Shown piece after piece: positions 1 through 64,000 of a stretch of DNA of 64,000 bases. The translations under genes and the position numbers were made by a program. Position 1 is the first letter of the stretch. The number at the start of each line of letters is the position of its first letter. This DNA comes from Leclercia pneumoniae (GTDB taxonomy: Bacteria > Pseudomonadota > Gammaproteobacteria > Enterobacterales > Enterobacteriaceae), in the NCBI RefSeq assembly GCF_017348915.1, contig NZ_CP071383.1, positions 3,596,001-3,660,000 on the forward strand. The letters are read 5' to 3'. Below the pieces are notes generated by a model, which worked only from the letters and a program-made list of their open reading frames with translations, searched no databases and was not told where the DNA came from.

Positions 1-970
1 TGCCCAGCGCGGCGCCGCTCCCCTCGCCAAGCCGGAGGTCGAGCCAGAGATAGGGCTGTAAACCAAGATGTTCCAGCGCACGCTGCGATCCCTTCTCTGC
101 CGAGAAATGGGAAGGGATACAGTAGTGTTTCACCGCCGGCGCGATCTGGCAGGCCGCGATTGCCGAAGCGTAAGAGAGAAATCCGTCGAGCACCACCGGC
201 AGTCCGCAGGCCCCGGCCCCCAGGATAACCCCGGTCATCCCCACCAGGTCATACCCCCCTACCTTCGCCAGCACGTCCAGCGCATCGGCGGGATTGGGCT
301 GATTAACGCGGATGGCCTGCCTGACAATCGCCTCCTTGTGCTGCAGCCGCTCGGGGGGCAGGTTTGCACCATGCCCCACCACCTCATGCGGATCGCAGCC
401 GCACAGGACGCTGATCATCGCCGAGGCGGGGGTGGTGTTCGCCATCCCCAGCTCACCGGTACCCAACACCGCGATCCCCGCTGCGGCTCGCTGTTTTACC
501 AGCTCAGCGCTCGCCAGCAGGATCTGTTCCGCCTGCTCGCGACGCATTGCCGGGCCGACGGCGATGTTATCGCTGCCCCGCGCCACTTTCAGGCTGAGCA
601 TCCCGTCGAGTGGGTCGCCGTTAATGCCCACATCCACCGGCAGCACCGTCGTCTGGTTGCTTTTCGCCAGCACGCAGACGCCAGAGGAGCCATTGAGCAT
701 ATTCTGCGCCTGAAGACGGGTGACCGCCTGCGGAGCCAGCGCAACCCCCTCCTGATAGACACCGTGGTCGGCGCACATCACGATAATCTCTTTGGCCAGA
801 TCGCCCAGCGGCGGCAGCCCCCGCATACCCGCCAGTTGAATAGCCAGCGCCTCCAGCCTGCCAAGGCTATTCAGCGGCTTCACCAGACCATCAATGTGCT
901 GCGCGGCCTGCGCCATTTTCTCTGCGTCCAGCGGGGCGATCGCCGCCACCAGCGCTTCTATGCTCTGCAT
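1..970 (-). CDS. cobT: Nicotinate-nucleotide--dimethylbenzimidazole phosphoribosyltransferase CobT (partial, 3' end outside window)
   Basis: CobT transfers phosphoribose from nicotinate mononucleotide to dimethylbenzimidazole, giving alpha-ribazole phosphate for the lower ligand of cobalamin. I translated the minus strand from the ATG at 970; it reads MQSIEALVAAIAPLDAEKMA and stays open for about 323 codons to the window edge. Typical family stretches are visible: MCADHGVYQEGV, SKLV-type core GINGDPLDGMLSLKVARGS, GTGELGMANTTPASA and GVILGAGACGLPVVLDGF. The family is about 350 residues long, so only some 30 C-terminal residues are missing. It starts 11 nt after the cobC stop and is the last visible gene of the cbiP-cobU-cobS-cobC-cobT run. 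Confidence is high; the only limit is truncation by the window. Confidence 0.95.
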   Translation of the reverse strand, partial: MQSIEALVAAIAPLDAEKMAQAAQHIDGLVKPLNSLGRLEALAIQLAGMRGLPPLGDLAKEIIVMCADHGVYQEGVALAPQAVTRLQAQNMLNGSSGVCVLAKSNQTTVLPVDVGINGDPLDGMLSLKVARGSDNIAVGPAMRREQAEQILLASAELVKQRAAAGIAVLGTGELGMANTTPASAMISVLCGCDPHEVVGHGANLPPERLQHKEAIVRQAIRVNQPNPADALDVLAKVGGYDLVGMTGVILGAGACGLPVVLDGFLSYASAIAACQIAPAVKHYCIPSHFSAEKGSQRALEHLGLQPYLWLDLRLGEGSGAALG

Positions 971-981
971 CGGTGTTATTC

Positions 982-1590
982 TCACTGTTCTGAACGAAAA
1001 AGACTTTGATGATTAAAGTGGCGTAAGATCATAAACCCACCGCGATTTTCCACCATCGTCCAGCTGTCCTGCTGAAACGGAAAGTGCCACATCGCCTCTG
1101 CCGGCATACGCAGCCAGTGGGCCAGCATCAGGCTTAATACGCCCTGATGAGCGACGACCAGGCTGTCACCGTCATCCTGTTGTTGCGCCAACTCGTCGGC
1201 AACGCTTTTTACCCGCCCGGCAAATTCGGCAAAGGGCTCACCGCCGCCGGGGGTGACGTTCTGCCAGTCATCCACCCAGCGCTGCCACGCCTGGGGTTCC
1301 TCTTCGGCAATGCTGCTGTGGTGGCGCATCTCCCAGCTGCCGAAGTGCATCTCGTTGAGCCGGGGATCGCTGTTAGTAATAATGCCGTTGGGCACCACCA
1401 GCCGGGCGGTTTGCTGCGCGCGCTGAAGCTGGCTGCAGTGAATTTGCCCGAAGGTGAGCGTCGCCAGACACTCCCCCACTCGCCGCCCCTGCTCAATGCC
1501 TTTATCGGTTAATGGCAGGTCGGTGCTGCCGTAAAAGAGGCCGCTCTCATTGGCTGCGGTTTGCCCGTGACGTACCAGAACCAGGCGCAT
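982..1590 (-). CDS. cobC: Alpha-ribazole phosphatase CobC (histidine phosphatase family)
   Basis: 202 residues. The protein opens with the histidine-phosphatase signature LVRHGQTAANE (residues 4-14), and a second catalytic histidine lies in VVAHQGVLSLML near residue 145. CobC removes the phosphate from alpha-ribazole-5'-phosphate or adenosylcobalamin-5'-phosphate at the end of nucleotide-loop assembly. The setting directly between cobS (3 nt upstream) and cobT (11 nt downstream) separates it from generic phosphoglycerate-mutase-like phosphatases, which share the fold. Length equals the usual enterobacterial CobC of about 200 residues. Confidence 0.93.
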   Translation of the reverse strand: MRLVLVRHGQTAANESGLFYGSTDLPLTDKGIEQGRRVGECLATLTFGQIHCSQLQRAQQTARLVVPNGIITNSDPRLNEMHFGSWEMRHHSSIAEEEPQAWQRWVDDWQNVTPGGGEPFAEFAGRVKSVADELAQQQDDGDSLVVAHQGVLSLMLAHWLRMPAEAMWHFPFQQDSWTMVENRGGFMILRHFNHQSLFRSEQ

Positions 1591-1593
1591 GGT

Positions 1594-2352
1594 TTAGCTC
1601 CACATCAGGGCCAGCAGAAACAGCGTCTCGCCGGTTTCTGCCAGCGCGCCAAGGGTATCGCCGGTCTGGCCGCCTAAACGGGTACGCAAATAGCGCACCA
1701 GGCACGCCATCAGCCCCCAGGTGACCAGCATCGCCACCACGCCGTGGAGTCCGGTCAGCGCCACCACGATAAGCGCGCCGATGAGCAGCGTTATCGCCGC
1801 TTCGTGAAACAGAATGCCGCCAATGTACAGCGTACCCAGCCCCTCGCCTTCCCGGGCATAGCGCTGACCATACATCCCCAGCACCAGCCCTGCCCGTGAG
1901 ACAACCGGCGCACAGACCAGCAGCACGAAGAGTTCCGCAGGGGGACGAGAGGATAAGCCCGTCACCGCCATCACCTTCAGCAGAATGCAGAAGATCAGCG
2001 CCAGCCCGCCGAAGGTGCCGAGGCGGCTGTCCTTCATGATCGCCAGCATCCGCTCCCGGCTACGGGCAGAGAAGATCCCGTCGCAGGTATCGGCCAGCCC
2101 GTCGAGATGGAAGCCGCCCGTCAGCAGGGCCATCGCCAGCGCCCAGACGGCGGCCCCCAGGTAAATGCCGCCGCCCGTCTGGCTCACCAGCAACGCGGCC
2201 AGCGCGGCCACCACGCCGACAAACAGCCCCACCAGCGGGAAATAGGGCACGCCACGCCCAAGCTGGCGAAACTCGACGCCATCGGCCCACTTCTCCGGCA
2301 CCGGGAAACGGGTCATTAGCCGCAGCGTGGCCCAGAGTAAATTCAGCTTCAT
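1594..2352 (-). CDS. cobS: Adenosylcobinamide-GDP ribazoletransferase CobS (cobalamin synthase)
   Basis: 252 residues, a polytopic inner-membrane protein that joins alpha-ribazole (phosphate) to adenosylcobinamide-GDP. Family landmarks are the N-terminal LRLMTRFPVP, the RGVPYFPLVGL segment and the acidic GGFHLDGLADTCDGIFS motif around residues 80-96, thought to bind Mg2+. Several hydrophobic spans follow, and the C-terminus is also hydrophobic. The start ATG overlaps the cobU stop by 4 nt (2349-2352), so the pair is probably translationally coupled. Confidence 0.95.
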   Translation of the reverse strand: MKLNLLWATLRLMTRFPVPEKWADGVEFRQLGRGVPYFPLVGLFVGVVAALAALLVSQTGGGIYLGAAVWALAMALLTGGFHLDGLADTCDGIFSARSRERMLAIMKDSRLGTFGGLALIFCILLKVMAVTGLSSRPPAELFVLLVCAPVVSRAGLVLGMYGQRYAREGEGLGTLYIGGILFHEAAITLLIGALIVVALTGLHGVVAMLVTWGLMACLVRYLRTRLGGQTGDTLGALAETGETLFLLALMWS

Positions 2353-2894
2353 TTAATTTTGACTCCAATCCCTGAGACCATCAGCCATACGTCGTCTGCG
2401 GCCAGGGCCAGCTTCTGGTTGGCCCGGCCGGCGATATCGACAAAGTGACGTGCGAGGCGATTTTCCGGGGTGATGCTCATCCCCAGCTCATTGGTAACAA
2501 TAAATACCGGTGCCGCCGTGTGCTGGCAGGCGGTAATCAGCGCGTCCACCTGCTCCTGCAGCCAGATCTCCAGCGGCGCGAAATCGAGCGTATCCGGATC
2601 GGCACCGCCGGAGGCCTCGTACAACAAGTTAGCGAGCCAGGTGGTGATGCACTCCAGCACCACCCCTTCTCCCGGCTGCACCTGCTCGCGTAGCACCCGA
2701 TCGAGCGCACGGTATCCCTCCCAGGTGCGCCAGTGTGCGGGGCGCTGCGCCTGATGCTGCGCAATGCGGCGAGCCATCTCCTCGTCCGTCACGACGGAGG
2801 TCGCGATATAGAGCACCTGCTGACACTGTCCGGCAACCAGCTTTTCAACCTGCGCGCTTTTGCCGCTGCGCGCCCCGCCCGTAACTAAAATCAT
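2349..2894 (-). CDS. cobU: Bifunctional adenosylcobinamide kinase / adenosylcobinamide-phosphate guanylyltransferase CobU
   Basis: 181 residues, the usual CobU length. The P-loop [10 protein letters not shown] sits at residues 6-15, and the guanylylated-histidine region IAQHQAQRP is near residue 45. [18 protein letters not shown] near residues 140-157 is a strongly conserved CobU block. CobU phosphorylates adenosylcobinamide and then transfers GMP to it, supplying CobS with AdoCbi-GDP. The ATG overlaps the last codon of the upstream cbiP gene by 4 nt (2891-2894), and its own stop overlaps cobS, so three genes are tightly coupled. Confidence 0.95.
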
Positions 2895-4408
2895 GCCATC
2901 GGCTCCTGATGCTCGCGCATAATCCGGTAAATGCTCTGTAGATCGAGATGCTGGCGCATGCTCGCCGCCAGCTTGTCAAACTGCTGCGCTTTATAGGCCG
3001 CGTAGTCTGGCAAGGTTTCCAGGGGGGCGAGTCCTTTTCGCACCCGCAGGCTGTCCACCAGGGTACGGGTAAAGATGTCGTTGTCGAACAGACCGTGCAG
3101 ATAGGTACCCCAGACCAGACCATCGTCGCTCACCGCGCCGTCGGCGACGGGCTGACCATTTTTTTGCAGGTACAGGGCCGGCTGCGCGCCGGTAGCCAGG
3201 GTGGTTTGTCCCATATGGATTTCGTAGCCGCGCAGCGTCAAGCCTGAAGCGCTGGCCAGCCAGCCGGGAAGTTCAGCCAGTCTGGCATCGACCAGGGTAG
3301 TGGTTTTAAGTGGGGCGAAACGGGTGACGGTCTCCAGCAACCCCAGCCCTGGCAGCGTACCGAGGCCGGACTCCACCTCATCTATCAGGGTGTTGCCTAG
3401 CATCTGATATCCGCCGCAGATCCCCAGTAGCGGCACGCCGTTCCGGTGTTGCACCCGCAGCGCCTGCGCCATCGCGCTCTCCCGCAGCCAGGTGAGATCC
3501 TGCAATGTACTTTTGCTACCCGGCAGGATAATCAGATCTGCGCCTGCAAGCTGGTACGGATCGCGGACATAGCGCACCCGCACGTCCGGCTGCGCGGAAA
3601 GGGCATTAAAGTCGGTGAAATTGGACATGTAGGGCAGTTGCACCACGGCGATATCGACGCTGCGCTGCCCCTGCTGCATGGCGCGGCGTTGTAACACCAC
3701 GCTATCTTCCTCTTCCAGATCAAGCTCCAGCCAGGGCAGCACGCCCAGAACCGGCACGCCGGTGAGCGACTCAATCTGCCGCAGTCCCGGGGTCAGCAGC
3801 GACACATCGCCGCGAAATTTATTGATGATGACGCCTTTCACCCGCCAGCGCTCATGCTCCTGCAACAGGGCCAGGGTGCCGTAGATCGCCGCAAAGACGC
3901 CGCCGCGATCGATATCGGCCACGAGGATCACCGGACAGCGGGCAATCTCGGCCATGCCCATATTGACGATATCCCGGTCGCGCAGGTTGATCTCTGCCGG
4001 GCTGCCCGCCCCTTCCAGCACCAGCCGGTCGTACTCCTGCGCCAGGCTCTGGTACACCGCGGCAATCTGCTCGCGAAGCCGGGGTTTGAAATCGTGGTAG
4101 CGAACGGCATCCATATCGCGCAGCACCTCGCCCATCAGCACCACCTGCGCCTGGCAGTCAGAGGTGGGTTTCAGCAAAATGGGGTTCATACGCACATCCG
4201 GGGGGATCCCCGCCGCTTCGGCCTGCATGATCTGCGCCCGCCCCATCTCTTTACCGTCAGGGGTGATGCCGGAGTTGAGCGCCATGTTTTGTGATTTAAA
4301 GGGGGCGGTGCGCCAGCCATCCTGATGGAGGATCCGGCACAGCCCGGCCACCAGCACGCTTTTTCCCACGTCCGAGGCGGTGCCCTGCAGCATGATTGCC
4401 TGCGTCAT
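2891..4408 (-). CDS. cobQ: Cobyric acid synthase CbiP/CobQ (adenosylcobyrinic acid a,c-diamide amidotransferase)
   Basis: 505 residues. The ATP-binding N-terminus carries the P-loop-like [19 protein letters not shown] (residues 7-25). The C-terminal class I glutamine amidotransferase domain shows the nucleophile-cysteine motif [12 protein letters not shown] near residue 330 and the HGLFDN histidine region near residue 440. The enzyme amidates four carboxylates of adenosylcobyrinic a,c-diamide using glutamine and ATP. A good Shine-Dalgarno (AGGAG) lies 5 nt before the ATG. It is the first cob gene of the run and starts 32 nt after the DUF1109 gene stop, with a hairpin in between. In Salmonella nomenclature this gene is cbiP; other cbi genes are not in the window. 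Confidence 0.95.
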
Positions 4409-4418
4409 TACTTCTCCT

Positions 4419-4442
4419 GAATACCTTCACTGAGAGGTATTC
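4419..4442. other. Inverted repeat between the DUF1109 gene and cobQ
   Basis: GAATACC and GGTATTC form a 7-bp perfect stem separated by 10 nt. On the coding (minus) strand it begins at the stop codon of the DUF1109 gene and ends just before the AGGAG ribosome-binding site of cobQ. There is no U-tract, so a rho-independent terminator is unlikely. It may be a mRNA processing/stability hairpin or weak attenuator separating the sigma-factor operon from the cob genes. I saw no cobalamin-riboswitch landmarks (such as a GCCACTG B12-box) in this gap. Confidence 0.5.
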
Positions 4443-5070
4443 AGCTTATCACTACATGCCTCCAGCCCAACACTATCGTTGCGCTGACAATGGTGAGGAT
4501 GGCGGCAATATGCAGCAGAAAATCCAACGGGTGTATCTCAACGGGGTGGCAAAAGGTGAGCAGCGTCAGCGCCATGCTGGCGACCCCGGCCCCGGCGGTC
4601 GCCAGGGTGCGCAGAGGATAGAGCGACCGGGTGCGGCGCAGATACGCAATGACAATCACCACCATCGGGGCGCTGACCGTGAGCATAAAGGCATAGCAGT
4701 TCACTTCGTCGCTGTGATGCCCGGCAGGAGGCGATGAATTGAGGCTGAACAGCGCCCCTACGGCCCACAGCAGCAGGGGCAGCGCAAACCAGCGCCAGCT
4801 CAGCGGCTTGCGCCCGGCAATACTCAGGGTGAACGCATTCGCAATCGCCATCCCCCCTACCAGGAAAGCGAGAGAGAGTTGCACCACCGCCAGCCAGGAT
4901 CCCGCTGCAGACCAGTCGGTGGCGGCACGGTTGACCAGCAGGCTGCTTAATCCTGCGCAGGGGAGCGCCAGCAGCATCCAGGTGAGCACCCGCAGATTGC
5001 GGGCCTGCGGGCGCGTCACGGGCGTCGCCTCGCGGCTCAATTGTTTAATCAAGAGATCATGATCGGCCAT
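4441..5070 (-). CDS. DUF1109 (NrsF-type) membrane protein, putative anti-sigma factor
   Basis: 209 residues with six likely membrane spans (for example residues 30-46, 60-82, 93-111, 129-145, 158-175 and 185-203). The N-terminal 25 residues are hydrophilic and would face the cytoplasm. DUF1109 proteins are known partners of ECF sigma factors; Caulobacter NrsF inhibits SigF and needs conserved cysteines. Cysteines here are C38, C125 (in NCYAFML) and C174 (in FCHPVE), the last two placed as expected for a thiol or metal sensor. The start overlaps the end of the sigma-factor gene by 14 nt, which is typical of sigma/anti-sigma pairs. Family assignment is fairly sure; the anti-sigma role is inferred from context and family. 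Confidence 0.8.
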   Translation of the reverse strand: MADHDLLIKQLSREATPVTRPQARNLRVLTWMLLALPCAGLSSLLVNRAATDWSAAGSWLAVVQLSLAFLVGGMAIANAFTLSIAGRKPLSWRWFALPLLLWAVGALFSLNSSPPAGHHSDEVNCYAFMLTVSAPMVVIVIAYLRRTRSLYPLRTLATAGAGVASMALTLLTFCHPVEIHPLDFLLHIAAILTIVSATIVLGWRHVVIS

Positions 5071-5617
5071 GGTTCGCTCCCATCCGGCGAAGATTGGTTA
5101 AGGCTCTGTGCAGGAGAGATTTGACCGCCGAAATAGTCAGGTTATGCCGCGCGGCGGCCTCGGCGAGGCTCATCTCCTGCAGGTGGATATGCTCCACAAT
5201 CTGGCGCTGTCGCGCCGGAAGCTGGTCTAAAATCAACGCCAGCTCCTCTTCGGTTTCTTGTTGCCCGATATTCCCGGTCCAGACCCCTTCCGCCAGCGGC
5301 TCATCGTCGCTTTCCCGCCGCTGTCGCCGTCCGCGCTGGCGTAACGCATCCACGGCACGCGCCTGCGCGATCGCCATCAGCCAGGGTAAAAAGGGGCAGG
5401 CCGGATCGTAGGTATGACGCACCCGGTGCACGGTGAGCAGCACCTCCTGAATCACATCATCGATCAGCACAGGATCGGCAATCTGCTTACGGACCAGCGC
5501 CCGAATCACCGGCACCAGGGCCCGGAGTAGCAGGGAATAGGCGTCGCGATCCCCGGCCTGTGCACGCGCCATCAGCCCGGGCCAGGTCTCGCGCGGAGCC
5601 AGATTGCTATCCATCAT
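5057..5617 (-). CDS. ECF-family RNA polymerase sigma factor
   Basis: 186 residues. Sigma region 2 covers about residues 10-95 (DDVIQEVLLTVHRVRHTYDP is the region 2.2-2.3 type helix). Region 4 covers about 125-178, with the helix-turn-helix EMSLAEAAARHNLTISAVKS. There is no other domain, as expected for an ECF factor. It follows the DsbD-like gene by 17 nt and overlaps the DUF1109 gene by 14 nt. Two ATG codons stand in tandem at the start. The best Shine-Dalgarno (GAGG) is actually spaced for a 5-codon leader (MANDG, then TAG) that overlaps the sigma start, so re-initiation coupling is possible. By analogy with Caulobacter SigF it may drive its own operon from the GAAACC-N16-CGAA promoter upstream of the peroxiredoxin gene. 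Confidence 0.88.
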   Translation of the reverse strand: MMDSNLAPRETWPGLMARAQAGDRDAYSLLLRALVPVIRALVRKQIADPVLIDDVIQEVLLTVHRVRHTYDPACPFLPWLMAIAQARAVDALRQRGRRQRRESDDEPLAEGVWTGNIGQQETEEELALILDQLPARQRQIVEHIHLQEMSLAEAAARHNLTISAVKSLLHRALTNLRRMGANHGRS

Positions 5618-5634
5618 TCGCCATGCGAACTACC

Positions 5635-6867
5635 TCACGCTTTTTTACCGGCCGCCCGATCGAGGGCGTTCACCACAATCGACGGGGTCAGCACCTGCGG
5701 CAGCACCTTAGGTTCGCTACCGTCGGCCGGATAGACCACGTACAGCGGCAGCCCGCCCTGCCCGAAGGCCGTCATGGCATCGTCGATATCGGCGTTAAAT
5801 TTGGTGGAGTCCGCCACCATATAAATGGTGCCAGTGCGCGACAGCGCCTGCTTCACCGCCGCGGTAGAGAGCGAGGTGCGATCGTTCACCTGACAGGTGA
5901 TGCACCACGAGGCGGTAAAGTTCACAAAGATAGCTTTGCCGTGGCCGCGCATCTCTGCCACCGTTTGCGGCGACCACTTCACCGGCGCGACCTGGCTCGC
6001 AACGGCCGGTTCTGCCGTAACGGACTGCATCTGCATGATGCCCGGCAGGGGCGTAATCGCCGCCACGAAGAGCACCACCGTCACCGCCAGCAGCACTTTA
6101 TACGAACGCCCGGCGAAACGTCTGCGCTGGGCCATCCCATACAGCCACGCGGTGAAGCTCACCACCACGGCACAGGCCAGCATTGCCGCCAGCGCGGTGG
6201 TTCCCGCCTGTTGCGCTAATACCCACACCAGCCAGGCAAAGGCGCCAAACATCGGAAACGCCAGCCCGCGTTTGAGGATATCCATCCACGCGCCCGGTCT
6301 GGGCAGGCGAGCGGCGATCGCCGGGAAGAGCGAAATCAGGGTAAAGGGGGCGGCGAACCCCAGCGCCAGCGAAAGGAAGATAACCAGCGAAACCGCTGGC
6401 GGCTGCACCAGCGCATACCCTACCGCACCCGCCATAAAGGGGGCAGAGCATGGCGTAGCGACCACAATCGCCAACGCGCCGGTTAACGCCGAACGGGTAA
6501 ATGCCCCGCGCCCGCCTGAGATCTCACCCGCTCGCTGCAGGGATAATCCCACCTCAAACACCCCCAGCAGGTTCAGCGCCGCGCCGAGGATAATCAGCGC
6601 CAGCGCGGTAATGACCAGTGGAGATTGCAGCTGAAAGCCCCAGCCCACGGCGGTACCGCCAGCGCGCAACGCCAGCAACACGGCAGCCAGCGCCAGCATG
6701 GTAAAAATCACGCCCAGTAAAAAACCGAGCCCTTCGGTGCGGGCGCTGGCCCGGTCTCCCTGATGTCACAACAGCCCCAGCGCCTTCAGCGAAATCACCG
6801 GAAAAACGCACGGCATAAAATTGAGGATAATGCCGCCGGCGAAGGCGGCCAGAATGGCGGTTAACAT
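5635..6867 (-). pseudogene. DsbD/ScsB-like thiol:disulfide interchange membrane protein, interrupted by an in-frame TGA at codon 34
   Basis: Read from the ATG at 6867 the frame spans 410 codons plus stop and gives MLTAILAAFAGGIILNFMPC, a typical first span of the DsbD beta domain. Codon 34 is TGA (6766-6768); the same frame then continues without loss to 5635. The transmembrane cysteine pair is intact: C20 in FMPCVFPVISL and C140 in VATPCSAPFMAGAVGYAL. A C-terminal periplasmic thioredoxin fold carries WCITC (C322, C325). The family moves electrons from cytoplasmic thioredoxin to periplasmic partners, here plausibly the neighbouring secreted peroxiredoxin. An N-terminal DsbD alpha domain is absent. 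The TGA is outside the catalytic positions, in the loop after span 1 where relatives have an ordinary residue (arginine, CGA, would differ by one base). A recent nonsense mutation or sequence error is therefore likelier than selenocysteine. An internal GTG at 6711 could only start a product lacking C20. Confidence 0.8.
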
Positions 6868-6885
6868 AGCGGGCCCCAAAACTAA

Positions 6886-7437
6886 TTATGAATGTGTGTT
6901 CGCGTATTGCTTCACGGCATCCATGGACTTCTGGATATGCTGGTCAGGGTTACGGTCGGTATAGCTCATCAGAATTTTACCGTCGGGGGCGATGACGTAG
7001 GAGGTGCGGTCAGAGACCGTTTTACCGTTCATCTGCATCAGCGTTTTGTACTCGCCCGCCACTTTCGCGCCGGGATCGGCGGCCACGGCAAATTTATCAC
7101 GGCACTCCAGCTTCGAGAACTCATCCACCTGATCGACATTCCCGGCGGTGACCCCAACCACGGTCGCCCCCAGCTTTTTAAAATCATCGCTCGCTTCGGC
7201 GAAAGCATGTGCCTCCAGGGTGCAGCCTTTGGTAAAGGCTGCCGGGAAGAAGTAGAGCACCACCGGGCCTTTCTGTAATGCCTGCTGAAGCGAGAAGGTG
7301 AGCGGCTTGCCCCCCAGCGCCCCTTTCAGGCTGAAATTGGGCGCGTTATCCCCCACCTCGAGCGCCGCGTTGGCATTCAGGGTGAAGAGGGAAAAGGTCA
7401 GTACCGCAGCAGCAGAGAGGGTGTTTAACAGTTTCAT
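6886..7437 (-). CDS. Periplasmic peroxiredoxin (AhpC/TSA-BCP type)
   Basis: 183 residues from the ATG at 7437. This start was chosen because it begins a clean signal peptide (MKLLNTLSAAAVLTFSLFTL, cleavage after NANA) and has GGAG 6 nt upstream; the frame is open further 5' but with no leader. The mature part has the peroxiredoxin fold with FFPAAFTKGCTLEAHAF, so the peroxidatic cysteine is C72. A second cysteine at 112 (LECRDKF) could resolve it. Exported peroxiredoxins need a membrane electron supplier, and the DsbD-like gene begins 18 nt downstream. It is the promoter-proximal gene of the ECF operon. Confidence 0.88.
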   Translation of the reverse strand: MKLLNTLSAAAVLTFSLFTLNANAALEVGDNAPNFSLKGALGGKPLTFSLQQALQKGPVVLYFFPAAFTKGCTLEAHAFAEASDDFKKLGATVVGVTAGNVDQVDEFSKLECRDKFAVAADPGAKVAGEYKTLMQMNGKTVSDRTSYVIAPDGKILMSYTDRNPDQHIQKSMDAVKQYANTHS

Positions 7438-7475
7438 GGTCAGCTCCATCAGGAAAAAACGTACTTTATGAATCA

Positions 7476-7504
7476 TAGTTCGCACGCTAAGACCCGAAGG
7501 TTTC
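7476..7504 (-). promoter_or_regulatory. Candidate ECF sigma promoter of the peroxiredoxin operon (GAAACC-N16-CGAA)
   Basis: On the minus strand GAAACC (7504-7499) is followed after exactly 16 nt by CGAACTA (7482-7476), ending 39 nt before the peroxiredoxin ATG. This resembles the Caulobacter SigF promoter (GTAACC-N16-CGAA) and ECF promoters generally (GAAC/GTAAC -35, CGAA or CGTC -10). It sits directly behind the gss terminator, where an operon promoter is needed. No sigma-70 promoter of comparable quality was seen in the gap. Motif and spacing are seen; use by the operon's own sigma factor is inferred. Confidence 0.6.
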
Positions 7505-7511
7505 GCTCGCC

Positions 7512-7543
7512 GATAAAAAAAATCCGCAAGGGTCGCTTGCGGA
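7512..7543 (-). terminator. Rho-independent terminator of gss
   Basis: On the minus strand TCCGCAAG-CGACC-CTTGCGGA forms an 8-bp stem with a 5-nt loop, immediately followed by a run of eight T. It lies 30 nt after the gss stop and separates gss from the peroxiredoxin operon. Confidence 0.9.
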
Positions 7544-7572
7544 GGGGAAGAGAGCGTCAGGATGGGTGGAGG

Positions 7573-9435
7573 TTACCGATCTTTTTCCACCATTAACGGT
7601 TCAATATCGCTCTCTTTCTTAATCACCAGCGAAGTATCACCGCGCAGGCAGGTACCGCCGTAATTGCCGCCGACGGTAAAGGTACAGACCTGGATATACT
7701 TCTCGTCCACCTTCGGCAAACACCACAGCTGCTGGTAGATGTTTTTGCGATCGACAAACTTGCCGCTCGATTTATCCAGTAGCTCCTCCTGCGGGCTGAT
7801 GAGATCGATATTGCTACCGCAGCGCCCGGCGATAGGCTTCACGGCATACCCGGTCTGGCTAAGCAGTGCGTTGACCTCAAAATCGGTATCCAGCAGGTAG
7901 CGATGGTGAGGGAAGAGCTGCCACAGCACCGGCAAAATGGCTTTGTTGCCGGGGATCACCGTCCATAAAGGTTCAAAGACCAACACTTCCGGGCGCAGCA
8001 ACACATCGATTAAGCGCACCTCGTTTTGCGGATGGCCGGTACGGATAGGAACCGCCGCGTACTCGGTTTCACTGACTTCGCGGATCTGCTCGATGGCCGT
8101 CTCCCACGCCCAGGTTTTCCAGACGCAGTTGACCAGCCGCCCTTCATCATCAATTAATTGACCCGCCGCATCCCAGCTTAACGCCCCCAGCCCATGCAGG
8201 ATTTTGGTTTCAAACCCCGCCTGAAGCAGCGAACGCTGAATAAAGAGCGCGTGGTAATCCTCCTCCACATCGTTGTCCTGCATGATGTGCACAAAGGGGC
8301 GGGCCTGGCTGTGCTTCCAGGCGCCAGAAAGCTCTTCCAGTAACCCTTCCGCCGGGTTATGTCCGCCGCCGCGATAGCCGTTTTTCACCCATTCTTCCAG
8401 GATCAGGCCACCTTCGGTGTGGCACGACGCGGAGTCAGCGTTGTACTCATAGACCTTGATGCCACGCTCATCCATGCAGAAATCCATGCGGCCGGTAATC
8501 ATATGGTGACGACGCCACTGCCAGGAGAGACGCAGGCGCGGCCAGAGAATTTTCGGAATGTCGAAAAGCGCCAGTAAGTTGTCATCTTTCAGCACCTTGT
8601 CGGTGGCATGCAGATACATCAGGTGCAGCTCGTTGGTCGCTTTGATCAGCTCCTGCTCGGCGCTTTCGGTGATGGTGAAGTAGTGGCAGGGATCGTGATT
8701 GATAAAATGGCCGTTGGCACGCACGTAGGCCTGCTGCAGCGCATCGTTCTCATTGAGCCATTTGCCATCAAACTGGCGGTTGTTTTTCAGCCGCGCGCCG
8801 CGAATATTCAGCAGTTCGCCGTTTACCTCAGGCTGCGGGAGGCTGTGTTCGGTGTCGCTGGTCTGAATCATCCAGCCCAGAATTTCGGTGTCGCTGAAGG
8901 TGTCATGGAGCCGGTAGCAGCCGTTCTCCACGCTCATTCTGAGTTCGCGCGTCCACTGCTGTCCCAGCGGCAGCGGAGAGTGAATAACATTCTGCTCCGC
9001 AATGCGCACCTTATCACCCAGCCGTTGCGTGATGACGGCCACGTGGCCGGTTTCGTGGAACTCACCACCCTTTTGCCAGATAAGCAAAGCCCCCGCCTCC
9101 GGCGCGCGCTGAGAGCCGTTAGCAAAGGCCTGCAGCGGCAGGATATCGTCATTCACTACCTGACGAACAAAGCGTAAAGAGAAGATCTCCCACGCCATGC
9201 GCACATCGGTAAAGACAAAGCCGTAATTCAGGAACAGGAAGCGGCGGGCAAACTCAACGCACTGCCACTTGTGCCCCATATATTCATTGCCGGTATAGCT
9301 GCGAAAATCGGCATCTTCCGGATAATTTCGCGGATCGAGGGAGCTGTAATTCGAGGAGTAGATCGCCACGCCTCCCGGCGCATAGCCTAATAATGTCCCG
9401 AATGGCGCATCACTGCTTAACGTTCCTTTACGCAT
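7573..9435 (-). CDS. gss: Bifunctional glutathionylspermidine amidase/synthetase
   Basis: 620 residues, matching the 619 of E. coli GspSA. The N-terminal CHAP-type amidase (about residues 1-195) has the nucleophile C59 in GHKWQCVEFARRF and a histidine in HETGHVAVI. The C-terminal ATP-grasp synthetase covers about 205-620, with EYNADSASCHTEGG and the C-terminal VGGNYGGTCLRGD loop. It conjugates glutathione to spermidine and hydrolyses the product again, and it is linked to thiol redox protection in E. coli. In E. coli it lies next to yghU; here about 6.2 kb with a DsbA-like gene and an ABC importer separate the two. Confidence 0.97.
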   Translation of the reverse strand: MRKGTLSSDAPFGTLLGYAPGGVAIYSSNYSSLDPRNYPEDADFRSYTGNEYMGHKWQCVEFARRFLFLNYGFVFTDVRMAWEIFSLRFVRQVVNDDILPLQAFANGSQRAPEAGALLIWQKGGEFHETGHVAVITQRLGDKVRIAEQNVIHSPLPLGQQWTRELRMSVENGCYRLHDTFSDTEILGWMIQTSDTEHSLPQPEVNGELLNIRGARLKNNRQFDGKWLNENDALQQAYVRANGHFINHDPCHYFTITESAEQELIKATNELHLMYLHATDKVLKDDNLLALFDIPKILWPRLRLSWQWRRHHMITGRMDFCMDERGIKVYEYNADSASCHTEGGLILEEWVKNGYRGGGHNPAEGLLEELSGAWKHSQARPFVHIMQDNDVEEDYHALFIQRSLLQAGFETKILHGLGALSWDAAGQLIDDEGRLVNCVWKTWAWETAIEQIREVSETEYAAVPIRTGHPQNEVRLIDVLLRPEVLVFEPLWTVIPGNKAILPVLWQLFPHHRYLLDTDFEVNALLSQTGYAVKPIAGRCGSNIDLISPQEELLDKSSGKFVDRKNIYQQLWCLPKVDEKYIQVCTFTVGGNYGGTCLRGDTSLVIKKESDIEPLMVEKDR

Positions 9436-9588
9436 GTTTCCAACCTAATAAAGGCAGGCGGCAATTTTTTAGGGGGTTGTCGTCGTCTGCACGTTGTAAT
9501 TAACCTGACAGAGGTGGATTTATCATACACCCGCGTGGCAAATTATTCGCCGCAGCAATAACGAAAAACAGACAACACAGGAGTCAAT

Positions 9589-10137
9589 ATGAGCGTACAG
9601 GCGCAGCCGCTGGAGTGGGGTCACGGCCCACGCATCTTTGAAGTGTTCCTGGAACCGACCTGCCCGTTTTCGGTCAAGGCCTTTAATAAGTTAAACGCGC
9701 TGCTGGAACAGGCTGGCGAGGATAAGATCACCGTCAAAATCCGTTTACAGTCGCAGCCCTGGCATCTCTTTTCCGGCGTGATTGTGCGCTGCATTCTGGC
9801 GGCGTCGACGCTGCCCGAGGGGAAAGCGGCGGCACACAAGGTGATGCAGGCGGTGGCCGATCGCCGGGAAGAGTTTGAATTTACCGACCACTGTAGCGGG
9901 CCGAATATGCAGGCGACGCCCGAGGAGATTATCGCGCGCATCGAGGGTTACAGCGGGGTGCAGCTTGCCGACGCCTTTGCGCGCCCGGAACTGCAAACGG
10001 AAATTAAGTGGCACTGTAAATATGCACGTCAGAATGGGATCCATGTCTCCCCAACCTTTATGGTCGATGGTCTGGTGCAGCCCGATTTGGGCAGCGGTGA
10101 CGACGTTGCGGTATGGGTGAAGCGACTGCTGGGATAA
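9589..10137 (+). CDS. Cytoplasmic DsbA-like thioredoxin-fold protein with CPFS motif
   Basis: 182 residues with no signal peptide. A thioredoxin-like start (RIFEVFLEPTCPFSVKAFNKL) puts Cys29 in a C-P-F-S motif, so the second active-site cysteine of DsbA/thioredoxin is replaced by serine. An insertion of helical sequence follows, then the cis-proline region HVSPTFMVDG near residues 150-159, the usual cis-Pro site of this fold. The single redox cysteine suggests glutathione-dependent monothiol or isomerase-like chemistry, but the substrate is unknown. AGGAG lies 6 nt upstream of the ATG. It is divergent from gss with a 153-nt gap, and convergent with the ABC importer. Confidence 0.75.
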   Translation: MSVQAQPLEWGHGPRIFEVFLEPTCPFSVKAFNKLNALLEQAGEDKITVKIRLQSQPWHLFSGVIVRCILAASTLPEGKAAAHKVMQAVADRREEFEFTDHCSGPNMQATPEEIIARIEGYSGVQLADAFARPELQTEIKWHCKYARQNGIHVSPTFMVDGLVQPDLGSGDDVAVWVKRLLG

Positions 10138-10140
10138 GCG

Positions 10141-10170
10141 CCACCCTCTCTCGTCCGGGCGAGAGGGTGG
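10141..10170. terminator. Bidirectional terminator between the DsbA-like gene and the ABC importer
   Basis: CCACCCTCTC and GAGAGGGTGG form a 10-bp perfect stem around a 10-nt loop, placed between two convergent stop codons (10137 and 10177). The stem core CCCTCTC/GAGAGGG resembles the palindromes found near 30.3, 34.0 and 40.0 kb. Confidence 0.8.
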
Positions 10171-10176
10171 CTCCTG

Positions 10177-11154
10177 TTACGTTTTAAATAACCAACAGGC
10201 GGTAAAGTGCCCCGGCGCGATCTCCTGCATCGCCGGTTCCTGCGCCTGACACACCGGCATCGCATGGGGGCAACGGCTGCAAAAACGACAGCCTGGCAGC
10301 GCCGAGGTCGGCCCTGGGATCTCGCCCCGCAACGTGGCGTTATCAAGATTGCGGATGCGCGGATCGGGCTGGGGCACCGCCGCCAGCAAAGCACGCGTGT
10401 AGGGATGGGCCGGATGCTGATAGAGCGCATTCGCGGGTGCGACCTCCACCAGCTTACCGAGATACATCACCCCAATGCGGCTGGAGATGTGGCGCACCAT
10501 CGACAGATCGTGGGCGATAAACAGATAGGTGAGCCCCAGCTCCTGCTGTAAATCCTGCAGGATATTCACCACCTGCGCCTGCACCGAGACATCCAGCGCC
10601 GACAGCGGCTCATCGCACAGTACAAACTCCGGGCGCACGGACAAGGCGCGGGCAATGCTGATGCGCTGACGCTGGCCACCGCTGAACTCATAGGGGAAAC
10701 GTTGCAGATGTTCCTGTTTGAGCCCCACTTTATAGAGCAGCGTTTCGGTACGTTCACGCTGCTCCTCCCGACTGTAGCCGTGGATCTGCATCGGCTCGGC
10801 AACCAACTGCTGCACGGTCATGCCGGGGTTGAGCGAGGAGTAGGGATCCTGAAAAATCGCCTGCATCCTTCTGCGCAGCGGTTTCAGCTGTTTCTCGCTG
10901 GCCTGGGCAATGTTCTGCCCGGCAAAGTGGATCTCGCCGGAAGTGATAGCAAACAGGCGTAAAATGGCGCGTCCGAGGGTCGATTTGCCGCAGCCTGACT
11001 CCCCCACCAGGCCAAAGGTTTCACCGGGCATGATGTCAAAACTGACGCCATCCACCGCTTTTACCGCCGCCCCCTTTCGCAGTAGCCCGCCGTTTAGAGG
11101 ATAGTGTTTGCGTAGCTCACGCACGCTGACTAATGGAGTACGTTGTTCGCTCAT
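10177..11154 (-). CDS. Peptide-type ABC importer, ATP-binding protein (DppF/OppF-like)
   Basis: 325 residues. Walker [19 protein letters not shown] (near 50), the signature FSGGQRQRISIARAL (near 160) and Walker B FVLCDEPLSALDVS follow in the canonical order. The C-terminal oligopeptide/dipeptide extension contains the cysteine cluster CRFCSRCPHAMPVC, which in this family can hold an iron-sulfur cluster. The start overlaps the previous ATPase gene by 4 nt. It is the last gene of the five-gene importer operon. Substrate cannot be read from the ATPase. Confidence 0.9.
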   Translation of the reverse strand: MSEQRTPLVSVRELRKHYPLNGGLLRKGAAVKAVDGVSFDIMPGETFGLVGESGCGKSTLGRAILRLFAITSGEIHFAGQNIAQASEKQLKPLRRRMQAIFQDPYSSLNPGMTVQQLVAEPMQIHGYSREEQRERTETLLYKVGLKQEHLQRFPYEFSGGQRQRISIARALSVRPEFVLCDEPLSALDVSVQAQVVNILQDLQQELGLTYLFIAHDLSMVRHISSRIGVMYLGKLVEVAPANALYQHPAHPYTRALLAAVPQPDPRIRNLDNATLRGEIPGPTSALPGCRFCSRCPHAMPVCQAQEPAMQEIAPGHFTACWLFKT

Positions 11155-12128
11155 GCCTGAACCTCCTTATCGGCCCATAGCCAGCACGCGGCGCGGTGGC
11201 CTTCGTCCATCCGGTAAAACGCTGGCTGCCGATCACACTGCGGCATCCGCTTCGGACAGCGCTCGGCAAAGGGGCAGCCGGGAGGCGGATTGAGCAAGCC
11301 AGGTGGCGTGCCCTCGATCGGCGATAATCGCTGATTCACCTCGCCCGGACGGGGCAATGAGGCCAACAGCCCCTGGGTATAGGGGTGCGCCGGACGGTAA
11401 AAAATGTCCTCAACGCTCCCCTCTTCCATCACCAGCCCGCCATACATCACCACGACGCGGCTACACACTTGCGCCACCACGCCCAGATCGTGGGTGATGA
11501 GCAGGATGGCGGTCTGGGTTTGTTGTTGCAGACTTTTCAGCAGACGCAATATCTGCGCCTGAATCGTCACGTCCAGAGCGGTGGTCGGTTCGTCGGCAAT
11601 CAGCAGCTTTGGGTTACAGGAGAGCGCAATGGCTATCATCACCCGCTGGCGCATGCCGCCGCTGAACTCATGGGGATACTGATTGTAGCGCCGTTCCGCC
11701 TCGGCAATGCCGACCTGCTCCAGCATCGACAGCGCCGCCGCTTTGGCCGCTTTTTTGGTCAGCCCTTTATTACGCATCAGGATCTCAGACATCTGCTTGC
11801 CGATGGTGAGCACCGGGTTAAGGGCGGTCATCGGATCCTGGAAAATCATGGCGATCTCATTGCCGCGAATGGCGCGCATCTGCTGCGGCGTTTTTTGCGC
11901 CAGATCGGCATTCTGAAACCGAATACTGCCACCGGTGATGCGGCCGTTACTCCCCAGAAGCTGGATAATGGATTTACAGGTCACGCTCTTGCCGCAGCCA
12001 GATTCGCCAACAATGCCGATAAGTTCCCCCGGCTGCACCTGAAAGCTCACACCGCGAACTGCATGGACATCTCCCTGTCGGGTATGGAAGGTGGTTTGCA
12101 GATTATCGAGTTCGAGCAAGTTACTCAT
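11151..12128 (-). CDS. Peptide-type ABC importer, ATP-binding protein (DppD/OppD-like)
   Basis: 325 residues from the ATG at 12128 ([14 protein letters not shown]), preferred because it overlaps the permease stop by 8 nt in the usual coupled way; the frame extends 7 codons further. Walker [19 protein letters not shown], signature [15 protein letters not shown] and Walker [15 protein letters not shown] are all present. The C-terminal peptide-importer motif carries [14 protein letters not shown], again a cysteine cluster. It pairs with the neighbouring DppF-like ATPase as the usual heterodimer of this importer class. Confidence 0.9.
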
Positions 12129-12966
12129 CGCGGTTCGCTCCCGGCTCAAAGGCGGTACGAAATACGTCGCCTAATACGTTAAAGCTGAACACCGTCAGCA
12201 GGATCAGAATGCCGGGGAACATCGCCAGCCACGACGCTTCGCCAATGTACGACTGGGCGTTGTTGAGCATACTTCCCCAGGAGGCGGCCGGTGCCTGTAC
12301 GCCAAGCCCAAGGAAGCTCAGCGTCGACTCCATCAGGATCGCCGAAGCGATATTGAGCGTGGCGGCCACGATAATGGTCGGCAGCACGCCGGGAATGATA
12401 TGGCGCACGATGATCCGTAGCGGCTGTTCGCCGGAAGCACGGGCATATAGCACATATTCGCGCTCTTTAACCGAAAGCGTTTCGGCACGTACCAGCCGGG
12501 ACATGTTCATCCACGTCAGCAGGCTGATGATAAAAATGATGTTATCCACGCCTGGCTTGAGGTAAGCGTTCACCACCAGCAGCAGGAAGAAGGCCGGGAT
12601 CGCCATCAGAATATCGACGATACGCATCATCAGGTTATCGAGCCAGCCGCCAAAATAGCCGCTGATCGTGCCGACAAGGGTGCCAATCAGCGTAGAGAAA
12701 ACCATCGCCAGAAAACCGACCATCAGCGAGATCTGCCCGCCGTAGAGGGCGCGGGTAAAGTAGTCGCGCCCGTACTCATCGGTACCAAACCAGTGAGTAC
12801 TGTCCGGCGGCAGGGTACGGGCGTTCAGCGCCATCTGATCCGGGTCGAACGGGCTCAGCCCCGCGCAGAGCGCGGCGACAACAAAGATAAAAAGGACAAA
12901 TAACGAGAACTGCGCCGGACGGTTGCGGCGCAGCTGGTGACGAACTTGCTGCCAGCGTCTGCTCAT
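12121..12966 (-). CDS. Peptide-type ABC importer, permease (DppC/OppC-like)
   Basis: 281 residues from the ATG at 12966 (MSRRWQQVRHQLRRNR). A much longer open frame upstream is only a shadow of the other permease gene. The N-terminal span (residues 20-42), the HWFGTDEYGRDYFTRALYG motif characteristic of the DppC class, and the EAA-type cytoplasmic loop (VREYVLYARASGEQPLRII region) identify the family. It starts 5 nt after the DppB-like stop and overlaps the following ATPase gene. Confidence 0.9.
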   Translation of the reverse strand: MSRRWQQVRHQLRRNRPAQFSLFVLFIFVVAALCAGLSPFDPDQMALNARTLPPDSTHWFGTDEYGRDYFTRALYGGQISLMVGFLAMVFSTLIGTLVGTISGYFGGWLDNLMMRIVDILMAIPAFFLLLVVNAYLKPGVDNIIFIISLLTWMNMSRLVRAETLSVKEREYVLYARASGEQPLRIIVRHIIPGVLPTIIVAATLNIASAILMESTLSFLGLGVQAPAASWGSMLNNAQSYIGEASWLAMFPGILILLTVFSFNVLGDVFRTAFEPGANRDE

Positions 12967-12971
12967 CCGGG

Positions 12972-13925
12972 TTACCTCAGAGTACGAATGCGGGGATCGG
13001 CGAAGCGATACAGTAGATCGGCGATCAGGTTGCCCACGATCAACATCATGGAAGAGAGCATGATGATCGCCATGATCAACGGGTAATCCAGCGAGGTGAT
13101 CGACTGGATCCCCAGCAACCCCATGCCCGGCCAGGAGAAGACGCTTTCCGTCACGTAGGCCCCGACCACCAGCTCCCCAAACGACAGGCCGAACAGGGTA
13201 ATCACCGGCAGTAGCACGTTTTTCAGCACATGGCGGAACAGAATGCCGGAACGGGTCGCGCCGTACGCGAGCTGGGTCTGCACGTAGTCGGCAGAGAGCT
13301 GCGTGATGGTATTGGAGCGAATGTAGCGCACATAGCTTGAGAGATTGTAAAAGGTGAGCGCAATGCACGGCAGCACGCCGTGGCGAACCACATCCAGCCA
13401 GTTATCTTCCATGCCGATGGTGCGCATCCCCATGCTGGGAAACCAGTTGAGTTGTACGGCAAACACGGTGATCAGTAGTATGCCGAACCAGAAGATCGGC
13501 ACCGAGATGCCAATATAGGCAAACAGATTCAGCAGATGATCCAGCCAGCGATGTTTAAACGCCCCGGCAAGCAGCCCGAGAGGAATGGCCAGCACGATGG
13601 CCAGCAGCAGCGACGCCCCCATCAATCCCAGGGTGGCCGGAATGCGCTCGGCGATCATCTCCAGCACCGGGCGGTGATAGATAAGCGAGTAACCCAGGTC
13701 GCCCTGCGCGACGTTTTTCAGCCACAGCAGGTACTGGGTGACCAGCGGCTTATCCAGCCCCAGGCTTTGACGGATGCGCTCGATATCTTCCGGCGCCATC
13801 CGCGGCGTGATATAGGCGGCAACCGGGTCGCCAGGAGCGAGTTTGACCAGCAAAAACGCCACCAGCGAAATAAAGAACAGCATCGGCAGCAGTTGCAGCA
13901 ACCGACGCGTGAGTAATGTGTTCAC
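12972..13925 (-). CDS. Peptide-type ABC importer, permease (DppB/OppB-like)
   Basis: 317 residues with about six membrane spans. Typical features are the N-terminal LLTRRLLQLLPMLFFISLVAFLL, the periplasmic loop with LGLDKPLVTQYLLWL and GDLGYSL, and the EAA-like loop with YVRYIRSNTITQLSADYVQT. It forms the channel together with the adjacent DppC-like subunit. It follows the binding-protein gene by a 61-nt gap containing a GC-rich hairpin. Confidence 0.9.
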   Translation of the reverse strand: MNTLLTRRLLQLLPMLFFISLVAFLLVKLAPGDPVAAYITPRMAPEDIERIRQSLGLDKPLVTQYLLWLKNVAQGDLGYSLIYHRPVLEMIAERIPATLGLMGASLLLAIVLAIPLGLLAGAFKHRWLDHLLNLFAYIGISVPIFWFGILLITVFAVQLNWFPSMGMRTIGMEDNWLDVVRHGVLPCIALTFYNLSSYVRYIRSNTITQLSADYVQTQLAYGATRSGILFRHVLKNVLLPVITLFGLSFGELVVGAYVTESVFSWPGMGLLGIQSITSLDYPLIMAIIMLSSMMLIVGNLIADLLYRFADPRIRTLR

Positions 13926-13958
13926 GACATGCCCTTAAACGACTTACCTTGACGTAAG

Positions 13959-13980
13959 GCCCCGGCGAAATGGCCGGGGC
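13959..13980 (-). terminator. Intergenic hairpin after the binding-protein gene (partial terminator)
   Basis: GCCCCGGC and GCCGGGGC form an 8-bp stem with a 6-nt loop in the gap between the solute-binding-protein gene and the first permease gene. Hairpins in this place commonly stabilise or partly terminate the transcript, so that binding protein is made in excess over the membrane subunits. No long U-run follows. Confidence 0.6.
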
Positions 13981-13986
13981 AACCGC

Positions 13987-15576
13987 TTATTTCTGATAGA
14001 TTTTTGATAAGTCCTGGAACAGATAAACCGGCTTCGGCTCCGCCTCTTTTGTGCCGCCGAAGCGTTTATCCACGGCAACGATCGCATTGGTATAGGCGAT
14101 CGGGTAATAGGTCATGTCGCTCGCCACGGTCTGCTGGATTTGCTTGTAAATCTCCGCACGTTTTTTGGCATCGGTTTCCACAGCACCTTTATCCCACAGG
14201 GCATCAAACTGCGGATTTTTATAGTGCGCGTAGTTGTAGGCCTCGTTACTCATAAACAGTGATTTGTAGCCGTCCGGCTCTGCGCCCATGATGTAGCCAC
14301 CCAGATTCAGATCCCACGCGGTGTTGTTCATGTCCAGACTGCGCTGCGACATGGCGTTGGAATCCAGCGGCATCAGCTCAACGATCACCCCAATTCCCTT
14401 CAGGGCCTGCTGGATGTACAGCGCCTGGCTCTCCTGGGTTTTATTGGTATTCACGTAGGCCAGACGCAGCTTCAGGTTTTCTGGCGCGCCTGAGTCCTTC
14501 AGCAACGCTTTGGCTTTTTGCTGATCGAACTTGTACTGCTCTACGTCGGCGGTCTGGTAGAGGGTATCCGGCGTCAGGAACGAGGCGGCGGGTTTCGCAT
14601 AATCCAGCGAGGTGAAGGCGGTCTGGGTCAGCTCGTCTTTGTTGATAGCGTAAGCGATAGCCTGGCGCAGCGCTTTGCTCTTCATGACCGGCACGTTCTG
14701 GTTGAACGTCATATAGGCCAGACGCCCTTCCGGATAGACCACAAAGTCGAATTTACCGGTGTTTTTCAGGCGTGACACATCCTGCGGATCCACCATCTTC
14801 ATGTTGATCTCGCCATTTTGCAGCGCAAGGTTGGCAGAGTTGCTGTCTTTGGCAAAACGGTAGGTGACGGAATCGAGCTTCGCTTTGCCGTTCCAGTAAT
14901 CGTCGAAACGCGTCAGGGCATAGTACTGCCCGGCGCGATACTCTTTAAATTTGAACGGCCCGGAACCGACCGGCGTATCGTTTTTGGCGCTCTTTTCAAA
15001 ATCGCTTTCACCGGCGAAAACATGCTGCGGGATGGGGTAAATTTGTACCAGCGTACCGGTAAATGCCGCACTCACCTGCGGTAGGGTGAACTTAACGGTG
15101 CGATCGTCAACCTTGCTCACCACCACGGGTTTGCCGCCGTAAGTAAACATGCTGCGGAAGAAGCTGTGCTGGCTGGGGTCGAGCAGTTTATTGAAGGTGA
15201 AGACCACGTCGTCGGCGGTCAGCGGCTGGCCATCCTGCCACTTCAGATTGGGTTTTAAGGTCAGGGTATAGCTCAGGTTATCGGCGGCGGGCGTCAGGCT
15301 TTCGGCCAGCCCCCATTCGATTTTCCCCTCGTTGAAGCTATATAGCGGTGCATACAGCGCCTGCATGATAGTTAACGTAGTACGGTCGCTGGCATAGAGC
15401 GGATTCACGGCCAGCGGGTCGCCGGAGGTAATGCCGATAATTAACGAACCGCCCGCTTTAGGCGCGTCATTGTTGGCGGCAGGCGCGTTGGCCGCCTCTT
15501 TATTTTTTGCCTCATCACAACCCGCCAGACCTAACGCGAGCGAAACCACAACTGCCGAAAACAGAAGCTTACGCAT
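13987..15576 (-). CDS. Peptide-type ABC importer, solute-binding lipoprotein (SBP_bac_5)
   Basis: 529 residues. The signal peptide ends in the lipobox LAGC (Cys20), which suggests an inner-membrane-anchored lipoprotein; the residue after it is Asp, the usual inner-membrane retention signal. A low-complexity Ala/Asn/Lys linker follows (residues 21-40). Family 5 binding-protein landmarks are GSLIIGITSGDP, LKPNLKWQDGQPLTADDVVF, VGSGPFKFKEY and QAIAYAINKDEL. The ligand is unknown. The position next to gss, a DsbA-like gene and yghU makes a glutathione-related or thiol peptide conceivable, but nothing in the sequence proves it. Confidence 0.9.
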   Translation of the reverse strand: MRKLLFSAVVVSLALGLAGCDEAKNKEAANAPAANNDAPKAGGSLIIGITSGDPLAVNPLYASDRTTLTIMQALYAPLYSFNEGKIEWGLAESLTPAADNLSYTLTLKPNLKWQDGQPLTADDVVFTFNKLLDPSQHSFFRSMFTYGGKPVVVSKVDDRTVKFTLPQVSAAFTGTLVQIYPIPQHVFAGESDFEKSAKNDTPVGSGPFKFKEYRAGQYYALTRFDDYWNGKAKLDSVTYRFAKDSNSANLALQNGEINMKMVDPQDVSRLKNTGKFDFVVYPEGRLAYMTFNQNVPVMKSKALRQAIAYAINKDELTQTAFTSLDYAKPAASFLTPDTLYQTADVEQYKFDQQKAKALLKDSGAPENLKLRLAYVNTNKTQESQALYIQQALKGIGVIVELMPLDSNAMSQRSLDMNNTAWDLNLGGYIMGAEPDGYKSLFMSNEAYNYAHYKNPQFDALWDKGAVETDAKKRAEIYKQIQQTVASDMTYYPIAYTNAIVAVDKRFGGTKEAEPKPVYLFQDLSKIYQK

Positions 15577-15672
15577 CTCACTAACTCCTTGCCTGATAAA
15601 GTGTTTATTACTGCCCGTTTTTATATATGTGCAAGCATCATAGGCAGCTTTACGCCCTTTCGCATTAACAAT

Positions 15673-15752
15673 GAAAATGCGATTTTCGATTAAGCTTATA
15701 CCGAATTTGATATATATAAGCGCAATGTGGAATAGCGCATAACCTTATGCGC
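15673..15752. promoter_or_regulatory. Divergent control region between the ABC importer and yghU, with two palindromes
   Basis: The 246-nt gap between the importer and yghU starts is AT-rich and holds two symmetric elements. GAAAAT-GCG-ATTTTC lies at 15673-15687, and GCGCATAA-CC-TTATGCGC at 15735-15752. Either could be an operator for one of the divergent units. I recognise no specific regulator. Confidence 0.35.
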
Positions 15753-15822
15753 TCGCAACGTTAAAGGGTTCACGAATCTCCTGCTAAACTGCCTCAACAC
15801 ATCATGCAAAAGGCAGGTCAAC

Positions 15823-16689
15823 ATGTCAGACAACAACTATCAGCCACCGAAAGTGTGGGAGTGGAAGCAGAACACCGGCGGCGCGTTTGCCAATATCAAC
15901 CGCCCTATTTCCGGCGCAACGCATGAAAAAGCGCTGCCCGTCGGCGCGCATCCGTTGCAGCTCTATTCGCTGGGTACGCCGAACGGCCAGAAGGTGACCA
16001 TTCTGCTCGAAGAGCTGCTGGCTCTGGGCGTAACCGACGCCGAGTACGATGCCTGGCTGATTCGCATTGGTGAGGGCGATCAGTTCTCTAGCGGGTTTGT
16101 CGAAGTGAACCCTAACTCCAAGATCCCGGCGCTGCGCGACCACTCCACCACCCCGCCGACCCGGGTGTTTGAATCTGGCAATATCCTGCTCTATCTGGCC
16201 GAGAAGTATGGTCATTTTCTGCCGAAAGACCCGGCAGGCCGTACCGAAACGCTGAACTGGCTTTTCTGGCTGCAGGGGGCTGCCCCCTTCCTTGGCGGCG
16301 GTTTCGGCCACTTCTATAACTACGCCCCCGTGAAGATCGAATACGCGATCGATCGCTTTACCATGGAAGCGAAACGTCTGTTCGACGTGCTGGATAAACA
16401 GCTGGCGCGCGGCCGCTACGTGGCAGGCGATGAGTATACGATTGCCGATATCGCCGTCTGGCCATGGTTTGGCTGCGTGGCGCTGGGCAGCGTGTACAAC
16501 GCCGCCGAGTTCCTGGATGCAGAGAAGTACACAAACGTGCAGCGCTGGGCGAAAGAGGTGGCCAACCGCCCAGCCGTCAAACGGGGCCGTATTGTGAACC
16601 GTACCTACGGCGAGCTGAACGAACAGCTGCATGAACGCCACGCCGCCAGCGATTTTGACACCAACACAGAAGATAAGCGCCAGGCATAA
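15823..16689 (+). CDS. yghU: Glutathione S-transferase family disulfide-bond oxidoreductase YghU
   Basis: 288 residues, as in E. coli. The Nu-class GST N-terminus is seen (YQPPKVWEWKQNTGGAFANI), with the thioredoxin-like domain from about 45 to 130 (GTPNGQKVTILLEELLAL, NPNSKIPALRDH, FESGNILLYLAEKYG). A helical C-terminal domain follows (GDEYTIADIAVWPWFG). In E. coli YghU binds two glutathiones and reduces disulfides. GGCAGGT is upstream of the ATG. It keeps the E. coli neighbourhood with gss only loosely. Confidence 0.95.
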   Translation: MSDNNYQPPKVWEWKQNTGGAFANINRPISGATHEKALPVGAHPLQLYSLGTPNGQKVTILLEELLALGVTDAEYDAWLIRIGEGDQFSSGFVEVNPNSKIPALRDHSTTPPTRVFESGNILLYLAEKYGHFLPKDPAGRTETLNWLFWLQGAAPFLGGGFGHFYNYAPVKIEYAIDRFTMEAKRLFDVLDKQLARGRYVAGDEYTIADIAVWPWFGCVALGSVYNAAEFLDAEKYTNVQRWAKEVANRPAVKRGRIVNRTYGELNEQLHERHAASDFDTNTEDKRQA

Positions 16690-16695
16690 GCGCAG

Positions 16696-16717
16696 GCCGG
16701 GTGGTTCGCCGCCCGGC
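16696..16717. terminator. Bidirectional terminator between yghU and the ModA-like gene
   Basis: GCCGGGTGG-TTCG-CCGCCCGGC forms a stem of about 9 bp with a T/G pair and a UUCG tetraloop. It is placed between two convergent stop codons (16689 and 16719). Confidence 0.75.
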
Positions 16718-17388
16718 TATGCCTCAAATCCCGCTTCGCGTAAGATCCCCTTCGCAACCTCTGACTGTAAAAACATGCCCAGCCGCTGCCCTGCAGGGGT
16801 TATCACCGCACAGCCATACTCCGCGCAGGGGTTGTAAGGCGCCGGGAGAGGAATCACGGTTAAGCCGGGGATCGTGCGCAGCCTGGAGGCATAGCTGGCA
16901 TAGCCGATAAACAGCTCAGCCTGGCCGCTGTGGATAATCCACTCCGCCGCCAGCTTGCCCGCAGGAATCGGCGCAGAGTGTCGCCCACCGACCAGCGCCC
17001 TCGCCCGGGCTCTTACCCCCTCGCCGCTATCGCCCATGCGATCAAATAACGTCTGCGCATAATCTCCGCAAGGGTCTTCCCCCGCCGTCGAGGTGGCGAG
17101 GCGTAAATCGGCGCGGGTCAGCAGCGATAGCCAGTTATCCCCCTGCTGCAGCACATCACTGCGCACGGTCAGGCAGAGTGAATTGCGGGCGAAGGGGATG
17201 ACGGCGAGCGGATTAAGCGCCCGGGGATGGGCAAGGTTTGCCGAGGCGAAAAGGTCGCACGCTTCACCCGCCGCAATACGCTCCTGCAGCAGCCCCGCCG
17301 GGCCAAAAGCGGTCTCTACGGGCTCCGGGAAGTGGCGCAGTAACGAGGGCCAGACCCCGCGCAAACTGCCTGCCGCCAGGACGCGCAT
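16717..17388 (-). CDS. ModA-like (molybdate-binding fold) protein lacking a signal peptide
   Basis: 223 residues. The first residues MRVLAAGSLRGVWPSLLRHF correspond to the first strand and helix of the mature ModA/type II binding-protein fold. GPAGLLQERIAAGEACDLFASAN follows like the GSSGxLxxQIxxGxPxDxFxSA block of ModA, and VIPFARNSLCL like the hinge strand. No signal peptide precedes the fold, and the start cannot be moved upstream because it overlaps the stop of the previous gene (TAATG). The protein should therefore be cytoplasmic unless exported unusually. The gene forms a two-gene unit with a MolA/FecB-type binding protein behind a ModE-type operator. No permease or ATPase accompanies it. 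Family call is good; ligand and role are inferred. Confidence 0.72.
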   Translation of the reverse strand: MRVLAAGSLRGVWPSLLRHFPEPVETAFGPAGLLQERIAAGEACDLFASANLAHPRALNPLAVIPFARNSLCLTVRSDVLQQGDNWLSLLTRADLRLATSTAGEDPCGDYAQTLFDRMGDSGEGVRARARALVGGRHSAPIPAGKLAAEWIIHSGQAELFIGYASYASRLRTIPGLTVIPLPAPYNPCAEYGCAVITPAGQRLGMFLQSEVAKGILREAGFEA

Positions 17389-18440
17389 TAATCGATGCCC
17401 TGGTAGTCAGTGCGGTAAAAACGGTGATACCAGGCGTTAGCCTCTTTACGCATATCCACGTCTTTGAACTTCCCGGGATAGAGTTTTTTCGCCATCCACA
17501 ACTCGCCCAGCCCCATCGCTTCCGGCATCGGGTAACCCCAGGCTTTCGCGTAATCGGGCATCAGGTAGACGCGCTGATTTTTCACCGCATCAATGGTTTG
17601 CCATTGCGCAGAGGTTTTAATCTCATTGACCACGGAGGGGTAGCGATCCTGCACGAAAATTACCTGCGGGTTCCAGGCGATAACCTGCTCCATCGCCACG
17701 GTTTTAAAGCCCTTGATGGTGGCGGCGGCCACATTCAGCGCCCCCGCATGCGCCATCATTAAACCGGTATATTTTCCGGAGCCGTAGGTGGTTAACGCCG
17801 GGTTCGCCATATAGGCACGCACGCGCTCTGCGGCCGGGATCGCCTGCAGGCGATCGCGCACCTTTTTGCGTCCCGCGTCCGTTGCCGCAATCAGCGCCTT
17901 CGCTTCTGCCGGCTTATTCACGATCTCGCCAATCAGGGTGATCCCTTCCCGCAGCCCCAAATCGTAGGCTTTCTCTTCATCGGCTTGGGTGGGGTTCAGT
18001 TTGTCTTGTTCTCCGGGGGCGTCGTGGCGTAGCGAAATCGCCACCACCGGGATCCCAAGGCTAGCGATCTTGTCGATCATCTCCCGCGGCGCATAGTTTG
18101 TGACAAACACCACCTGCGGTTTTAGCGCAACCAGCTTTTCCGGATCCACATGGGTGAGATCGCCGAGCATGGGTTTCTGGTTCAGCTCGGGCGCAAGGCG
18201 GGCATAGCCATCGCCGAGTTGTTGCTTCCAGTTCGCCATCACCCCAACGATTTTATCGCTGGCGTTCATTTGCACCAGCAAGTTCAGCGTCTGGTGCTGC
18301 AGTACCACCACGCGATTCACCTCATCCGGGATCGTCACCTGACGACCAATCTGGTCGGTAATCTGGCGCGACGCCTGAGAAGAGAGCGGAGAAATGGCCA
18401 GAAAAAGAAAAGGTAATACCTGCCAAAAACGCTGTTTCAT
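17388..18440 (-). CDS. MolA/FecB-type periplasmic metal(oxyanion) or siderophore-binding protein
   Basis: 350 residues with a signal peptide (MKQRFWQVLPFLFLAISPLS, cleavage after SSQA). The class III periplasmic-binding fold starts with RQITDQIGRQVTIPDEVNRVVVL and has the mid-protein DLTHVDPEKLVALKPQVVFV and late FKTVAMEQVIAWNPQVIFV blocks typical of FecB/BtuF relatives. The length is that of Haemophilus MolA, a molybdate/tungstate-binding member of the class. No permease gene adjoins it, so it must feed a transporter encoded elsewhere. A ModE-type palindrome overlaps its promoter, which argues for molybdate or a Mo complex rather than iron; there is no Fur-like box. GAGG lies 5 nt before the ATG. 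Confidence 0.75.
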   Translation of the reverse strand: MKQRFWQVLPFLFLAISPLSSQASRQITDQIGRQVTIPDEVNRVVVLQHQTLNLLVQMNASDKIVGVMANWKQQLGDGYARLAPELNQKPMLGDLTHVDPEKLVALKPQVVFVTNYAPREMIDKIASLGIPVVAISLRHDAPGEQDKLNPTQADEEKAYDLGLREGITLIGEIVNKPAEAKALIAATDAGRKKVRDRLQAIPAAERVRAYMANPALTTYGSGKYTGLMMAHAGALNVAAATIKGFKTVAMEQVIAWNPQVIFVQDRYPSVVNEIKTSAQWQTIDAVKNQRVYLMPDYAKAWGYPMPEAMGLGELWMAKKLYPGKFKDVDMRKEANAWYHRFYRTDYQGID

Positions 18441-18454
18441 CGTAGCCTCACATT

Positions 18455-18478
18455 CGTTATGTAATTTATTATATAACG
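18455..18478 (-). promoter_or_regulatory. ModE-type operator overlapping the promoter of the MolA-like/ModA-like pair
   Basis: CGTTATGTA-N6-TATATAACG is an almost perfect palindrome (one mismatch per 9-bp arm). It agrees with the ModE box known from the E. coli modA operator (CGTTATRTA-N6-TAYATAACG type). On the minus strand a -10 (TATAAT) lies inside the box, with GGGACA 18 nt upstream as a -35. ModE-molybdate bound here would cover the -10 and repress, leaving the genes on when molybdate is scarce. The box ends 14 nt before the start codon. Confidence 0.75.
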
Positions 18479-18609
18479 ATTGCGCGCCGCGTGTCCCGGC
18501 CCCTTTAGAGGTAGAGCGGGCAGGCGTGCCTTAACGCAAATCCCTCTCTTTTTTCAACGGCATGTTTACAACCATCCGGTAATCGCGCAAGAATCATTCT
18601 TATTTACCG

Positions 18610-19605
18610 ATGAGCCTTTTCATGTCAGAGCAGGCGTTAAGACAACAGATTCAGAATCTCAAAAAGCACAATGCCCGGCTCGTCAGGCTAGCACGTGACG
18701 CCCGCAGTAAGCTGAGCGCTGCGCTGGACGGGACGGGTCTCTGTCTCTGGCAGCTGGATATTCCCAGCGGCAAGCTGATTATCTATAACCGCCGATGGGG
18801 TTCGATGCTGGGCTATCAGCCGAAAGAGCTTAGCGCCCAGTTTGAGGTCTGGCGGGAGCACCTCCATCCCGATGACAAGCAAGACGTGCTGGACGCGTTT
18901 TACGATCATCTGAACGGTAAGACCCCCTTCTATGAAGCGCTGCACCGTATGCAGCACAGAAACGGTACCATCACCTGGGTGCTTGACCGGGGCCGCGTGA
19001 CCGAATGGGATGAAAACGGCGCGCCGCTGAAGGTGACCGGCACCCATATTGATATGACCAAAGAGAAGCAGTACGAAGAGCAGTTGGCGCAGCTGGCTAA
19101 CCACGACCCGCTCACCGGGCTGGCTAACCGTCATGCGCTGCTGCAACACTTTGAACAGCTTAAAGCCCACGGTCCGCTGTGCGTGGCCTTTATTGATCTT
19201 GATGATTTCAAAGACGTTAACGACGCCTTCGGACACCGCAGCGGTGACGAACTGCTGATCCAGCTTAGCCAGCGTTTACGGGAAAGCTGCCCACCAGACA
19301 GCATCGTCGGGCGTCTCGGTGGCGACGAATTTGTGCTTTTACTCCCCCTTGCACTCTCCAGCCTGCAGGTGACGCGCATTGCTCAGCAGTGTCTGCACGC
19401 CGCCCTCACCCCCTTTGAGCTGGACAATGGCCAGGCGCGGGTGGGCGCGTCGGTGGGCATTGATGAGGTGCAGGAGGAGGATGACTTTGTGAATGCCCTC
19501 AAGCGCGCCGATCGGTCGATGTATCAGATCAAACATACCGGTAAAAACGGCGTCGCCCTCGGGCAGACGCCCCTCTCTCTCCCCCGTCTGGAAACCGGAA
19601 CATGA
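18610..19605 (+). CDS. PAS-GGDEF diguanylate cyclase
   Basis: 331 residues and soluble. A short N-terminal coiled coil (residues 6-32, QALRQQIQNLKKHNARLVRL) leads into a PAS domain of about residues 38-155 (WGSMLGYQPKEL, HPDDK, GTHIDMTKEKQYEEQ). The GGDEF domain runs from about 162 to 320 with the intact active site GRLGGDEF (237-241) and DPLTGLANR. It should make c-di-GMP. The usual product-inhibition site R-x-x-D five residues before GGDEF is C-P-P-D here, so feedback inhibition is probably lost. An alternative ATG four codons in (18622) has a slightly better upstream GAG. Its stop overlaps the start of the FucR-like gene by 4 nt. Confidence 0.9.
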   Translation: MSLFMSEQALRQQIQNLKKHNARLVRLARDARSKLSAALDGTGLCLWQLDIPSGKLIIYNRRWGSMLGYQPKELSAQFEVWREHLHPDDKQDVLDAFYDHLNGKTPFYEALHRMQHRNGTITWVLDRGRVTEWDENGAPLKVTGTHIDMTKEKQYEEQLAQLANHDPLTGLANRHALLQHFEQLKAHGPLCVAFIDLDDFKDVNDAFGHRSGDELLIQLSQRLRESCPPDSIVGRLGGDEFVLLLPLALSSLQVTRIAQQCLHAALTPFELDNGQARVGASVGIDEVQEEDDFVNALKRADRSMYQIKHTGKNGVALGQTPLSLPRLETGT

Positions 19606-20318
19606 AAAACAGCCGTCAGCAGGCCATTATTCAGCGGCTGGCGACGTGCGACTGGCTGACGACGGACGCGCTGGCCGACGCGCTGGCGGTGAGTAAAGAG
19701 ACGATACGCCGGGATCTGAAAGCGCTGCAGGAGCAGGGGAAGATTGTGCGCCATCACGGGCGGGCGCGGGCGATCCACCCGGACAGGCAAGACGGCGGTG
19801 AGCCCTTTGGCGCGCGGCTGAAAAGCCATTACGCCGACAAAGCCGATATTGCTCGCCTCGCGCTGGACTGGGTGAGCGAAGGGATGACACTGGCGCTGGA
19901 TGCCAGTTCGACCTGCTTTCATCTGGCAAAACAGCTCCCCGATATCGCCCTGACGGTGTTTACCAATAGCCTGCCGATTTGCCAGGAGATGGCCAGACGC
20001 GAACGCGTTACGCTAATTTGCTCCGGCGGTACCCTTGAGCGTAAATACCGCTGCTATGTGAACCCCATGCTGGTCACCCAGTTGAAATCGCTGGAGATCG
20101 ATCTGTTTATCTTTTCCTGCGAGGGGGTAGATGAGCAGGGCATTATGTGGGATCCCTCGCCCGATAATGCCCGTTTTAAAACCCAGCTACTTAGCCGCGC
20201 CAGCCAGTCCTTGCTGTTGATCGACAAGAGTAAGTTCCGACGTTCCAGCGAAGTGAAAATTGGCCACCTGTCACAGGTCACCCAACTTATCTCCGACGCG
20301 GAGCTCGTCAGGCGATAG
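19602..20318 (+). CDS. DeoR-family transcriptional regulator, close to FucR
   Basis: 238 residues. The N-terminal DeoR helix-turn-helix (LTTDALADALAVSKETIRRD, about residues 19-38) is followed by the sugar-phosphate-binding isomerase-like domain with LALDASSTCFHLAKQLPD, ICSGGTLERKYRCYVNP and LIDKSKFRRSSEVKIGHL. The sequence resembles E. coli FucR (L-fucose regulon activator) throughout, including SLEIDLFIFSCEGVD. No fucose genes are nearby, so either it acts on distant genes or it is a paralogue with a new target. The ATGA overlap with the diguanylate cyclase gene implies co-translation. Confidence 0.85.
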   Translation: MKNSRQQAIIQRLATCDWLTTDALADALAVSKETIRRDLKALQEQGKIVRHHGRARAIHPDRQDGGEPFGARLKSHYADKADIARLALDWVSEGMTLALDASSTCFHLAKQLPDIALTVFTNSLPICQEMARRERVTLICSGGTLERKYRCYVNPMLVTQLKSLEIDLFIFSCEGVDEQGIMWDPSPDNARFKTQLLSRASQSLLLIDKSKFRRSSEVKIGHLSQVTQLISDAELVRR

Positions 20319-20368
20319 CGCCGCGTCAGGCCGAATGCTGGCCGCGCGAGGCGGCCATTTTCAGATCC

Positions 20369-22000
20369 TTAGAAATTGGTCCAGTCTTCTGCGGCTGACG
20401 CCGCGGCGGGTTTCAGGCGAACCGGGGCGCTTGGCGGCGCGGCGACAGGCTCCTGAGCTGAGAGACGGAACTTCTGCACCGACCGCTGTAGCTCTTCGGT
20501 CTGGCGCTCAAGCGCAGAGGCGGCGGCGGAAACTTGCTCCACCAGCGACGCATTCTGCTGAGTCACGCCATCCATCTGGGTGATGGCGACGCCCACCTGC
20601 GAAATGCCCTTGCTCTGCTCTTCCGAGGCGGCGGCAATCTGCTTCATGATGGTGGTCACTTCGGTTACCGCCCGCAGCACCGCTTCCATGGTGGTGCCCG
20701 TGTCGTTAACCAGCTGCGAACCCTGCTCCACCCGGGAGACAGAATCAGCGATCAGCCCTTCGATCTCTTTCGCCGCATTGGCGCTGCGGCTGGCCAGATT
20801 ACGGACTTCGCCCGCCACCACCGCAAAACCACGCCCCTGCTCGCCCGCACGCGCCGCTTCCACCGCAGCGTTCAGCGCCAGAATGTTGGTCTGGAAGGCG
20901 ATGCTGTTGATCACATTGGTGATCTCAGCGATTTTCTTCGAGCTGTCCGAGATGCCGGTCATGGTGCTGATCACATCTTCAACCAGCGCACCGCCCCGGC
21001 TGGCGGTAGTCGAGGCCACATCCGCAAGCTGGCTGGCCTGACGGGCATTATCTGCGTTCAATTTCACCGTGGCCGTCAGCTGCTCCATGCTGGCGGCGGT
21101 CTCTTCCAGCGCGGCCGCCTGCTCTTCGGTACGTGATGAGAGGTCGTTATTGCCGCTGGAGATCTCCGTCGCCCCGCGCCAGATGTTATCGCTGCCCGAG
21201 CGGATAGTGCTGACCGCTTCGCGCAGGCTATCCTGCATGGCGCTCAGCAGCGGCACCAGCTGACCAACACAGTTACGGCCAAAGGGGGTAATAGGCTGAC
21301 TGAGGTCGCCCTGCGCAATCTGGCGGAAATGTTCGCGAATACGATCCAGCGGTTTCACCAGCATGGCGACCAGATAGCGATCGGTAAACAGCAGGATCAA
21401 CAGGCCAATGATGGTCGCCACGATAATCACCGTGCGGGTGATGCTGGTGAAGTTGTCTACCATCACGCGGGTCGTATCCAGCAGGCGATCGGCGGCTTTA
21501 TTGAAGTTTTCAGCGCTGGCGCCAAACGCGCGACTGAGCGGCGGCGTGACGTTATTGGCCTGCTGACGGTAACCGTCCACGTTGCCCTGCTGTGCGAACT
21601 GCATCTGAGGGATGACGCCGTTTTCCAGTAACGCCTGCCAGCTGGCAATGACCTGGGCTGAGACCTGCGCATCCATCGGCCCCGGAGACATGGCTTTCAT
21701 CTCCGCCAGTTTTTTGCTCATGTTATCCAGCGCCTGCTGTACAGGCGCGAGATCTGGCGAGCCTCCTGCCGCTTTAACATCCATAGCGCGGGTCAGGCGG
21801 GTCACGAAACGAAAATACTGATCGTTGCCCTGGCTCAGGACCGTCATCTGTTTGACCAGTTGGCGGTCGATTTCATTACCGTCCGACATTTTAGAAAGGG
21901 ACCAGGTGCTATACAGCCCGACGCCTGCCCACATTAAACAAAAGATCCCAAGAATCGTCAGCAGAACGAAACGGATCGTGAAATTACGAAGCATTTGCAT
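20369..22000 (-). CDS. Methyl-accepting chemotaxis protein (Tar/Tsr architecture)
   Basis: 543 residues. Transmembrane span 1 (about 8-30) and span 2 (about 190-210) flank a four-helix periplasmic sensor. A HAMP domain follows (about 212-265), then the long signalling hairpin whose tip reads [20 protein letters not shown] and [19 protein letters not shown]. The C-terminus is DWTNF, close to the NWETF pentapeptide that tethers CheR/CheB, so it may still be a methylation-assisting receptor. The ligand is unknown. A FliA-type promoter lies upstream. Confidence 0.92.
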
Positions 22001-22052
22001 TTTTTTTCCTTACCGTGAGGAAGATATCGCCCGAAAGCGACTCCTGATCCCG

Positions 22053-22078
22053 TTATCGGCAGAAAAAAGGAAGTTATA
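22053..22078 (-). promoter_or_regulatory. Candidate FliA (sigma-28) promoter of the chemoreceptor gene
   Basis: On the minus strand TATAACTT is followed after 10 nt by GCCGATAA, an exact match to the FliA -10 (consensus TAAAGTTT-N11-GCCGATAA; the -35 fits 5 of 8). It lies about 52 nt before the chemoreceptor start, as expected for a flagellar-regulon receptor. Confidence 0.7.
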
Positions 22079-22502
22079 CCTTTTCGCGAGTAATTTTATA
22101 AAACTTTTCATTCACCTTTAATTAGCGGAGAAACGATAATCATGCTGGGGAAATATCCCTGGAAATAACGTGTTTTTACATGTCATAGAATTAACAAATG
22201 TAAGTCATCCTCGCCATTCATTACCCGCATAATCCGAAAGGATTAGGGTGTTGAGAAGCGTTGCCAATGAATCGCCCGCCTTCAGCCTAAAAGCCCCGCT
22301 TTTTGTACGTTAATAAATCCATCACATTCACCTTAAGAATATATTTATTTTGATTAATCAGGTTTAATTAAGTTAATTGCCATATTTTTAGCGCGGTCAA
22401 TTTTTAAATTTCATTACATCCTTTACCCGTCAGACGTTTCTGAATTACGCAATTTTAAATTAAAAAGAGTCCACTTTTTTCTGGACTCAAAGAGGATTTG
22501 AA
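22079..22502. other. AT-rich intergenic region upstream of the autotransporter, with two hairpins
   Basis: No gene is visible in this stretch on either strand. TAATCC-GAAA-GGATTA (22230-22245) is a GNRA-type hairpin. GAGTCCA-(8 nt, T-rich)-TGGACTC (22467-22488) is a 7-bp stem that ends 1-2 nt before the AGAGGA ribosome-binding site of the autotransporter. The latter could influence translation initiation. I recognise no riboswitch class here. Confidence 0.45.
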
Positions 22503-25103
22503 ATGCGTCATTCCGTAAAACGGACAGTATTGTCACAATGTGTATTACTGGCTTTAACATCTTTCGCCGCGCAGGCCTAGGCGGGCACCGCCATCCCTTG
22601 TCAAAATGGTGATACGACCCAAACCTGCGGCCTCTCCCATTACGATGACGGCAATTATTATCAGGATAAGGGCGCGACTAACGCCGTTATGGCCGATAAA
22701 ACCGCAACCGATATCTATATGGATGGTCACCGCTCGCCAACCGATAGCCAAACCTTAACCGTCTCTGGCACGGATATGACAGGCTATTATATTCAGGGCA
22801 GTACCGGCGGTACCGCCAATATTAATGTCACCAATAACGCTAAGGTGGATATGGTCGAAGTCGGATCGGCTAAGGATACTACCAATACTACGGTCAATAT
22901 CGATCATGCCACCCTGAACGGTGAAAACAGCGCGATCGAATACGGCGGGAAAAATAAAAGCTATATGATGGGCGCCGCCATCTATGTTGACCCTCTTGAT
23001 AAGGGGGCCCACAACGTGAATGTCAGCAATGGCAGTGTCCTGCACGGCAGTATTATCAGCGCGGGGGCGGGCACGCAAAATATTGCTATCAGTAATAGCA
23101 CCATGGACAACGCCGGCATTTATACCGGCAGTGCCACTTCGGATGTCACCGTCTCGCTGACCAACGCCACTCTCGACGCCAGCAACAGCCAGGTGGCGAA
23201 GAAGATGAAAACACTCGTGGACACACTGAGTAAGACCGAACCGTTCAGCGATATCAACCTGGATGCCTTTAGCGATGTGGCGATTGCGATGTATGGCACT
23301 ACCCACGAAAGTTTAACCCTGAATAACAGTACCGTGACCGGGGATGTGGGCATCATCAATGATAAAGGTCAGGTCGATCTCTCAGTCACGAATAACAGCG
23401 TGGTGAATGGCAATGTCACCCTCAACGGCAACGCCACCGACACCATACTGGTAGATAACAGCACCATTAATGGTGATGTGAATACCAGCCAGAATAGCGG
23501 CAATACCACGGTTACCCTGCAAAATAACGCCAACGTCAATGGCGATATCACCACCGGCACCGGCAACGATACCGTCGTGCTGGTCAATAACTCCCACGTC
23601 AGCGGCAACGTGTCAGGCGGCGACGGCACCGATACCCTATCCATGGATGCGGGCAGCTCTATATCCGGGCAGATTAATCAGTTCGAAACCATCAACACCA
23701 CCAGCGCGAACAGCATTACTATCGATACTATTAACGATGCCACGAGCTGGAATCTACAAAATGGCTCACGTCTTGTCTCCGCTACCACGGGCAGTAATGC
23801 CGTTGTGAATATGAGTACCGATAGCTTTGTCGATTTCGGCCAGATTACCGGCAGCGACAACGCGGTCGTGGTGAATAACATCACCCCCTCGGCGCTGAAT
23901 CAGCAAAACCTGGTGATCGGCACCTTTACGACAAACACAGAGGGTGCGCCACAAGATTACGCAGCCGCCCGTTTTACCAATGGTGAGCAGCAGGTTGAGA
24001 ACCGGAGTGGAGCCTATAACTACGATAACAGCCTGGACATTGTCGCCGCCAATGGGGATGTCACCCCGCAAACGCTGCTCGCCGCAGACAACAGCCAGAG
24101 CTGGAATATCGTCTTTAACAGTGAGCGAGGCTCTCTGGCGAGCGATGTTCAGGGGCTGATCGCCGGGCTGGATGCCGCCGAACAGGCGGGCCACCAGGTC
24201 ACCGACGACATCACCAGTCACCTGGATCGTCTGCATCTTGCTGCCCTGACCGGGACGCAGCAGGAGGGGGCGCAGGTATGGGGAGATTTCCTCTATCAGA
24301 ACGGCACCTTCAGCAACGATGTGGATTACACCAGCATCACCCAGGGCGCGCAGGGCGGCGTTGACTGGACGCACGCGCTCGCCAACGGTGACAGCGTGAC
24401 CGGCGGTGTCGCCCTGGCCTGGACCCGCAGTCGCGTGGATGATACCCAGAGCGGCCCGGATAGCTTCAAAGATACCGTCTACGGTAACTATTACAGCCTT
24501 TATGGCGGCTGGGAGCAGGCAATGAATGGCCGTGACTGGGGCCTGTTCGCGGACGGTAGCTTCAGCTATGGCGATATGCGCTACACCCTCTCCGCCAACA
24601 ACGTGACCGGCAACACCAGCGGCATGACCGAAGCTCTGCACGGTTCCACCGACGGCAACCTGTATATGGCGCAGGCGCGTGCTGGGGTGAACGTGCTCCT
24701 GCCAGGGGAGACGCTGCTACAGCCGTACGCCATTCTTGGCTGGGATCAGACCAAAGCCAACGGCTTCTCTGACAAGGAGGTGACCTTCGCCGACAGCCAG
24801 GTCTCCTCCTGGAACGGCGGCGCAGGGCTGCGTCTCTCCACCACCCTCACCGATCTCAATAAGAACGTGCAGATCACCCCCTGGGTGGATGCCCGCTTCC
24901 AGAAAGAGTTCAGCGATGATACGGATATCCAGGCGGCGGATTATCACAATACTCAGGGTCATAACAATACGATGGGCATGTTCGGTGCGGGGATCAACGC
25001 CACTGTTGCCCATAACTTCTCGGTCAATACGGGCATTTACTATGGCACCGGCGATGTGGATAACGACGCCAGCGTGCAGGCCGGTTTAAGCTATAGCTTC
25101 TGA
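22503..25103 (+). pseudogene. Autotransporter (type Va) with an in-frame TAG at the signal-peptide junction
   Basis: From the ATG at 22503 (AGAGGA 6 nt upstream) the frame encodes a signal peptide, MRHSVKRTVLSQCVLLALTS then FAAQA. Codon 26 is TAG (22578-22580), and the frame then stays open to 25103 (866 codons in all). The passenger (to about residue 560) is rich in N/T/S and has beta-helix-like repeats of the NNSxVNGDV / NNSHVSGNVSGGDGTD type. The C-terminal barrel (about 600-866) ends in GLSYSF with the terminal phenylalanine used by BamA. The first ATG after the stop (22689) would make a product without a signal peptide, which could not be exported. Unless suppressed, the gene is inactive. 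The rest shows no decay, so the mutation looks recent. Confidence 0.85.
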
Positions 25104-25112
25104 TAACGTTAT

Positions 25113-25138
25113 GCCCGGTGCCCTTGCGCGCACCGGGC
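25113..25138. terminator. Bidirectional terminator between the autotransporter and yghX
   Basis: GCCCGGTGC and GCACCGGGC form a 9-bp perfect stem around an 8-nt loop between the convergent stop codons at 25103 and 25148. Confidence 0.8.
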
Positions 25139-25147
25139 GCTTTGCGC

Positions 25148-26035
25148 TTAGCTCAGATACTTTTCAAACCATCCTAACGTGCGCTTCCACGCCAGCTCCG
25201 CTGCCGCTTCGTCGTAACGTGGCGTCGAGTCGTTATGAAAGCCATGATTCACGCCGGGGTAGATATAGGCCTCGTAAACCTTATTATTTGCTTTCAGCGC
25301 CGCCTCCCAGGCGGGCCAGCCTTCATTAATGTTTTTATCCAGTTCGGCAAAGTGCAGAAGCAACGGTGCCTTGACCTTCGCGGCATCTGCCGCCGGGGGC
25401 TGACGACCATAGAACGGGACGGCGCAGGCGAGCTCAGGCCAGGCGACCGCCGCCGCGTTAGAGACTCCGCCGCCATAGCAAAATCCGGTTATCCCCACCT
25501 TGCCGGTGGCCTCCGGATGCTGCTGCATAAACGCAATAGCGGCAAAGAAATCGTTCATCAGTTTGGTGGGATCGACCTTCTGCTGTAACACCTTCCCCTC
25601 TTCGTCGTTACCCGGATAGCCGCCGACTGAACTCAGGCCATCAGGCGCCAGGGCGATATACCCCGCCTTTGCGACCCGACGCGCAACGTCTTCGATATAG
25701 GGATTCAGGCCACGGTTCTCATGCACCACCACCACCGCCGGGACCTTGCCGGCGGCTTTGGCCGGTTTGACCAGATAGCCCCGCACTTCACCGTGCCCCT
25801 CGGGCGAAGGATAGGTGATGTACTCCGGCACAATATCGGGATCGGTAAACTTAACCTGCTCCGCCAGGGCATAGTTGGGCTTGAGCATGTTAAACAGCGC
25901 CAGCGCCGTCACGCCGCCAACAGCATACTTTGCCGCCAGGTTGAGGAATTCACGTTTGCTGATTTTGCCATGGGCGTAATAGTCATAGCTGTCGAGCAAC
26001 TCTTGCGGAAAATCTTTGGCGGTGAGACGTGTCAT
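25148..26035 (-). CDS. yghX: Dienelactone hydrolase family protein YghX
   Basis: 295 residues. An N-terminal region with a twin-basic-like stretch and one hydrophobic segment (KISKREFLNLAAKYAVGG and following, residues 23-48) suggests membrane association or export. The alpha/beta hydrolase core has VVVHENRGLNPYIEDVARR, the nucleophile-cysteine motif GFCYGGGVSN, an Asp region (LHFAELDKNINEG) and the catalytic histidine in GVNHGFHND. That is the Cys-Asp-His triad of dienelactone hydrolases. In E. coli K-12 yghX is a degraded gene; this copy looks complete. The natural substrate is unknown. Confidence 0.85.
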   Translation of the reverse strand: MTRLTAKDFPQELLDSYDYYAHGKISKREFLNLAAKYAVGGVTALALFNMLKPNYALAEQVKFTDPDIVPEYITYPSPEGHGEVRGYLVKPAKAAGKVPAVVVVHENRGLNPYIEDVARRVAKAGYIALAPDGLSSVGGYPGNDEEGKVLQQKVDPTKLMNDFFAAIAFMQQHPEATGKVGITGFCYGGGVSNAAAVAWPELACAVPFYGRQPPAADAAKVKAPLLLHFAELDKNINEGWPAWEAALKANNKVYEAYIYPGVNHGFHNDSTPRYDEAAAELAWKRTLGWFEKYLS

Positions 26036-26118
26036 AGCATATCTCCATGAATTGTGGGCTCTGTAAGGATAGAATGAAAACGCTGTTTCGAAAATTTATC
26101 GATAATAAAGGAGACATC

Positions 26119-27159
26119 ATGCCCTGGAACGCCTCCCCCGAACGTTACGAAACCATGCAGTACCGCCGCTGTGGTAACAGCGGCCTGCGTCTGCCCGCAC
26201 TGTCGCTGGGCTTATGGCACAGCTTCGGTCACGTTCATCCCCTCGAATCCCAGCGCGCCCTGCTGCGTAAAGCCTTCGACTGTGGGATCACCCACTTCGA
26301 TCTCGCCAATAACTACGGCCCACCGCCGGGCAGCGCCGAGGAGAACTTTGGCCGTCTGCTGCGTCAGGATTTCGCCGCCTACCGCGACGAGCTGATTATC
26401 TCCACCAAAGCGGGATATGACATGTGGCCCGGCCCCTATGGCTCAGGCGGCTCGCGCAAGTATCTGCTCGCCAGTCTCGACCAGAGCCTGAGCCGGATGG
26501 GTCTGGATTACGTGGATATTTTTTACTCCCACCGGGTAGATGAGGCGACGCCCATGGAGGAGACCGCCTCTGCGCTGGCCCTGGCGGTGCAGAGCGGAAA
26601 AGCGCTCTATGTGGGTATCTCGTCCTACTCGCCCGAGCGGACGCAGAAGATGGCTGACTTACTGCGCGAGTGGAAAATTCCGCTCCTGATTCATCAGCCC
26701 TCTTACAACTTGCTGAACCGCTGGGTCGATAAAAGTGGATTACTGGATACGCTCAAGGCCAACGGCACGGGTTGTATCGCCTTTACCCCGCTAGCGCAGG
26801 GTCTGCTGACCGGCAAATACCTGAATGGCATTCCTGAAGGGTCGCGCATGCAGCGTGAAGGCAAAAAAGTGCGTGGACTGACGGAGAATATGCTGACCGA
26901 AGCGAACCTCGCCAGCCTGCGGTTATTGAATGAGATGGCGGAACAGCGCGGCCAGACCATGGCGCAGATGGCGCTGAGCTGGCTGTTAAAAGATGAGCGC
27001 GTTACATCAGTGCTTATCGGCGCCAGCCGACCAGAACAGCTGGAAGAGAATGTGAAGTCGCTGGATAACCTGCACTTTACCGCAGACGAGCTGGCGAGGA
27101 TTGATCGTCATGTGGCGGATGGGGAGTTGAACTTGTGGCAGGCGTCGTCAGATAAATAG
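26119..27159 (+). CDS. yghZ: L-glyceraldehyde 3-phosphate reductase YghZ (aldo-keto reductase AKR14)
   Basis: 346 residues from the ATG at 26119 (AAGGAG 5 nt upstream), which aligns with the start of E. coli YghZ; the frame is open 24 codons further upstream without support. Family features are FDLANNYGPPPGSAEENFG with the catalytic Asp/Tyr region, STKAGYDMWPGPYGSGGS, FYSHRVDE with the active-site histidine, and the NADPH-binding C-terminus VLIGASRPEQLEENV. It detoxifies L-glyceraldehyde 3-phosphate and methylglyoxal. It is divergent from yghX by 83 nt. Confidence 0.95.
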   Translation: MPWNASPERYETMQYRRCGNSGLRLPALSLGLWHSFGHVHPLESQRALLRKAFDCGITHFDLANNYGPPPGSAEENFGRLLRQDFAAYRDELIISTKAGYDMWPGPYGSGGSRKYLLASLDQSLSRMGLDYVDIFYSHRVDEATPMEETASALALAVQSGKALYVGISSYSPERTQKMADLLREWKIPLLIHQPSYNLLNRWVDKSGLLDTLKANGTGCIAFTPLAQGLLTGKYLNGIPEGSRMQREGKKVRGLTENMLTEANLASLRLLNEMAEQRGQTMAQMALSWLLKDERVTSVLIGASRPEQLEENVKSLDNLHFTADELARIDRHVADGELNLWQASSDK

Positions 27160-27167
27160 AGGTAAAG

Positions 27168-27197
27168 GGACAGCCCTGCGCTACAACAGGGCTGTCC
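27168..27197. terminator. Bidirectional terminator between yghZ and yqhA
   Basis: GGACAGCCCTG and CAGGGCTGTCC form an 11-bp perfect stem with an 8-nt loop between convergent genes. Confidence 0.85.
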
Positions 27198-27206
27198 GGG
27201 TTTGGC

Positions 27207-27764
<558 letters not shown>

Positions 27765-27780
27765 CTAAACGATAAAGACC

Positions 27781-28284
27781 TTACACATGCTCAGGCTTAA
27801 CCATCGGGCGCTGGTATTCCGGCCACACCAGCACCACCAGTGCCGGATAAGCCTCCATGCTAAATTCGCGGAAACACTGGCGCAGGTTCAGCACATCGAG
27901 ATCGGAGTGGGAGACCTTTTCTCCGTTCAGGCAGCGCTTTTTGATATTATCGTAATATTTGTAGACCGCCGAGTTGAGATCGCTACAACGGCGTTGAGCG
28001 TCAAACAAGCCGGGAATACTATTTAATTCCGCCATGTTCATTCGTTTAATTGTGGCATGGAGAAAATCAATATATTCATGATTAACCCGCCAATACCACA
28101 CCGGGGTAATGGCATTCATTAACAGCGAAAAATGGTCCTCCCCCTCCTCTTTGGACAGAGGCGGCGGCGGCGGCGAGGCCTGCCCGACTGCATCATCGCT
28201 GCTTTTATTGAAATCGCGCATCAATACAAGAACAACCGCAGTAAGCAATAACAATGTAATGACAGTATAAAAAATGCTGTTCAT
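27781..28284 (-). CDS. Unrecognised membrane-anchored protein with a poly-proline linker
   Basis: 167 residues from the ATG at 28284 (GGAG 6 nt upstream). One N-terminal transmembrane span (SIFYTVITLLLLTAVVLVLM) is followed by a basic stop-transfer and a linker with five prolines (QASPPPPPLSKEEGE, about residues 34-48). A soluble domain of about 115 residues follows, with FSLLMNAITPVWYWRVNHEY and two cysteines in RRCSDLN and KKRCLNG. I do not recognise the family. It is divergent from a pair of small unrecognised genes starting at 28386, and E. coli has no genes at this point between yqhA and yghA. Reading frame, ribosome site and spacing support a real gene. Confidence 0.65.
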   Translation of the reverse strand: MNSIFYTVITLLLLTAVVLVLMRDFNKSSDDAVGQASPPPPPLSKEEGEDHFSLLMNAITPVWYWRVNHEYIDFLHATIKRMNMAELNSIPGLFDAQRRCSDLNSAVYKYYDNIKKRCLNGEKVSHSDLDVLNLRQCFREFSMEAYPALVVLVWPEYQRPMVKPEHV

Positions 28285-28385
28285 GAGAGGCTCCATTTTT
28301 TTTGATTTTAAATTTGCCTCATGTTATTGTCAACGAATCTCACGCTTCGAACAACCTCACCCCGTTGAATTTAAAGGACATATAA

Positions 28386-28790
28386 ATGCTGCCTGAGAAT
28401 CTGGTTCCGTCCAGGTTTCACATTTCTTCAGTGGAGCCGAAACAGGCGGAAGCAGAAACTGACGCTAATTTAACTAAGGGGAAAAGAACGCTCGCTGATT
28501 ATGCGCCAGATATATTAATTGGCGTAACCCGCAATGGTCAGTCACGCAATATGTTGCTGGAAGAGCATGACCGTCATATTAAAGACCGTTTATTTCGCGT
28601 TTTTAAAATCGAGACCTTTGCCCGCCTGCTAAACGACCTGCAAGCTGAAGGGGAAATTGACGCGCAGGAACTAAGTCAAATATTGGCGGAAAAGACCGAA
28701 GAAATAAATGAAGCGGGTAATGAAATTTGGCTTAATTTAATTACCTGCGAAAAGGAAACGCCCCTTTTTTATCAACTTGAGGACGAATAA
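28386..28790 (+). CDS. Unrecognised small cytoplasmic protein
   Basis: 134 residues with no signal peptide or membrane span. The first 35 residues are polar and probably flexible. The rest is helical and acidic (EEHDRHIKDRLFRVFKIETF, EGEIDAQELSQILAEKTEEI). AAAGGACA lies upstream of the ATG. It is followed directly by a second small gene (ATG 2 nt after the stop), so they form a pair. No family was recognised. It is lower in GC than the flanking core genes. Confidence 0.6.
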   Translation: MLPENLVPSRFHISSVEPKQAEAETDANLTKGKRTLADYAPDILIGVTRNGQSRNMLLEEHDRHIKDRLFRVFKIETFARLLNDLQAEGEIDAQELSQILAEKTEEINEAGNEIWLNLITCEKETPLFYQLEDE

Positions 28791-28791
28791 A

Positions 28792-29229
28792 ATGAAAGAA
28801 GTTGATAATAACAATGTATATTTGACTTTAGATGATAAAAATAGCGACGAGTTTATCTTAAAGCAGAATCTCGACACGCTTAAAATGATCAAAAATGAAG
28901 AGATGGCGCGCATCGCCAAAGAACTGGTATCGATTCCGGCCGCGCTGGTTCGTCTGAAGTGGCATAATCGTCGGGAAATTTATCCCCTGCAGGTCAAAGA
29001 AGAGATCTACGGCGCCACTCTCAGCGCCATAATTGAACGCCAGCCCGCGCTGAAAGATAAAATTATGGCCCGACTGGAGAGCAACTATCAGTATCTGCTG
29101 GCCCGCGAAACGGCCACCCTGCGCATTACGCGTAAACTTGCTGATGGGGGCTATCGCGCCTCTTGCGTCACTACCGTCGCGCTCGACGAGGAGTATCTGG
29201 CAAAGCATCAGCAAAACGACCCTGTCTGA
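28792..29229 (+). CDS. Unrecognised small cytoplasmic protein, second gene of a pair
   Basis: 145 residues from the ATG at 28792, which follows the stop of the previous gene by one base and has GAGG upstream; an in-frame start 5 codons earlier would overlap that gene. The protein is helical and charged, with no signal peptide. AT-rich codons dominate the first 30 codons, whereas the second half has core-like usage. Blocks such as KHNRREIYPL-like LKWHNRREIYPLQVKEEIYG and ETATLRITRKLADGGYRASC are seen but not assigned to a family. It could be a partner of the 28386 product or a regulator of the divergent membrane protein; neither can be shown. Confidence 0.6.
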   Translation: MKEVDNNNVYLTLDDKNSDEFILKQNLDTLKMIKNEEMARIAKELVSIPAALVRLKWHNRREIYPLQVKEEIYGATLSAIIERQPALKDKIMARLESNYQYLLARETATLRITRKLADGGYRASCVTTVALDEEYLAKHQQNDPV

Positions 29230-29379
29230 CCACCTTTTCTGCGTCACCCACTCGCCCGACTAACGTCTACCGCTTCGCTTCCCGTTGTAAAAAAACTTAA
29301 GGATTATCCTGAATATTTCTCAGAGTGCAGTTGATTCTCCTAAGCTTAGATTCTCTCTACGCAAACAAGGAGCGCAGTT

Positions 29380-30276
29380 ATGGCTAAGAATCAAACCGAA
29401 CTTCAGGACCCAACCACCCAGTACTACACCGGCGAGTATCCGCAGCAGAAGCAGCCTGCGCCGGGCGTTCAGTCGAAAATGGATCCGGTACCCGATTGCG
29501 GTGAGCAGAGCTATAAAGGCAGCGGCCGACTTCAGAATCGTAAGGCACTGGTGACAGGGGGCGACTCCGGCATCGGGCGTGCTGCCGCCATTGCTTACGC
29601 GCGTGAAGGGGCGGATGTGGCGATTAACTATCTGCCTGCCGAAGAAGAGGATGCGCAGCAAGTTAAGCAGCTGATTGAAGAGGCTGGCCGCAAAGCGGTG
29701 CTGTTACCCGGCGATTTGAGCGATGAGAGCTTTGCCCGCTCGCTAGTGCATAAAGCGCATGAGGCGCTGGGCGGACTGGACGTGCTGGCGCTGGTCGCGG
29801 GGAAACAGACGGCGGTCGAGGACATTGCCGACCTGACTACCCAACAATTTAAAGAGACCTACGCGGTGAACGTGCTGGCCCTCTTTTACATCACGCAGGA
29901 GGCGCTGCCGCTGTTGCCAGCCGGTGCGAGCATCATTACTACCTCCTCTATCCAGGCTTATCAGCCAAGTCCACACCTGTTGGATTACGCCTCTACCAAG
30001 GCGGCGATCCTTAACTACAGCCGCGGGCTGGCGAAGCAGGTGGCTGAGAAAGGGATTCGCGTGAACGTGGTGGCACCGGGTCCAATCTGGACAGCGCTGC
30101 AGATTTGTGGCGGCCAGCCGCAGGAGAAAATCCCGCAGTTTGGTCAGCAAACGCCGATGAAACGTGCCGGTCAGCCGGCAGAGCTGGCGCCGGTATATGT
30201 TTATCTGGCAAGTCAGGAATCTAGCTATGTTACCGCAGAAGTGCATGGGGTATGCGGCGGGGAACATCTGGCATAA
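29380..30276 (+). CDS. yghA: Short-chain dehydrogenase/reductase YghA
   Basis: 298 residues. A family-specific N-terminal extension ([19 protein letters not shown]) is followed by the Rossmann glycine motif [13 protein letters not shown] (about residues 57-69). The catalytic triad is serine in [12 protein letters not shown] and Tyr/Lys in [10 protein letters not shown]. The C-terminal GVCGGEHLA fits the family. It is a predicted NAD(P)-dependent oxidoreductase. GGAG lies upstream of the ATG. It is convergent with exbD, with the triplicated terminator module between. Confidence 0.93.
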
Positions 30277-30338
30277 CCCCTCTGCGGGCTGATGCCCTCA
30301 CCCCGGCCCTCTCCCACAGGGAGAGGGAGCTGATACGC

Positions 30339-30364
30339 AAAAAGGCAACTGACGTTGCCTTTTT
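30339..30364. terminator. Bidirectional terminator, repeat copy 1
   Basis: AAAAAGGCAAC-TGAC-GTTGCCTTTTT: 11-bp stem with A- and T-runs on both sides, so it can act in both directions. Confidence 0.85.
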
Positions 30365-30433
30365 GTTATGGCTTCTGTGCGGGCTGATGCCCTCACCCCA
30401 GCCCTCTCCCACAGGGAGAGGGAGCTGATATGC

Positions 30434-30458
30434 AAAAAGGCAACTGACGTTGCCTTTT
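30434..30458. terminator. Bidirectional terminator, repeat copy 2
   Basis: Same stem as copy 1, with four T followed by GTTTT at the 3' side. Confidence 0.8.
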
Positions 30459-30527
30459 GTTTTGGGTTCTGTGCGGACTGATGCCCTCACCCCAGCCCTC
30501 TCCCACGGGGAGAGGAAGCTGATAAGT

Positions 30528-30553
30528 AAAAAGGCAACTGACGTTGCCTTTTT
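30528..30553. terminator. Bidirectional terminator, repeat copy 3 (adjacent to the exbD stop)
   Basis: Same 11-bp stem, 5 nt from the exbD stop codon. This is probably the original exbBD terminator from which the other copies were duplicated. Confidence 0.88.
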
Positions 30554-30557
30554 ACTT

Positions 30558-30983
30558 TTATTTCGCTGCCGTTTTCTCTTCGCCGACCAGACCAATCTTC
30601 AGATAACCCGCCTGGTGCAGCGTGTCCATTACCTTCATCATGGTTTCATAGTCGACGGTTTTATCGGCGCGGAAGAAGACCGTCGTGTCTTTCTTGCCCT
30701 GCGTCAGCGCGTCGAGCGCCGGGATCACAGACGCATCGGTCACCGGGTCATTGCCCAGGAACATCGATTTATCTGCCTTAACGGACAGGTAGATCGGTTT
30801 TTCCGGACGCGGCTGCGGCTGGCTGGAGGAGGCCGGCAGATTCACCTTCACGTCTACCGTCGCCAGCGGCGCAGCAACCATGAAGATAATAAGCAGAACC
30901 AGCATAACGTCGATGAACGGCGTTACGTTGATTTCATGCATTTCACCGTTATCGTCCAGATTTTCATTAAGACGCATCGCCAT
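30558..30983 (-). CDS. exbD: TonB-system energiser ExbD
   Basis: 141 residues, the E. coli length. A short cytoplasmic N-terminus (MAMRLNENLDDNGEMHEINV) leads to one membrane span with the essential aspartate in TPFIDVMLVLLIIFMVAAPL (D25 region). A periplasmic domain follows. With ExbB it uses the proton gradient to energise TonB for outer-membrane uptake of siderophores and cobalamin. It starts 4 nt after exbB. Confidence 0.97.
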   Translation of the reverse strand: MAMRLNENLDDNGEMHEINVTPFIDVMLVLLIIFMVAAPLATVDVKVNLPASSSQPQPRPEKPIYLSVKADKSMFLGNDPVTDASVIPALDALTQGKKDTTVFFRADKTVDYETMMKVMDTLHQAGYLKIGLVGEEKTAAK

Positions 30984-30987
30984 ACAA

Positions 30988-31719
30988 TCAACCTACACGC
31001 AGTTTCGACGAGGAATGTACCGGCTTAACATTGCTGGCGTTGAGGTCCAGGTCACGGCTTTGCAGCAGCAGAACCTGTGCGGCGACATCGCCCAGCGTGG
31101 CTTTGTAGCTGCCAATCATGCGGGCAAAGACGTTATAGATAACCACGGCCGGGATTGCCGCAACCAGACCGATAGCCGTAGCCAGCAGCGCTTCTGCGAT
31201 ACCCGGTGCTACCACCGCCAGGTTAGTGGTCTGGGTTTGAGCGATACCGATAAAGCTGTTCATGATGCCCCAGACGGTACCGAACAGACCTACGAACGGC
31301 GAAATCGCCCCGATGGTCGCCAGATAGCCGTTACCGCGTCCCATATGACGGCCCACGGCAGCAACGCGACGTTCCAGGCGGAAACCTGTACGCTCTTTAA
31401 TACCTTCGTTATCTTCACTGCCTGCAGAGAGTTCCAGCTCGTTCTGAGCTTCATTAACCAGAAGGCTGGTCAGGCTTTTCGCGTGGAAGGCGGAGGTCAT
31501 ATCGCTGGCCTGGTCCAGAGAGCGGGCTTCAGCCAGCTGCTGCTGTTCGCGCTTAAGGCGACGCTTCTGGCTGATGAGCTCCACGCTCTTGCTGAAGAAG
31601 ATGGCCCAGGTGACAACGGACGCCAGAATCAGGCCGATCATCACAATCTTAACCACGATGTCAGCATGATGGTACATGCCCCAGACGGAGAGGTCCGTCT
31701 GCATCAAATTATTACCCAC
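30988..31719 (-). CDS. exbB: TonB-system energiser ExbB
   Basis: 243 residues with three membrane spans: about 20-40, 130-155 (GYLATIGAISPFVGLFGTVW) and 175-198 (LLATAIGLVAAIPAVVIYNVF), a pattern typical of MotA/TolQ/ExbB. It forms the pentameric proton channel around ExbD. It is divergent from metC; a Fur-like box lies in the shared upstream region, consistent with iron regulation known for E. coli exbBD. Confidence 0.97.
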   Translation of the reverse strand: MGNNLMQTDLSVWGMYHHADIVVKIVMIGLILASVVTWAIFFSKSVELISQKRRLKREQQQLAEARSLDQASDMTSAFHAKSLTSLLVNEAQNELELSAGSEDNEGIKERTGFRLERRVAAVGRHMGRGNGYLATIGAISPFVGLFGTVWGIMNSFIGIAQTQTTNLAVVAPGIAEALLATAIGLVAAIPAVVIYNVFARMIGSYKATLGDVAAQVLLLQSRDLDLNASNVKPVHSSSKLRVG

Positions 31720-31782
31720 TCTGTATCTCCAGGACGCAAATCACAAATTCTGAGCATAATAATATCAAAATATCTCCGAATT

Positions 31783-31801
31783 GATAGTAGTTCTCATTAG
31801 T
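31783..31801. promoter_or_regulatory. Candidate Fur box upstream of exbB
   Basis: GATAGTAGTTCTCATTAGT matches the 19-bp Fur consensus (GATAATGATAATCATTATC) at 12 positions. It lies 64-82 nt upstream of the exbB start. Iron-Fur repression of exbBD is established in E. coli; the match alone is moderate. Confidence 0.5.
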
Positions 31802-31926
31802 ATTTGCATACTGCATGAATTTGCCCGTTTTTTCCTTGCGCTTACGCAGGGAAAACTTTCATCGCCCTATTTTAAAAAATTATCTGTTTATTCTTCCAGC
31901 AAGAAGGCACACACTTTTACTTTCAT

Positions 31927-31950
31927 GATAGTCTGGACGTCCAGACGTAT
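31927..31950 (+). promoter_or_regulatory. MetJ operator upstream of metC (tandem met boxes)
   Basis: Successive 8-bp units GATAGTCT, GGACGTCC and AGACGTAT compare with the met-box consensus AGACGTCT; the central and right units fit best. They lie 18 nt before the metC ATG, where MetJ-SAM would block the promoter. This arrangement matches known metC regulation. Confidence 0.7.
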
Positions 31951-31968
31951 AAAACAGGTTGCGCGAAC

Positions 31969-33156
31969 ATGACAGAGAAGCATCTTGATACCGCCCTCGT
32001 TCAGGCGGGACGCAGTAAAAAATATACCCTCGGCTCCGTTAACAGCGTCATTCAGCGCGCCTCCTCTTTAGTCTTCGATACCGTCGAGGCCAAAAAACAG
32101 GCCACCCGTAACCGTGCCAACGGTGAGCTGTTTTATGGACGCCGCGGCACCCTGACCCACTTCTCATTGCAGGAAGCCATGTGCGAACTGGAAGGCGGCG
32201 CAGGTTGTGCCCTCTTCCCCTGCGGCGCGGCGGCCGTGGCCAACACGATACTGGCGTTTGTCGAACAGGGTGATCACATCCTGATGACCAATACCGCCTA
32301 CGAGCCGAGTCAGGACTTCTGTACCAAAATTCTGAGCAAGCTGGGAGTGACTACCGACTGGTTTGATCCCTCCATCGGGGCGGGGATTGCGGAACGTATT
32401 CAACCGAATACGCGCATCGTATTCCTGGAATCGCCGGGATCCATCACCATGGAAGTACATGATGTTCCCGCCATCGTGAAGGCGGTGCGCAGTAAAGCGC
32501 CTGATGCCATTATCATGATTGATAACACCTGGGCGGCGGGAGTGCTGTTTAAGGCCCTGGACTTCGGTATCGATATCTCTATCCAGGCCGCCACGAAATA
32601 CCTGATTGGACATTCCGACGGCATGATTGGCACGGCAGTCGCCAATGAACGCTGCTGGGCACAGTTGCGCGAAAATGCCTATCTGATGGGGCAGATGGTC
32701 GATGCCGATACCGCCTATATGACCAGCCGTGGCCTGCGTACGCTTGCGGTGCGCCTGCGTCAGCACCATGAAAGTAGCCTGTTGGTGGCACAGTGGCTGG
32801 CGCGACATCCGCAAGTTGAGCGGGTCAACCATCCGGCACTGCCGGGCAGCGTGGGCCATGAGTTTTGGCAACGTGACTTTACGGGCAGTAGCGGCCTCTT
32901 CTCCTTTATATTGAAAAAACGGCTGACTGACGACGAGCTGGCTAACTACCTGGATAACTTTACGCTGTTCAGCATGGCCTACTCCTGGGGCGGCTTTGAA
33001 TCATTGATCCTGCCAAACCAGCCAGAGCAGATCCAGGCACTGCGGCCCGGCGGCGATGTCGACTTTACCGGCACCCTGATCCGTCTGCACATTGGGCTGG
33101 AAAGCGTGGACGATTTAATTGCCGATTTAGCAGCAGGATTCGAGCGCATCGTGTAG
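31969..33156 (+). CDS. metC: Cystathionine beta-lyase MetC
   Basis: 395 residues, as in E. coli. It is a PLP enzyme of the Cys/Met metabolism family with the Schiff-base lysine in [18 protein letters not shown] (about residue 210). Other conserved blocks are [16 protein letters not shown] and [18 protein letters not shown]. It cleaves cystathionine to homocysteine, pyruvate and ammonia in methionine synthesis. MetJ boxes precede it. Confidence 0.97.
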
Positions 33157-33297
33157 AGTGCGGGCTGTAAACGACTCCTGGACCTCTTTTTGCACACCAC
33201 CAGCAGAAATGTCTGTATTTGTTGCGCCCGGGATCAACCCCCGCGCGCGAAAATGGGAGTACAATAGACCGATACATGCTGTTCCACAGGAAAGTCC

Positions 33298-33957
33298 ATG
33301 GCTGTCATCCAGGAAATTATTGCCGCGCTCTGGCAACACGATTTTGCAGCGCTGGCAGACCCGCATATCGTCGGGATTGTCTATTTTGTTATGTTCGCAA
33401 CGCTGTTTCTCGAAAATGGATTGCTGCCAGCCTCGTTTTTACCCGGTGACAGCCTGCTGCTTCTGGCAGGCGCGCTAATTGGCAAAGGCGTTATGGACTT
33501 CGCCCCCACGATGGTGATTTTGACCTCCGCCGCCAGCCTCGGCTGTTGGCTGAGCTATCTGCAAGGTCGCTGGCTGGGCAATACACGGGTTGTGAAGAGT
33601 TGGCTGGCGCAGTTGCCACATAAATATCACCAGCGCGCCACCTGCATGTTTGATCGACATGGCCTGCTGGCCTTGCTGGCCGGGCGTTTTCTGGCCTTTG
33701 TCCGCACCCTGTTGCCGACGATGGCGGGGATCTCAGGCCTGTCGAATCGCCGTTTCCAGTTCTTTAACTGGTTAAGTGCCCTGCTGTGGGTTGGGGTCGT
33801 CACCACCTTTGGCTATGCCCTGAGCATGATTCCATTCGTGAAACGACACGAAGATCAGGTGATGACCTTCCTGATGATTCTGCCTCTGTTTCTTCTGGTG
33901 GCGGGCTTAATCGGTACCCTGGTCGTGGTGATCCGCAAAAAATACTGCCGCGCCTGA
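33298..33957 (+). CDS. yghB: DedA-family inner-membrane protein YghB
   Basis: 219 residues, identical in length to E. coli YghB. The DedA motifs are [20 protein letters not shown] near residues 39-58 and [20 protein letters not shown] near 122-141, with the arginines and acidic residues needed for function. Four to five hydrophobic spans are present. DedA proteins are thought to flip undecaprenyl phosphate or phospholipids and support envelope homeostasis. AGGAAAG precedes the ATG. Confidence 0.95.
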
Positions 33958-33962
33958 TGTCG

Positions 33963-33982
33963 CCCTCTCCAACAGGAGAGGG
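33963..33982. terminator. Bidirectional terminator between yghB and yqhC
   Basis: CCCTCTCC-AACA-GGAGAGGG: 8-bp stem with a tetraloop between convergent genes. It is the same palindrome core as in the repeats at 30.3 and 40.0 kb. Confidence 0.65.
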
Positions 33983-33984
33983 TG

Positions 33985-34884
33985 TTACATCCCCTGCATC
34001 ATACGAATTCTGGCCGCATCTTCCCCCGGCGTGACACCAAAATAGCGCTTAAACTCGCGGCTAAATTGCGACGCACTCTCATACCCTACGCGCATCGCCG
34101 CCGCGCTGGCTTTCATGCCATCGTGGATCATCATCATCCGCGCCTTATGCAGACGATAGGTTTTTAAATATTGCAGCGGCGAGGTGCTGGTCACCGATTT
34201 AAAGTTATGGTGAAACGCCGAAACGCTCATGTTTGCCTCGGCGGCCAGTTGGTCAACGCTCAGGTTTTCGGTGTACTGACTCTCGATCCGTTTTAGCACC
34301 CGGCTGATCAGACTAAAGTGCGTCTGACGGCTGACCAGCGCCAGTAACGCGCCGCCGCCCGGCCCCAGCAGCACGTGATACAGAATTTCACGAATGATCT
34401 GCTTGCCCAGGATGCGGGCATCCAGCGGGCGCTCCATCACATCCAGCAGACGTTCAATGGCACAGAGGATCTCATCGGTGAGGGTCGCGGAATTGATGCC
34501 GCTCGCCGCCATCATCGGACGGAAAAGCGCATCTTCGCCGATATCCATCAATAGCTCCTGCAGCTGCAAAATATCCACGTTCAGGCGAATTCCCGCCAGC
34601 GGTACCGCCTCTGTCGCGAAGGTTTCACATTCGAAGGGTAAAGGTACGGTGAGCAGCAGGTACTCGTTGGTGTCGTAACGAAACACGCGCTCGTTGATAT
34701 AGCCAATTTTATGCCCGGAAAAGAGAAAAACGATGCCTGGCTGATACATCACCGGCGTACGCGTACCGGGTTGCGTCCCGTAAAGCAGACGAACATCGGG
34801 CAACAGATGGTTAAGATTATTTTCATTAACTTTCAGTCTGTTAATCTGCGCCGTTAATAGCTGACAGGTCTCCTGACGGTTCAT
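33985..34884 (-). CDS. yqhC: AraC-family activator YqhC
   Basis: 299 residues from the ATG at 34884 ([18 protein letters not shown]), which corresponds to the MKREEICRLL region of E. coli YqhC; the frame is open much further upstream without homology. The N-terminal AraC ligand domain has [20 protein letters not shown]. Two C-terminal helix-turn-helix motifs are [20 protein letters not shown] and [19 protein letters not shown]. In E. coli YqhC senses glyoxal/aldehydes and activates yqhD-dkgA, which are divergent here too. Confidence 0.93.
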
Positions 34885-35078
34885 TTTCGCGGGCTCCAGA
34901 GGGCGATTTTGATGCTGGCATTGTGCGCATATTTTCGCATTTTCTCCAGCGTGATGTAGAAATGGGCAAGACATCGGCAGGAATGTGCATTGAGAGACGC
35001 GCCCCCCCTCTTCACAATGGACACCATCAGGCAGCACTCTGCGCCGCCACGTTTTCCACCCACTTAAGGGCACGAGCA

Positions 35079-36242
35079 ATGAACAATTTTAATCTCCATA
35101 CCCCAACCCGCATCCTGTTTGGTAAAGGCGCCATCGCTGATCTGCGTGACCAGATCCCGGCCGACGCCCGCGTTCTGATTACCTACGGCGGCGGCAGCGT
35201 GAAAAAGACCGGCGTTCTGGATCAGGTTTACAGCGCGCTGCAAGGGCTGGATGTGCGTGAATTTGGCGGTATTGAACCGAACCCGTCCTACGAAACCCTG
35301 ATGAATGCGGTCAAGATCGCCCGCGATGAACAAATTACCTTCCTGCTGGCGGTAGGCGGGGGCTCCGTACTGGATGGCACCAAATTTATCGCCGCCGCGG
35401 CCCACTACGCTGACGGCATCGACCCGTGGGAGATCCTGCAAACCGGCGGAAGCAACATTACCAGCGCCATCCCGATGGGCTCCGTGCTGACGCTGCCGGC
35501 AACCGGCTCAGAATCTAACAAAGGGGCGGTTATCTCCCGTAAAAGCACCGGTGACAAACAGGCCTTTATGAACGAACACGTTCAGCCGGTCTTCGCGGTG
35601 CTGGATCCGGTTTATACCTACACGCTGCCGCCGCGCCAGGTCGCCAACGGCGTTGTGGACGCCTTTGTCCACACCGTAGAACAGTACGTGACGTATCCGG
35701 TAAATGGCAAAATTCAGGATCGTTTCGCGGAAGGCATTCTGCTGACGCTGATTGAAGAAGGCCCGAAAGCGCTGGCAGAACCCGAAAACTACGATGTGCG
35801 TGCCAACGTCATGTGGGCCGCGACCCAGGCGCTGAACGGCCTGATTGGCGCGGGCGTCCCTCAGGACTGGGCAACCCATATGCTGGGGCATGAACTGACC
35901 GCAATGCACGGGCTGGATCACGCCCAGACTCTGGCAGTCGTGCTGCCTGCCCTGTGGAATGAGAAGCGCGAGACCAAACGCGCCAAACTGCTGCAATACG
36001 CAGAACGCGTCTGGAACATCACCCGCGGCACCGAAGATGAGCGTATCGATGCGGCCATCCTCGCCACCCGTAACTTCTTCGAGCAGATGGGCACTCCGAC
36101 CCGCCTGTCCGATTATGGCCTCGACGGCAGCTCTATCCCTGCCCTGCTGGCAAAACTTGAAGAGCACGGCATGACTCAGCTGGGCGAGCAGAAAGATATT
36201 ACCCTGGAGGTGAGCCGTCGTATCTACGAGGCCGCACGCTAA
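35079..36242 (+). CDS. yqhD: NADPH-dependent aldehyde reductase YqhD
   Basis: 387 residues from the ATG at 35079 ([19 protein letters not shown]), the E. coli start and length. It is an iron-type alcohol dehydrogenase with the cofactor motif [18 protein letters not shown]. Metal ligands lie in [14 protein letters not shown] and [15 protein letters not shown]. It reduces toxic short aldehydes (acrolein, malondialdehyde, glycolaldehyde). It lies 194 nt from divergent yqhC, whose operator is expected in that gap although I cannot point to it. Confidence 0.96.
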
Positions 36243-36349
36243 GCGTTTTTACGTGCCTGCCTTTCGTTTTTCGGCATTTCGACCAGACTTAATGCACACC
36301 ACGCCGCCGGGGGCACGCTCCCGGTAGCTGAGCAAATGGAGGAGGAAAG

Positions 36350-37177
36350 ATGGCAAACCCAACCTTAATCAAGCTTCAGGACGGGAACGTAATGCCCCAG
36401 CTGGGGCTCGGCGTATGGAAAGCCGGTAACGATGAAGTCGTGTCCGCCATTCATAAAGCACTGGAAGTGGGCTACCGATCAATTGATACCGCTGCTGCCT
36501 ACAAAAACGAAGAGGGTGTCGGCACCGCGCTCGCCAGCGCTGGCTTGCCGCGCGAAGAGCTTTTTATCACCACCAAGCTCTGGAACGATGACCAGAAACG
36601 CCCGCGCGAAGCGTTAGAGGAGAGCCTGGAGAAGCTGCAACTCGATTTCGTCGATCTCTATCTGATGCACTGGCCGGTCCCGGCGATTGACCACTACGTA
36701 GAGGCCTGGAAAGGGCTTATCGAACTGCAAAAATCGGGTCTGGCAAAGAGCATTGGTGTCTGTAATTTCCAGGTCCATCACCTGCAACGTCTGATTGATG
36801 AAACGGGCGTCGCCCCGGTGATTAACCAGATTGAGCTCCACCCGCTGATGCAGCAGCGTCAGCTTCATGCCTGGAATGCAACTCACAAAATCCAGACCGA
36901 ATCCTGGAGCCCACTGGCGCAGGGCGGCGAAGGGGTGTTTGATCAGAAGATCATTCGCGATCTGGCCGAGAAGTATGGCAAAACCCCGGCGCAGATTGTC
37001 ATTCGCTGGCACCTCGACTGCGGTCTGGTGGTGATCCCGAAATCGGTCACCCCTTCGCGTATTGTCGAGAACTTCAACGTCTGGGACTTCCGCCTCGATA
37101 AAGATGAGCTGGGCGAGATAGCGAAGCTGGAACAGGGCAAGCGGCTAGGCCCGGATCCCGATCAGTTTGGTGGTTAA
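36350..37177 (+). CDS. dkgA: 2,5-diketo-D-gluconate reductase A (methylglyoxal reductase) DkgA
   Basis: 275 residues, as in E. coli. Aldo-keto reductase signatures are GYRSIDTAAAYKNEEGVG (catalytic Asp and Tyr), FVDLYLMHWPVP (histidine) and VIPKSVTPSRIVENFNV (NADPH site). GGAGGA precedes the ATG. It follows yqhD by 107 nt and is co-regulated by YqhC in E. coli. A strong terminator follows. Confidence 0.96.
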   Translation: MANPTLIKLQDGNVMPQLGLGVWKAGNDEVVSAIHKALEVGYRSIDTAAAYKNEEGVGTALASAGLPREELFITTKLWNDDQKRPREALEESLEKLQLDFVDLYLMHWPVPAIDHYVEAWKGLIELQKSGLAKSIGVCNFQVHHLQRLIDETGVAPVINQIELHPLMQQRQLHAWNATHKIQTESWSPLAQGGEGVFDQKIIRDLAEKYGKTPAQIVIRWHLDCGLVVIPKSVTPSRIVENFNVWDFRLDKDELGEIAKLEQGKRLGPDPDQFGG

Positions 37178-37188
37178 ATTCCGAAAAG

Positions 37189-37210
37189 CCCCCGGTTATA
37201 CCGGGGGTTG
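37189..37210 (+). terminator. Rho-independent terminator of dkgA
   Basis: CCCCCGG-TTATA-CCGGGGG forms a 7-bp stem followed by TTGTTATTTT, 12 nt after the dkgA stop. Confidence 0.88.
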
Positions 37211-37287
37211 TTATTTTCGGCCTGACTGAAGATCTAGAGTGCATTTAATATCGGGACGTTTTCCCTACACTGAAAAAGGATTTTTCA

Positions 37288-37761
37288 ATGAAAAAACGTC
37301 TCGCGATCTCTCTCGCCCTGCTGCCTTTCTTTACCTGGGCGCAGCCTGCTCAATCCCCACAGGATTTTATTACCCTGCTGTATAACGACGATGGGGTGAA
37401 TCTGGAGCAGCTCTACTCTCCGGCCATGAGAAATATCCTGCATGAAAACATCCGTGTCACGCCGCACGATAAGGTGCCCTACCTGAACTTCAATCCGCTG
37501 TGCGGCTGTCAGGACGGGGAAGTGAAGCTGCAGAAGGTTTCCGGCGTTAGCCCTGACAAGCGCGGGAGACATGAGACTGTCCTGCAGGTGTTTTATACGC
37601 TATCCGACGAGAGGGAACGGACGCTGATTCTGAAGCTTGTCCCGGACGGGATGTCATGGAAGATCGATGATTTCGTCTACCCGGAGATGGGCAGCCTGAA
37701 GATGAAACTGCAGGAAGTGTCGGCCAGCCTGGTGAAACAGGCCAGCCGAAAATCGTCCTGA
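37288..37761 (+). CDS. yqhG: Periplasmic DUF3828 protein, YqhG-like
   Basis: 157 residues with a signal peptide (MKKRLAISLALLPFFTWAQP, cleavage near WAQ). The mature part of about 138 residues has the DUF3828 pattern QDFITLLYND and DYLNFNPLCGCQD-type VPYLNFNPLCGCQD, with a vicinal C-G-C pair. The function is unknown. The position between dkgA and ygiQ is that of E. coli yqhG. AGG lies upstream of the ATG. The E. coli yqhH lipoprotein gene, next in order there, is absent here. Confidence 0.75.
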   Translation: MKKRLAISLALLPFFTWAQPAQSPQDFITLLYNDDGVNLEQLYSPAMRNILHENIRVTPHDKVPYLNFNPLCGCQDGEVKLQKVSGVSPDKRGRHETVLQVFYTLSDERERTLILKLVPDGMSWKIDDFVYPEMGSLKMKLQEVSASLVKQASRKSS

Positions 37762-37768
37762 GAGTCGA

Positions 37769-39946
37769 TTAAGATGAGGCTTTACGCTTCGCTGGCTTCT
37801 TAACCCCTGCGCTACCATGAGAACGCTGATGCGCAATCGGCGTGTGTTTGGTCAGCGCCGGACGCGTATGGCGATTCTGACGACGTGCTTCGCGCATCTC
37901 GTCGAGCGTTGGCGCGGGTACCAGGCAGTCGCGGCGAGAACCGATCAAGTGCTTTTTACCCATCTCCTCCAGCGCCTGACGGATCAGCGGCCAGTTAGCC
38001 GGATCGTGATAACGCAACAGCGCTTTATGCAGACGACGCTGTTTGTCCCCTCTCGGCACCACCACCTCTTCACTTTTATAACCAATCTTACTCAGCGGGT
38101 TCTTGCCGGTGTAATACATGGTGGTCGAATTCGCGAGCGGCGACGGGTAGAAGTTCTGCACCTGATCCAGACGGAAGCGACGTTGTTTCAGCCACAGGGC
38201 CAGATTCACCATGTCTTCATCTCGCGTGCCGGGGTGCGCGGAAATGAAGTACGGGATCAGATACTGCTCTTTGCCCGCCTGCTTTGAGTAGGTGTCAAAC
38301 AGCTCTTTGAAGCGATCGTAGCTGCCCATCCCCGGCTTCATCATCTTCGACAGCGGGCCTTCTTCCGTGTGCTCCGGGGCAATCTTCAGATAACCACCGA
38401 CGTGGTGCGTCGCCAGCTCTTTGATATAACGCGGATCTTCCACGGCGATGTCGTAACGCACGCCGGAGGCGATCAGGATCTTCTTGATGCCTTTCAGATC
38501 GCGGGCTCGGCGATAGAGGTTGATCGTCGGCTCGTGGTTGGTGTCCATGTGCTCGCAAATGCTCGGATAGACACAGGATAAACGACGACAGGTCTGCTCC
38601 GCGCGCGGCGACTTACAGCGCAGCATGTACATGTTGGCGGTCGGGCCGCCGAGATCGGAGATCACGCCGGTAAAGCCCGGCACGGTGTCGCGAATGGCTT
38701 CGATTTCGTTAACGATCGACTCTTCAGAACGGCTCTGAATAATGCGCCCTTCGTGCTCGGTAATGGAGCAGAAGGAGCAGCCGCCAAAACAGCCACGCAT
38801 AATATTGACCGAAAAACGGATCATCTCATAGGCCGGGATGCGGGCATTACCGTATGAGGGGTGCGGCACACGCTTGTAGGGCAGCGCAAAGACGCTGTCC
38901 ATCTCTTCGGTAGAGAGCGGGATCGCCGGCGGGTTAACCCAGATATAACGTTCCCCGTGCTTTTGCATCAGTGCACGCGCGCACCCCGGGTTGGTTTCGT
39001 GGTGCAGAATACGGGAGGCATGGGCGTACAGCACTTTGTCGCTTTTGACCTTCTCGAAGGACGGGAGCAGAACGTAGGTCTTTTCCCAGGGCTTCGGACG
39101 CGGCGGCTGAACCACAACAGCTTTCGCTTCGGCTTTTTTGGGTTCAACAGGTTTGTTATCTGCACAGGGCAGATCGTCGCCGTACGGGTGTGGGATCGGA
39201 TCGATTTTGCCCGGCATATCGATGATACGGGAATCGACTCCGCTCCAGCCCGGCAGCGCCTCTTTGACCATGATCGCCGTGTTACGTACATCGCGGATGT
39301 TCCCTACCGGCTCGCCCTGGGCGAGACGGTGCGCGACTTCCACCAGCGGACGCTCACCGTTACCGAAGATCAGCATGTCGGCTTTTGAATCCACCAGCAC
39401 CGAGCGGCGCACGGTATCAGACCAGTAATCGTAATGCGCGGTACGGCGCAGGCTCGCTTCAATTCCGCCGAGGATGACCGGCACCTCTTTCCACGCTTCT
39501 TTGCATCGTTGGGTATAGACGAGCGTGGCGCGATCGGGACGTTTACCTGCCACGTTGTCGGCGGTATAGGCGTCGTCATGACGCAGTTTACGATCGGCGG
39601 TGTAGCGGTTAATCATAGAGTCCATGTTGCCCGCAGTCACGCCGAAAAAGAGGTTGGGTTTGCCCAGACGCATAAAGTCGTCTTTGCTGTTCCAGTCCGG
39701 CTGGGAGATGATTCCCACGCGGAAGCCCTGCGCTTCCAGCATACGGCCGCAGATGGCCATTCCGAAGCTCGGGTGATCGACGTAGGCGTCACCGGTCACC
39801 AGTATAATGTCGCAACTGTCCCAGCCCAGTTGATCCATCTCTTCACGAGACATTGGCAGAAAGGGTGCCGGTCCAAAACAGGCTGCCCAGTATTGCGGCC
39901 AGGAGAAGAGGTCTCGATCCGGCTGGATCAAGGAGATTGCGCTCAT
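37769..39946 (-). CDS. ygiQ: YgiQ family radical SAM protein
   Basis: 725 residues. The radical-SAM cluster motif is C-x3-C-x2-C in [18 protein letters not shown] (near residue 385). The N-terminal cobalamin-binding-like region carries [17 protein letters not shown], and a basic low-complexity tail is rich in K/R/A (residues 700-725). The family has no proven substrate. The stop is 7 nt from yqhG's stop, so the two genes converge with almost no gap and no terminator. Confidence 0.95.
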
Positions 39947-40033
39947 AGTGCTTCCGAAGAAAAAATAGACAAAAGGGCCGGGATTATACGCTGGAACAGT
40001 GGGGGAATTGAAGGGGGAATGTGCGGGCTTTTT

Positions 40034-40142
40034 CCCCTCACCCTAACCCTCTCCCCAGGGGAGAGGGGACGGTCATATGCGGTTTTAGGCCCTTGCGCAG
40101 TTTTTTTCTCCCTCTCCCTCCGGGAGAGGGCCGGGGTGAGGG
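40034..40142. repeat. Composite inverted pair of palindromic elements (BIME-like)
   Basis: The left element CCCTCACCC-TAA-CCCTCTCCCC-A-GGGGAGAGGG (40035-40067) and the right element CCCTCTCCC-TCC-GGGAGAGGG-CCG-GGGTGAGGG (40109-40142) are mirror copies. The outer arms (CCCTCACCC, CCCTCTCCC) can also pair over the ~40-nt spacer. The unit is the same as in the 30.3-kb repeats. It lies between the ygiQ start and the ftsP stop. Confidence 0.85.
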
Positions 40143-40148
40143 TAAAAC

Positions 40149-41561
40149 TTACGGCGCCGGGTTCACCAGCATCTGTCCCACCGAACCGCGATCCGCCATC
40201 TCCAGCGTCTGGCTGTGGAACAGGAACGGGAAGTGCGGCCACGAAGGTTGACCATAATAGACCAGCAGCTCAACCTGCCCGTCGATCCAGACCGTATCTT
40301 TCCAGCCCCTGTCTTCCGGGAAAGGCATCGCGCCATTCACATTGCGGATCAGGAAGCTTACCCCTTCGATATGGAACGACTGCGGCATGTCCGCGCGCAC
40401 CGTCCAGCGCTCCCAGGTGCCCTGCTGAGCGGTGATATCGATGCGGTTGATGTCCCACAGCGTCCCGTTAATACCCGGGTCGTCGCCCAGGCTGACATCC
40501 CGGCTGCGCACCGGCGACCCGGAGAGGATCTCCTCCGACAGCAGGCGCATCGGCAGGCTGTCGGTCACCAGCGGTAACAGGCCAGTCGGGCGCAGGGTTA
40601 AAACCAGCGTCGACACCAGAATACTGGAGGGCTCAAAGAAGCCGCGAATACGATCGACAATACCCGCCGCTTCACCGCAGGTAATCGACACTTCGTCGCC
40701 GTTGGTCATATCCACGAGAATTTCGCGGCGTTCACCCGGCGCCAGGGCCAGCTGTTTGACGGATACCGGTGCCGGTAAAAAGCCCTGATCGCTCGCGATA
40801 ACGTGTAAGGCCCGACCGTCGCTCATTTGCAGTTGATAGCGTCGGGAGTTTGAGGCGTTCAGCAAGCGTAGACGCACCCAGCCGCGGGATACCTCAACGT
40901 ATGGGCTCTGGGCACCGTTAACCAGCAGGGTGTCACCCACAAAGCCCCCGCTGCCCGGCTCGCTGTATTCAGGCGTGCCGAAATTATCCAGCCGTTTATC
41001 CTGGATAATAATCGGGAAATCATCCACGCCGTAGTGGTTCGGAATAGGCAGCGATTTGCTGACCTCGTCCTCAATCAACCACATTCCCGCCAGGCCGTTG
41101 TAAACCTGCTGGGCAGTGCGGTTAGGGGTATTCGCATGATACCAGAGCGTCGCCGCACGCTGGCGCACTGGCAGCACCGGCGCCCAGTCGGCGCTCGGGG
41201 ACATCATGCGCGGCGCGCCACCCAGCAGCGGGCCTGGCACCTGCAAACCGCTGATGGTCATGGCGACGTTTTCGGCCAGACGGTTGCTGTAGATCAGCTT
41301 CACGTCATCGCCGTTCCAGACACGCACCGTCGGCCCGAGATAGCGGCCATTAATACCCCAGACGGGCGCACGTGTGCCCTGGCTAAAGGACCAGTGGCTC
41401 CGTTGCAGCGTCAGAAAAAGGGGCTGACCACGACGGGATTCGAGTAACGGCGGGATGGGCAGCGGCTGTTGCTGCCCGGCGGCGTTTGCCCTCAGTGGAA
41501 CCGCACCTGCACACAAGGCGATTCCGGATGCCTGAATAAACTGACGGCGACTGAGTGACAT
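40149..41561 (-). CDS. ftsP: Cell division protein FtsP (SufI)
   Basis: 470 residues. The Tat signal peptide SLSRRQFIQASGIALCAGA carries the twin arginine at residues 5-6. Three cupredoxin domains of the multicopper-oxidase fold follow, but the copper-ligand His clusters of true oxidases are missing, as known for FtsP. It stabilises the divisome under stress. It follows plsC by 57 nt on the same strand, as in E. coli. Confidence 0.95.
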   Translation of the reverse strand: MSLSRRQFIQASGIALCAGAVPLRANAAGQQQPLPIPPLLESRRGQPLFLTLQRSHWSFSQGTRAPVWGINGRYLGPTVRVWNGDDVKLIYSNRLAENVAMTISGLQVPGPLLGGAPRMMSPSADWAPVLPVRQRAATLWYHANTPNRTAQQVYNGLAGMWLIEDEVSKSLPIPNHYGVDDFPIIIQDKRLDNFGTPEYSEPGSGGFVGDTLLVNGAQSPYVEVSRGWVRLRLLNASNSRRYQLQMSDGRALHVIASDQGFLPAPVSVKQLALAPGERREILVDMTNGDEVSITCGEAAGIVDRIRGFFEPSSILVSTLVLTLRPTGLLPLVTDSLPMRLLSEEILSGSPVRSRDVSLGDDPGINGTLWDINRIDITAQQGTWERWTVRADMPQSFHIEGVSFLIRNVNGAMPFPEDRGWKDTVWIDGQVELLVYYGQPSWPHFPFLFHSQTLEMADRGSVGQMLVNPAP

Positions 41562-41618
41562 ATTGGCTCCATGTAATACAAACGAACAAGGCGGGAAGTC
41601 GTTTCCCTTTCATCCGGC

Positions 41619-42356
41619 TTAAACCTTGCCGGCAGCTTCTCTTTCAGCAACTTCTTTATTGAGTGCCTCATACTTATTCAGCATGAGCTCACGGCAGTGG
41701 GTTGCCAGTTCACGCACCTGATCTTTGCCATACTTGCTGACGTCGACAGGCGGCAGCATTTCGACAATCACCAGCCCATTATTCAGGCGGTTAAGATTAA
41801 TCTTATTCGAAGTATTGGAAACGCACACAGGAATAATTGGAACACCTGCCGCAATAGCGGCGTGAAATGCGCCCGTTTTAAACGGCAGCAGGCCGCGACC
41901 ACGGCTGCGAGTACCTTCCGGGAACATCCAGATTGAAATCTTGCGCTTTTTGAAGTGATTGACCACTTCAGCAATGGTGCTGTGCGCTTTGGCGCGGTTA
42001 TTACGGTCGATCAGCAGATTGCCGGTCAGCCAGTAAAGCTGGCCGAAGAACGGGATCCACAGCAGGCTTTTTTTCCCGACGGTCACCGTCGGCGGCTGCA
42101 CAATCTTGGCGGCAGTGACCATATCGTAATTGTTCTGATGGTTGGCGATATAGATAGCGTTGCCATACTGCTCTGCCCCCTCGGGTTTGCGCAGCTCCAC
42201 TTTCAGGCCGAACAGCGGCGATAAACGGCCAAACATATGGCCAAACGTCGCGACATGCTTAGGATTGCGCGGGCTGAACAAGCACCAGATAGAGCCAAAA
42301 ATACAGACCAGAATGCAGTAGATGACGGTAAGAATGATTCGAATAATTAATAGCAT
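41619..42356 (-). CDS. plsC: 1-acyl-sn-glycerol-3-phosphate acyltransferase PlsC
   Basis: 245 residues, as in E. coli. The acyltransferase H-x4-D motif is in IANHQNNYDMVTAA (about residues 72-85), and the phosphate-binding motif is MFPEGTRSRGRGLLPFKTG (about 145-163). An N-terminal membrane span is present. It makes phosphatidic acid, the precursor of phospholipids. Confidence 0.97.
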   Translation of the reverse strand: MLLIIRIILTVIYCILVCIFGSIWCLFSPRNPKHVATFGHMFGRLSPLFGLKVELRKPEGAEQYGNAIYIANHQNNYDMVTAAKIVQPPTVTVGKKSLLWIPFFGQLYWLTGNLLIDRNNRAKAHSTIAEVVNHFKKRKISIWMFPEGTRSRGRGLLPFKTGAFHAAIAAGVPIIPVCVSNTSNKINLNRLNNGLVIVEMLPPVDVSKYGKDQVRELATHCRELMLNKYEALNKEVAEREAAGKV

Positions 42357-42525
42357 AGCGACCTCAAAAGCCCTGACAGCGGATAATGGTATGTCAATTT
42401 CAGTCAGGACCTGGATTACGAACGGATCCGCAAACCCGTATTGTTAATCGCAACGCACGAATTAACAACGGCTTTACAGGAAATTTTAGCGAGATCCCCC
42501 TCCAGAACGGAGGGGGAAAATGGCG

Positions 42526-44784
42526 TTATTCTTCGCTATCGCCTGCGCGCGACGCCTTAGGCGCGTCAACCTCAATGCGGTCGATACGCTGCAGGCCGCG
42601 CATCAGCGAACCGCGACGTCCGCGCTCGCCCACCACCTTCTGCAGCTCTTCCGGACGCAGCTTGATTTTACGCTTGCCGACGTGAATGGTCAGCGTGCTC
42701 TGCGGCGGCAAAATCATCAGATGCGCCAGGCCATCTTCGCCTTTGGCAGCTTCAGCGGAAGGGATGTTGATGATCTTGTTGCCCTTGCCTTTCGACAGCT
42801 CTGGCAGGTCGCTGACCGGGAACATCAGCATACGGCCGGCCTGGCTGATCGCCAGCAGCATGTCGCTTTCGTTCTCAACGATCAGCGGCGGCATCACATG
42901 GGCGTTGTCCGGCAGGCTGATCAGCGCTTTACCGGCACGGTTGCGTGAGATCAGGTCATTAAAGGTACAGATAAAGCCGTAGCCCGCGTCAGAGGCCATC
43001 AGCAGTTTCTGCTCTTCGGCCTCCATCAGCATATGCTCAACGGTTGCCCCCGGCGGCAGCGTCAGCTTGCCGGTGAGCGGCTCACCCTGTCCGCGTGCCG
43101 ATGGCAGCGTAATCGGGTCAATGGCATAGCTGCGACCGGTGGTGTCGATAAAGGCGACCGGCTGGTTGCTCTTCCCTTTCACCGCCGCTTTGTAGCTATC
43201 GCCCGCTTTGTAGCTCAGGCCCGGCGCGTCGATATCGTGACCTTTGGCGCTACGCACCCAGCCGCTCTGGGAAAGCACAATGGTCACCGGCTCGGACGGC
43301 AGCATGTCGTGCTCGTTCATCGCCTTCGCCTCTTCGCGCTCATGGAGCGGAGAGCGACGATCGTCGCCAAAGGCATCGGCATCGGCCTGCAGCTCTTTCT
43401 TCAGCAGGGTGTTCATCTTGCGCTCGGAGGCCAGAATCGCCTGCAGCTGATCGCGCTCTTTTTCCAGTTCGTTCTGCTCACCGCGGATCTTCATCTCTTC
43501 CAGTTTGGCGAGATGGCGCAGTTTCAGTTCCAGGATCGCTTCGGCCTGGGTTTCACTGATGCCAAAGCGCGACATCAGCGCTGGCTTCGGCTCATCCTCG
43601 GTACGGATGATCTCAATGACTTCATCGATATTGAGGAACGCCACCAGCAAACCTTCGAGGATATGCAGGCGTCGAAGGACTTTTTCCAGACGGTGATTCA
43701 GACGGCGACGCACCGTATCGCGGCGGAACGCCAGCCATTCGGTGAGGATCTCCAGCAGGTTTTTCACCGCCGGGCGCCCGTCCAGGCCGATCATGTTCAG
43801 GTTAATGCGGTAGCTTTTTTCCAGATCGGTGGTGGCGAAGAGGTGGTTCATCACCTGTTCCATGTCCACGCGGTTAGAGCGCGGCACAATCACCAGACGA
43901 GTTGGGTTCTCGTGGTCCGACTCATCGCGCAGGTCGTCGACCATCGGCAGCTTTTTATTGCGCATCTGGGCGGCGATCTGCTCCAGCACTTTCGCGCCAG
44001 AGACCTGATGCGGCAGCGCGGTGATCACCACGGCGCCGTCCTCTTTGCTCCATACCGCACGCATACGGACAGAGCCGCGGCCGCTCTGGTAGATTTTGCG
44101 GATCTCCGCGCGGGAGGTAATGATCTCGGCTTCGGTCGGGTAGTCTGGCCCCTGCACGATATCCAGCAGATCGTCCAGCGAGGTTTTAGGCTGTTCAATC
44201 AGGGTAATGGCGGCTTTCGCCACCTCGCGCAGGTTGTGCGGCGGAATGTCCGTCGCCATGCCCACGGCGATACCGGTGGTGCCGTTCAGCAGGATATTTG
44301 GCAGACGCGCAGGCAGCATTTTGGGCTCCTGCATCGTACCGTCGAAGTTAGGTACCCAGTCAACGGTACCCTGGCCGAGCTCGCCCAGCAGCACTTCCGC
44401 ATATTTTGACAGGCGCGATTCGGTATAACGCATCGCCGCAAAGGATTTCGGGTCGTCCGGCGCCCCCCAGTTCCCCTGGCCATCGACCAGCGGATAGCGG
44501 TAAGAGAACGGCTGGGCCATCAGTACCATCGCCTCATAGCAGGCGCTGTCGCCGTGCGGATGGTATTTACCCAGCACGTCACCAACGGTACGGGCTGATT
44601 TTTTGAACTTGGCGCTGGCGCTCAGCCCCAGCTCGGACATCGCATAAACGATGCGACGCTGAACCGGCTTCAGGCCATCGCCAATAAAGGGTAACGCCCT
44701 GTCCATGATGACGTACATGGAGTAGTTCAGGTAGGCGTTTTCGGTAAATTCATGTAGCGCGAGGCGCTCTGCCATATCGCTCAT
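42526..44784 (-). CDS. parC: DNA topoisomerase IV subunit A ParC
   Basis: 752 residues, the E. coli length. The catalytic tyrosine is Y120 ([10 protein letters not shown]). The quinolone-resistance region reads [14 protein letters not shown] with S80 and E84, the unmutated residues. The C-terminal beta-pinwheel domain runs from about 500 to 740. With ParE it decatenates daughter chromosomes. The stop lies 169 nt from plsC. Confidence 0.98.
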
Positions 44785-44871
44785 TAATTGTGATTCCTCA
44801 ACTCAGAAACCTGTTGGCTTCAGGCAATATTGCCGCAGATACTACCCTATCTGGCGTGTTGAGTCACAAAG

Positions 44872-44899
44872 AAAAAGGACCGGCTAAGCGGTCCTTTTT
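44872..44899 (-). terminator. Rho-independent terminator downstream of ygiW
   Basis: AAAAAGGACCG-CTTAGC-CGGTCCTTTTT on the minus strand, 5 nt after the ygiW stop and 87 nt before the parC start. It isolates parC from ygiW. Confidence 0.9.
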
Positions 44900-44903
44900 A
44901 GGG

Positions 44904-45311
44904 TTATTTGTTCAGTTTGATGACCTGCTTCACGTCAATTTCAAACTCGTTCCACTCTTTATCGACTTTACCCTGAATTTCCACTTTATCCTGCGGGGTC
45001 ACCGTCACGCCGTTCCAGCGTTTGTGGTCGATCTCGACGTCTACCGTGCCGCTCTCATCGCGGAAGGTGTAACGGTCGTCAGAGAGGCGCTGAGTGATAT
45101 TTCCGCGCAGCTTCACCCAGCTGTCGTCCTTCAGATCTTTCACTTTTGCCGCCGTGGTCAGATTGGCGTCGTTATCGACAAAACCGCCCTTCTGGGTCTC
45201 GGTTTGCGTCTGAGCCGGTGCGGCTGTCGGGCCGTTAAAGCCCCCCTGGGCAGCAAAGACCGGGGCCGTGGTCATCATCATGATGGCAGCAATTGCAGCA
45301 TATTTTTTCAT
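44904..45311 (-). CDS. ygiW: Periplasmic BOF (OB-fold) stress protein YgiW
   Basis: 135 residues from the ATG at 45311, which starts a clear signal peptide (MKKYAAIAAIMMMTTAPVFA); the open frame upstream has none. The mature protein is an OB fold with VKDLKDDSWVKLRGNITQRL, YTFRDESGTVDVEIDH and VEIQGKVDKEWNEFEIDVKQ. In E. coli it is induced by peroxide and cadmium and acts with the QseBC system. It is divergent from qseB, sharing a PmrA/QseB-type box. Confidence 0.94.
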   Translation of the reverse strand: MKKYAAIAAIMMMTTAPVFAAQGGFNGPTAAPAQTQTETQKGGFVDNDANLTTAAKVKDLKDDSWVKLRGNITQRLSDDRYTFRDESGTVDVEIDHKRWNGVTVTPQDKVEIQGKVDKEWNEFEIDVKQVIKLNK

Positions 45312-45360
45312 CTTAACTCTCCCTTTAATGTCGTTTCGCAATCCATTAAACAGGGTAAAC

Positions 45361-45377
45361 CTTAACAACTTCTTAAG
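45361..45377. promoter_or_regulatory. QseB/PmrA-type direct repeat between ygiW and qseB
   Basis: CTTAAC-N5-CTTAAG fits the PmrA-class box YTTAAK-N5-YTTAAK with one mismatch. QseB belongs to the same regulator subfamily and is known to bind such sites and to autoregulate. It lies 72 nt before the qseB ATG and 50 nt before the ygiW ATG. Confidence 0.6.
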
Positions 45378-45449
45378 GGGAAAATTTATTTATTTTTACT
45401 GTACAGCAGGCTGAAGCAGAGGGTTTACTGACGGCATCAAGGAGGGAAT

Positions 45450-46109
45450 ATGCGCATTTTACTGGTAGAAGATGACAAGCTTATCGGGGATGGCATCAAA
45501 GCAGGCCTCACCAAAATGGGCTTTAGCGTCGACTGGTTCACCGACGGCCACACCGGGCAGGCGGCGTTACTCAGCGCCCCTTACGACGCGGTGGTTTTAG
45601 ACCTGACTCTGCCAGGGATCGATGGGCTGGCGATCCTGCGCGCCTGGCGCGACCAGAGGCGCAGCGAGCCGGTGCTGATCCTCACCGCCCGCGATGCGCT
45701 TGAACAGCGTGTGGAGGGGTTACGCCTGGGGGCCGATGATTATCTTTGTAAGCCCTTTGCCCTTATCGAAGTCGCGGCCCGTCTGGAGGCGCTGGTGCGC
45801 CGCAGCCATGGTCAGAGCCAGAGCCTGCTTCAGCACGGCAAGGTGGCGCTGGATCCGGTCAGGCTGGTTGCGACGCTGGAGGGCGCTCCGCTGGTGCTGA
45901 AGCCGAAAGAGTTTGCCCTGCTGGAGCTCCTGCTGCGCAATGCCGGGCGCGTGTTACCACGTAAACAGATCGAAGAGAAGCTCTACACATGGGACGACGA
46001 CGTGTCGAGCAACGCCATTGAAGTGCATATTCATCATTTACGCCGCAAGCTCGGTAGCGAGTTTATCCGCACCGTGCATGGCATCGGTTATACCCTGGGT
46101 GACGCATGA
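45450..46109 (+). CDS. qseB: Response regulator QseB
   Basis: 219 residues, OmpR/PhoB class. The receiver domain has acidic residues E7/D8/D9, phospho-acceptor D51 ([12 protein letters not shown]), T79 and K101 ([10 protein letters not shown]). The winged-helix output domain runs from about 125 to 219 ([23 protein letters not shown]). GGAGGG precedes the ATG. It overlaps qseC by 4 nt. It controls flagellar and virulence genes in E. coli. Confidence 0.96.
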
Positions 46110-47455
46110 AACTGACCCAACGCCTGAGCCTGAAGCTGCGGCTCACCTTTCTCTTTCTGATACTGGCCCTGGCGGCCTGGCTGGCAGCAAGCGTGGTGGC
46201 CTGGCAGCAGACCACTGACAAGCTTGATAAGCTGTTCGATACCCAGCAGATGTTATTTGCTAAACGCCTGCTGACGATGGATCTCGATGAGCTAAACGCC
46301 TCTGCACGCCTGCGCGACGTGCCGGAAAAAGCCCGGCATGGTCATCTGGATGACGACGCCCTGGCGTTCGCCATCTTTACCCCTGAGGGGAAGCGGGTAC
46401 TACACGATGGGGAAAACGGGCAGGAGATCCCGTATCGCTGGCGGCGGGATGGCTTTACCAACGGACACCTCGAAGATGACAACGATGCGTGGCGCTTTCT
46501 GTGGCTGACCTCCCCGGATGGAAAATACCGTATTGTGGTGGGTCAGGAGTGGGAGTATCGCGAGGAGATGGCGCTGGAGGTGGTGACATCTCAGCTCACG
46601 CCGTGGCTGTTGGCCCTGCCCGTGATGCTGCTATTGCTTATCCTTCTGTTAAGCCGCGAGCTGAAGCCGCTGAAAAAGCTGGCGCAGACATTGCGTACAC
46701 GTTCACCCGATGCCACCGACAAGCTGCCGACGGAGGGGGTCCCCACGGAAGTACGGCCTCTTCTCGACGCGCTGAATCAACTGTTTGCCCGCACCCAGGC
46801 GATGATGAGCCGCGAGCGTCGCTTTACCTCAGATGCCGCCCACGAGCTACGCAGTCCGCTGGCCGCCCTGAAGGTACAGACCGACGTGGCGCAGCTCTCC
46901 CTTGACGACCCGCAGGCCCAGGAAAAAGCGCTGGCGCAGCTGCATGCCGGTATCGACCGCGCCTCCCGGCTGGTCGATCAACTCCTCACGCTGTCGCGTC
47001 TGGATTCGCTGGATAACCTGGACGGAGTAGAACCCCTCTTACTGGCTGATTTACTCCAGTCGGCGGTGATGGAGAGCTATCATCCGGCGCAGCAGGCGGG
47101 CATCGATCTACGTCTGCATATCAATGCACCAGAGGTGAAACGCATGGGGCAACAACTGCTCCTCAGTCTGCTGGTGCGTAATCTGCTGGATAACGCCATA
47201 CGTTACAGCCCGCGCGGTAGCGTCGTGGACGTGACGCTGGATAGCCGCAGCTTCATCGTGCGTGACAACGGCCCCGGTATCTCACCCGACGCGCTGGCGC
47301 GGATCGGTGAACGCTTTTATCGTCCGCCGGGACAGGATGCCACCGGCAGCGGGCTGGGCTTATCGATTGTGAAACGCATCGCCACCCTGCACGGAATGCA
47401 CGTCTCGCTGAGAAATGCAGCCGACGCTGGCGTTGAAGTCCAGATTAGCTGGTAA
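46106..47455 (+). CDS. qseC: Sensor histidine kinase QseC
   Basis: 449 residues. Membrane spans at about 12-33 and 163-183 flank a periplasmic sensor of about 130 residues. A HAMP-like region follows, then the phospho-acceptor H246 in [14 protein letters not shown] and the ATPase domain with [20 protein letters not shown] and GSGLGLSIV. It is reported to sense autoinducer-3/catecholamines in E. coli and also to dephosphorylate QseB. Confidence 0.96.
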
Positions 47456-47462
47456 GCGATTA

Positions 47463-47477
47463 TTGCGTATAACGCAA
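47463..47477 (+). terminator. Small inverted repeat after qseC
   Basis: TTGCGT-ATA-ACGCAA is a 6-bp perfect stem 8 nt after the qseC stop, followed by a purine run rather than T. It is a possible weak terminator or an operator of mdaB. Confidence 0.35.
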
Positions 47478-47560
47478 AAGACTATGCACATTTTGCTTAT
47501 TTTTCCGCTCCGTCCTCGCGCGTAGAATACTCGGCATACTCTCACCACCGAGGACAAATA

Positions 47561-48142
47561 ATGAGCAACGTACTGATTATCAATGGCGCGAAAGAGTTCG
47601 CGCACTCAAAAGGCCAACTGAACGACACCCTGACCGAGGTCGCGGATGGTTTTCTGCGCGACGCCGGGCATGATGTTAAAGTCGTCCGCGCAGACGGCGA
47701 CTATGATGTGAAAACGGAAGTGCAGAACTTTCTCTGGGCCGATGTCGTTATCTGGCAGATGCCGGGCTGGTGGATGGGCGCGCCATGGACTGTGAAAAAG
47801 TATATGGATGACGTCTTCACCGAAGGTCACGGCTCCCTGTATGCCAGCGACGGCCGTACCCGTTCAGATGCGTCTAAAAAATATGGTTCAGGCGGCCTGA
47901 TTCAGGGCAAAAAGTATATGCTTTCCCTGACCTGGAATGCCCCGCTGGATGCCTTCACCGACCCGGATCAGTTCTTTGAAGGAGTAGGCGTAGACGGTGC
48001 CTATCTGCCTTTCCACAAAGCCAACCAGTTCCTCGGAATGGAAAGCCTGCCAACCTTTATCGTTAACGATGTCATTAAAATGCCTGACGTGCCGCGTTAT
48101 ATCGCAGAATATCGCAAGCATCTGGCGGAAATTTTTGCTTAA
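47561..48142 (+). CDS. mdaB: NADPH:quinone reductase MdaB
   Basis: 193 residues, the E. coli length. It is a flavodoxin-like FAD enzyme with an N-terminal LIINGAKEFAHSKGQLNDTL phosphate-binding region, the VVIWQMPGWWMGAPWTVKKY block and FEGVGVDGAYLPFHKANQF. It reduces quinones by two electrons, protecting against quinone redox cycling. ygiN follows by 29 nt and forms the matching quinol monooxygenase partner. Confidence 0.96.
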   Translation: MSNVLIINGAKEFAHSKGQLNDTLTEVADGFLRDAGHDVKVVRADGDYDVKTEVQNFLWADVVIWQMPGWWMGAPWTVKKYMDDVFTEGHGSLYASDGRTRSDASKKYGSGGLIQGKKYMLSLTWNAPLDAFTDPDQFFEGVGVDGAYLPFHKANQFLGMESLPTFIVNDVIKMPDVPRYIAEYRKHLAEIFA

Positions 48143-48171
48143 CTGGAAGCCTGTTATCAGGAGAAAATATC

Positions 48172-48486
48172 ATGCTTACCATTATTGCTGAAATCCGCAC
48201 CCGCCCTGGTCAACACCACCGCCAGGCGGTCTTGGATCAGTTTGCAAAAATTATCCCCACCGTTTTGCAAGAAGAGGGCTGCCACGGCTATGCGCCGATG
48301 GTGGATGCTGCTACCAGCGCCAGCTTCCAGGCCACCGCGCCAGACTCCATTATCATGGTAGAACAGTGGGAAACCGTGGCCCATCTTGAAGCCCACCTGC
48401 AGACGCCGCACATGAAAGCCTGGAGCGATGCCGTTAAAGGTGATGTGCTGGAAACGCACATTCGCATCCTCGAGCCTGCGGCTTGA
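48172..48486 (+). CDS. ygiN: Quinol monooxygenase YgiN
   Basis: 104 residues, a single ABM (antibiotic biosynthesis monooxygenase) domain: MLTIIAEIRTRPGQHHRQAV, EEGCHGYAPMVDA and VEQWETVAHLEAHLQTPHM. In E. coli YgiN oxidises menadiol and forms a cycle with MdaB. AGGAG lies upstream of the ATG. Confidence 0.95.
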   Translation: MLTIIAEIRTRPGQHHRQAVLDQFAKIIPTVLQEEGCHGYAPMVDAATSASFQATAPDSIIMVEQWETVAHLEAHLQTPHMKAWSDAVKGDVLETHIRILEPAA

Positions 48487-48495
48487 TGTAATCCT

Positions 48496-48529
48496 AATCA
48501 GTCTTCGCCCTCATCGGTGAAGACTGATT
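48496..48529 (+). terminator. Terminator after mdaB-ygiN
   Basis: AATCAGTCTTC and GAAGACTGATT form an 11-bp perfect stem with a 12-nt loop, 9 nt after the ygiN stop; the flank AACTTTCCCTTT is partly T-rich. Confidence 0.7.
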
Positions 48530-48586
48530 AACTTTCCCTTTGCCTGCTATGCTTATTCTGTCTTCATATCTAACAGGAGGGGTAGT

Positions 48587-49027
48587 ATGGGCATTTTTAA
48601 CTTCGTTAAAGAAGCAGGTGAAAAACTCTGGGACAATTTGACGGACCATAAAAACCAGGGCGAAAAAGTCACCGAACATCTCAAAAAACTCAACATACCT
48701 GGCGCCGAGAAGGTTCAGGTCAACGTCACCGACGGTAAAGCCAGCGTGACCGGCGATGGCCTCACCCAGGAGCAGAAAGAGAAGATTCAGGTTGCCGTAG
48801 GTAACATTGCGGGCGTTAGCGAAGTGGAAAACAACATCACCGCTTCCGATACCAAAGATGAAGCCACCTACTACACGGTAAAATCGGGCGATACCCTGAG
48901 CGCCATCTCCAAAACCGTGTACGGCGATGCCAATCAGTACAACAAAATCTTCGAGGCTAACCGCCCGATGCTCTCCAGCCCCGACAAAATCTACCCGGGT
49001 CAGACGCTGCGTATTCCTAAAGCATAA
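48587..49027 (+). CDS. BON-LysM protein, paralogue or relocated homologue of Kbp/YgaU
   Basis: 146 residues. The N-terminus [17 protein letters not shown] matches the Kbp start. A BON domain (about 25-85) has [18 protein letters not shown] and [15 protein letters not shown]-terminal LysM domain (about 95-144) has [18 protein letters not shown] and [13 protein letters not shown]. coli Kbp (YgaU, 149 residues) binds potassium ions and has no signal peptide, like this one. The gene lies after ygiN, which is not the E. coli place of ygaU, so it is either a second copy or relocated. AGGAGGGG precedes the ATG. Confidence 0.85.
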
Positions 49028-49066
49028 CGTCTGAGGCTATCGGTTCACGTCGCACAGAGGAACAGG

Positions 49067-49594
49067 ATGAAAATTGCGTGTCTGGGTTGGGGTTCGTTAA
49101 TCTGGAAAAGCGGCGCGTTACCTGTCGCCGGAGAGTGGCAAACCGACGGGCCTTCCCTGCCCGTCGAGTTTTGCCGGGTGAGCGATGGCGGCGAACTGGC
49201 GACCGCCATCTGCATGAATGCGCCTGCTGTACCGGTGCTCTGGGCATGGCTGGATACAGACCAGTTGAGTCTCGCCTGCCAGGCTTTGCGCGCACGTGAA
49301 GGGATACCGGAGGAGCGCTGCGATGGCATTGGTTCGCTGCTGATAGCGGGTCGCCATGTGGGCGAGCTATCGACCTGGGCCGCACAGCGAGACATCGAGG
49401 CGGTTATCTGGACCGGACTACCGCCCCGCAGCGCGTCGCTGGAAGGCCGGGTGCCAACCGCGGACGAGGCTATCGCTTATCTGGATAGCCTCAGCGGCGA
49501 GACCCGCAGCCATGCAAAGGATTACATGCGCCGCGTGCCGTCTCAGATCGATACGCCCTATCGGCGCGTCATTAAAGAGGTACTGGGGTGGTAA
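49067..49594 (+). CDS. Gamma-glutamylcyclotransferase-like fold protein (uncertain)
   Basis: 175 residues with no signal peptide. The N-terminus KIACLGWGSLIWKSGALP resembles the YGSL-type substrate-binding loop of the GGCT fold, here W-G-S-L-I-W, with PVEFCRVSDGGELA continuing as in that fold. A conserved late block, AIAYLDSLSGETRSHAKDYM and SQIDTPYRRVIKEVLGW, completes it. I cannot name a reaction; a catalytic glutamate equivalent was not identified with certainty. AGGAACAGG is upstream of the ATG. It is convergent with the GH88 gene. Confidence 0.55.
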   Translation: MKIACLGWGSLIWKSGALPVAGEWQTDGPSLPVEFCRVSDGGELATAICMNAPAVPVLWAWLDTDQLSLACQALRAREGIPEERCDGIGSLLIAGRHVGELSTWAAQRDIEAVIWTGLPPRSASLEGRVPTADEAIAYLDSLSGETRSHAKDYMRRVPSQIDTPYRRVIKEVLGW

Positions 49595-49616
49595 CACCCC
49601 AGCCTGTTACCAGTAC
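49580..49616. terminator. Convergent terminator with mutually exclusive stems
   Basis: CTGGGGTG-GTAA-CACCCCAG (49583-49602) is an 8-bp stem with a GNRA tetraloop. GGTAACA/TGTTACC (49590-49611) and GTACTGG/CCAGTAC (49580-49616) are alternative stems using overlapping bases. The region spans both convergent stop codons (49594 and 49607). Confidence 0.6.
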
Positions 49617-50794
49617 AGCTTCCAGCTCTGCGTAAAGCGCACCAGCGCCTCTACATAGAAGTAATCCCCCCAGCTCGCACACTCATCCACCCCTTTATTG
49701 CTTGCCAGGTGATAAACAGAGTGCTTCAGCAGGCCCGTCCCCTTCTCCTCTTTGCCCATCAGGTAGTGCTTCGTCAGTGACGACATGATCCCTTTTGCCC
49801 AGGCCAGATAACGCTCCCGGTCCGGATCGGTGGCTGGCAGATGTTTCACCAGCTCCAGCAGGCCGCATACCGCGATAGCCGCCGAGGAGGAGTCACGCAG
49901 CGCGTCGGTTCCGACCAGCGCCAGATCCCAGTGGCAGACATAGTCTTCCGGAAGCCGATTAAGGAAATAGTTTGCCAGCCGTTTTGACAGGTCAATCATC
50001 GCCGCGTCGCCGGTATAGATATAGCTCAGCAGGAAGCCGTAAATTCCCCACGCCTGGCCGCGCGACCAGCACGAATCGTCGGCGTAGCCCTGCTGAGTAT
50101 TGCCATAACGCGCCGCGCCGGTGTTAACGTCCATATAGTAGGTATGGAAGGTCGAGGCATCTTCACGGATCAACCAGGTCGCCGCCTGCATGACGTGGGC
50201 TTTCGCGGCATCGGCAAAGCGCGGATCGCCTGTCTGTTCCGTCGCCCAGTAGAGGAGCGGCAGATTCATATTGCAATCGATGATCATCCGTCCGGCTTGA
50301 TCCGGATCGGTCAGATCGCCCCACGCCTGTATGATCTTCGCCTTGTCATGGAAACGCTCCAGCAGCGCCTCTGCCGCCAGCAGCGAGAAGCCACGCGCTT
50401 CGCGGTTTCCCGTCAACCGCCAGGCCGCGACGCAGGAGAGCGTATAGAGAAAACCGAGATCGTGGGTATTGGTATCATTGCGCCCGGCGATACGCAGACC
50501 AAACGAACGGACGTGTTTCTCGGCCATGGCGCGGTATTTCTCTTCACCGCTCATCTCCCACGCCAGCCAAAGCTGCCCGGTCCAGAAGCTGGTGGTCCAC
50601 TCCACGTTGTCGGTCAGCGGGTAATAGCCCTCCTGGCAGGTTTCTGCCGGAAACTGCTCGCCAAAGGTTTCTAAATGACGGCCAATCAGTTCCAGAACAT
50701 GGCTGCGGGCTGAGCGTAATTCATCGCTGAATGCCCTCTCGTCTACAGGCTCGGCAATCCCGGTCAGGCGCTCAAGGGCAATCTGATTTAACAT
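49607..50794 (-). CDS. Glycoside hydrolase family 88 (unsaturated glucuronyl hydrolase)
   Basis: 395 residues, an (alpha/alpha)6-barrel enzyme. The two catalytic aspartates of the family are seen: D112 in NTHDLGFLYTL and D173 in MIIDCNMNLPLLYWA. Aromatic substrate blocks are NVEWTTSFWTGQLWLAWE and GYADDSCWSRGQAWGIYGF. No signal peptide, so it acts in the cytoplasm on imported oligosaccharides that carry a 4,5-unsaturated uronic acid end made by a polysaccharide lyase. It is the third gene of a DUF2264-permease-GH88 operon, 27 nt after the permease. Which glycan (glycosaminoglycan or pectin-derived) cannot be told. Confidence 0.88.
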   Translation of the reverse strand: MLNQIALERLTGIAEPVDERAFSDELRSARSHVLELIGRHLETFGEQFPAETCQEGYYPLTDNVEWTTSFWTGQLWLAWEMSGEEKYRAMAEKHVRSFGLRIAGRNDTNTHDLGFLYTLSCVAAWRLTGNREARGFSLLAAEALLERFHDKAKIIQAWGDLTDPDQAGRMIIDCNMNLPLLYWATEQTGDPRFADAAKAHVMQAATWLIREDASTFHTYYMDVNTGAARYGNTQQGYADDSCWSRGQAWGIYGFLLSYIYTGDAAMIDLSKRLANYFLNRLPEDYVCHWDLALVGTDALRDSSSAAIAVCGLLELVKHLPATDPDRERYLAWAKGIMSSLTKHYLMGKEEKGTGLLKHSVYHLASNKGVDECASWGDYFYVEALVRFTQSWKLYW

Positions 50795-50821
50795 ATTTGG
50801 TTCCTTCTTTAACGGCGTAAA

Positions 50822-52075
50822 TTAGCGAGTTGAATGCTGTTCTGCGACGTTAAGCGGCTGCGCACTGCGCCATTTGCTTTGGCAGGCGGATAACGTAAAG
50901 GCAGAAATCAGCGTAAAGGTCAGCGCCGTGGCACCCATGATGATGTAGGTCTGCTCGAAGCCAATGCGGTCGTACATATAGCCAGCCGGCGAAGAGACCA
51001 CCACATTCCCGACGTACAACATCGCCTGATACCCCAACAAATACATGGTGGCATTGACGCGTTTATCGAAATGCTCGGCGATATATTTAAAGACCGATAC
51101 CAGCAGCAGACAGATTTCCAGGCCATAGAGCGGCTTGAGAACAGAAATTAATAGATGTGAGTCGCAGATGCCGGAAATAATCAGGCGTGCCCCGACCACC
51201 AGCCCGACAATTAATAATCCCCGTTTTGCGCCAATAAAGTTCACAAACAGCGGGATCACCATATACATGACAAATTCCATCCCTGACTGCACGGTGCCCA
51301 GATAACCAAATACCGCGTTGCCCTGGTGAATATCATCGAAGAAGGTGACGAAATAACGCGAGAACTGCTGCTCGGCGATAAACATCATCCAGGCTACGCC
51401 CGCCACGTAAAGACAGAATGCCCAGAACTTGCGGTTGCGCAGCAGCGCATAGACATCCGCCGGGGCAATTTTCTCTTTGGTCAGCACGTCGCCGGCATGG
51501 ACGGAGTTAGTGTTCACTTTCAGTTTCAGCAGCACAATCAGCATGATCACAGAGGCCACGCTGCCCATAATAAAGTTATATGCCGGAGAAAGGTTAAACA
51601 GCAGGCCCGAGAATGACGAGGCTACCGCCCAGCCGAGCGATCCCCACATGCGGATCTGGCCAAATTCCATGCCGTTCAGGCGGCTAAAGCGGTCGGAATA
51701 GGATTCGCACGCCGCCACGCCCGCATACCAGGCAAAGCTTAAATAGAGTGCCCCGATAATAATCCCCAACAGGGTGTTGGACATTAGCAGCGGCTGATAA
51801 ACGTAAATAAAGAACGGGGCCATCAGCGCAGACATCGCCACCACAAAATAGAGCAGATATTTGCTCATGCCGATCTTATCGAGAATATAGCCATAGATAG
51901 GTTTCAAAATGACGGAGAAGATGCCGTTCACCGCAAATACCGTGCCGATGACCGAACCGCTCAAATTCGCCTTTTGTCCTAGCCAGATAGCCAGCAAGCC
52001 AATACTTGCGGACCAGGTAAAGAAATAGAGAAAAATAAAACTACTGATTTTGTAATATTCAATTCTGTTATTCAT
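50822..52075 (-). CDS. MFS oligosaccharide:H+ symporter (LacY/RafB family)
   Basis: 417 residues with twelve membrane spans. The N-terminus YYKISSFIFLYFFTWSASIG, the loop GYILDKIGMSKYLLYFVVAM and MEFGQIRMWGSLGWAVASSF resemble the LacY/RafB/CscB family (for example the FGxxRMWGSLGWA motif). It probably brings the unsaturated oligosaccharide across the inner membrane for GH88. It lies between DUF2264 (31 nt upstream) and GH88 (27 nt downstream) on the same strand. Confidence 0.88.
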   Translation of the reverse strand: MNNRIEYYKISSFIFLYFFTWSASIGLLAIWLGQKANLSGSVIGTVFAVNGIFSVILKPIYGYILDKIGMSKYLLYFVVAMSALMAPFFIYVYQPLLMSNTLLGIIIGALYLSFAWYAGVAACESYSDRFSRLNGMEFGQIRMWGSLGWAVASSFSGLLFNLSPAYNFIMGSVASVIMLIVLLKLKVNTNSVHAGDVLTKEKIAPADVYALLRNRKFWAFCLYVAGVAWMMFIAEQQFSRYFVTFFDDIHQGNAVFGYLGTVQSGMEFVMYMVIPLFVNFIGAKRGLLIVGLVVGARLIISGICDSHLLISVLKPLYGLEICLLLVSVFKYIAEHFDKRVNATMYLLGYQAMLYVGNVVVSSPAGYMYDRIGFEQTYIIMGATALTFTLISAFTLSACQSKWRSAQPLNVAEQHSTR

Positions 52076-52106
52076 ACCATCCTCGCCGACATTCAGGTGC
52101 AGGGCT

Positions 52107-53924
52107 TTATAAAATGAACGACAGCTGACGTTCGCTTCCGGGCTGGCTGATTACGGCCTGCCGGTTATTGATTTCCAGCCGCGGGGGTTCCCCGTGGTTG
52201 ACAGGCGCTCCGCTGGCAAACACGGCGCAGCAGAGCCAGCTCTCACCGTGAGCAATCTCGCCGGTAAGGAGCGGGATAGCGGCACATTCCGGGAACATGA
52301 CGCTGCTGTTTGGCGGAGTGACAATACTTTCCGCACGGCGATGGATGACCGGTGAGAGATCGACGATCCGGCTCATGCCGTTATCCGCCACCAGGCTCAC
52401 CCCGCGCTCGTCGGCCTGCGGCTCGGTTTTGCGTACCGCAAAGCCCCCTTCCGCCGTTTGCAATGTCCGTGCGCTGTTAATGCGATGCAGACGAAGGTGC
52501 CATTCGCCAAACGGGATCAGCCAGGTGTCGACATGCACGTCATGCCACGGCGACCAGCGTGAAAAGATGACGTTCTCATCAACGCGAACCTCCTCGCAGT
52601 CGCGGCGGCCGCGGTAGTAGTTATCGCCGTCGGCCAGCAGGAGCATGGAGTCGCTGGCCGCATGCTTAAGACCATAGCGCCCACGCTCGATGGTGAAGCC
52701 AAAGCGGCTGGAGTAGGCAAATTTGGTGTATTTCGCCTCGGTATTAACGTAATTATTCAGCTCCAGCTGCCCGGCAGTGAGCAGGGTGACATGCTGCGAC
52801 TGTGGCGCGTGAATGAGGATCTGCTGGGCCTTCGGGAGCACGCGCTTTTCAGCCAGCGGCGGCAGCGGTTGCTCTTCCGCCTGCCAGAACGGGTGCGCTT
52901 CAGGCAATGCCAGAATCAGCATCGTTTTCAACGCCCAGTAAGGCGAGCCGGGGGAATTGTAGTCTTCACACATCGCCAGGTTGGGGTAAGCAAACCCGAG
53001 CGTCAGGATCCCGTCGCGATCGGTAATCGGCTGCTGTTGCCACCAGCGCAGATGGCGCAGGATGATCCCCTTTACGATGCCGGGGGTGAACACCTCCAGC
53101 CCGGAGAATGCCACTGCGCTCCAGAAGGCGACCATCGCGAAGCGGTAGGTCAGGCTGCGGCCGAACGGAATCGACGCGCCATCGGCGGCAGACATAAAGA
53201 TAAAATCGTCCGCAAAGAGGCGGGAACGCTCGCGCAGCACGGCGGCCCGCTCGTCATCACCGCTGAGTGTGGCGTAGATAAGGCCGTAAAAGTGGAACGC
53301 CATCGAGATGTAATAATCTTTCGGACGGCCAGCACCGTCGGAGTACCAGCCGTCGCCGAGGTAGTAGGCATCCATCATCGCAAAACGGCGATCGATGGCG
53401 GACTGATCGTACGGTAGCCCGGCGCGTTTAAAACCGAGCTGAACCATAATGGCGAAATAGTTCCAGTTGCTGTCGGGCATCTCCGCGTCGGTGATCTGGT
53501 TTAACCAGGCGTGCAGGTTCATGACCTCGCGCTCGCTAAACAGGTCGGTGAGCTTCTCCTGTAATAACGTAAGCCCCAGACCGTAGGCCGCCATCTCTAC
53601 CAGCCGCTGATCGTAAGGGGCAGTTTCTCCCCAGTAGTCCGGGTGCGTCGGATCGGTGCCAATGCGCATAGCGTTGATATATTTGTCGCTAAAGGGGGTG
53701 GTGTCCCCTCCTGCCATCAATGGAAACAGCCCCCACAGCACGCGGGAAAGCCCCTCCATTTCGGCAATGTCTGTTGCGTAGTGCGCGCTGGTTTTCCCCA
53801 GCGAAAAGCGCGAACGCCCGGCCGGAAACTGTTTATCCAGCGCGCTCAGCATCCCATTCAGGGCCGTAACCAGATCCTGACGGGAAGACAACGGATTTGA
53901 TTTTTCTTGCTCTACCGCCCACAT
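52107..53924 (-). CDS. DUF2264 family protein
   Basis: 605 residues from the ATG at 53924, chosen because GAGGG lies 7-8 nt upstream and a -10/CRP arrangement fits this start; the frame is open 24 codons further. The N-terminal ~370 residues look like an all-helical toroid (LVEMAAYGLGLTLLQEKLTD, NWNYFAIMVQLGFKRAGLPY, DGWYSDGAGRPKDYYISMAF), followed by a beta-rich C-terminal half, which is the DUF2264 layout. No signal peptide, hence cytoplasmic. The family has no established reaction. The architecture recalls heparinase-type lyases, and the partners (LacY-like permease and GH88) suggest it processes the same imported oligosaccharide. Confidence 0.82.
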   Translation of the reverse strand: MWAVEQEKSNPLSSRQDLVTALNGMLSALDKQFPAGRSRFSLGKTSAHYATDIAEMEGLSRVLWGLFPLMAGGDTTPFSDKYINAMRIGTDPTHPDYWGETAPYDQRLVEMAAYGLGLTLLQEKLTDLFSEREVMNLHAWLNQITDAEMPDSNWNYFAIMVQLGFKRAGLPYDQSAIDRRFAMMDAYYLGDGWYSDGAGRPKDYYISMAFHFYGLIYATLSGDDERAAVLRERSRLFADDFIFMSAADGASIPFGRSLTYRFAMVAFWSAVAFSGLEVFTPGIVKGIILRHLRWWQQQPITDRDGILTLGFAYPNLAMCEDYNSPGSPYWALKTMLILALPEAHPFWQAEEQPLPPLAEKRVLPKAQQILIHAPQSQHVTLLTAGQLELNNYVNTEAKYTKFAYSSRFGFTIERGRYGLKHAASDSMLLLADGDNYYRGRRDCEEVRVDENVIFSRWSPWHDVHVDTWLIPFGEWHLRLHRINSARTLQTAEGGFAVRKTEPQADERGVSLVADNGMSRIVDLSPVIHRRAESIVTPPNSSVMFPECAAIPLLTGEIAHGESWLCCAVFASGAPVNHGEPPRLEINNRQAVISQPGSERQLSFIL

Positions 53925-53953
53925 ACGCTTGCCCTCGTAATCAACTGCGGCAA

Positions 53954-53959
53954 AGCATA
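53954..53959 (-). promoter_or_regulatory. Candidate -10 element of the DUF2264-permease-GH88 operon
   Basis: TATGCT on the minus strand (4 of 6 to TATAAT), giving a start site near 53947. No good -35 is seen, which fits activator dependence; the CRP site centre is about 42 bp upstream of that start. Confidence 0.4.
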
Positions 53960-53981
53960 GTGAATCCGTCGGGCGCAGAAA

Positions 53982-53997
53982 TGTTAGCCCGGTCACA
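53982..53997. promoter_or_regulatory. CRP-cAMP binding site of the uronide cassette
   Basis: TGTTA-GCCCGG-TCACA matches the CRP consensus TGTGA-N6-TCACA at 9 of 10 bases. It lies between the divergent DUF2264 and AraC genes, centred about 65 nt before the DUF2264 ATG. With the -10 at 53954-53959 it has class II geometry (near -42). Catabolite control of a sugar operon is expected. Confidence 0.65.
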
Positions 53998-54090
53998 GGA
54001 GTGAGAGATGAATGAACTCCCCGTTGAGAAAATTTAAAAAGGTGGTTTATAACGACGTAGAGAGGGGTAAAAATTGAGTTTTATTGCACT

Positions 54091-54930
54091 ATGCGCGAAA
54101 CGCCACAATCTGAATTTCTTGAGCTTATTACCTTAAACGATACCCTGGTGTCGTTCAGTCGACTCTTTGCCAACACCGTGCGCTACCACCACTGGCACCA
54201 GTGTCTGGAGATCCTCTACGTTGAAGAGGGGTTTGGCGTGGCGATTGTTGATAACCGACATTACACCATGCGCCCCGGGCGGCTCTTTTTCTTTCCCCCC
54301 TTTACGCTGCACAAGGTGATGGTGGATGAGCAGGCCGAGGCCAGCTATCGCCGCACCATTATTCATCTCGATCACCACGCGGTACTAAAGGCACTGCGGG
54401 ATTTCCCTCAGACCCGGCAGCGCCTGCAGCAGCTCTCACGCCGTGGCGGACCGGCGTGGGTCGTGGATATGGCCCACTGCCATAGCCATCTCGATCATCT
54501 GTTTAGCTGTTACCAGCCCCCGCTTAATGCAGAGCGTATCGCCAGCCTGCTGATTAGCCTCTTCGCCATGCTGCCTCAGGAGATAGACGGCGAGCGCGGC
54601 AGCAGCCACGGGATTGCCAGCCAGGTGATGTTCTGGCTGGATGAGCACTATCGTGAGAAATTCAGGCTGGATACGCTGGCGCAGGCGCTGGGAAAGTCTC
54701 GCAGCTATGTGTCACGAAAATTTCACGCCGAAACGGGGGAGAAAATTCACGACTATCTGAACACCCTGCGGCTGCGTAAGGCGTGCGAATATCTGCTGCA
54801 TAGCGAAGAGAGCGTGCGCGATATCGCCGCGCGGGTGGGGTTTTCAGACGTGACCTGGTTTATCAGCGCCTTTCGCAAGGGGATTGGGGAGACGCCGCTG
54901 CAGTATCGTAAAAACCACGCCAGCGACTAA
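54091..54930 (+). CDS. AraC-family regulator, probably of the adjacent uronide operon
   Basis: 279 residues. An N-terminal cupin-like sensor (YHHWHQCLEILYVEEGFGVA, MRPGRLFFFPPFTLHKVMVD; about residues 25-85) is followed by a C-terminal AraC double helix-turn-helix (FRLDTLAQALGKSRSYVSRK and SVRDIAARVGFSDVTWFISA). The architecture is that of RhaS/MelR-like sugar activators. It is divergent from the DUF2264 gene across a 166-nt region with a CRP site. The ribosome site is weak. Its ligand is unknown. Confidence 0.88.
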   Translation: MRETPQSEFLELITLNDTLVSFSRLFANTVRYHHWHQCLEILYVEEGFGVAIVDNRHYTMRPGRLFFFPPFTLHKVMVDEQAEASYRRTIIHLDHHAVLKALRDFPQTRQRLQQLSRRGGPAWVVDMAHCHSHLDHLFSCYQPPLNAERIASLLISLFAMLPQEIDGERGSSHGIASQVMFWLDEHYREKFRLDTLAQALGKSRSYVSRKFHAETGEKIHDYLNTLRLRKACEYLLHSEESVRDIAARVGFSDVTWFISAFRKGIGETPLQYRKNHASD

Positions 54931-54945
54931 TCTTCAGGCACAAAA

Positions 54946-54966
54946 AAGCCCTGCATCGCAGGGCTT
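54946..54966. terminator. Bidirectional terminator between the AraC gene and parE
   Basis: AAGCCCTGC-ATC-GCAGGGCTT, 9-bp stem; on the minus strand it is followed by a run of T (parE terminator), and on the plus strand by GTTT. Confidence 0.88.
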
Positions 54967-54971
54967 GTTTA

Positions 54972-56867
<1,896 letters not shown>

Positions 56868-56892
56868 TTAAACTAGCAATTCGCATTGATTG

Positions 56893-57474
56893 TCAGTGGC
56901 TGTGCAGTCCAAGAAAATCGACAATCTGGGTGAAATGATTCTCAAAGCCCGTGAAAGCATGATTTCCGCCCTCTTCTACAGTCTGGCGGCAAGAGGCGTA
57001 ATACGCCACTGCCTGGCGGTAATCCAGCACTTCATCGCCCGTTTGTTGCAGCAGCCAGATAAGATCCGGCGCTTCAAGCGGGTCTACCTGCATAACTTTG
57101 AGATCGTAAATATGGCGTGACTCTAGCACATATTGCTGCCCGGTGTAGGGGTTCTCGTTTTGCCCGAGAAAGTCCCGTAACAGCTCGAATGGCCGAACTG
57201 CCGGATTCACCACCACCGCAGGCAACATAAAGCATTGTGACAGCCAGGTGGCGTAGTATCCGCCCAGAGAAGAGCCCACGACGCCCAGCGGTTCACCGCC
57301 GTGCGCCAGCACGATAGATTCCAGCAGTTCTGCAGCATCGGCCGGGTATGGCGGCAGCTGCGGCACGATTATCTCAACCTGTGGATGATGAACATTTAGC
57401 CACTGGCGAAACTGTGTTGCCTTCGCAGAGCGCGGCGAACTGTTAAAACCGTGGAGATAAAGAAGTGCTGACAT
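56893..57474 (-). CDS. yqiA: Esterase YqiA
   Basis: 193 residues from the ATG at 57474 ([20 protein letters not shown]), the E. coli start. It is a small alpha/beta hydrolase with nucleophile serine in [15 protein letters not shown] and C-terminal histidine in [12 protein letters not shown]. The ATG overlaps the cpdA stop (TGATG). Esterase activity on short acyl esters is known for the E. coli protein; the physiological substrate is not. Confidence 0.95.
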
Positions 57475-58301
57475 CAGTATCCTTCTGAAGCCGTATCCGG
57501 ACGGAACGCGGTTCCTTGCAGGCGGCAAACTTCCGTCGTTAAGCTGCCATCAGCATGCAGTTCCAGCCAGCGCCAGCCCGGCGCAATGGTATCAAGCGTA
57601 AAGTTGGCGCAGTGGGGTTTGAACTGCACGCAGGTGGATGGCGTAGCCAGCAGGCGACGACCGTTCCAGTCGAGATCCTGCTCCTGGTGGATATGACCAC
57701 AGAGCAAATTTTTTACGCGGGGGAATTTCACCAGCACCTGATCCAATGCGGCAGAGTTGCGCAGACTGTGCTGATCAAGCCAGCTACATCCCGCAGGTAA
57801 CGGATGATGGTGCAATAACAGCAGGGTATGGCGCTCGGGCTCAGCGTTGAGCTTATCTTCCAGCCACTCGAGCTGGAATTCACTCAGCTCGCCGTGCGGT
57901 ACGCCGAACACCTGGCTATCGAGCAGCAAAATTTGCCAGTGGTCGCCCACGAAGACGCGCTTGGCAGGCGAGATGCCCGCATCCTGAAGCGCGCTGTACA
58001 TCGCAGGCTGGAAATCGTGGTTGCCAGGCAACCAGACGCAGGGCACGCTGAAGCTCGCGATACCCTCAGCGAAGCGCTGGTAGGCCGCAGCGGTTTGATC
58101 CTGCGCCAGATCACCCGTGGCGACAATCAGATCGTATTCGCGCTTTTCAGCATGAATCGCATCCAGGACAGCCTGATAGCTCTCCCAGGTATTCACCCCC
58201 AACAGGGTTTCATGCTTTTCGGCAAACAGGTGAGTATCAGTAATTTGTAGTACCCTGACTGGCGCCCCACCAGCAACAGTCAGGTTTAACAGGCTTTCCA
58301 A
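57474..58301 (-). CDS. cpdA: 3',5'-cyclic-AMP phosphodiesterase CpdA
   Basis: 275 residues, as in E. coli. Class III metallophosphoesterase motifs appear in order: [33 protein letters not shown] and [14 protein letters not shown]. It hydrolyses cAMP to AMP and so tunes CRP signalling. It is followed by yqiA with a 1-nt overlap. Confidence 0.97.
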
Positions 58302-58329
58302 ATGGTGTCCTTAGGTAGGTTTCACGACG

Positions 58330-58752
58330 CTAACAAACCGGAATCGCCATCGCTCCATGTGCTAAACAGTATCGTAGCCAGTCGGCCAGAAACTGATTAA
58401 TTTGATGCTTTTCGTCACGTTGATGCAACTTTTTATTTGGGTAATCATACCGCGCTTTGAAGCGGAAGATCTGCTGACTTGAACACACTTCCGCGACCAT
58501 CGCATCGTGGTAAAGGCGCACCGTCATCGACGGTAAGCTCCAGTAGCTGACGGATGGGGCCGTCTGCTCAATTTCGACCAGCGTAGTGTAGCGGGTAGAT
58601 TCCACAATCGTTAACCGATACTGCGCGTTGCTCACCTGATAGCTCACTGTCTCGCCAGCCGCGTCGTTTCGCGGCAGCAGGCGTCGGAGTTGCGCGAAGT
58701 TGGTCTCGCACAAACGCATCATTTCAGGGAAGTCAGGTGTATAACGCTTCAT
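58330..58752 (-). CDS. yqiB: DUF1249 protein YqiB
   Basis: 140 residues, as in E. coli. Typical blocks are [40 protein letters not shown] and [19 protein letters not shown]. The function is unknown. The ATG abuts the nudF stop without a gap, and cpdA follows by 28 nt, as in the E. coli nudF-yqiB-cpdA-yqiA operon. Confidence 0.95.
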
Positions 58753-59382
58753 TCATTTCCACTCATTTCGTAAGTCTTGATAGTGCAGCTGGAGCCATTG
58801 CAAAGCGATGACAGAAGCTGCGTTGTCGATTTTCCCCTCTTCTACCCAAAGGTAAGCCTGCTCCCGGCTCACCACATGAACACGAATGTCTTCGTTTTCA
58901 TCAGCCAGACCATGTATACCTTGTGCGGTCGTGGCGTCCACTTCGCCTACCAAAACAGATAAACGCTCGCTGGTGCCACCCGGGCTCGCGAGATAGTTCA
59001 ACACCGGTTTGGTGCGGCCTACTACCAGCCCGGCCTCTTCCATGGCTTCGCGACGGGCGACATCTTCCGCTGTTTCGCCCTCTTCAATCATTCCGGCCAC
59101 CATCTCCAGTAACCACGGGCTTTCGCTGGTATCAAATGCGGCAATACGAATCTGCTCTACCAGTACCACTTCGTCGCGCACTGGGTCAAAGGGTAGCAAT
59201 ACTGCGGCGTGCCCGCGCTCAAAAATTTCGCGTTTCACTTCGCCACTCATTTCGCCGTTAAACAAGCGGTGGCGAAAACGGTAAAGATCGAGCGAAAAAA
59301 ATCCGCGATAGAGCGTTTCTCGTGCAATAATTTCTACATCATTTTTGCTGAAAGTCACTGGCATCTTTTCCGGTATAGGCAT
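58753..59382 (-). CDS. nudF: ADP-ribose diphosphatase NudF
   Basis: 209 residues from the ATG at 59382, giving the E. coli length and with AGGA 7 nt upstream; 14 further open codons lie before it. The Nudix box is GMIEEGETAEDVARREAMEE then AGL (G-x5-E-x7-REUXEE). The N-terminal VTFSKNDVEIIARETLYRGF is family-typical. It hydrolyses ADP-ribose to AMP and ribose 5-phosphate. It is divergent from tolC across 202 nt. Confidence 0.96.
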   Translation of the reverse strand: MPIPEKMPVTFSKNDVEIIARETLYRGFFSLDLYRFRHRLFNGEMSGEVKREIFERGHAAVLLPFDPVRDEVVLVEQIRIAAFDTSESPWLLEMVAGMIEEGETAEDVARREAMEEAGLVVGRTKPVLNYLASPGGTSERLSVLVGEVDATTAQGIHGLADENEDIRVHVVSREQAYLWVEEGKIDNAASVIALQWLQLHYQDLRNEWK

Positions 59383-59481
59383 GAGAGTGTCCTGTAAAAG
59401 TGGTGATGTTATTTCGATTTTCAAATCTTCTAAAATGCGGTTTCTCAGACAGTATGGTAAATTGCTGCGAGTTACTGCCGG

Positions 59482-59501
59482 ATGGCACGGAACGCCAACC
59501 T
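59482..59501 (+). promoter_or_regulatory. mar/sox/rob box of tolC
   Basis: The 20-bp stretch around GGCACGGAACGCCAACC fits the marbox consensus AYNGCACNNWNNRYYAAAYN with one mismatch. It lies in the same place as the E. coli tolC marbox, about 20 nt before the -10. Confidence 0.8.
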
Positions 59502-59521
59502 TTTGTACTGGCGAAGTCTGC

Positions 59522-59527
59522 TAGAAT
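59522..59527 (+). promoter_or_regulatory. tolC -10 element
   Basis: TAGAAT, 5 of 6 to consensus, downstream of the marbox and 57 nt before the tolC ATG; it corresponds to the E. coli tolC promoter arrangement. Confidence 0.55.
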
Positions 59528-59584
59528 CGGTAAATTATTTTTAATTAGATCAGCGCTAACAAAGCTTCACAACAAGGAAAGCAA

Positions 59585-61024
59585 ATGAAGAAATTGCTCC
59601 CCATTCTCATCGGCCTGAGCCTGACGGGTTTCAGCGCGATGAGTCAGGCAGAGGACCTGTTACAGGTTTATAAGCAGGCACGACTGAGCAACCCGGAACT
59701 GCGTAAATCCGCTGCCGACCGTGATGCTGCCTTTGAGAAGATTAATGAAGCACGCAGCCCACTTCTGCCGCAACTCGGTTTAGGGGCTGACTATTCCTAC
59801 ACTAACGGCTATCGCGATGCTAACGGTCAGGACTCAAACGTGACCAGCGGTTCTCTGCAGTTAACCCAGACTCTGTTTGATATGTCTAAATGGCGTGCTC
59901 TGACCCTGCAGGAAAAATCTGCCGGTATTCAGGATGTCACTTTCCAGACCGATCAACAAACCCTGATTCTCAACACCGCGACGGCTTACTTCAAGGTGCT
60001 GAGCGCTATCGATACCCTCTCTTATATCGAAGCCCAGAAACAGGCTATCTACCGTCAACTGGATCAGACCACCCAGCGTTTTAACGTTGGCCTCGTGGCG
60101 ATCACCGACGTACAGAACGCCCGTTCACAGTACGACAGCGTGCTGGCGAACGAAGTGACCGCGCGTAACGACCTTGATAACGCCGTTGAAGAGCTGCGTC
60201 AGGTCACCGGTAATTACTACCCGCAACTGGCTTCGCTGAACGTCGACAGCTTCAAAACCGATAAGCCGCAGGCGGTGAATGCCCTGCTGAAAGAAGCTGA
60301 AAACCGTAACCTGAGCCTGCTGCAGGCACGTCTGAGCCAGGACCTGGCCCGTGAACAGATTCGTCAGGCGCAGGATGGCCACTTGCCAACCCTGGATCTG
60401 AATGCCTCCTCCAGCATCTCTAACTCACGTTACAGCGGCTCCAACTCCATCAATAATAACGCTGACGTAGGTCAGAACAAAGTTGGCCTGAGCTTCTCCC
60501 TGCCGCTGTATCAGGGCGGAATGGTGAACTCGCAGGTTAAACAGGCGCAGTACAACTTTGTTGGCGCGAGCGAGCAGCTTGAAAGCGCACACCGCAGCGT
60601 TGTGCAGACTGTACGTTCCTCCTTTAACAACGTGAACGCCTCCATCAGCAGCATCAACGCCTATAAACAGGCCGTTGTCTCTGCCCAGAGCTCTCTGGAT
60701 GCGATGGAAGCCGGTTACTCAGTGGGTACCCGTACCATTGTTGACGTGCTGGATGCGACGACCACGCTCTATAACGCCAAGCAGCAGCTGTCTAATGCGC
60801 GTTATAACTACCTGATTAACCAGCTGAACATCAAATCTGCCCTGGGAACCCTGAATGAACAGGACCTGCAGATTTTGAACAGCTCCCTGGGTAAACCTAT
60901 CTCTACCACGCCAGAATCCGTGGCGCCGGAAAATCCAGGTCAGGATGCGTCCGCTGATGGTTATGCCGCGAACAGTGCCGCTCCAGCCGCACGCCCGGTC
61001 TCTACCGGAATGCTGCGCAACTGA
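59585..61024 (+). CDS. tolC: Outer-membrane efflux channel TolC
   Basis: 479 residues (E. coli 493). The signal peptide is MKKLLPILIGLSLTGFSAMS with cleavage after QA. Two structural repeats form the alpha-helical tunnel and beta-barrel: QVYKQARLSNPELRKSAADR and LPQLGLGADYSY in the first, LSLLQARLSQDLAREQIRQA and GLSFSLPLYQGG in the second. The trimer serves AcrAB and type I exporters. The C-terminal tail is Ala/Pro-rich and shorter than in E. coli. AAGGAAAG precedes the ATG. Confidence 0.98.
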   Translation: MKKLLPILIGLSLTGFSAMSQAEDLLQVYKQARLSNPELRKSAADRDAAFEKINEARSPLLPQLGLGADYSYTNGYRDANGQDSNVTSGSLQLTQTLFDMSKWRALTLQEKSAGIQDVTFQTDQQTLILNTATAYFKVLSAIDTLSYIEAQKQAIYRQLDQTTQRFNVGLVAITDVQNARSQYDSVLANEVTARNDLDNAVEELRQVTGNYYPQLASLNVDSFKTDKPQAVNALLKEAENRNLSLLQARLSQDLAREQIRQAQDGHLPTLDLNASSSISNSRYSGSNSINNNADVGQNKVGLSFSLPLYQGGMVNSQVKQAQYNFVGASEQLESAHRSVVQTVRSSFNNVNASISSINAYKQAVVSAQSSLDAMEAGYSVGTRTIVDVLDATTTLYNAKQQLSNARYNYLINQLNIKSALGTLNEQDLQILNSSLGKPISTTPESVAPENPGQDASADGYAANSAAPAARPVSTGMLRN

Positions 61025-61031
61025 TGCGCTA

Positions 61032-61057
61032 ACCCGGCCTGATTTTTCAGGCCGGGT
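61032..61057 (+). terminator. Terminator after tolC
   Basis: ACCCGGCCTGA-TTTT-TCAGGCCGGGT forms an 11-bp stem followed by CTGTTTTC, 8 nt after the stop. Confidence 0.85.
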
Positions 61058-61262
61058 CTGTTTTCACACCAACCGATAAATACAACCCGATCCCTTCGAA
61101 TTGCAGACAGCCGAGGCACAGGCAGTTTGAACTCTGTCCGGTATAAACGTAAGCCAACGTAAAGATCCCCTCGATTCCCGCACTACGCTTCATTTTCGAC
61201 CACTCATCCTCTATTCTGAGCGTTATATACCACGTAATACCACCGGGTCCTGGAAGACAAAA

Positions 61263-61934
61263 ATGAAACGGACAAAATCCATCAATCACGCGTCGTTCCG
61301 CAAAAATTGGGGCGCACGCCATCTTACTCCTGTCGCACTGGCCGTAACGGCCGTCTTTATGCTGGCGGGCTGTGAACAAAACGACGAAACGGTTTCGCTC
61401 TATCAGAACGCTGATGACTGCGCGACCGCCACCGGCAACAAAGCGGAATGTACCACCGCTTACAACAGTGCCCTGAAAGAGGCTGAACGTACTGCGCCGA
61501 AATACGCCAGCCGTGAAGACTGCGTAGCCGAATTCGGTGAAGGTCAGTGTCAGCAGGCACCAACACCGGCACAGGCTGGCACCGCGCCAGAAAACCAGGC
61601 GCAGGCGCAATCCAGCGGCAGTTTCTGGATGCCGCTGATGGCGGGCTATATGATGGGCCGCCTGATGAGCGGTGGCGCAGGCTACCAGCAGCAGCCGCTG
61701 TTTAGCTCCAAAAATCCGAACAGCCCTGCCTACGGCAAATATACCGACGCCAGCGGTAAGGGATACGGCGCCGCGCAGCCGGGCCGTACCATGACGGTAC
61801 CGAAAACCGCGATGGCGCCAAAACCGGCGACCACCAGCACCGTGACCCGCGGCGGCTTTGGGGAATCTGTTGCGAAACAGACCTCCATGCAGCGTAGTGC
61901 CACGGGCACCTCGACCCGCTCCATGGGCGGCTGA
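61263..61934 (+). CDS. ygiB: DUF1190 protein YgiB (UPF0441)
   Basis: 223 residues. After a basic N-terminus a hydrophobic segment ends in a lipobox-like LAGC ([17 protein letters not shown], Cys37), so it may be a lipoprotein with a long n-region. Paired cysteines follow in [17 protein letters not shown] and [14 protein letters not shown], then a Gly-rich segment and a Ser/Thr-rich tail. The function is unknown. In E. coli it is co-expressed with tolC and ygiC under mar/sox/rob control. ygiC follows by 2 nt. Confidence 0.93.
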
Positions 61935-61936
61935 TA

Positions 61937-63097
61937 ATGGAACGAGTCAGTATTGTCGAGCGCCCGGACTGGCGCGAAAAAGCCACTGAATATGGTTTTA
62001 ACTTCCACACCATGTACGGCGAACCGTACTGGTGTGAAGAGGCCTATTACAAGCTCACTCTTGAGCAGGTTGAAAAGCTGGAAGAGGTGACTGCCGAACT
62101 GCATCAGATGTGTTTGAAAGTCGTCGATAAGGTCATTGCCAGCGATGCGCTAATGACCAAATTCCGCATTCCTAAACACACCTGGGGTTTCGTTCGCCAG
62201 TCCTGGGAAACGTATCAACCGTCGCTCTATTCCCGCCTCGATCTGGCGTGGGATGGCGTTGGTGAACCTAAGCTACTTGAGAATAACGCCGATACGCCGA
62301 CTTCCTTGTACGAAGCGGCGTTCTTCCAGTGGATTTGGCTGGAAGATCAGCTCCAGGCGGGCAAGCTGCCGGAAGGTAGCGATCAGTTTAACAGCCTGCA
62401 GGAAAAGCTGATTGCGCGCTTTGCCGAGCTGCGTGAGCAGCACGGTTTCAACCTGCTGCATCTGGCCTGCTGCCGCGATACGGTAGAAGATCGGGGTACC
62501 GTGCAGTATCTGCAGGACTGCGCTGCAGAAGCAGAGGTCGCCACCGAATTTCTGTATATGGAAGACATTGGTCTGGGTGAGAAAGGTCAGTTTACTGATC
62601 TGCAGGACCAGGTCATCAGCAATCTGTTCAAGCTCTATCCGTGGGAGTTCATGCTGCGCGAGATGTTCTCCACCAAGCTGGAAGATGCCGGCGTGCGCTG
62701 GCTGGAGCCAGCATGGAAGAGCATCATCTCGAACAAAGCGCTGTTGCCGATGCTGTGGGAGATGTTCCCGGATCACCCTAACCTGCTGCCTGCTTATTTC
62801 GCCGAAGATGACTATCCGCCCATGGATAAGTATGTCGTGAAACCGATCTTCTCCCGCGAAGGTGCCAACGTATCGATTATCGAAAACGGTAAAACGGTGG
62901 AAGCCGTTGAAGGTCCGTACGGTGAAGAGGGAATGATCGTCCAGCAGTTTTATCAACTGCCTAAATTTGGCGACAGCTATGTCCTGATTGGCAGCTGGCT
63001 TATCAACGACGAGCCAGCCGGGATTGGTATTCGTGAAGACCGGGCGCTGATTACCCAGGATCTGTCACGCTTCTATCCGCACATCTTTGTAGAGTAA
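61937..63097 (+). CDS. ygiC: ATP-grasp protein YgiC, glutathionylspermidine-synthase-like
   Basis: 386 residues, as in E. coli. It is homologous to the C-terminal synthetase domain of Gss: [39 protein letters not shown] and the C-terminal [20 protein letters not shown]. The amidase domain is absent. E. coli YgiC hydrolyses ATP but does not make glutathionylspermidine, so the acceptor is unknown. It is coupled to ygiB. Confidence 0.94.
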
Positions 63098-63102
63098 ACC
63101 TT

Positions 63103-63126
63103 GCCCGGTGGCCTGCGCTACCGGGC
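63103..63126. terminator. Bidirectional terminator between ygiC and ygiD
   Basis: GCCCGGT and ACCGGGC form a 7-bp stem around 10 nt, between convergent stop codons, followed by TGTTTT on the plus strand. Confidence 0.8.
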
Positions 63127-63131
63127 ATGTT

Positions 63132-63920
63132 TTAACCCACCTGTACCGACAACATGCTCAGGCTCCCCATCTCAATTCCGTCGACCGGGATCGTTATCGG
63201 CTCTTCACCATCCCAGGCCCCCAGCACATACAGCAGAGGCAAGAAATGTTCAGCCGTGGGATTCGACAGCGAGCCGCCTTCGTGTTCCAGGTAATTCGCG
63301 AGCGGATGCTCTCCGGCGGGCCCCTGCCAGTGAAGATTCGCTTTTACAAAATCGTTGAACGATGTCGCCCAGGGATAGGGCGTATGTTCGCCATGCCAGC
63401 GCGCGGTACGCAGGTTGTGCACCACATTACCGCTGGCCACCAGCATAATGCCCTTGTCACGCAATGTTGCCAGCTTGCGCCCCATCTCCAGATGCCAGGC
63501 CGCCGGTTTGGTGCTGTCGATGCTAAGCTGCACCATGGGGATGTCTGCTTCCGGATACATCTTAATAAGCACGCCCCAGGAGCCATGGTCGAAGCCCCAG
63601 GCCTCTTTATCCAGCGCCACCGGGACGGGCGCCAGCCTTTCAACCAGCGCCTGCGCCAGCTCGGGCGAACCCGGCGCCGGGTAGTGCGTGTCATACAATG
63701 CCTGTGGAAAACCGCCAAAATCGTGGATCGTTTTCGGCGCTTCCATCGCGGTCACGCCAGTACCGCGGGTGAACCAGTGGGCGGACACCACCACGATAGC
63801 CTTCGGACGCGGTAAGGTCTCGCCCAGATGACGCCATGCGCGGGTATAGACGTTATCCTCCAGCACGTTCATCGGGCTACCGTGCCCCAAAAACAGCGCT
63901 GGCATACGAGAAGCAGTCAT
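63132..63920 (-). CDS. ygiD: 4,5-DOPA dioxygenase extradiol-like protein YgiD
   Basis: 262 residues, class III extradiol dioxygenase (LigB) family. Metal-ligand and catalytic histidines are visible in ALFLGHGSPMNVLEDN, VVSAHWFTRG, DTHYPAPGSPEL and DHGSWGVLIKMYPEADIPMV. The E. coli enzyme opens L-DOPA in vitro; the natural substrate is unknown. It is the last gene in the window. Confidence 0.95.
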   Translation of the reverse strand: MTASRMPALFLGHGSPMNVLEDNVYTRAWRHLGETLPRPKAIVVVSAHWFTRGTGVTAMEAPKTIHDFGGFPQALYDTHYPAPGSPELAQALVERLAPVPVALDKEAWGFDHGSWGVLIKMYPEADIPMVQLSIDSTKPAAWHLEMGRKLATLRDKGIMLVASGNVVHNLRTARWHGEHTPYPWATSFNDFVKANLHWQGPAGEHPLANYLEHEGGSLSNPTAEHFLPLLYVLGAWDGEEPITIPVDGIEMGSLSMLSVQVG

Positions 63921-64000
63921 GGTGATATCCTTACATAAGATGTCGATTTAATAGCATCACATTACGCGCTATCGCGCTAAGATGAACCCGGATAAGCATG
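63921..64000. other. Upstream region of ygiD and of the next gene (probably zupT, outside)
   Basis: No coding sequence can be called in these last 80 nt. In E. coli the divergent neighbour is the zinc transporter gene zupT, whose start would lie just beyond the edge. The segment contains AT-rich promoter-like DNA and CGCGCTATCGCG, a small palindrome (GCGC/CGCG). Confidence 0.4.

Follow-up and report, generated by a model that had tools for sequence, protein, structure and literature searches.

A MolA and ModA-like gene pair behind a predicted ModE operator in Leclercia pneumoniae: a candidate capture half of a split molybdenum importer

The window, a stretch of 64,000 nucleotides of Leclercia pneumoniae DNA, carries two genes, molA and a gene for a signal-less ModA-like protein, and the molA stop and the ModA-like start share one base (Table 1). 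A yghU-type gene lies on one side of the pair and a divergent PAS-GGDEF gene on the other. No FecCD permease was found adjoining the pair in the window, which supports the earlier claim that adjacent transporter subunits are absent; molB and molC are absent at the locus, and the window's genome gave no match to a true MolB at E 1e-60. Beyond yghU, at 11–15.6 kb, lie dipeptide-type ABC genes that form a separate system. The GGDEF and MCP neighbours were set aside as functional evidence, because they are different genes on different sides across genomes.

Table 1. Features of the gene pair in the window and of the candidate partner transporter elsewhere in the genome
Feature	Position	Strand	Details
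ModA-like protein, signal-less	16717..17388	-	223 aa; Pfam PF13531 (SBP_bac_11), 99.5 bits
molA orthologue, class III periplasmic binding protein	17388..18440	-	350 aa; Pfam PF01497 (Peripla_BP_2), 101.8 bits
ModE operator-like palindrome	18455..18478	read on +	CGTTATGTA-N6-TATATAACG; 0 mismatches to the scan pattern
Promoter-like site GGGACA-18-TATAAT	18468..18497	-	10/12 consensus matches; not by itself proof of function
Candidate permease's own binding protein	637005-638129 (genome coordinates)		adjoins the permease-ATPase
Candidate partner FecCD permease + ATPase	638155-639998 (genome coordinates)		FecCD = 638928-639998

The product of the first gene is, by sequence comparison, an orthologue of MolA. 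Its best solved relative was HI_1472 (PDB 3psa/3psh; 435.7 bits, E 1.1e-129), with the next class III binding protein at 109.8 bits, and the two proteins share 61% identity over the mature protein, supporting the identity that had been proposed for this gene. The N-terminus is signal-peptide-like, as judged by eye alone. In three comparisons with the window, dN/dS was 0.05–0.07 for molA and 0.05–0.15 for the ModA-like gene, ratios that are rough because synonymous sites are near saturation.

The ModA-like open reading frame begins at the first start codon after a stop and therefore has no upstream room for a signal peptide. The protein did not reach the cut-off of the ModA model TIGR01256 (26.7 versus 62.5) or those of the PRK03537 signal-less ModA-like models, of which NF002915 was the nearest (286.9 versus 383) and NF002918 gave 279.8 versus 288; a relative from the MolBC-linked locus L125 exceeded NF002916 (508.1 versus a cut-off of 359). 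Matches in the PDB were weak and were to archaeal molybdate/tungstate binding proteins. In 85 of 107 family ORF records, some genes being counted twice, an AAGSL-like motif begins no later than residue 12 (64/80 for loci L081–L162), and in 21 of the other 22 records a Met stands 4–9 residues before the motif, with none in L138. An alignment of 21 rows showed invariant PAG, STxxxDPxGDY-like and GY motifs. These results support the proposed signal-less ModA-like partner, whose short N-terminus appears to be a family-wide property.

Under molybdenum starvation, ModE leaves its operator. Membership of the ModE regulon was judged by three features: a palindrome resembling the consensus ATCGNTATATA-N6-TATATANCGAT, as printed in the part of PMC545781 consulted, over the promoter, conservation of the site in relatives above chance, and a ModE gene in the genome. 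The palindrome at 18455–18478 has this form, with half sites matching at 8 of 9 positions, and the -10 element TATAAT of the minus-strand promoter-like site falls within it, confirming the earlier note's placement of a palindrome over the -10 of a two-gene unit. In a pattern scan of the 4.4 Mb genome with CGNTATNNA-N6-TANATAACG, it was the sole site with 0 mismatches and matched on both strands. Allowing one mismatch added three sites, before modA, moaA and a DmsA-like gene. At the first of these, modE is divergent to modA, so that the genome holds modABC genes with an adjoining modE; the third lies between serS and the DmsA-like gene (SerS and DmsA named by eye). Scanning at up to 3 mismatches was close to background (160 forward and 148 reverse matches versus 141 and 133 in the control). 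ModE itself is encoded in the window's genome (485.3 bits versus a cut-off of 369).

The site was conserved among relatives. With at least 14 of 18 fixed positions matching, a box was present upstream of molA in 78 of 82 loci. Random stretches drawn from these loci as a control reached this level in 4 of 820 cases, and dinucleotide shuffles in 0 of 820. The 82 loci pool permease-less and operon loci and comprise the window, L081–L160 and L161 from E. coli; L162, a further copy from that species, was dropped. In a second, named collection, from which the best 80 of 275 MolA relatives were kept, a box preceded molA in 72 of 80 loci, and the 8 without it include three Lonsdalea loci. The whole-genome scan and the upstream boxes thus support by comparison the claim of a ModE-type operator, and the palindrome at 18455–18478 is a predicted ModE operator that is kept across relatives.

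MolA was detected at E 1e-60 in 86 of 295 family genomes. The neighbourhoods of 81 of them were read (the window and L081–L160), and the other five (G050, G078, G170, G188 and G232) were placed by match coordinates, G050 being assigned only because it has a MolB, which lies on a different contig. A true MolB accompanies MolA in 45 genomes, and the loci read mostly hold MolC and a ModA-like gene too. In the other 41, including the window's, no FecCD was found to adjoin MolA; the 40 permease-less loci that were read in addition to the window showed none next to the pair, and a true MolB (at least 59% identity to the query MolB) was present in 0 of the 41 genomes, some of which gave weaker FecCD matches (41–49%). 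A ModA-like gene is present at all permease-less loci except L105, although in L082 it lies about 2.4 kb from MolA. The pair was found in 14 context clusters among 40 loci. Nor was a FecCD found near MolA in the best 80 of 275 stretches of the named collection, some of which end at contig ends; these represent Enterobacter, Leclercia, Lelliottia, Pantoea, Erwinia, Cedecea, Proteus, Rahnella, Lonsdalea and others, a sample that favours the nearest kin because only the best 80 were kept.

A MolA tree of 91 rows, without L162 and the broken L339, placed 43 permease-less rows, the E. coli copy among them, on one side of a branch with SH-aLRT 92 (quick search, midpoint root). On the other side were 47 operon rows and the permease-less L338, from the family of a presumed Haemophilus. 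The permease-less and operon groups have a large part of their MolA residues in common. E101 and E251, one glutamate per lobe, are conserved in at least 95% of the 91 rows, and by analogy with BtuF they are presumed docking residues. The stretch round E101 differs by group, being mostly VNIESLL in the operon group and mostly VDxE[KS]LV in the permease-less group. The latter resembles VSPEKVL of the binding proteins that belong to the candidate permease described below, a weak likeness that is suggestive only.

In one genome, presumably that of a Haemophilus, with a MolA that shares 91% identity with HI_1472, the order is box-molA-molB-molC-ModA-like; the box matches at 15 of 18 positions but lies in AT-rich DNA, which makes it weaker evidence. 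This order fits the molABC-modA cluster HI1469–HI1472 as described in the portions of PMC3928620 consulted, and the ancestral unit looks like these four genes, molA-molB-molC-modA-like. The earlier note knew of no described system of this composition, which was wrong: the consulted parts of PMC3928620 and PMC4031551 describe a secondary molybdenum transporter of H. influenzae that consists of molABC plus modA (HI1469). The pair in the window looks like a derivative of this system without the permease. It shares with MolABC (HI1470–1472) and HI1469 an orthologous MolA and, in the 91%-identical relative, the box-first order, but differs in the loss of molB and molC. With ModABC, the standard ModE-controlled importer of type I, the pair has the operator type in common; however, ModA is secreted and accompanied by ModBC, whereas the window's ModA-like protein has no signal peptide.

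The window's genome contains 10 FecCD-family stretches, one of which belongs to a permease-ATPase of siderophore-transporter type at 638–640 kb. It lies about 2.97 Mb from the pair along contig 1, or about 1.4 Mb the other way if the contig is circular, and the binding protein of this permease type is nearest to PRK14048 (ferrichrome/ferrioxamine B). In E. coli, the pair was found in 46 of 5426 genomes in a distant search or 45 of 5426 in a near search. Both of the E. coli records that were read have genes for a FecCD permease and its ATPase divergent to the pair, with one box in between, and this permease-ATPase is present in 45 of 5426 genomes (totals only, not matched genome by genome with the pair). 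The E. coli permease shares 65% identity with the window genome's FecCD at 638928–639998 and 30–37% with the six others that matched among the loci fetched. A true MolB was ruled out as its identity, as it shares 32–37% with the MolBs of MolBC loci versus 65% with the siderophore-type FecCD.

After one 47% match (G174) was dropped, the family count placed this FecCD type in every permease-less genome (41 of 41), in 25 of the 45 genomes with MolBC and in 60 of the 209 that lack MolA. Among 61 genomes of the window's genus, 29 have both MolA and FecCD, 1 (G698) has FecCD only, none has MolA only and 31 have neither (Fisher p 1.4e-16, kinship ignored); the 29 MolA copies include one with stops (G659), one that is partial and one split over contigs. 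On a serS-region tree, which covers 50 of the 61 genomes (the 31 with neither, G698 and 18 of the 29 with both, the 11 missing genomes all having MolA), MolA and FecCD show 7 changes each. Among 6 independent pairs taken on supported branches, FecCD changed in the same direction as MolA in 5.5 on average and in the opposite direction in none, and a sign test on the parallel changes gave a median p of 0.031 (range 0.031–0.063). In the genus of G207, the two occur in the same 2 of 3 genomes. These results support by comparison the earlier proposal of a FepDG/BtuCD-type permease encoded elsewhere, with the siderophore-type FecCD-ATPase as the specific candidate, and suggest that this unlinked permease-ATPase is the likely partner of MolA. 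The co-occurrence could also stem from a shared lifestyle. Furthermore, the permease has other work, because it is present in 60 of 209 genomes without MolA and stands alone in G698. In 30 of 41 permease-less genomes it lies in a lysP/cirA context (CirA identified by model in L175, other names by eye), suggesting an iron-catecholate role.

ModE-like boxes were also found on the permease in some relatives. The 62 permease loci read come from all 41 permease-less genomes, from 7 of the 25 with MolBC, from 13 of the 60 that lack MolA and from a single E. coli record. A box of 16–17/18 lies in the promoter of the permease operon in 8 genomes and in E. coli, and a marginal 14/18 box was seen 182 bases upstream in G200. 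Such boxes were not commoner with the permease-less MolA, because they occur in 5 of 41 of these genomes versus 2 of 7 with MolBC and 1 of 13 without MolA. In five genomes (G134, G042, G009, G074 and G216) the order is box-TonB receptor-binding protein-FecCD-ATPase, and the receptors of G134 and G009 exceed the TonB siderophore receptor model (299.3 and 294.3 versus 223.5). In G207, G281 and G260, which lie outside the window's genus and all carry the permease-less MolA pair, the order is box-FecCD-ATPase and no binding protein was found beside it. The nine box-bearing FecCDs form one clade (SH-aLRT 98, G709 not included), and the window's FecCD falls outside it.

The candidate permease in the window's genome has no ModE-like box (best 11–12/18), and its own binding protein adjoins it. 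The FecCDs of 28 of the 29 MolA genomes of the genus are 85–100% identical to the window's, and no box was found at these 28 loci or in G698 (best 10–11/18), with a binding protein adjoining in nearly all. In the 29th genome, G709, a 73% identical FecCD and an ATPase lie between proP-like and rcnA-like genes (names by eye); upstream stands a box of 16, its end 43 bases from the start codon, and no binding protein was found beside the permease genes. Compared with typical siderophore transporters of FecCD, ATPase and binding protein, to which type the presumed partner belongs, these loci differ in two ways: a ModE-like box precedes the permease in one clade, and the search for an adjoining binding protein gene that belongs to the permease found none in G207, G281, G260, G709 and E. 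coli. The association between loss of the binding protein beside a boxed permease and permease-less MolA was weak (4/6 versus 0/3, p 0.17, G709 not counted). A general enrichment, in permease-less genomes, of permeases beside which no binding protein of their own was found was rejected (19 of 41 loci, two of them, G196 and G270, near contig ends, versus 0 of 7 MolBC-linked and 5 of 13 MolA-free loci). The covariation of MolA with FecCD and the boxes are what would be expected if MolA and the permease cooperate, with ModE controlling both in some lineages.

Comparison between genomes shows the operator and its conservation, the identity of MolA, the absence of MolBC, the co-occurrence and parallel gain and loss with the permease and, in some relatives, a box on this permease type. 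Given these and the kept glutamates, we read the pair as the probable capture half of a split MolABC-type molybdenum importer that feeds a swapped permease, a reading to which we give a probability of roughly 0.58. The remaining steps are inferred. Under molybdenum starvation, ModE would come off the operator and the pair would be transcribed. MolA would capture a molybdenum species in the periplasm, which may be molybdate or a molybdenum chelate, and would dock through its conserved lobe glutamates on a BtuCD-type importer other than MolBC. This importer would be the FecCD permease and ATPase of siderophore-transporter descent, here the one at 638155–639998. As this permease already has its own binding protein, it would then serve two of them. 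In the cytoplasm, where it presumably stays, the ModA-like protein would receive, buffer or gauge the incoming oxyanion, or might act as a carrier or gate of the transporter.

Alternatively, MolA could deliver to one or more other BtuCD-type importers (BtuCD, FepDGC, FhuBC or FecCDE), the link with the siderophore-type FecCD being indirect. Ten FecCD-family stretches offer such partners, and both presumed docking glutamates are kept and would suit any of them; however, the siderophore-type FecCD covaries with MolA (covariation was computed for that FecCD alone), is adjacent to the pair in E. coli and is ModE-boxed in some relatives, and we regard this alternative as unlikely. It is improbable that the pair serves no transport at all, MolA buffering or sensing molybdate in the periplasm and the ModA-like protein storing or gauging it in the cytoplasm. 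Such a role would suit the lack of a FecCD beside the pair in the 40 permease-less loci besides the window, the short ModA-like N-terminus throughout the family and the PAS-GGDEF and MCP genes near some pairs. Those neighbours, however, differ in gene identity between genomes, some relatives' MolA has no nearby ModA-like gene (for example L105), and the presumed docking glutamates are conserved and MolA covaries with the permease. The sensing unit raised in the earlier note found no support in any result.

A change of ligand in the permease-less group, for example to a ferric chelate, with the old ModE operator merely retained, would accord with the presumed partner, since the permease as well as the binding proteins and TonB receptors that go with it are of siderophore type. 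We nevertheless consider it quite improbable, in view of the ModE-like operator, which both groups keep before molA and some genomes also carry on the permease, and of the much-conserved MolA sequence across both groups. Least of all do we favour a decaying molABC relic kept by inertia. The permease genes are gone from the locus, and stops occur in molA of G659, of the window's genus, and in one copy of G651, of another family. Against this very improbable reading stand the low dN/dS of both genes, the operator kept in 78 of 82 loci and the 14 context clusters among 40 permease-less loci.

Within the preferred reading of a split importer, a more specific and tentative version, which we hold to be possible though doubtful, is that MolA was re-plumbed onto the siderophore-type importer and that its natural cargo is a molybdenum chelate (a Mo-catecholate or similar), under ModE control. 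For the scavenging of Mo-siderophores raised in the earlier note the support is indirect: relatives of the permease occur in ModE-boxed operons that include a TonB siderophore receptor. The chelate would pass from a TonB receptor to MolA or its sister binding protein and then to FecCD-ATPase. Such a cargo would explain the weak affinity of MolA for free molybdate, about 100 uM as cited in the consulted part of PMC3928620. If true, this would be a molybdophore route in Enterobacterales, and the ModE-boxed TonB receptor operons (e.g., L187 and L203) would be predicted to import a Mo-siderophore. Enterobacterial uptake of chelated molybdenum thereby becomes a testable question with named genes, namely MolA, FecCD-ATPase and the ModE-boxed TonB receptor.

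Among the matches listed, at the level of open-access titles and the starts of abstracts, neither a permease-less MolA pair nor a ModE-controlled TonB receptor is described. If the split-importer reading is true, a binding protein whose own importer was lost came to use an unlinked one of a different transport family, an exchange traced here across many species. The comparison also bears on Haemophilus. In the parts of PMC4031551 consulted, molB of H. influenzae is reported to be repressed 10-fold by molybdate through a coupling factor unknown to its authors. The ModE-like box at the same place in the presumed Haemophilus suggests ModE as the regulator of Haemophilus molABC, and we propose it as the missing one.

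In the presumed Haemophilus locus L337, where molA is followed by molB, molC and a ModA-like gene, a ModE-like box was found just 5' of molA (see table). This box is a candidate element through which molABC would be controlled in response to molybdate. In two genomes of the same family (L338 and L339), molA was present without the MolBC permease and ATPase genes, and a box-like site matching 14 of the 18 scored positions lay ahead of it; the L339 copy of molA contained an internal stop. In six other loci (L105, L241, L259, L277, L291, and L294), molA lacked an adjoining FecCD permease gene, and no ModA-like gene was detected within the fetched stretch.

ModE-like boxes, with scores of 16–17/18, were also located ahead of receptor operons in L187, L191, L202, L203, and L205, in which the gene order was TonB-dependent receptor, binding protein, FecCD, and ATPase. 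In L187, L202, and L203, the operon was flanked by aroG-like and gpmA-like genes. These operons could possibly function in molybdophore uptake. In genome G043, a boxed WtpA-like gene was situated directly 3' of FecCD, ATPase, and binding protein genes; its product scored 107.6 bits, below the cut-off of 355.

Features and their coordinates in the window and the compared loci
Feature	Position	Remark
ModE-like box	L337 7120-7143	15/18; just 5' of molA
WtpA-like binding protein gene	L169 7592-8555 (G043)	ModE-like box 15/18 upstream
TonB-dependent receptor operon	L187 6360-8537	ModE-like box upstream
PAS-GGDEF diguanylate cyclase gene	window 18610-19605	divergent to molA
Additional palindrome	L346 9789-9812 (G594)	16/18; between GGDEF and MCP genes
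Autotransporter gene	window 22689-25103	beta-domain 91.4 bits

In Mangrovibacter (L099-L101, L273, L275, and L276), a gene for a 65–67% relative of the window PAS-GGDEF protein flanked the pair at its opposite end, and weaker GGDEF or MCP neighbors were observed in Rahnella and Lonsdalea. The passenger of the window autotransporter looked repetitive.
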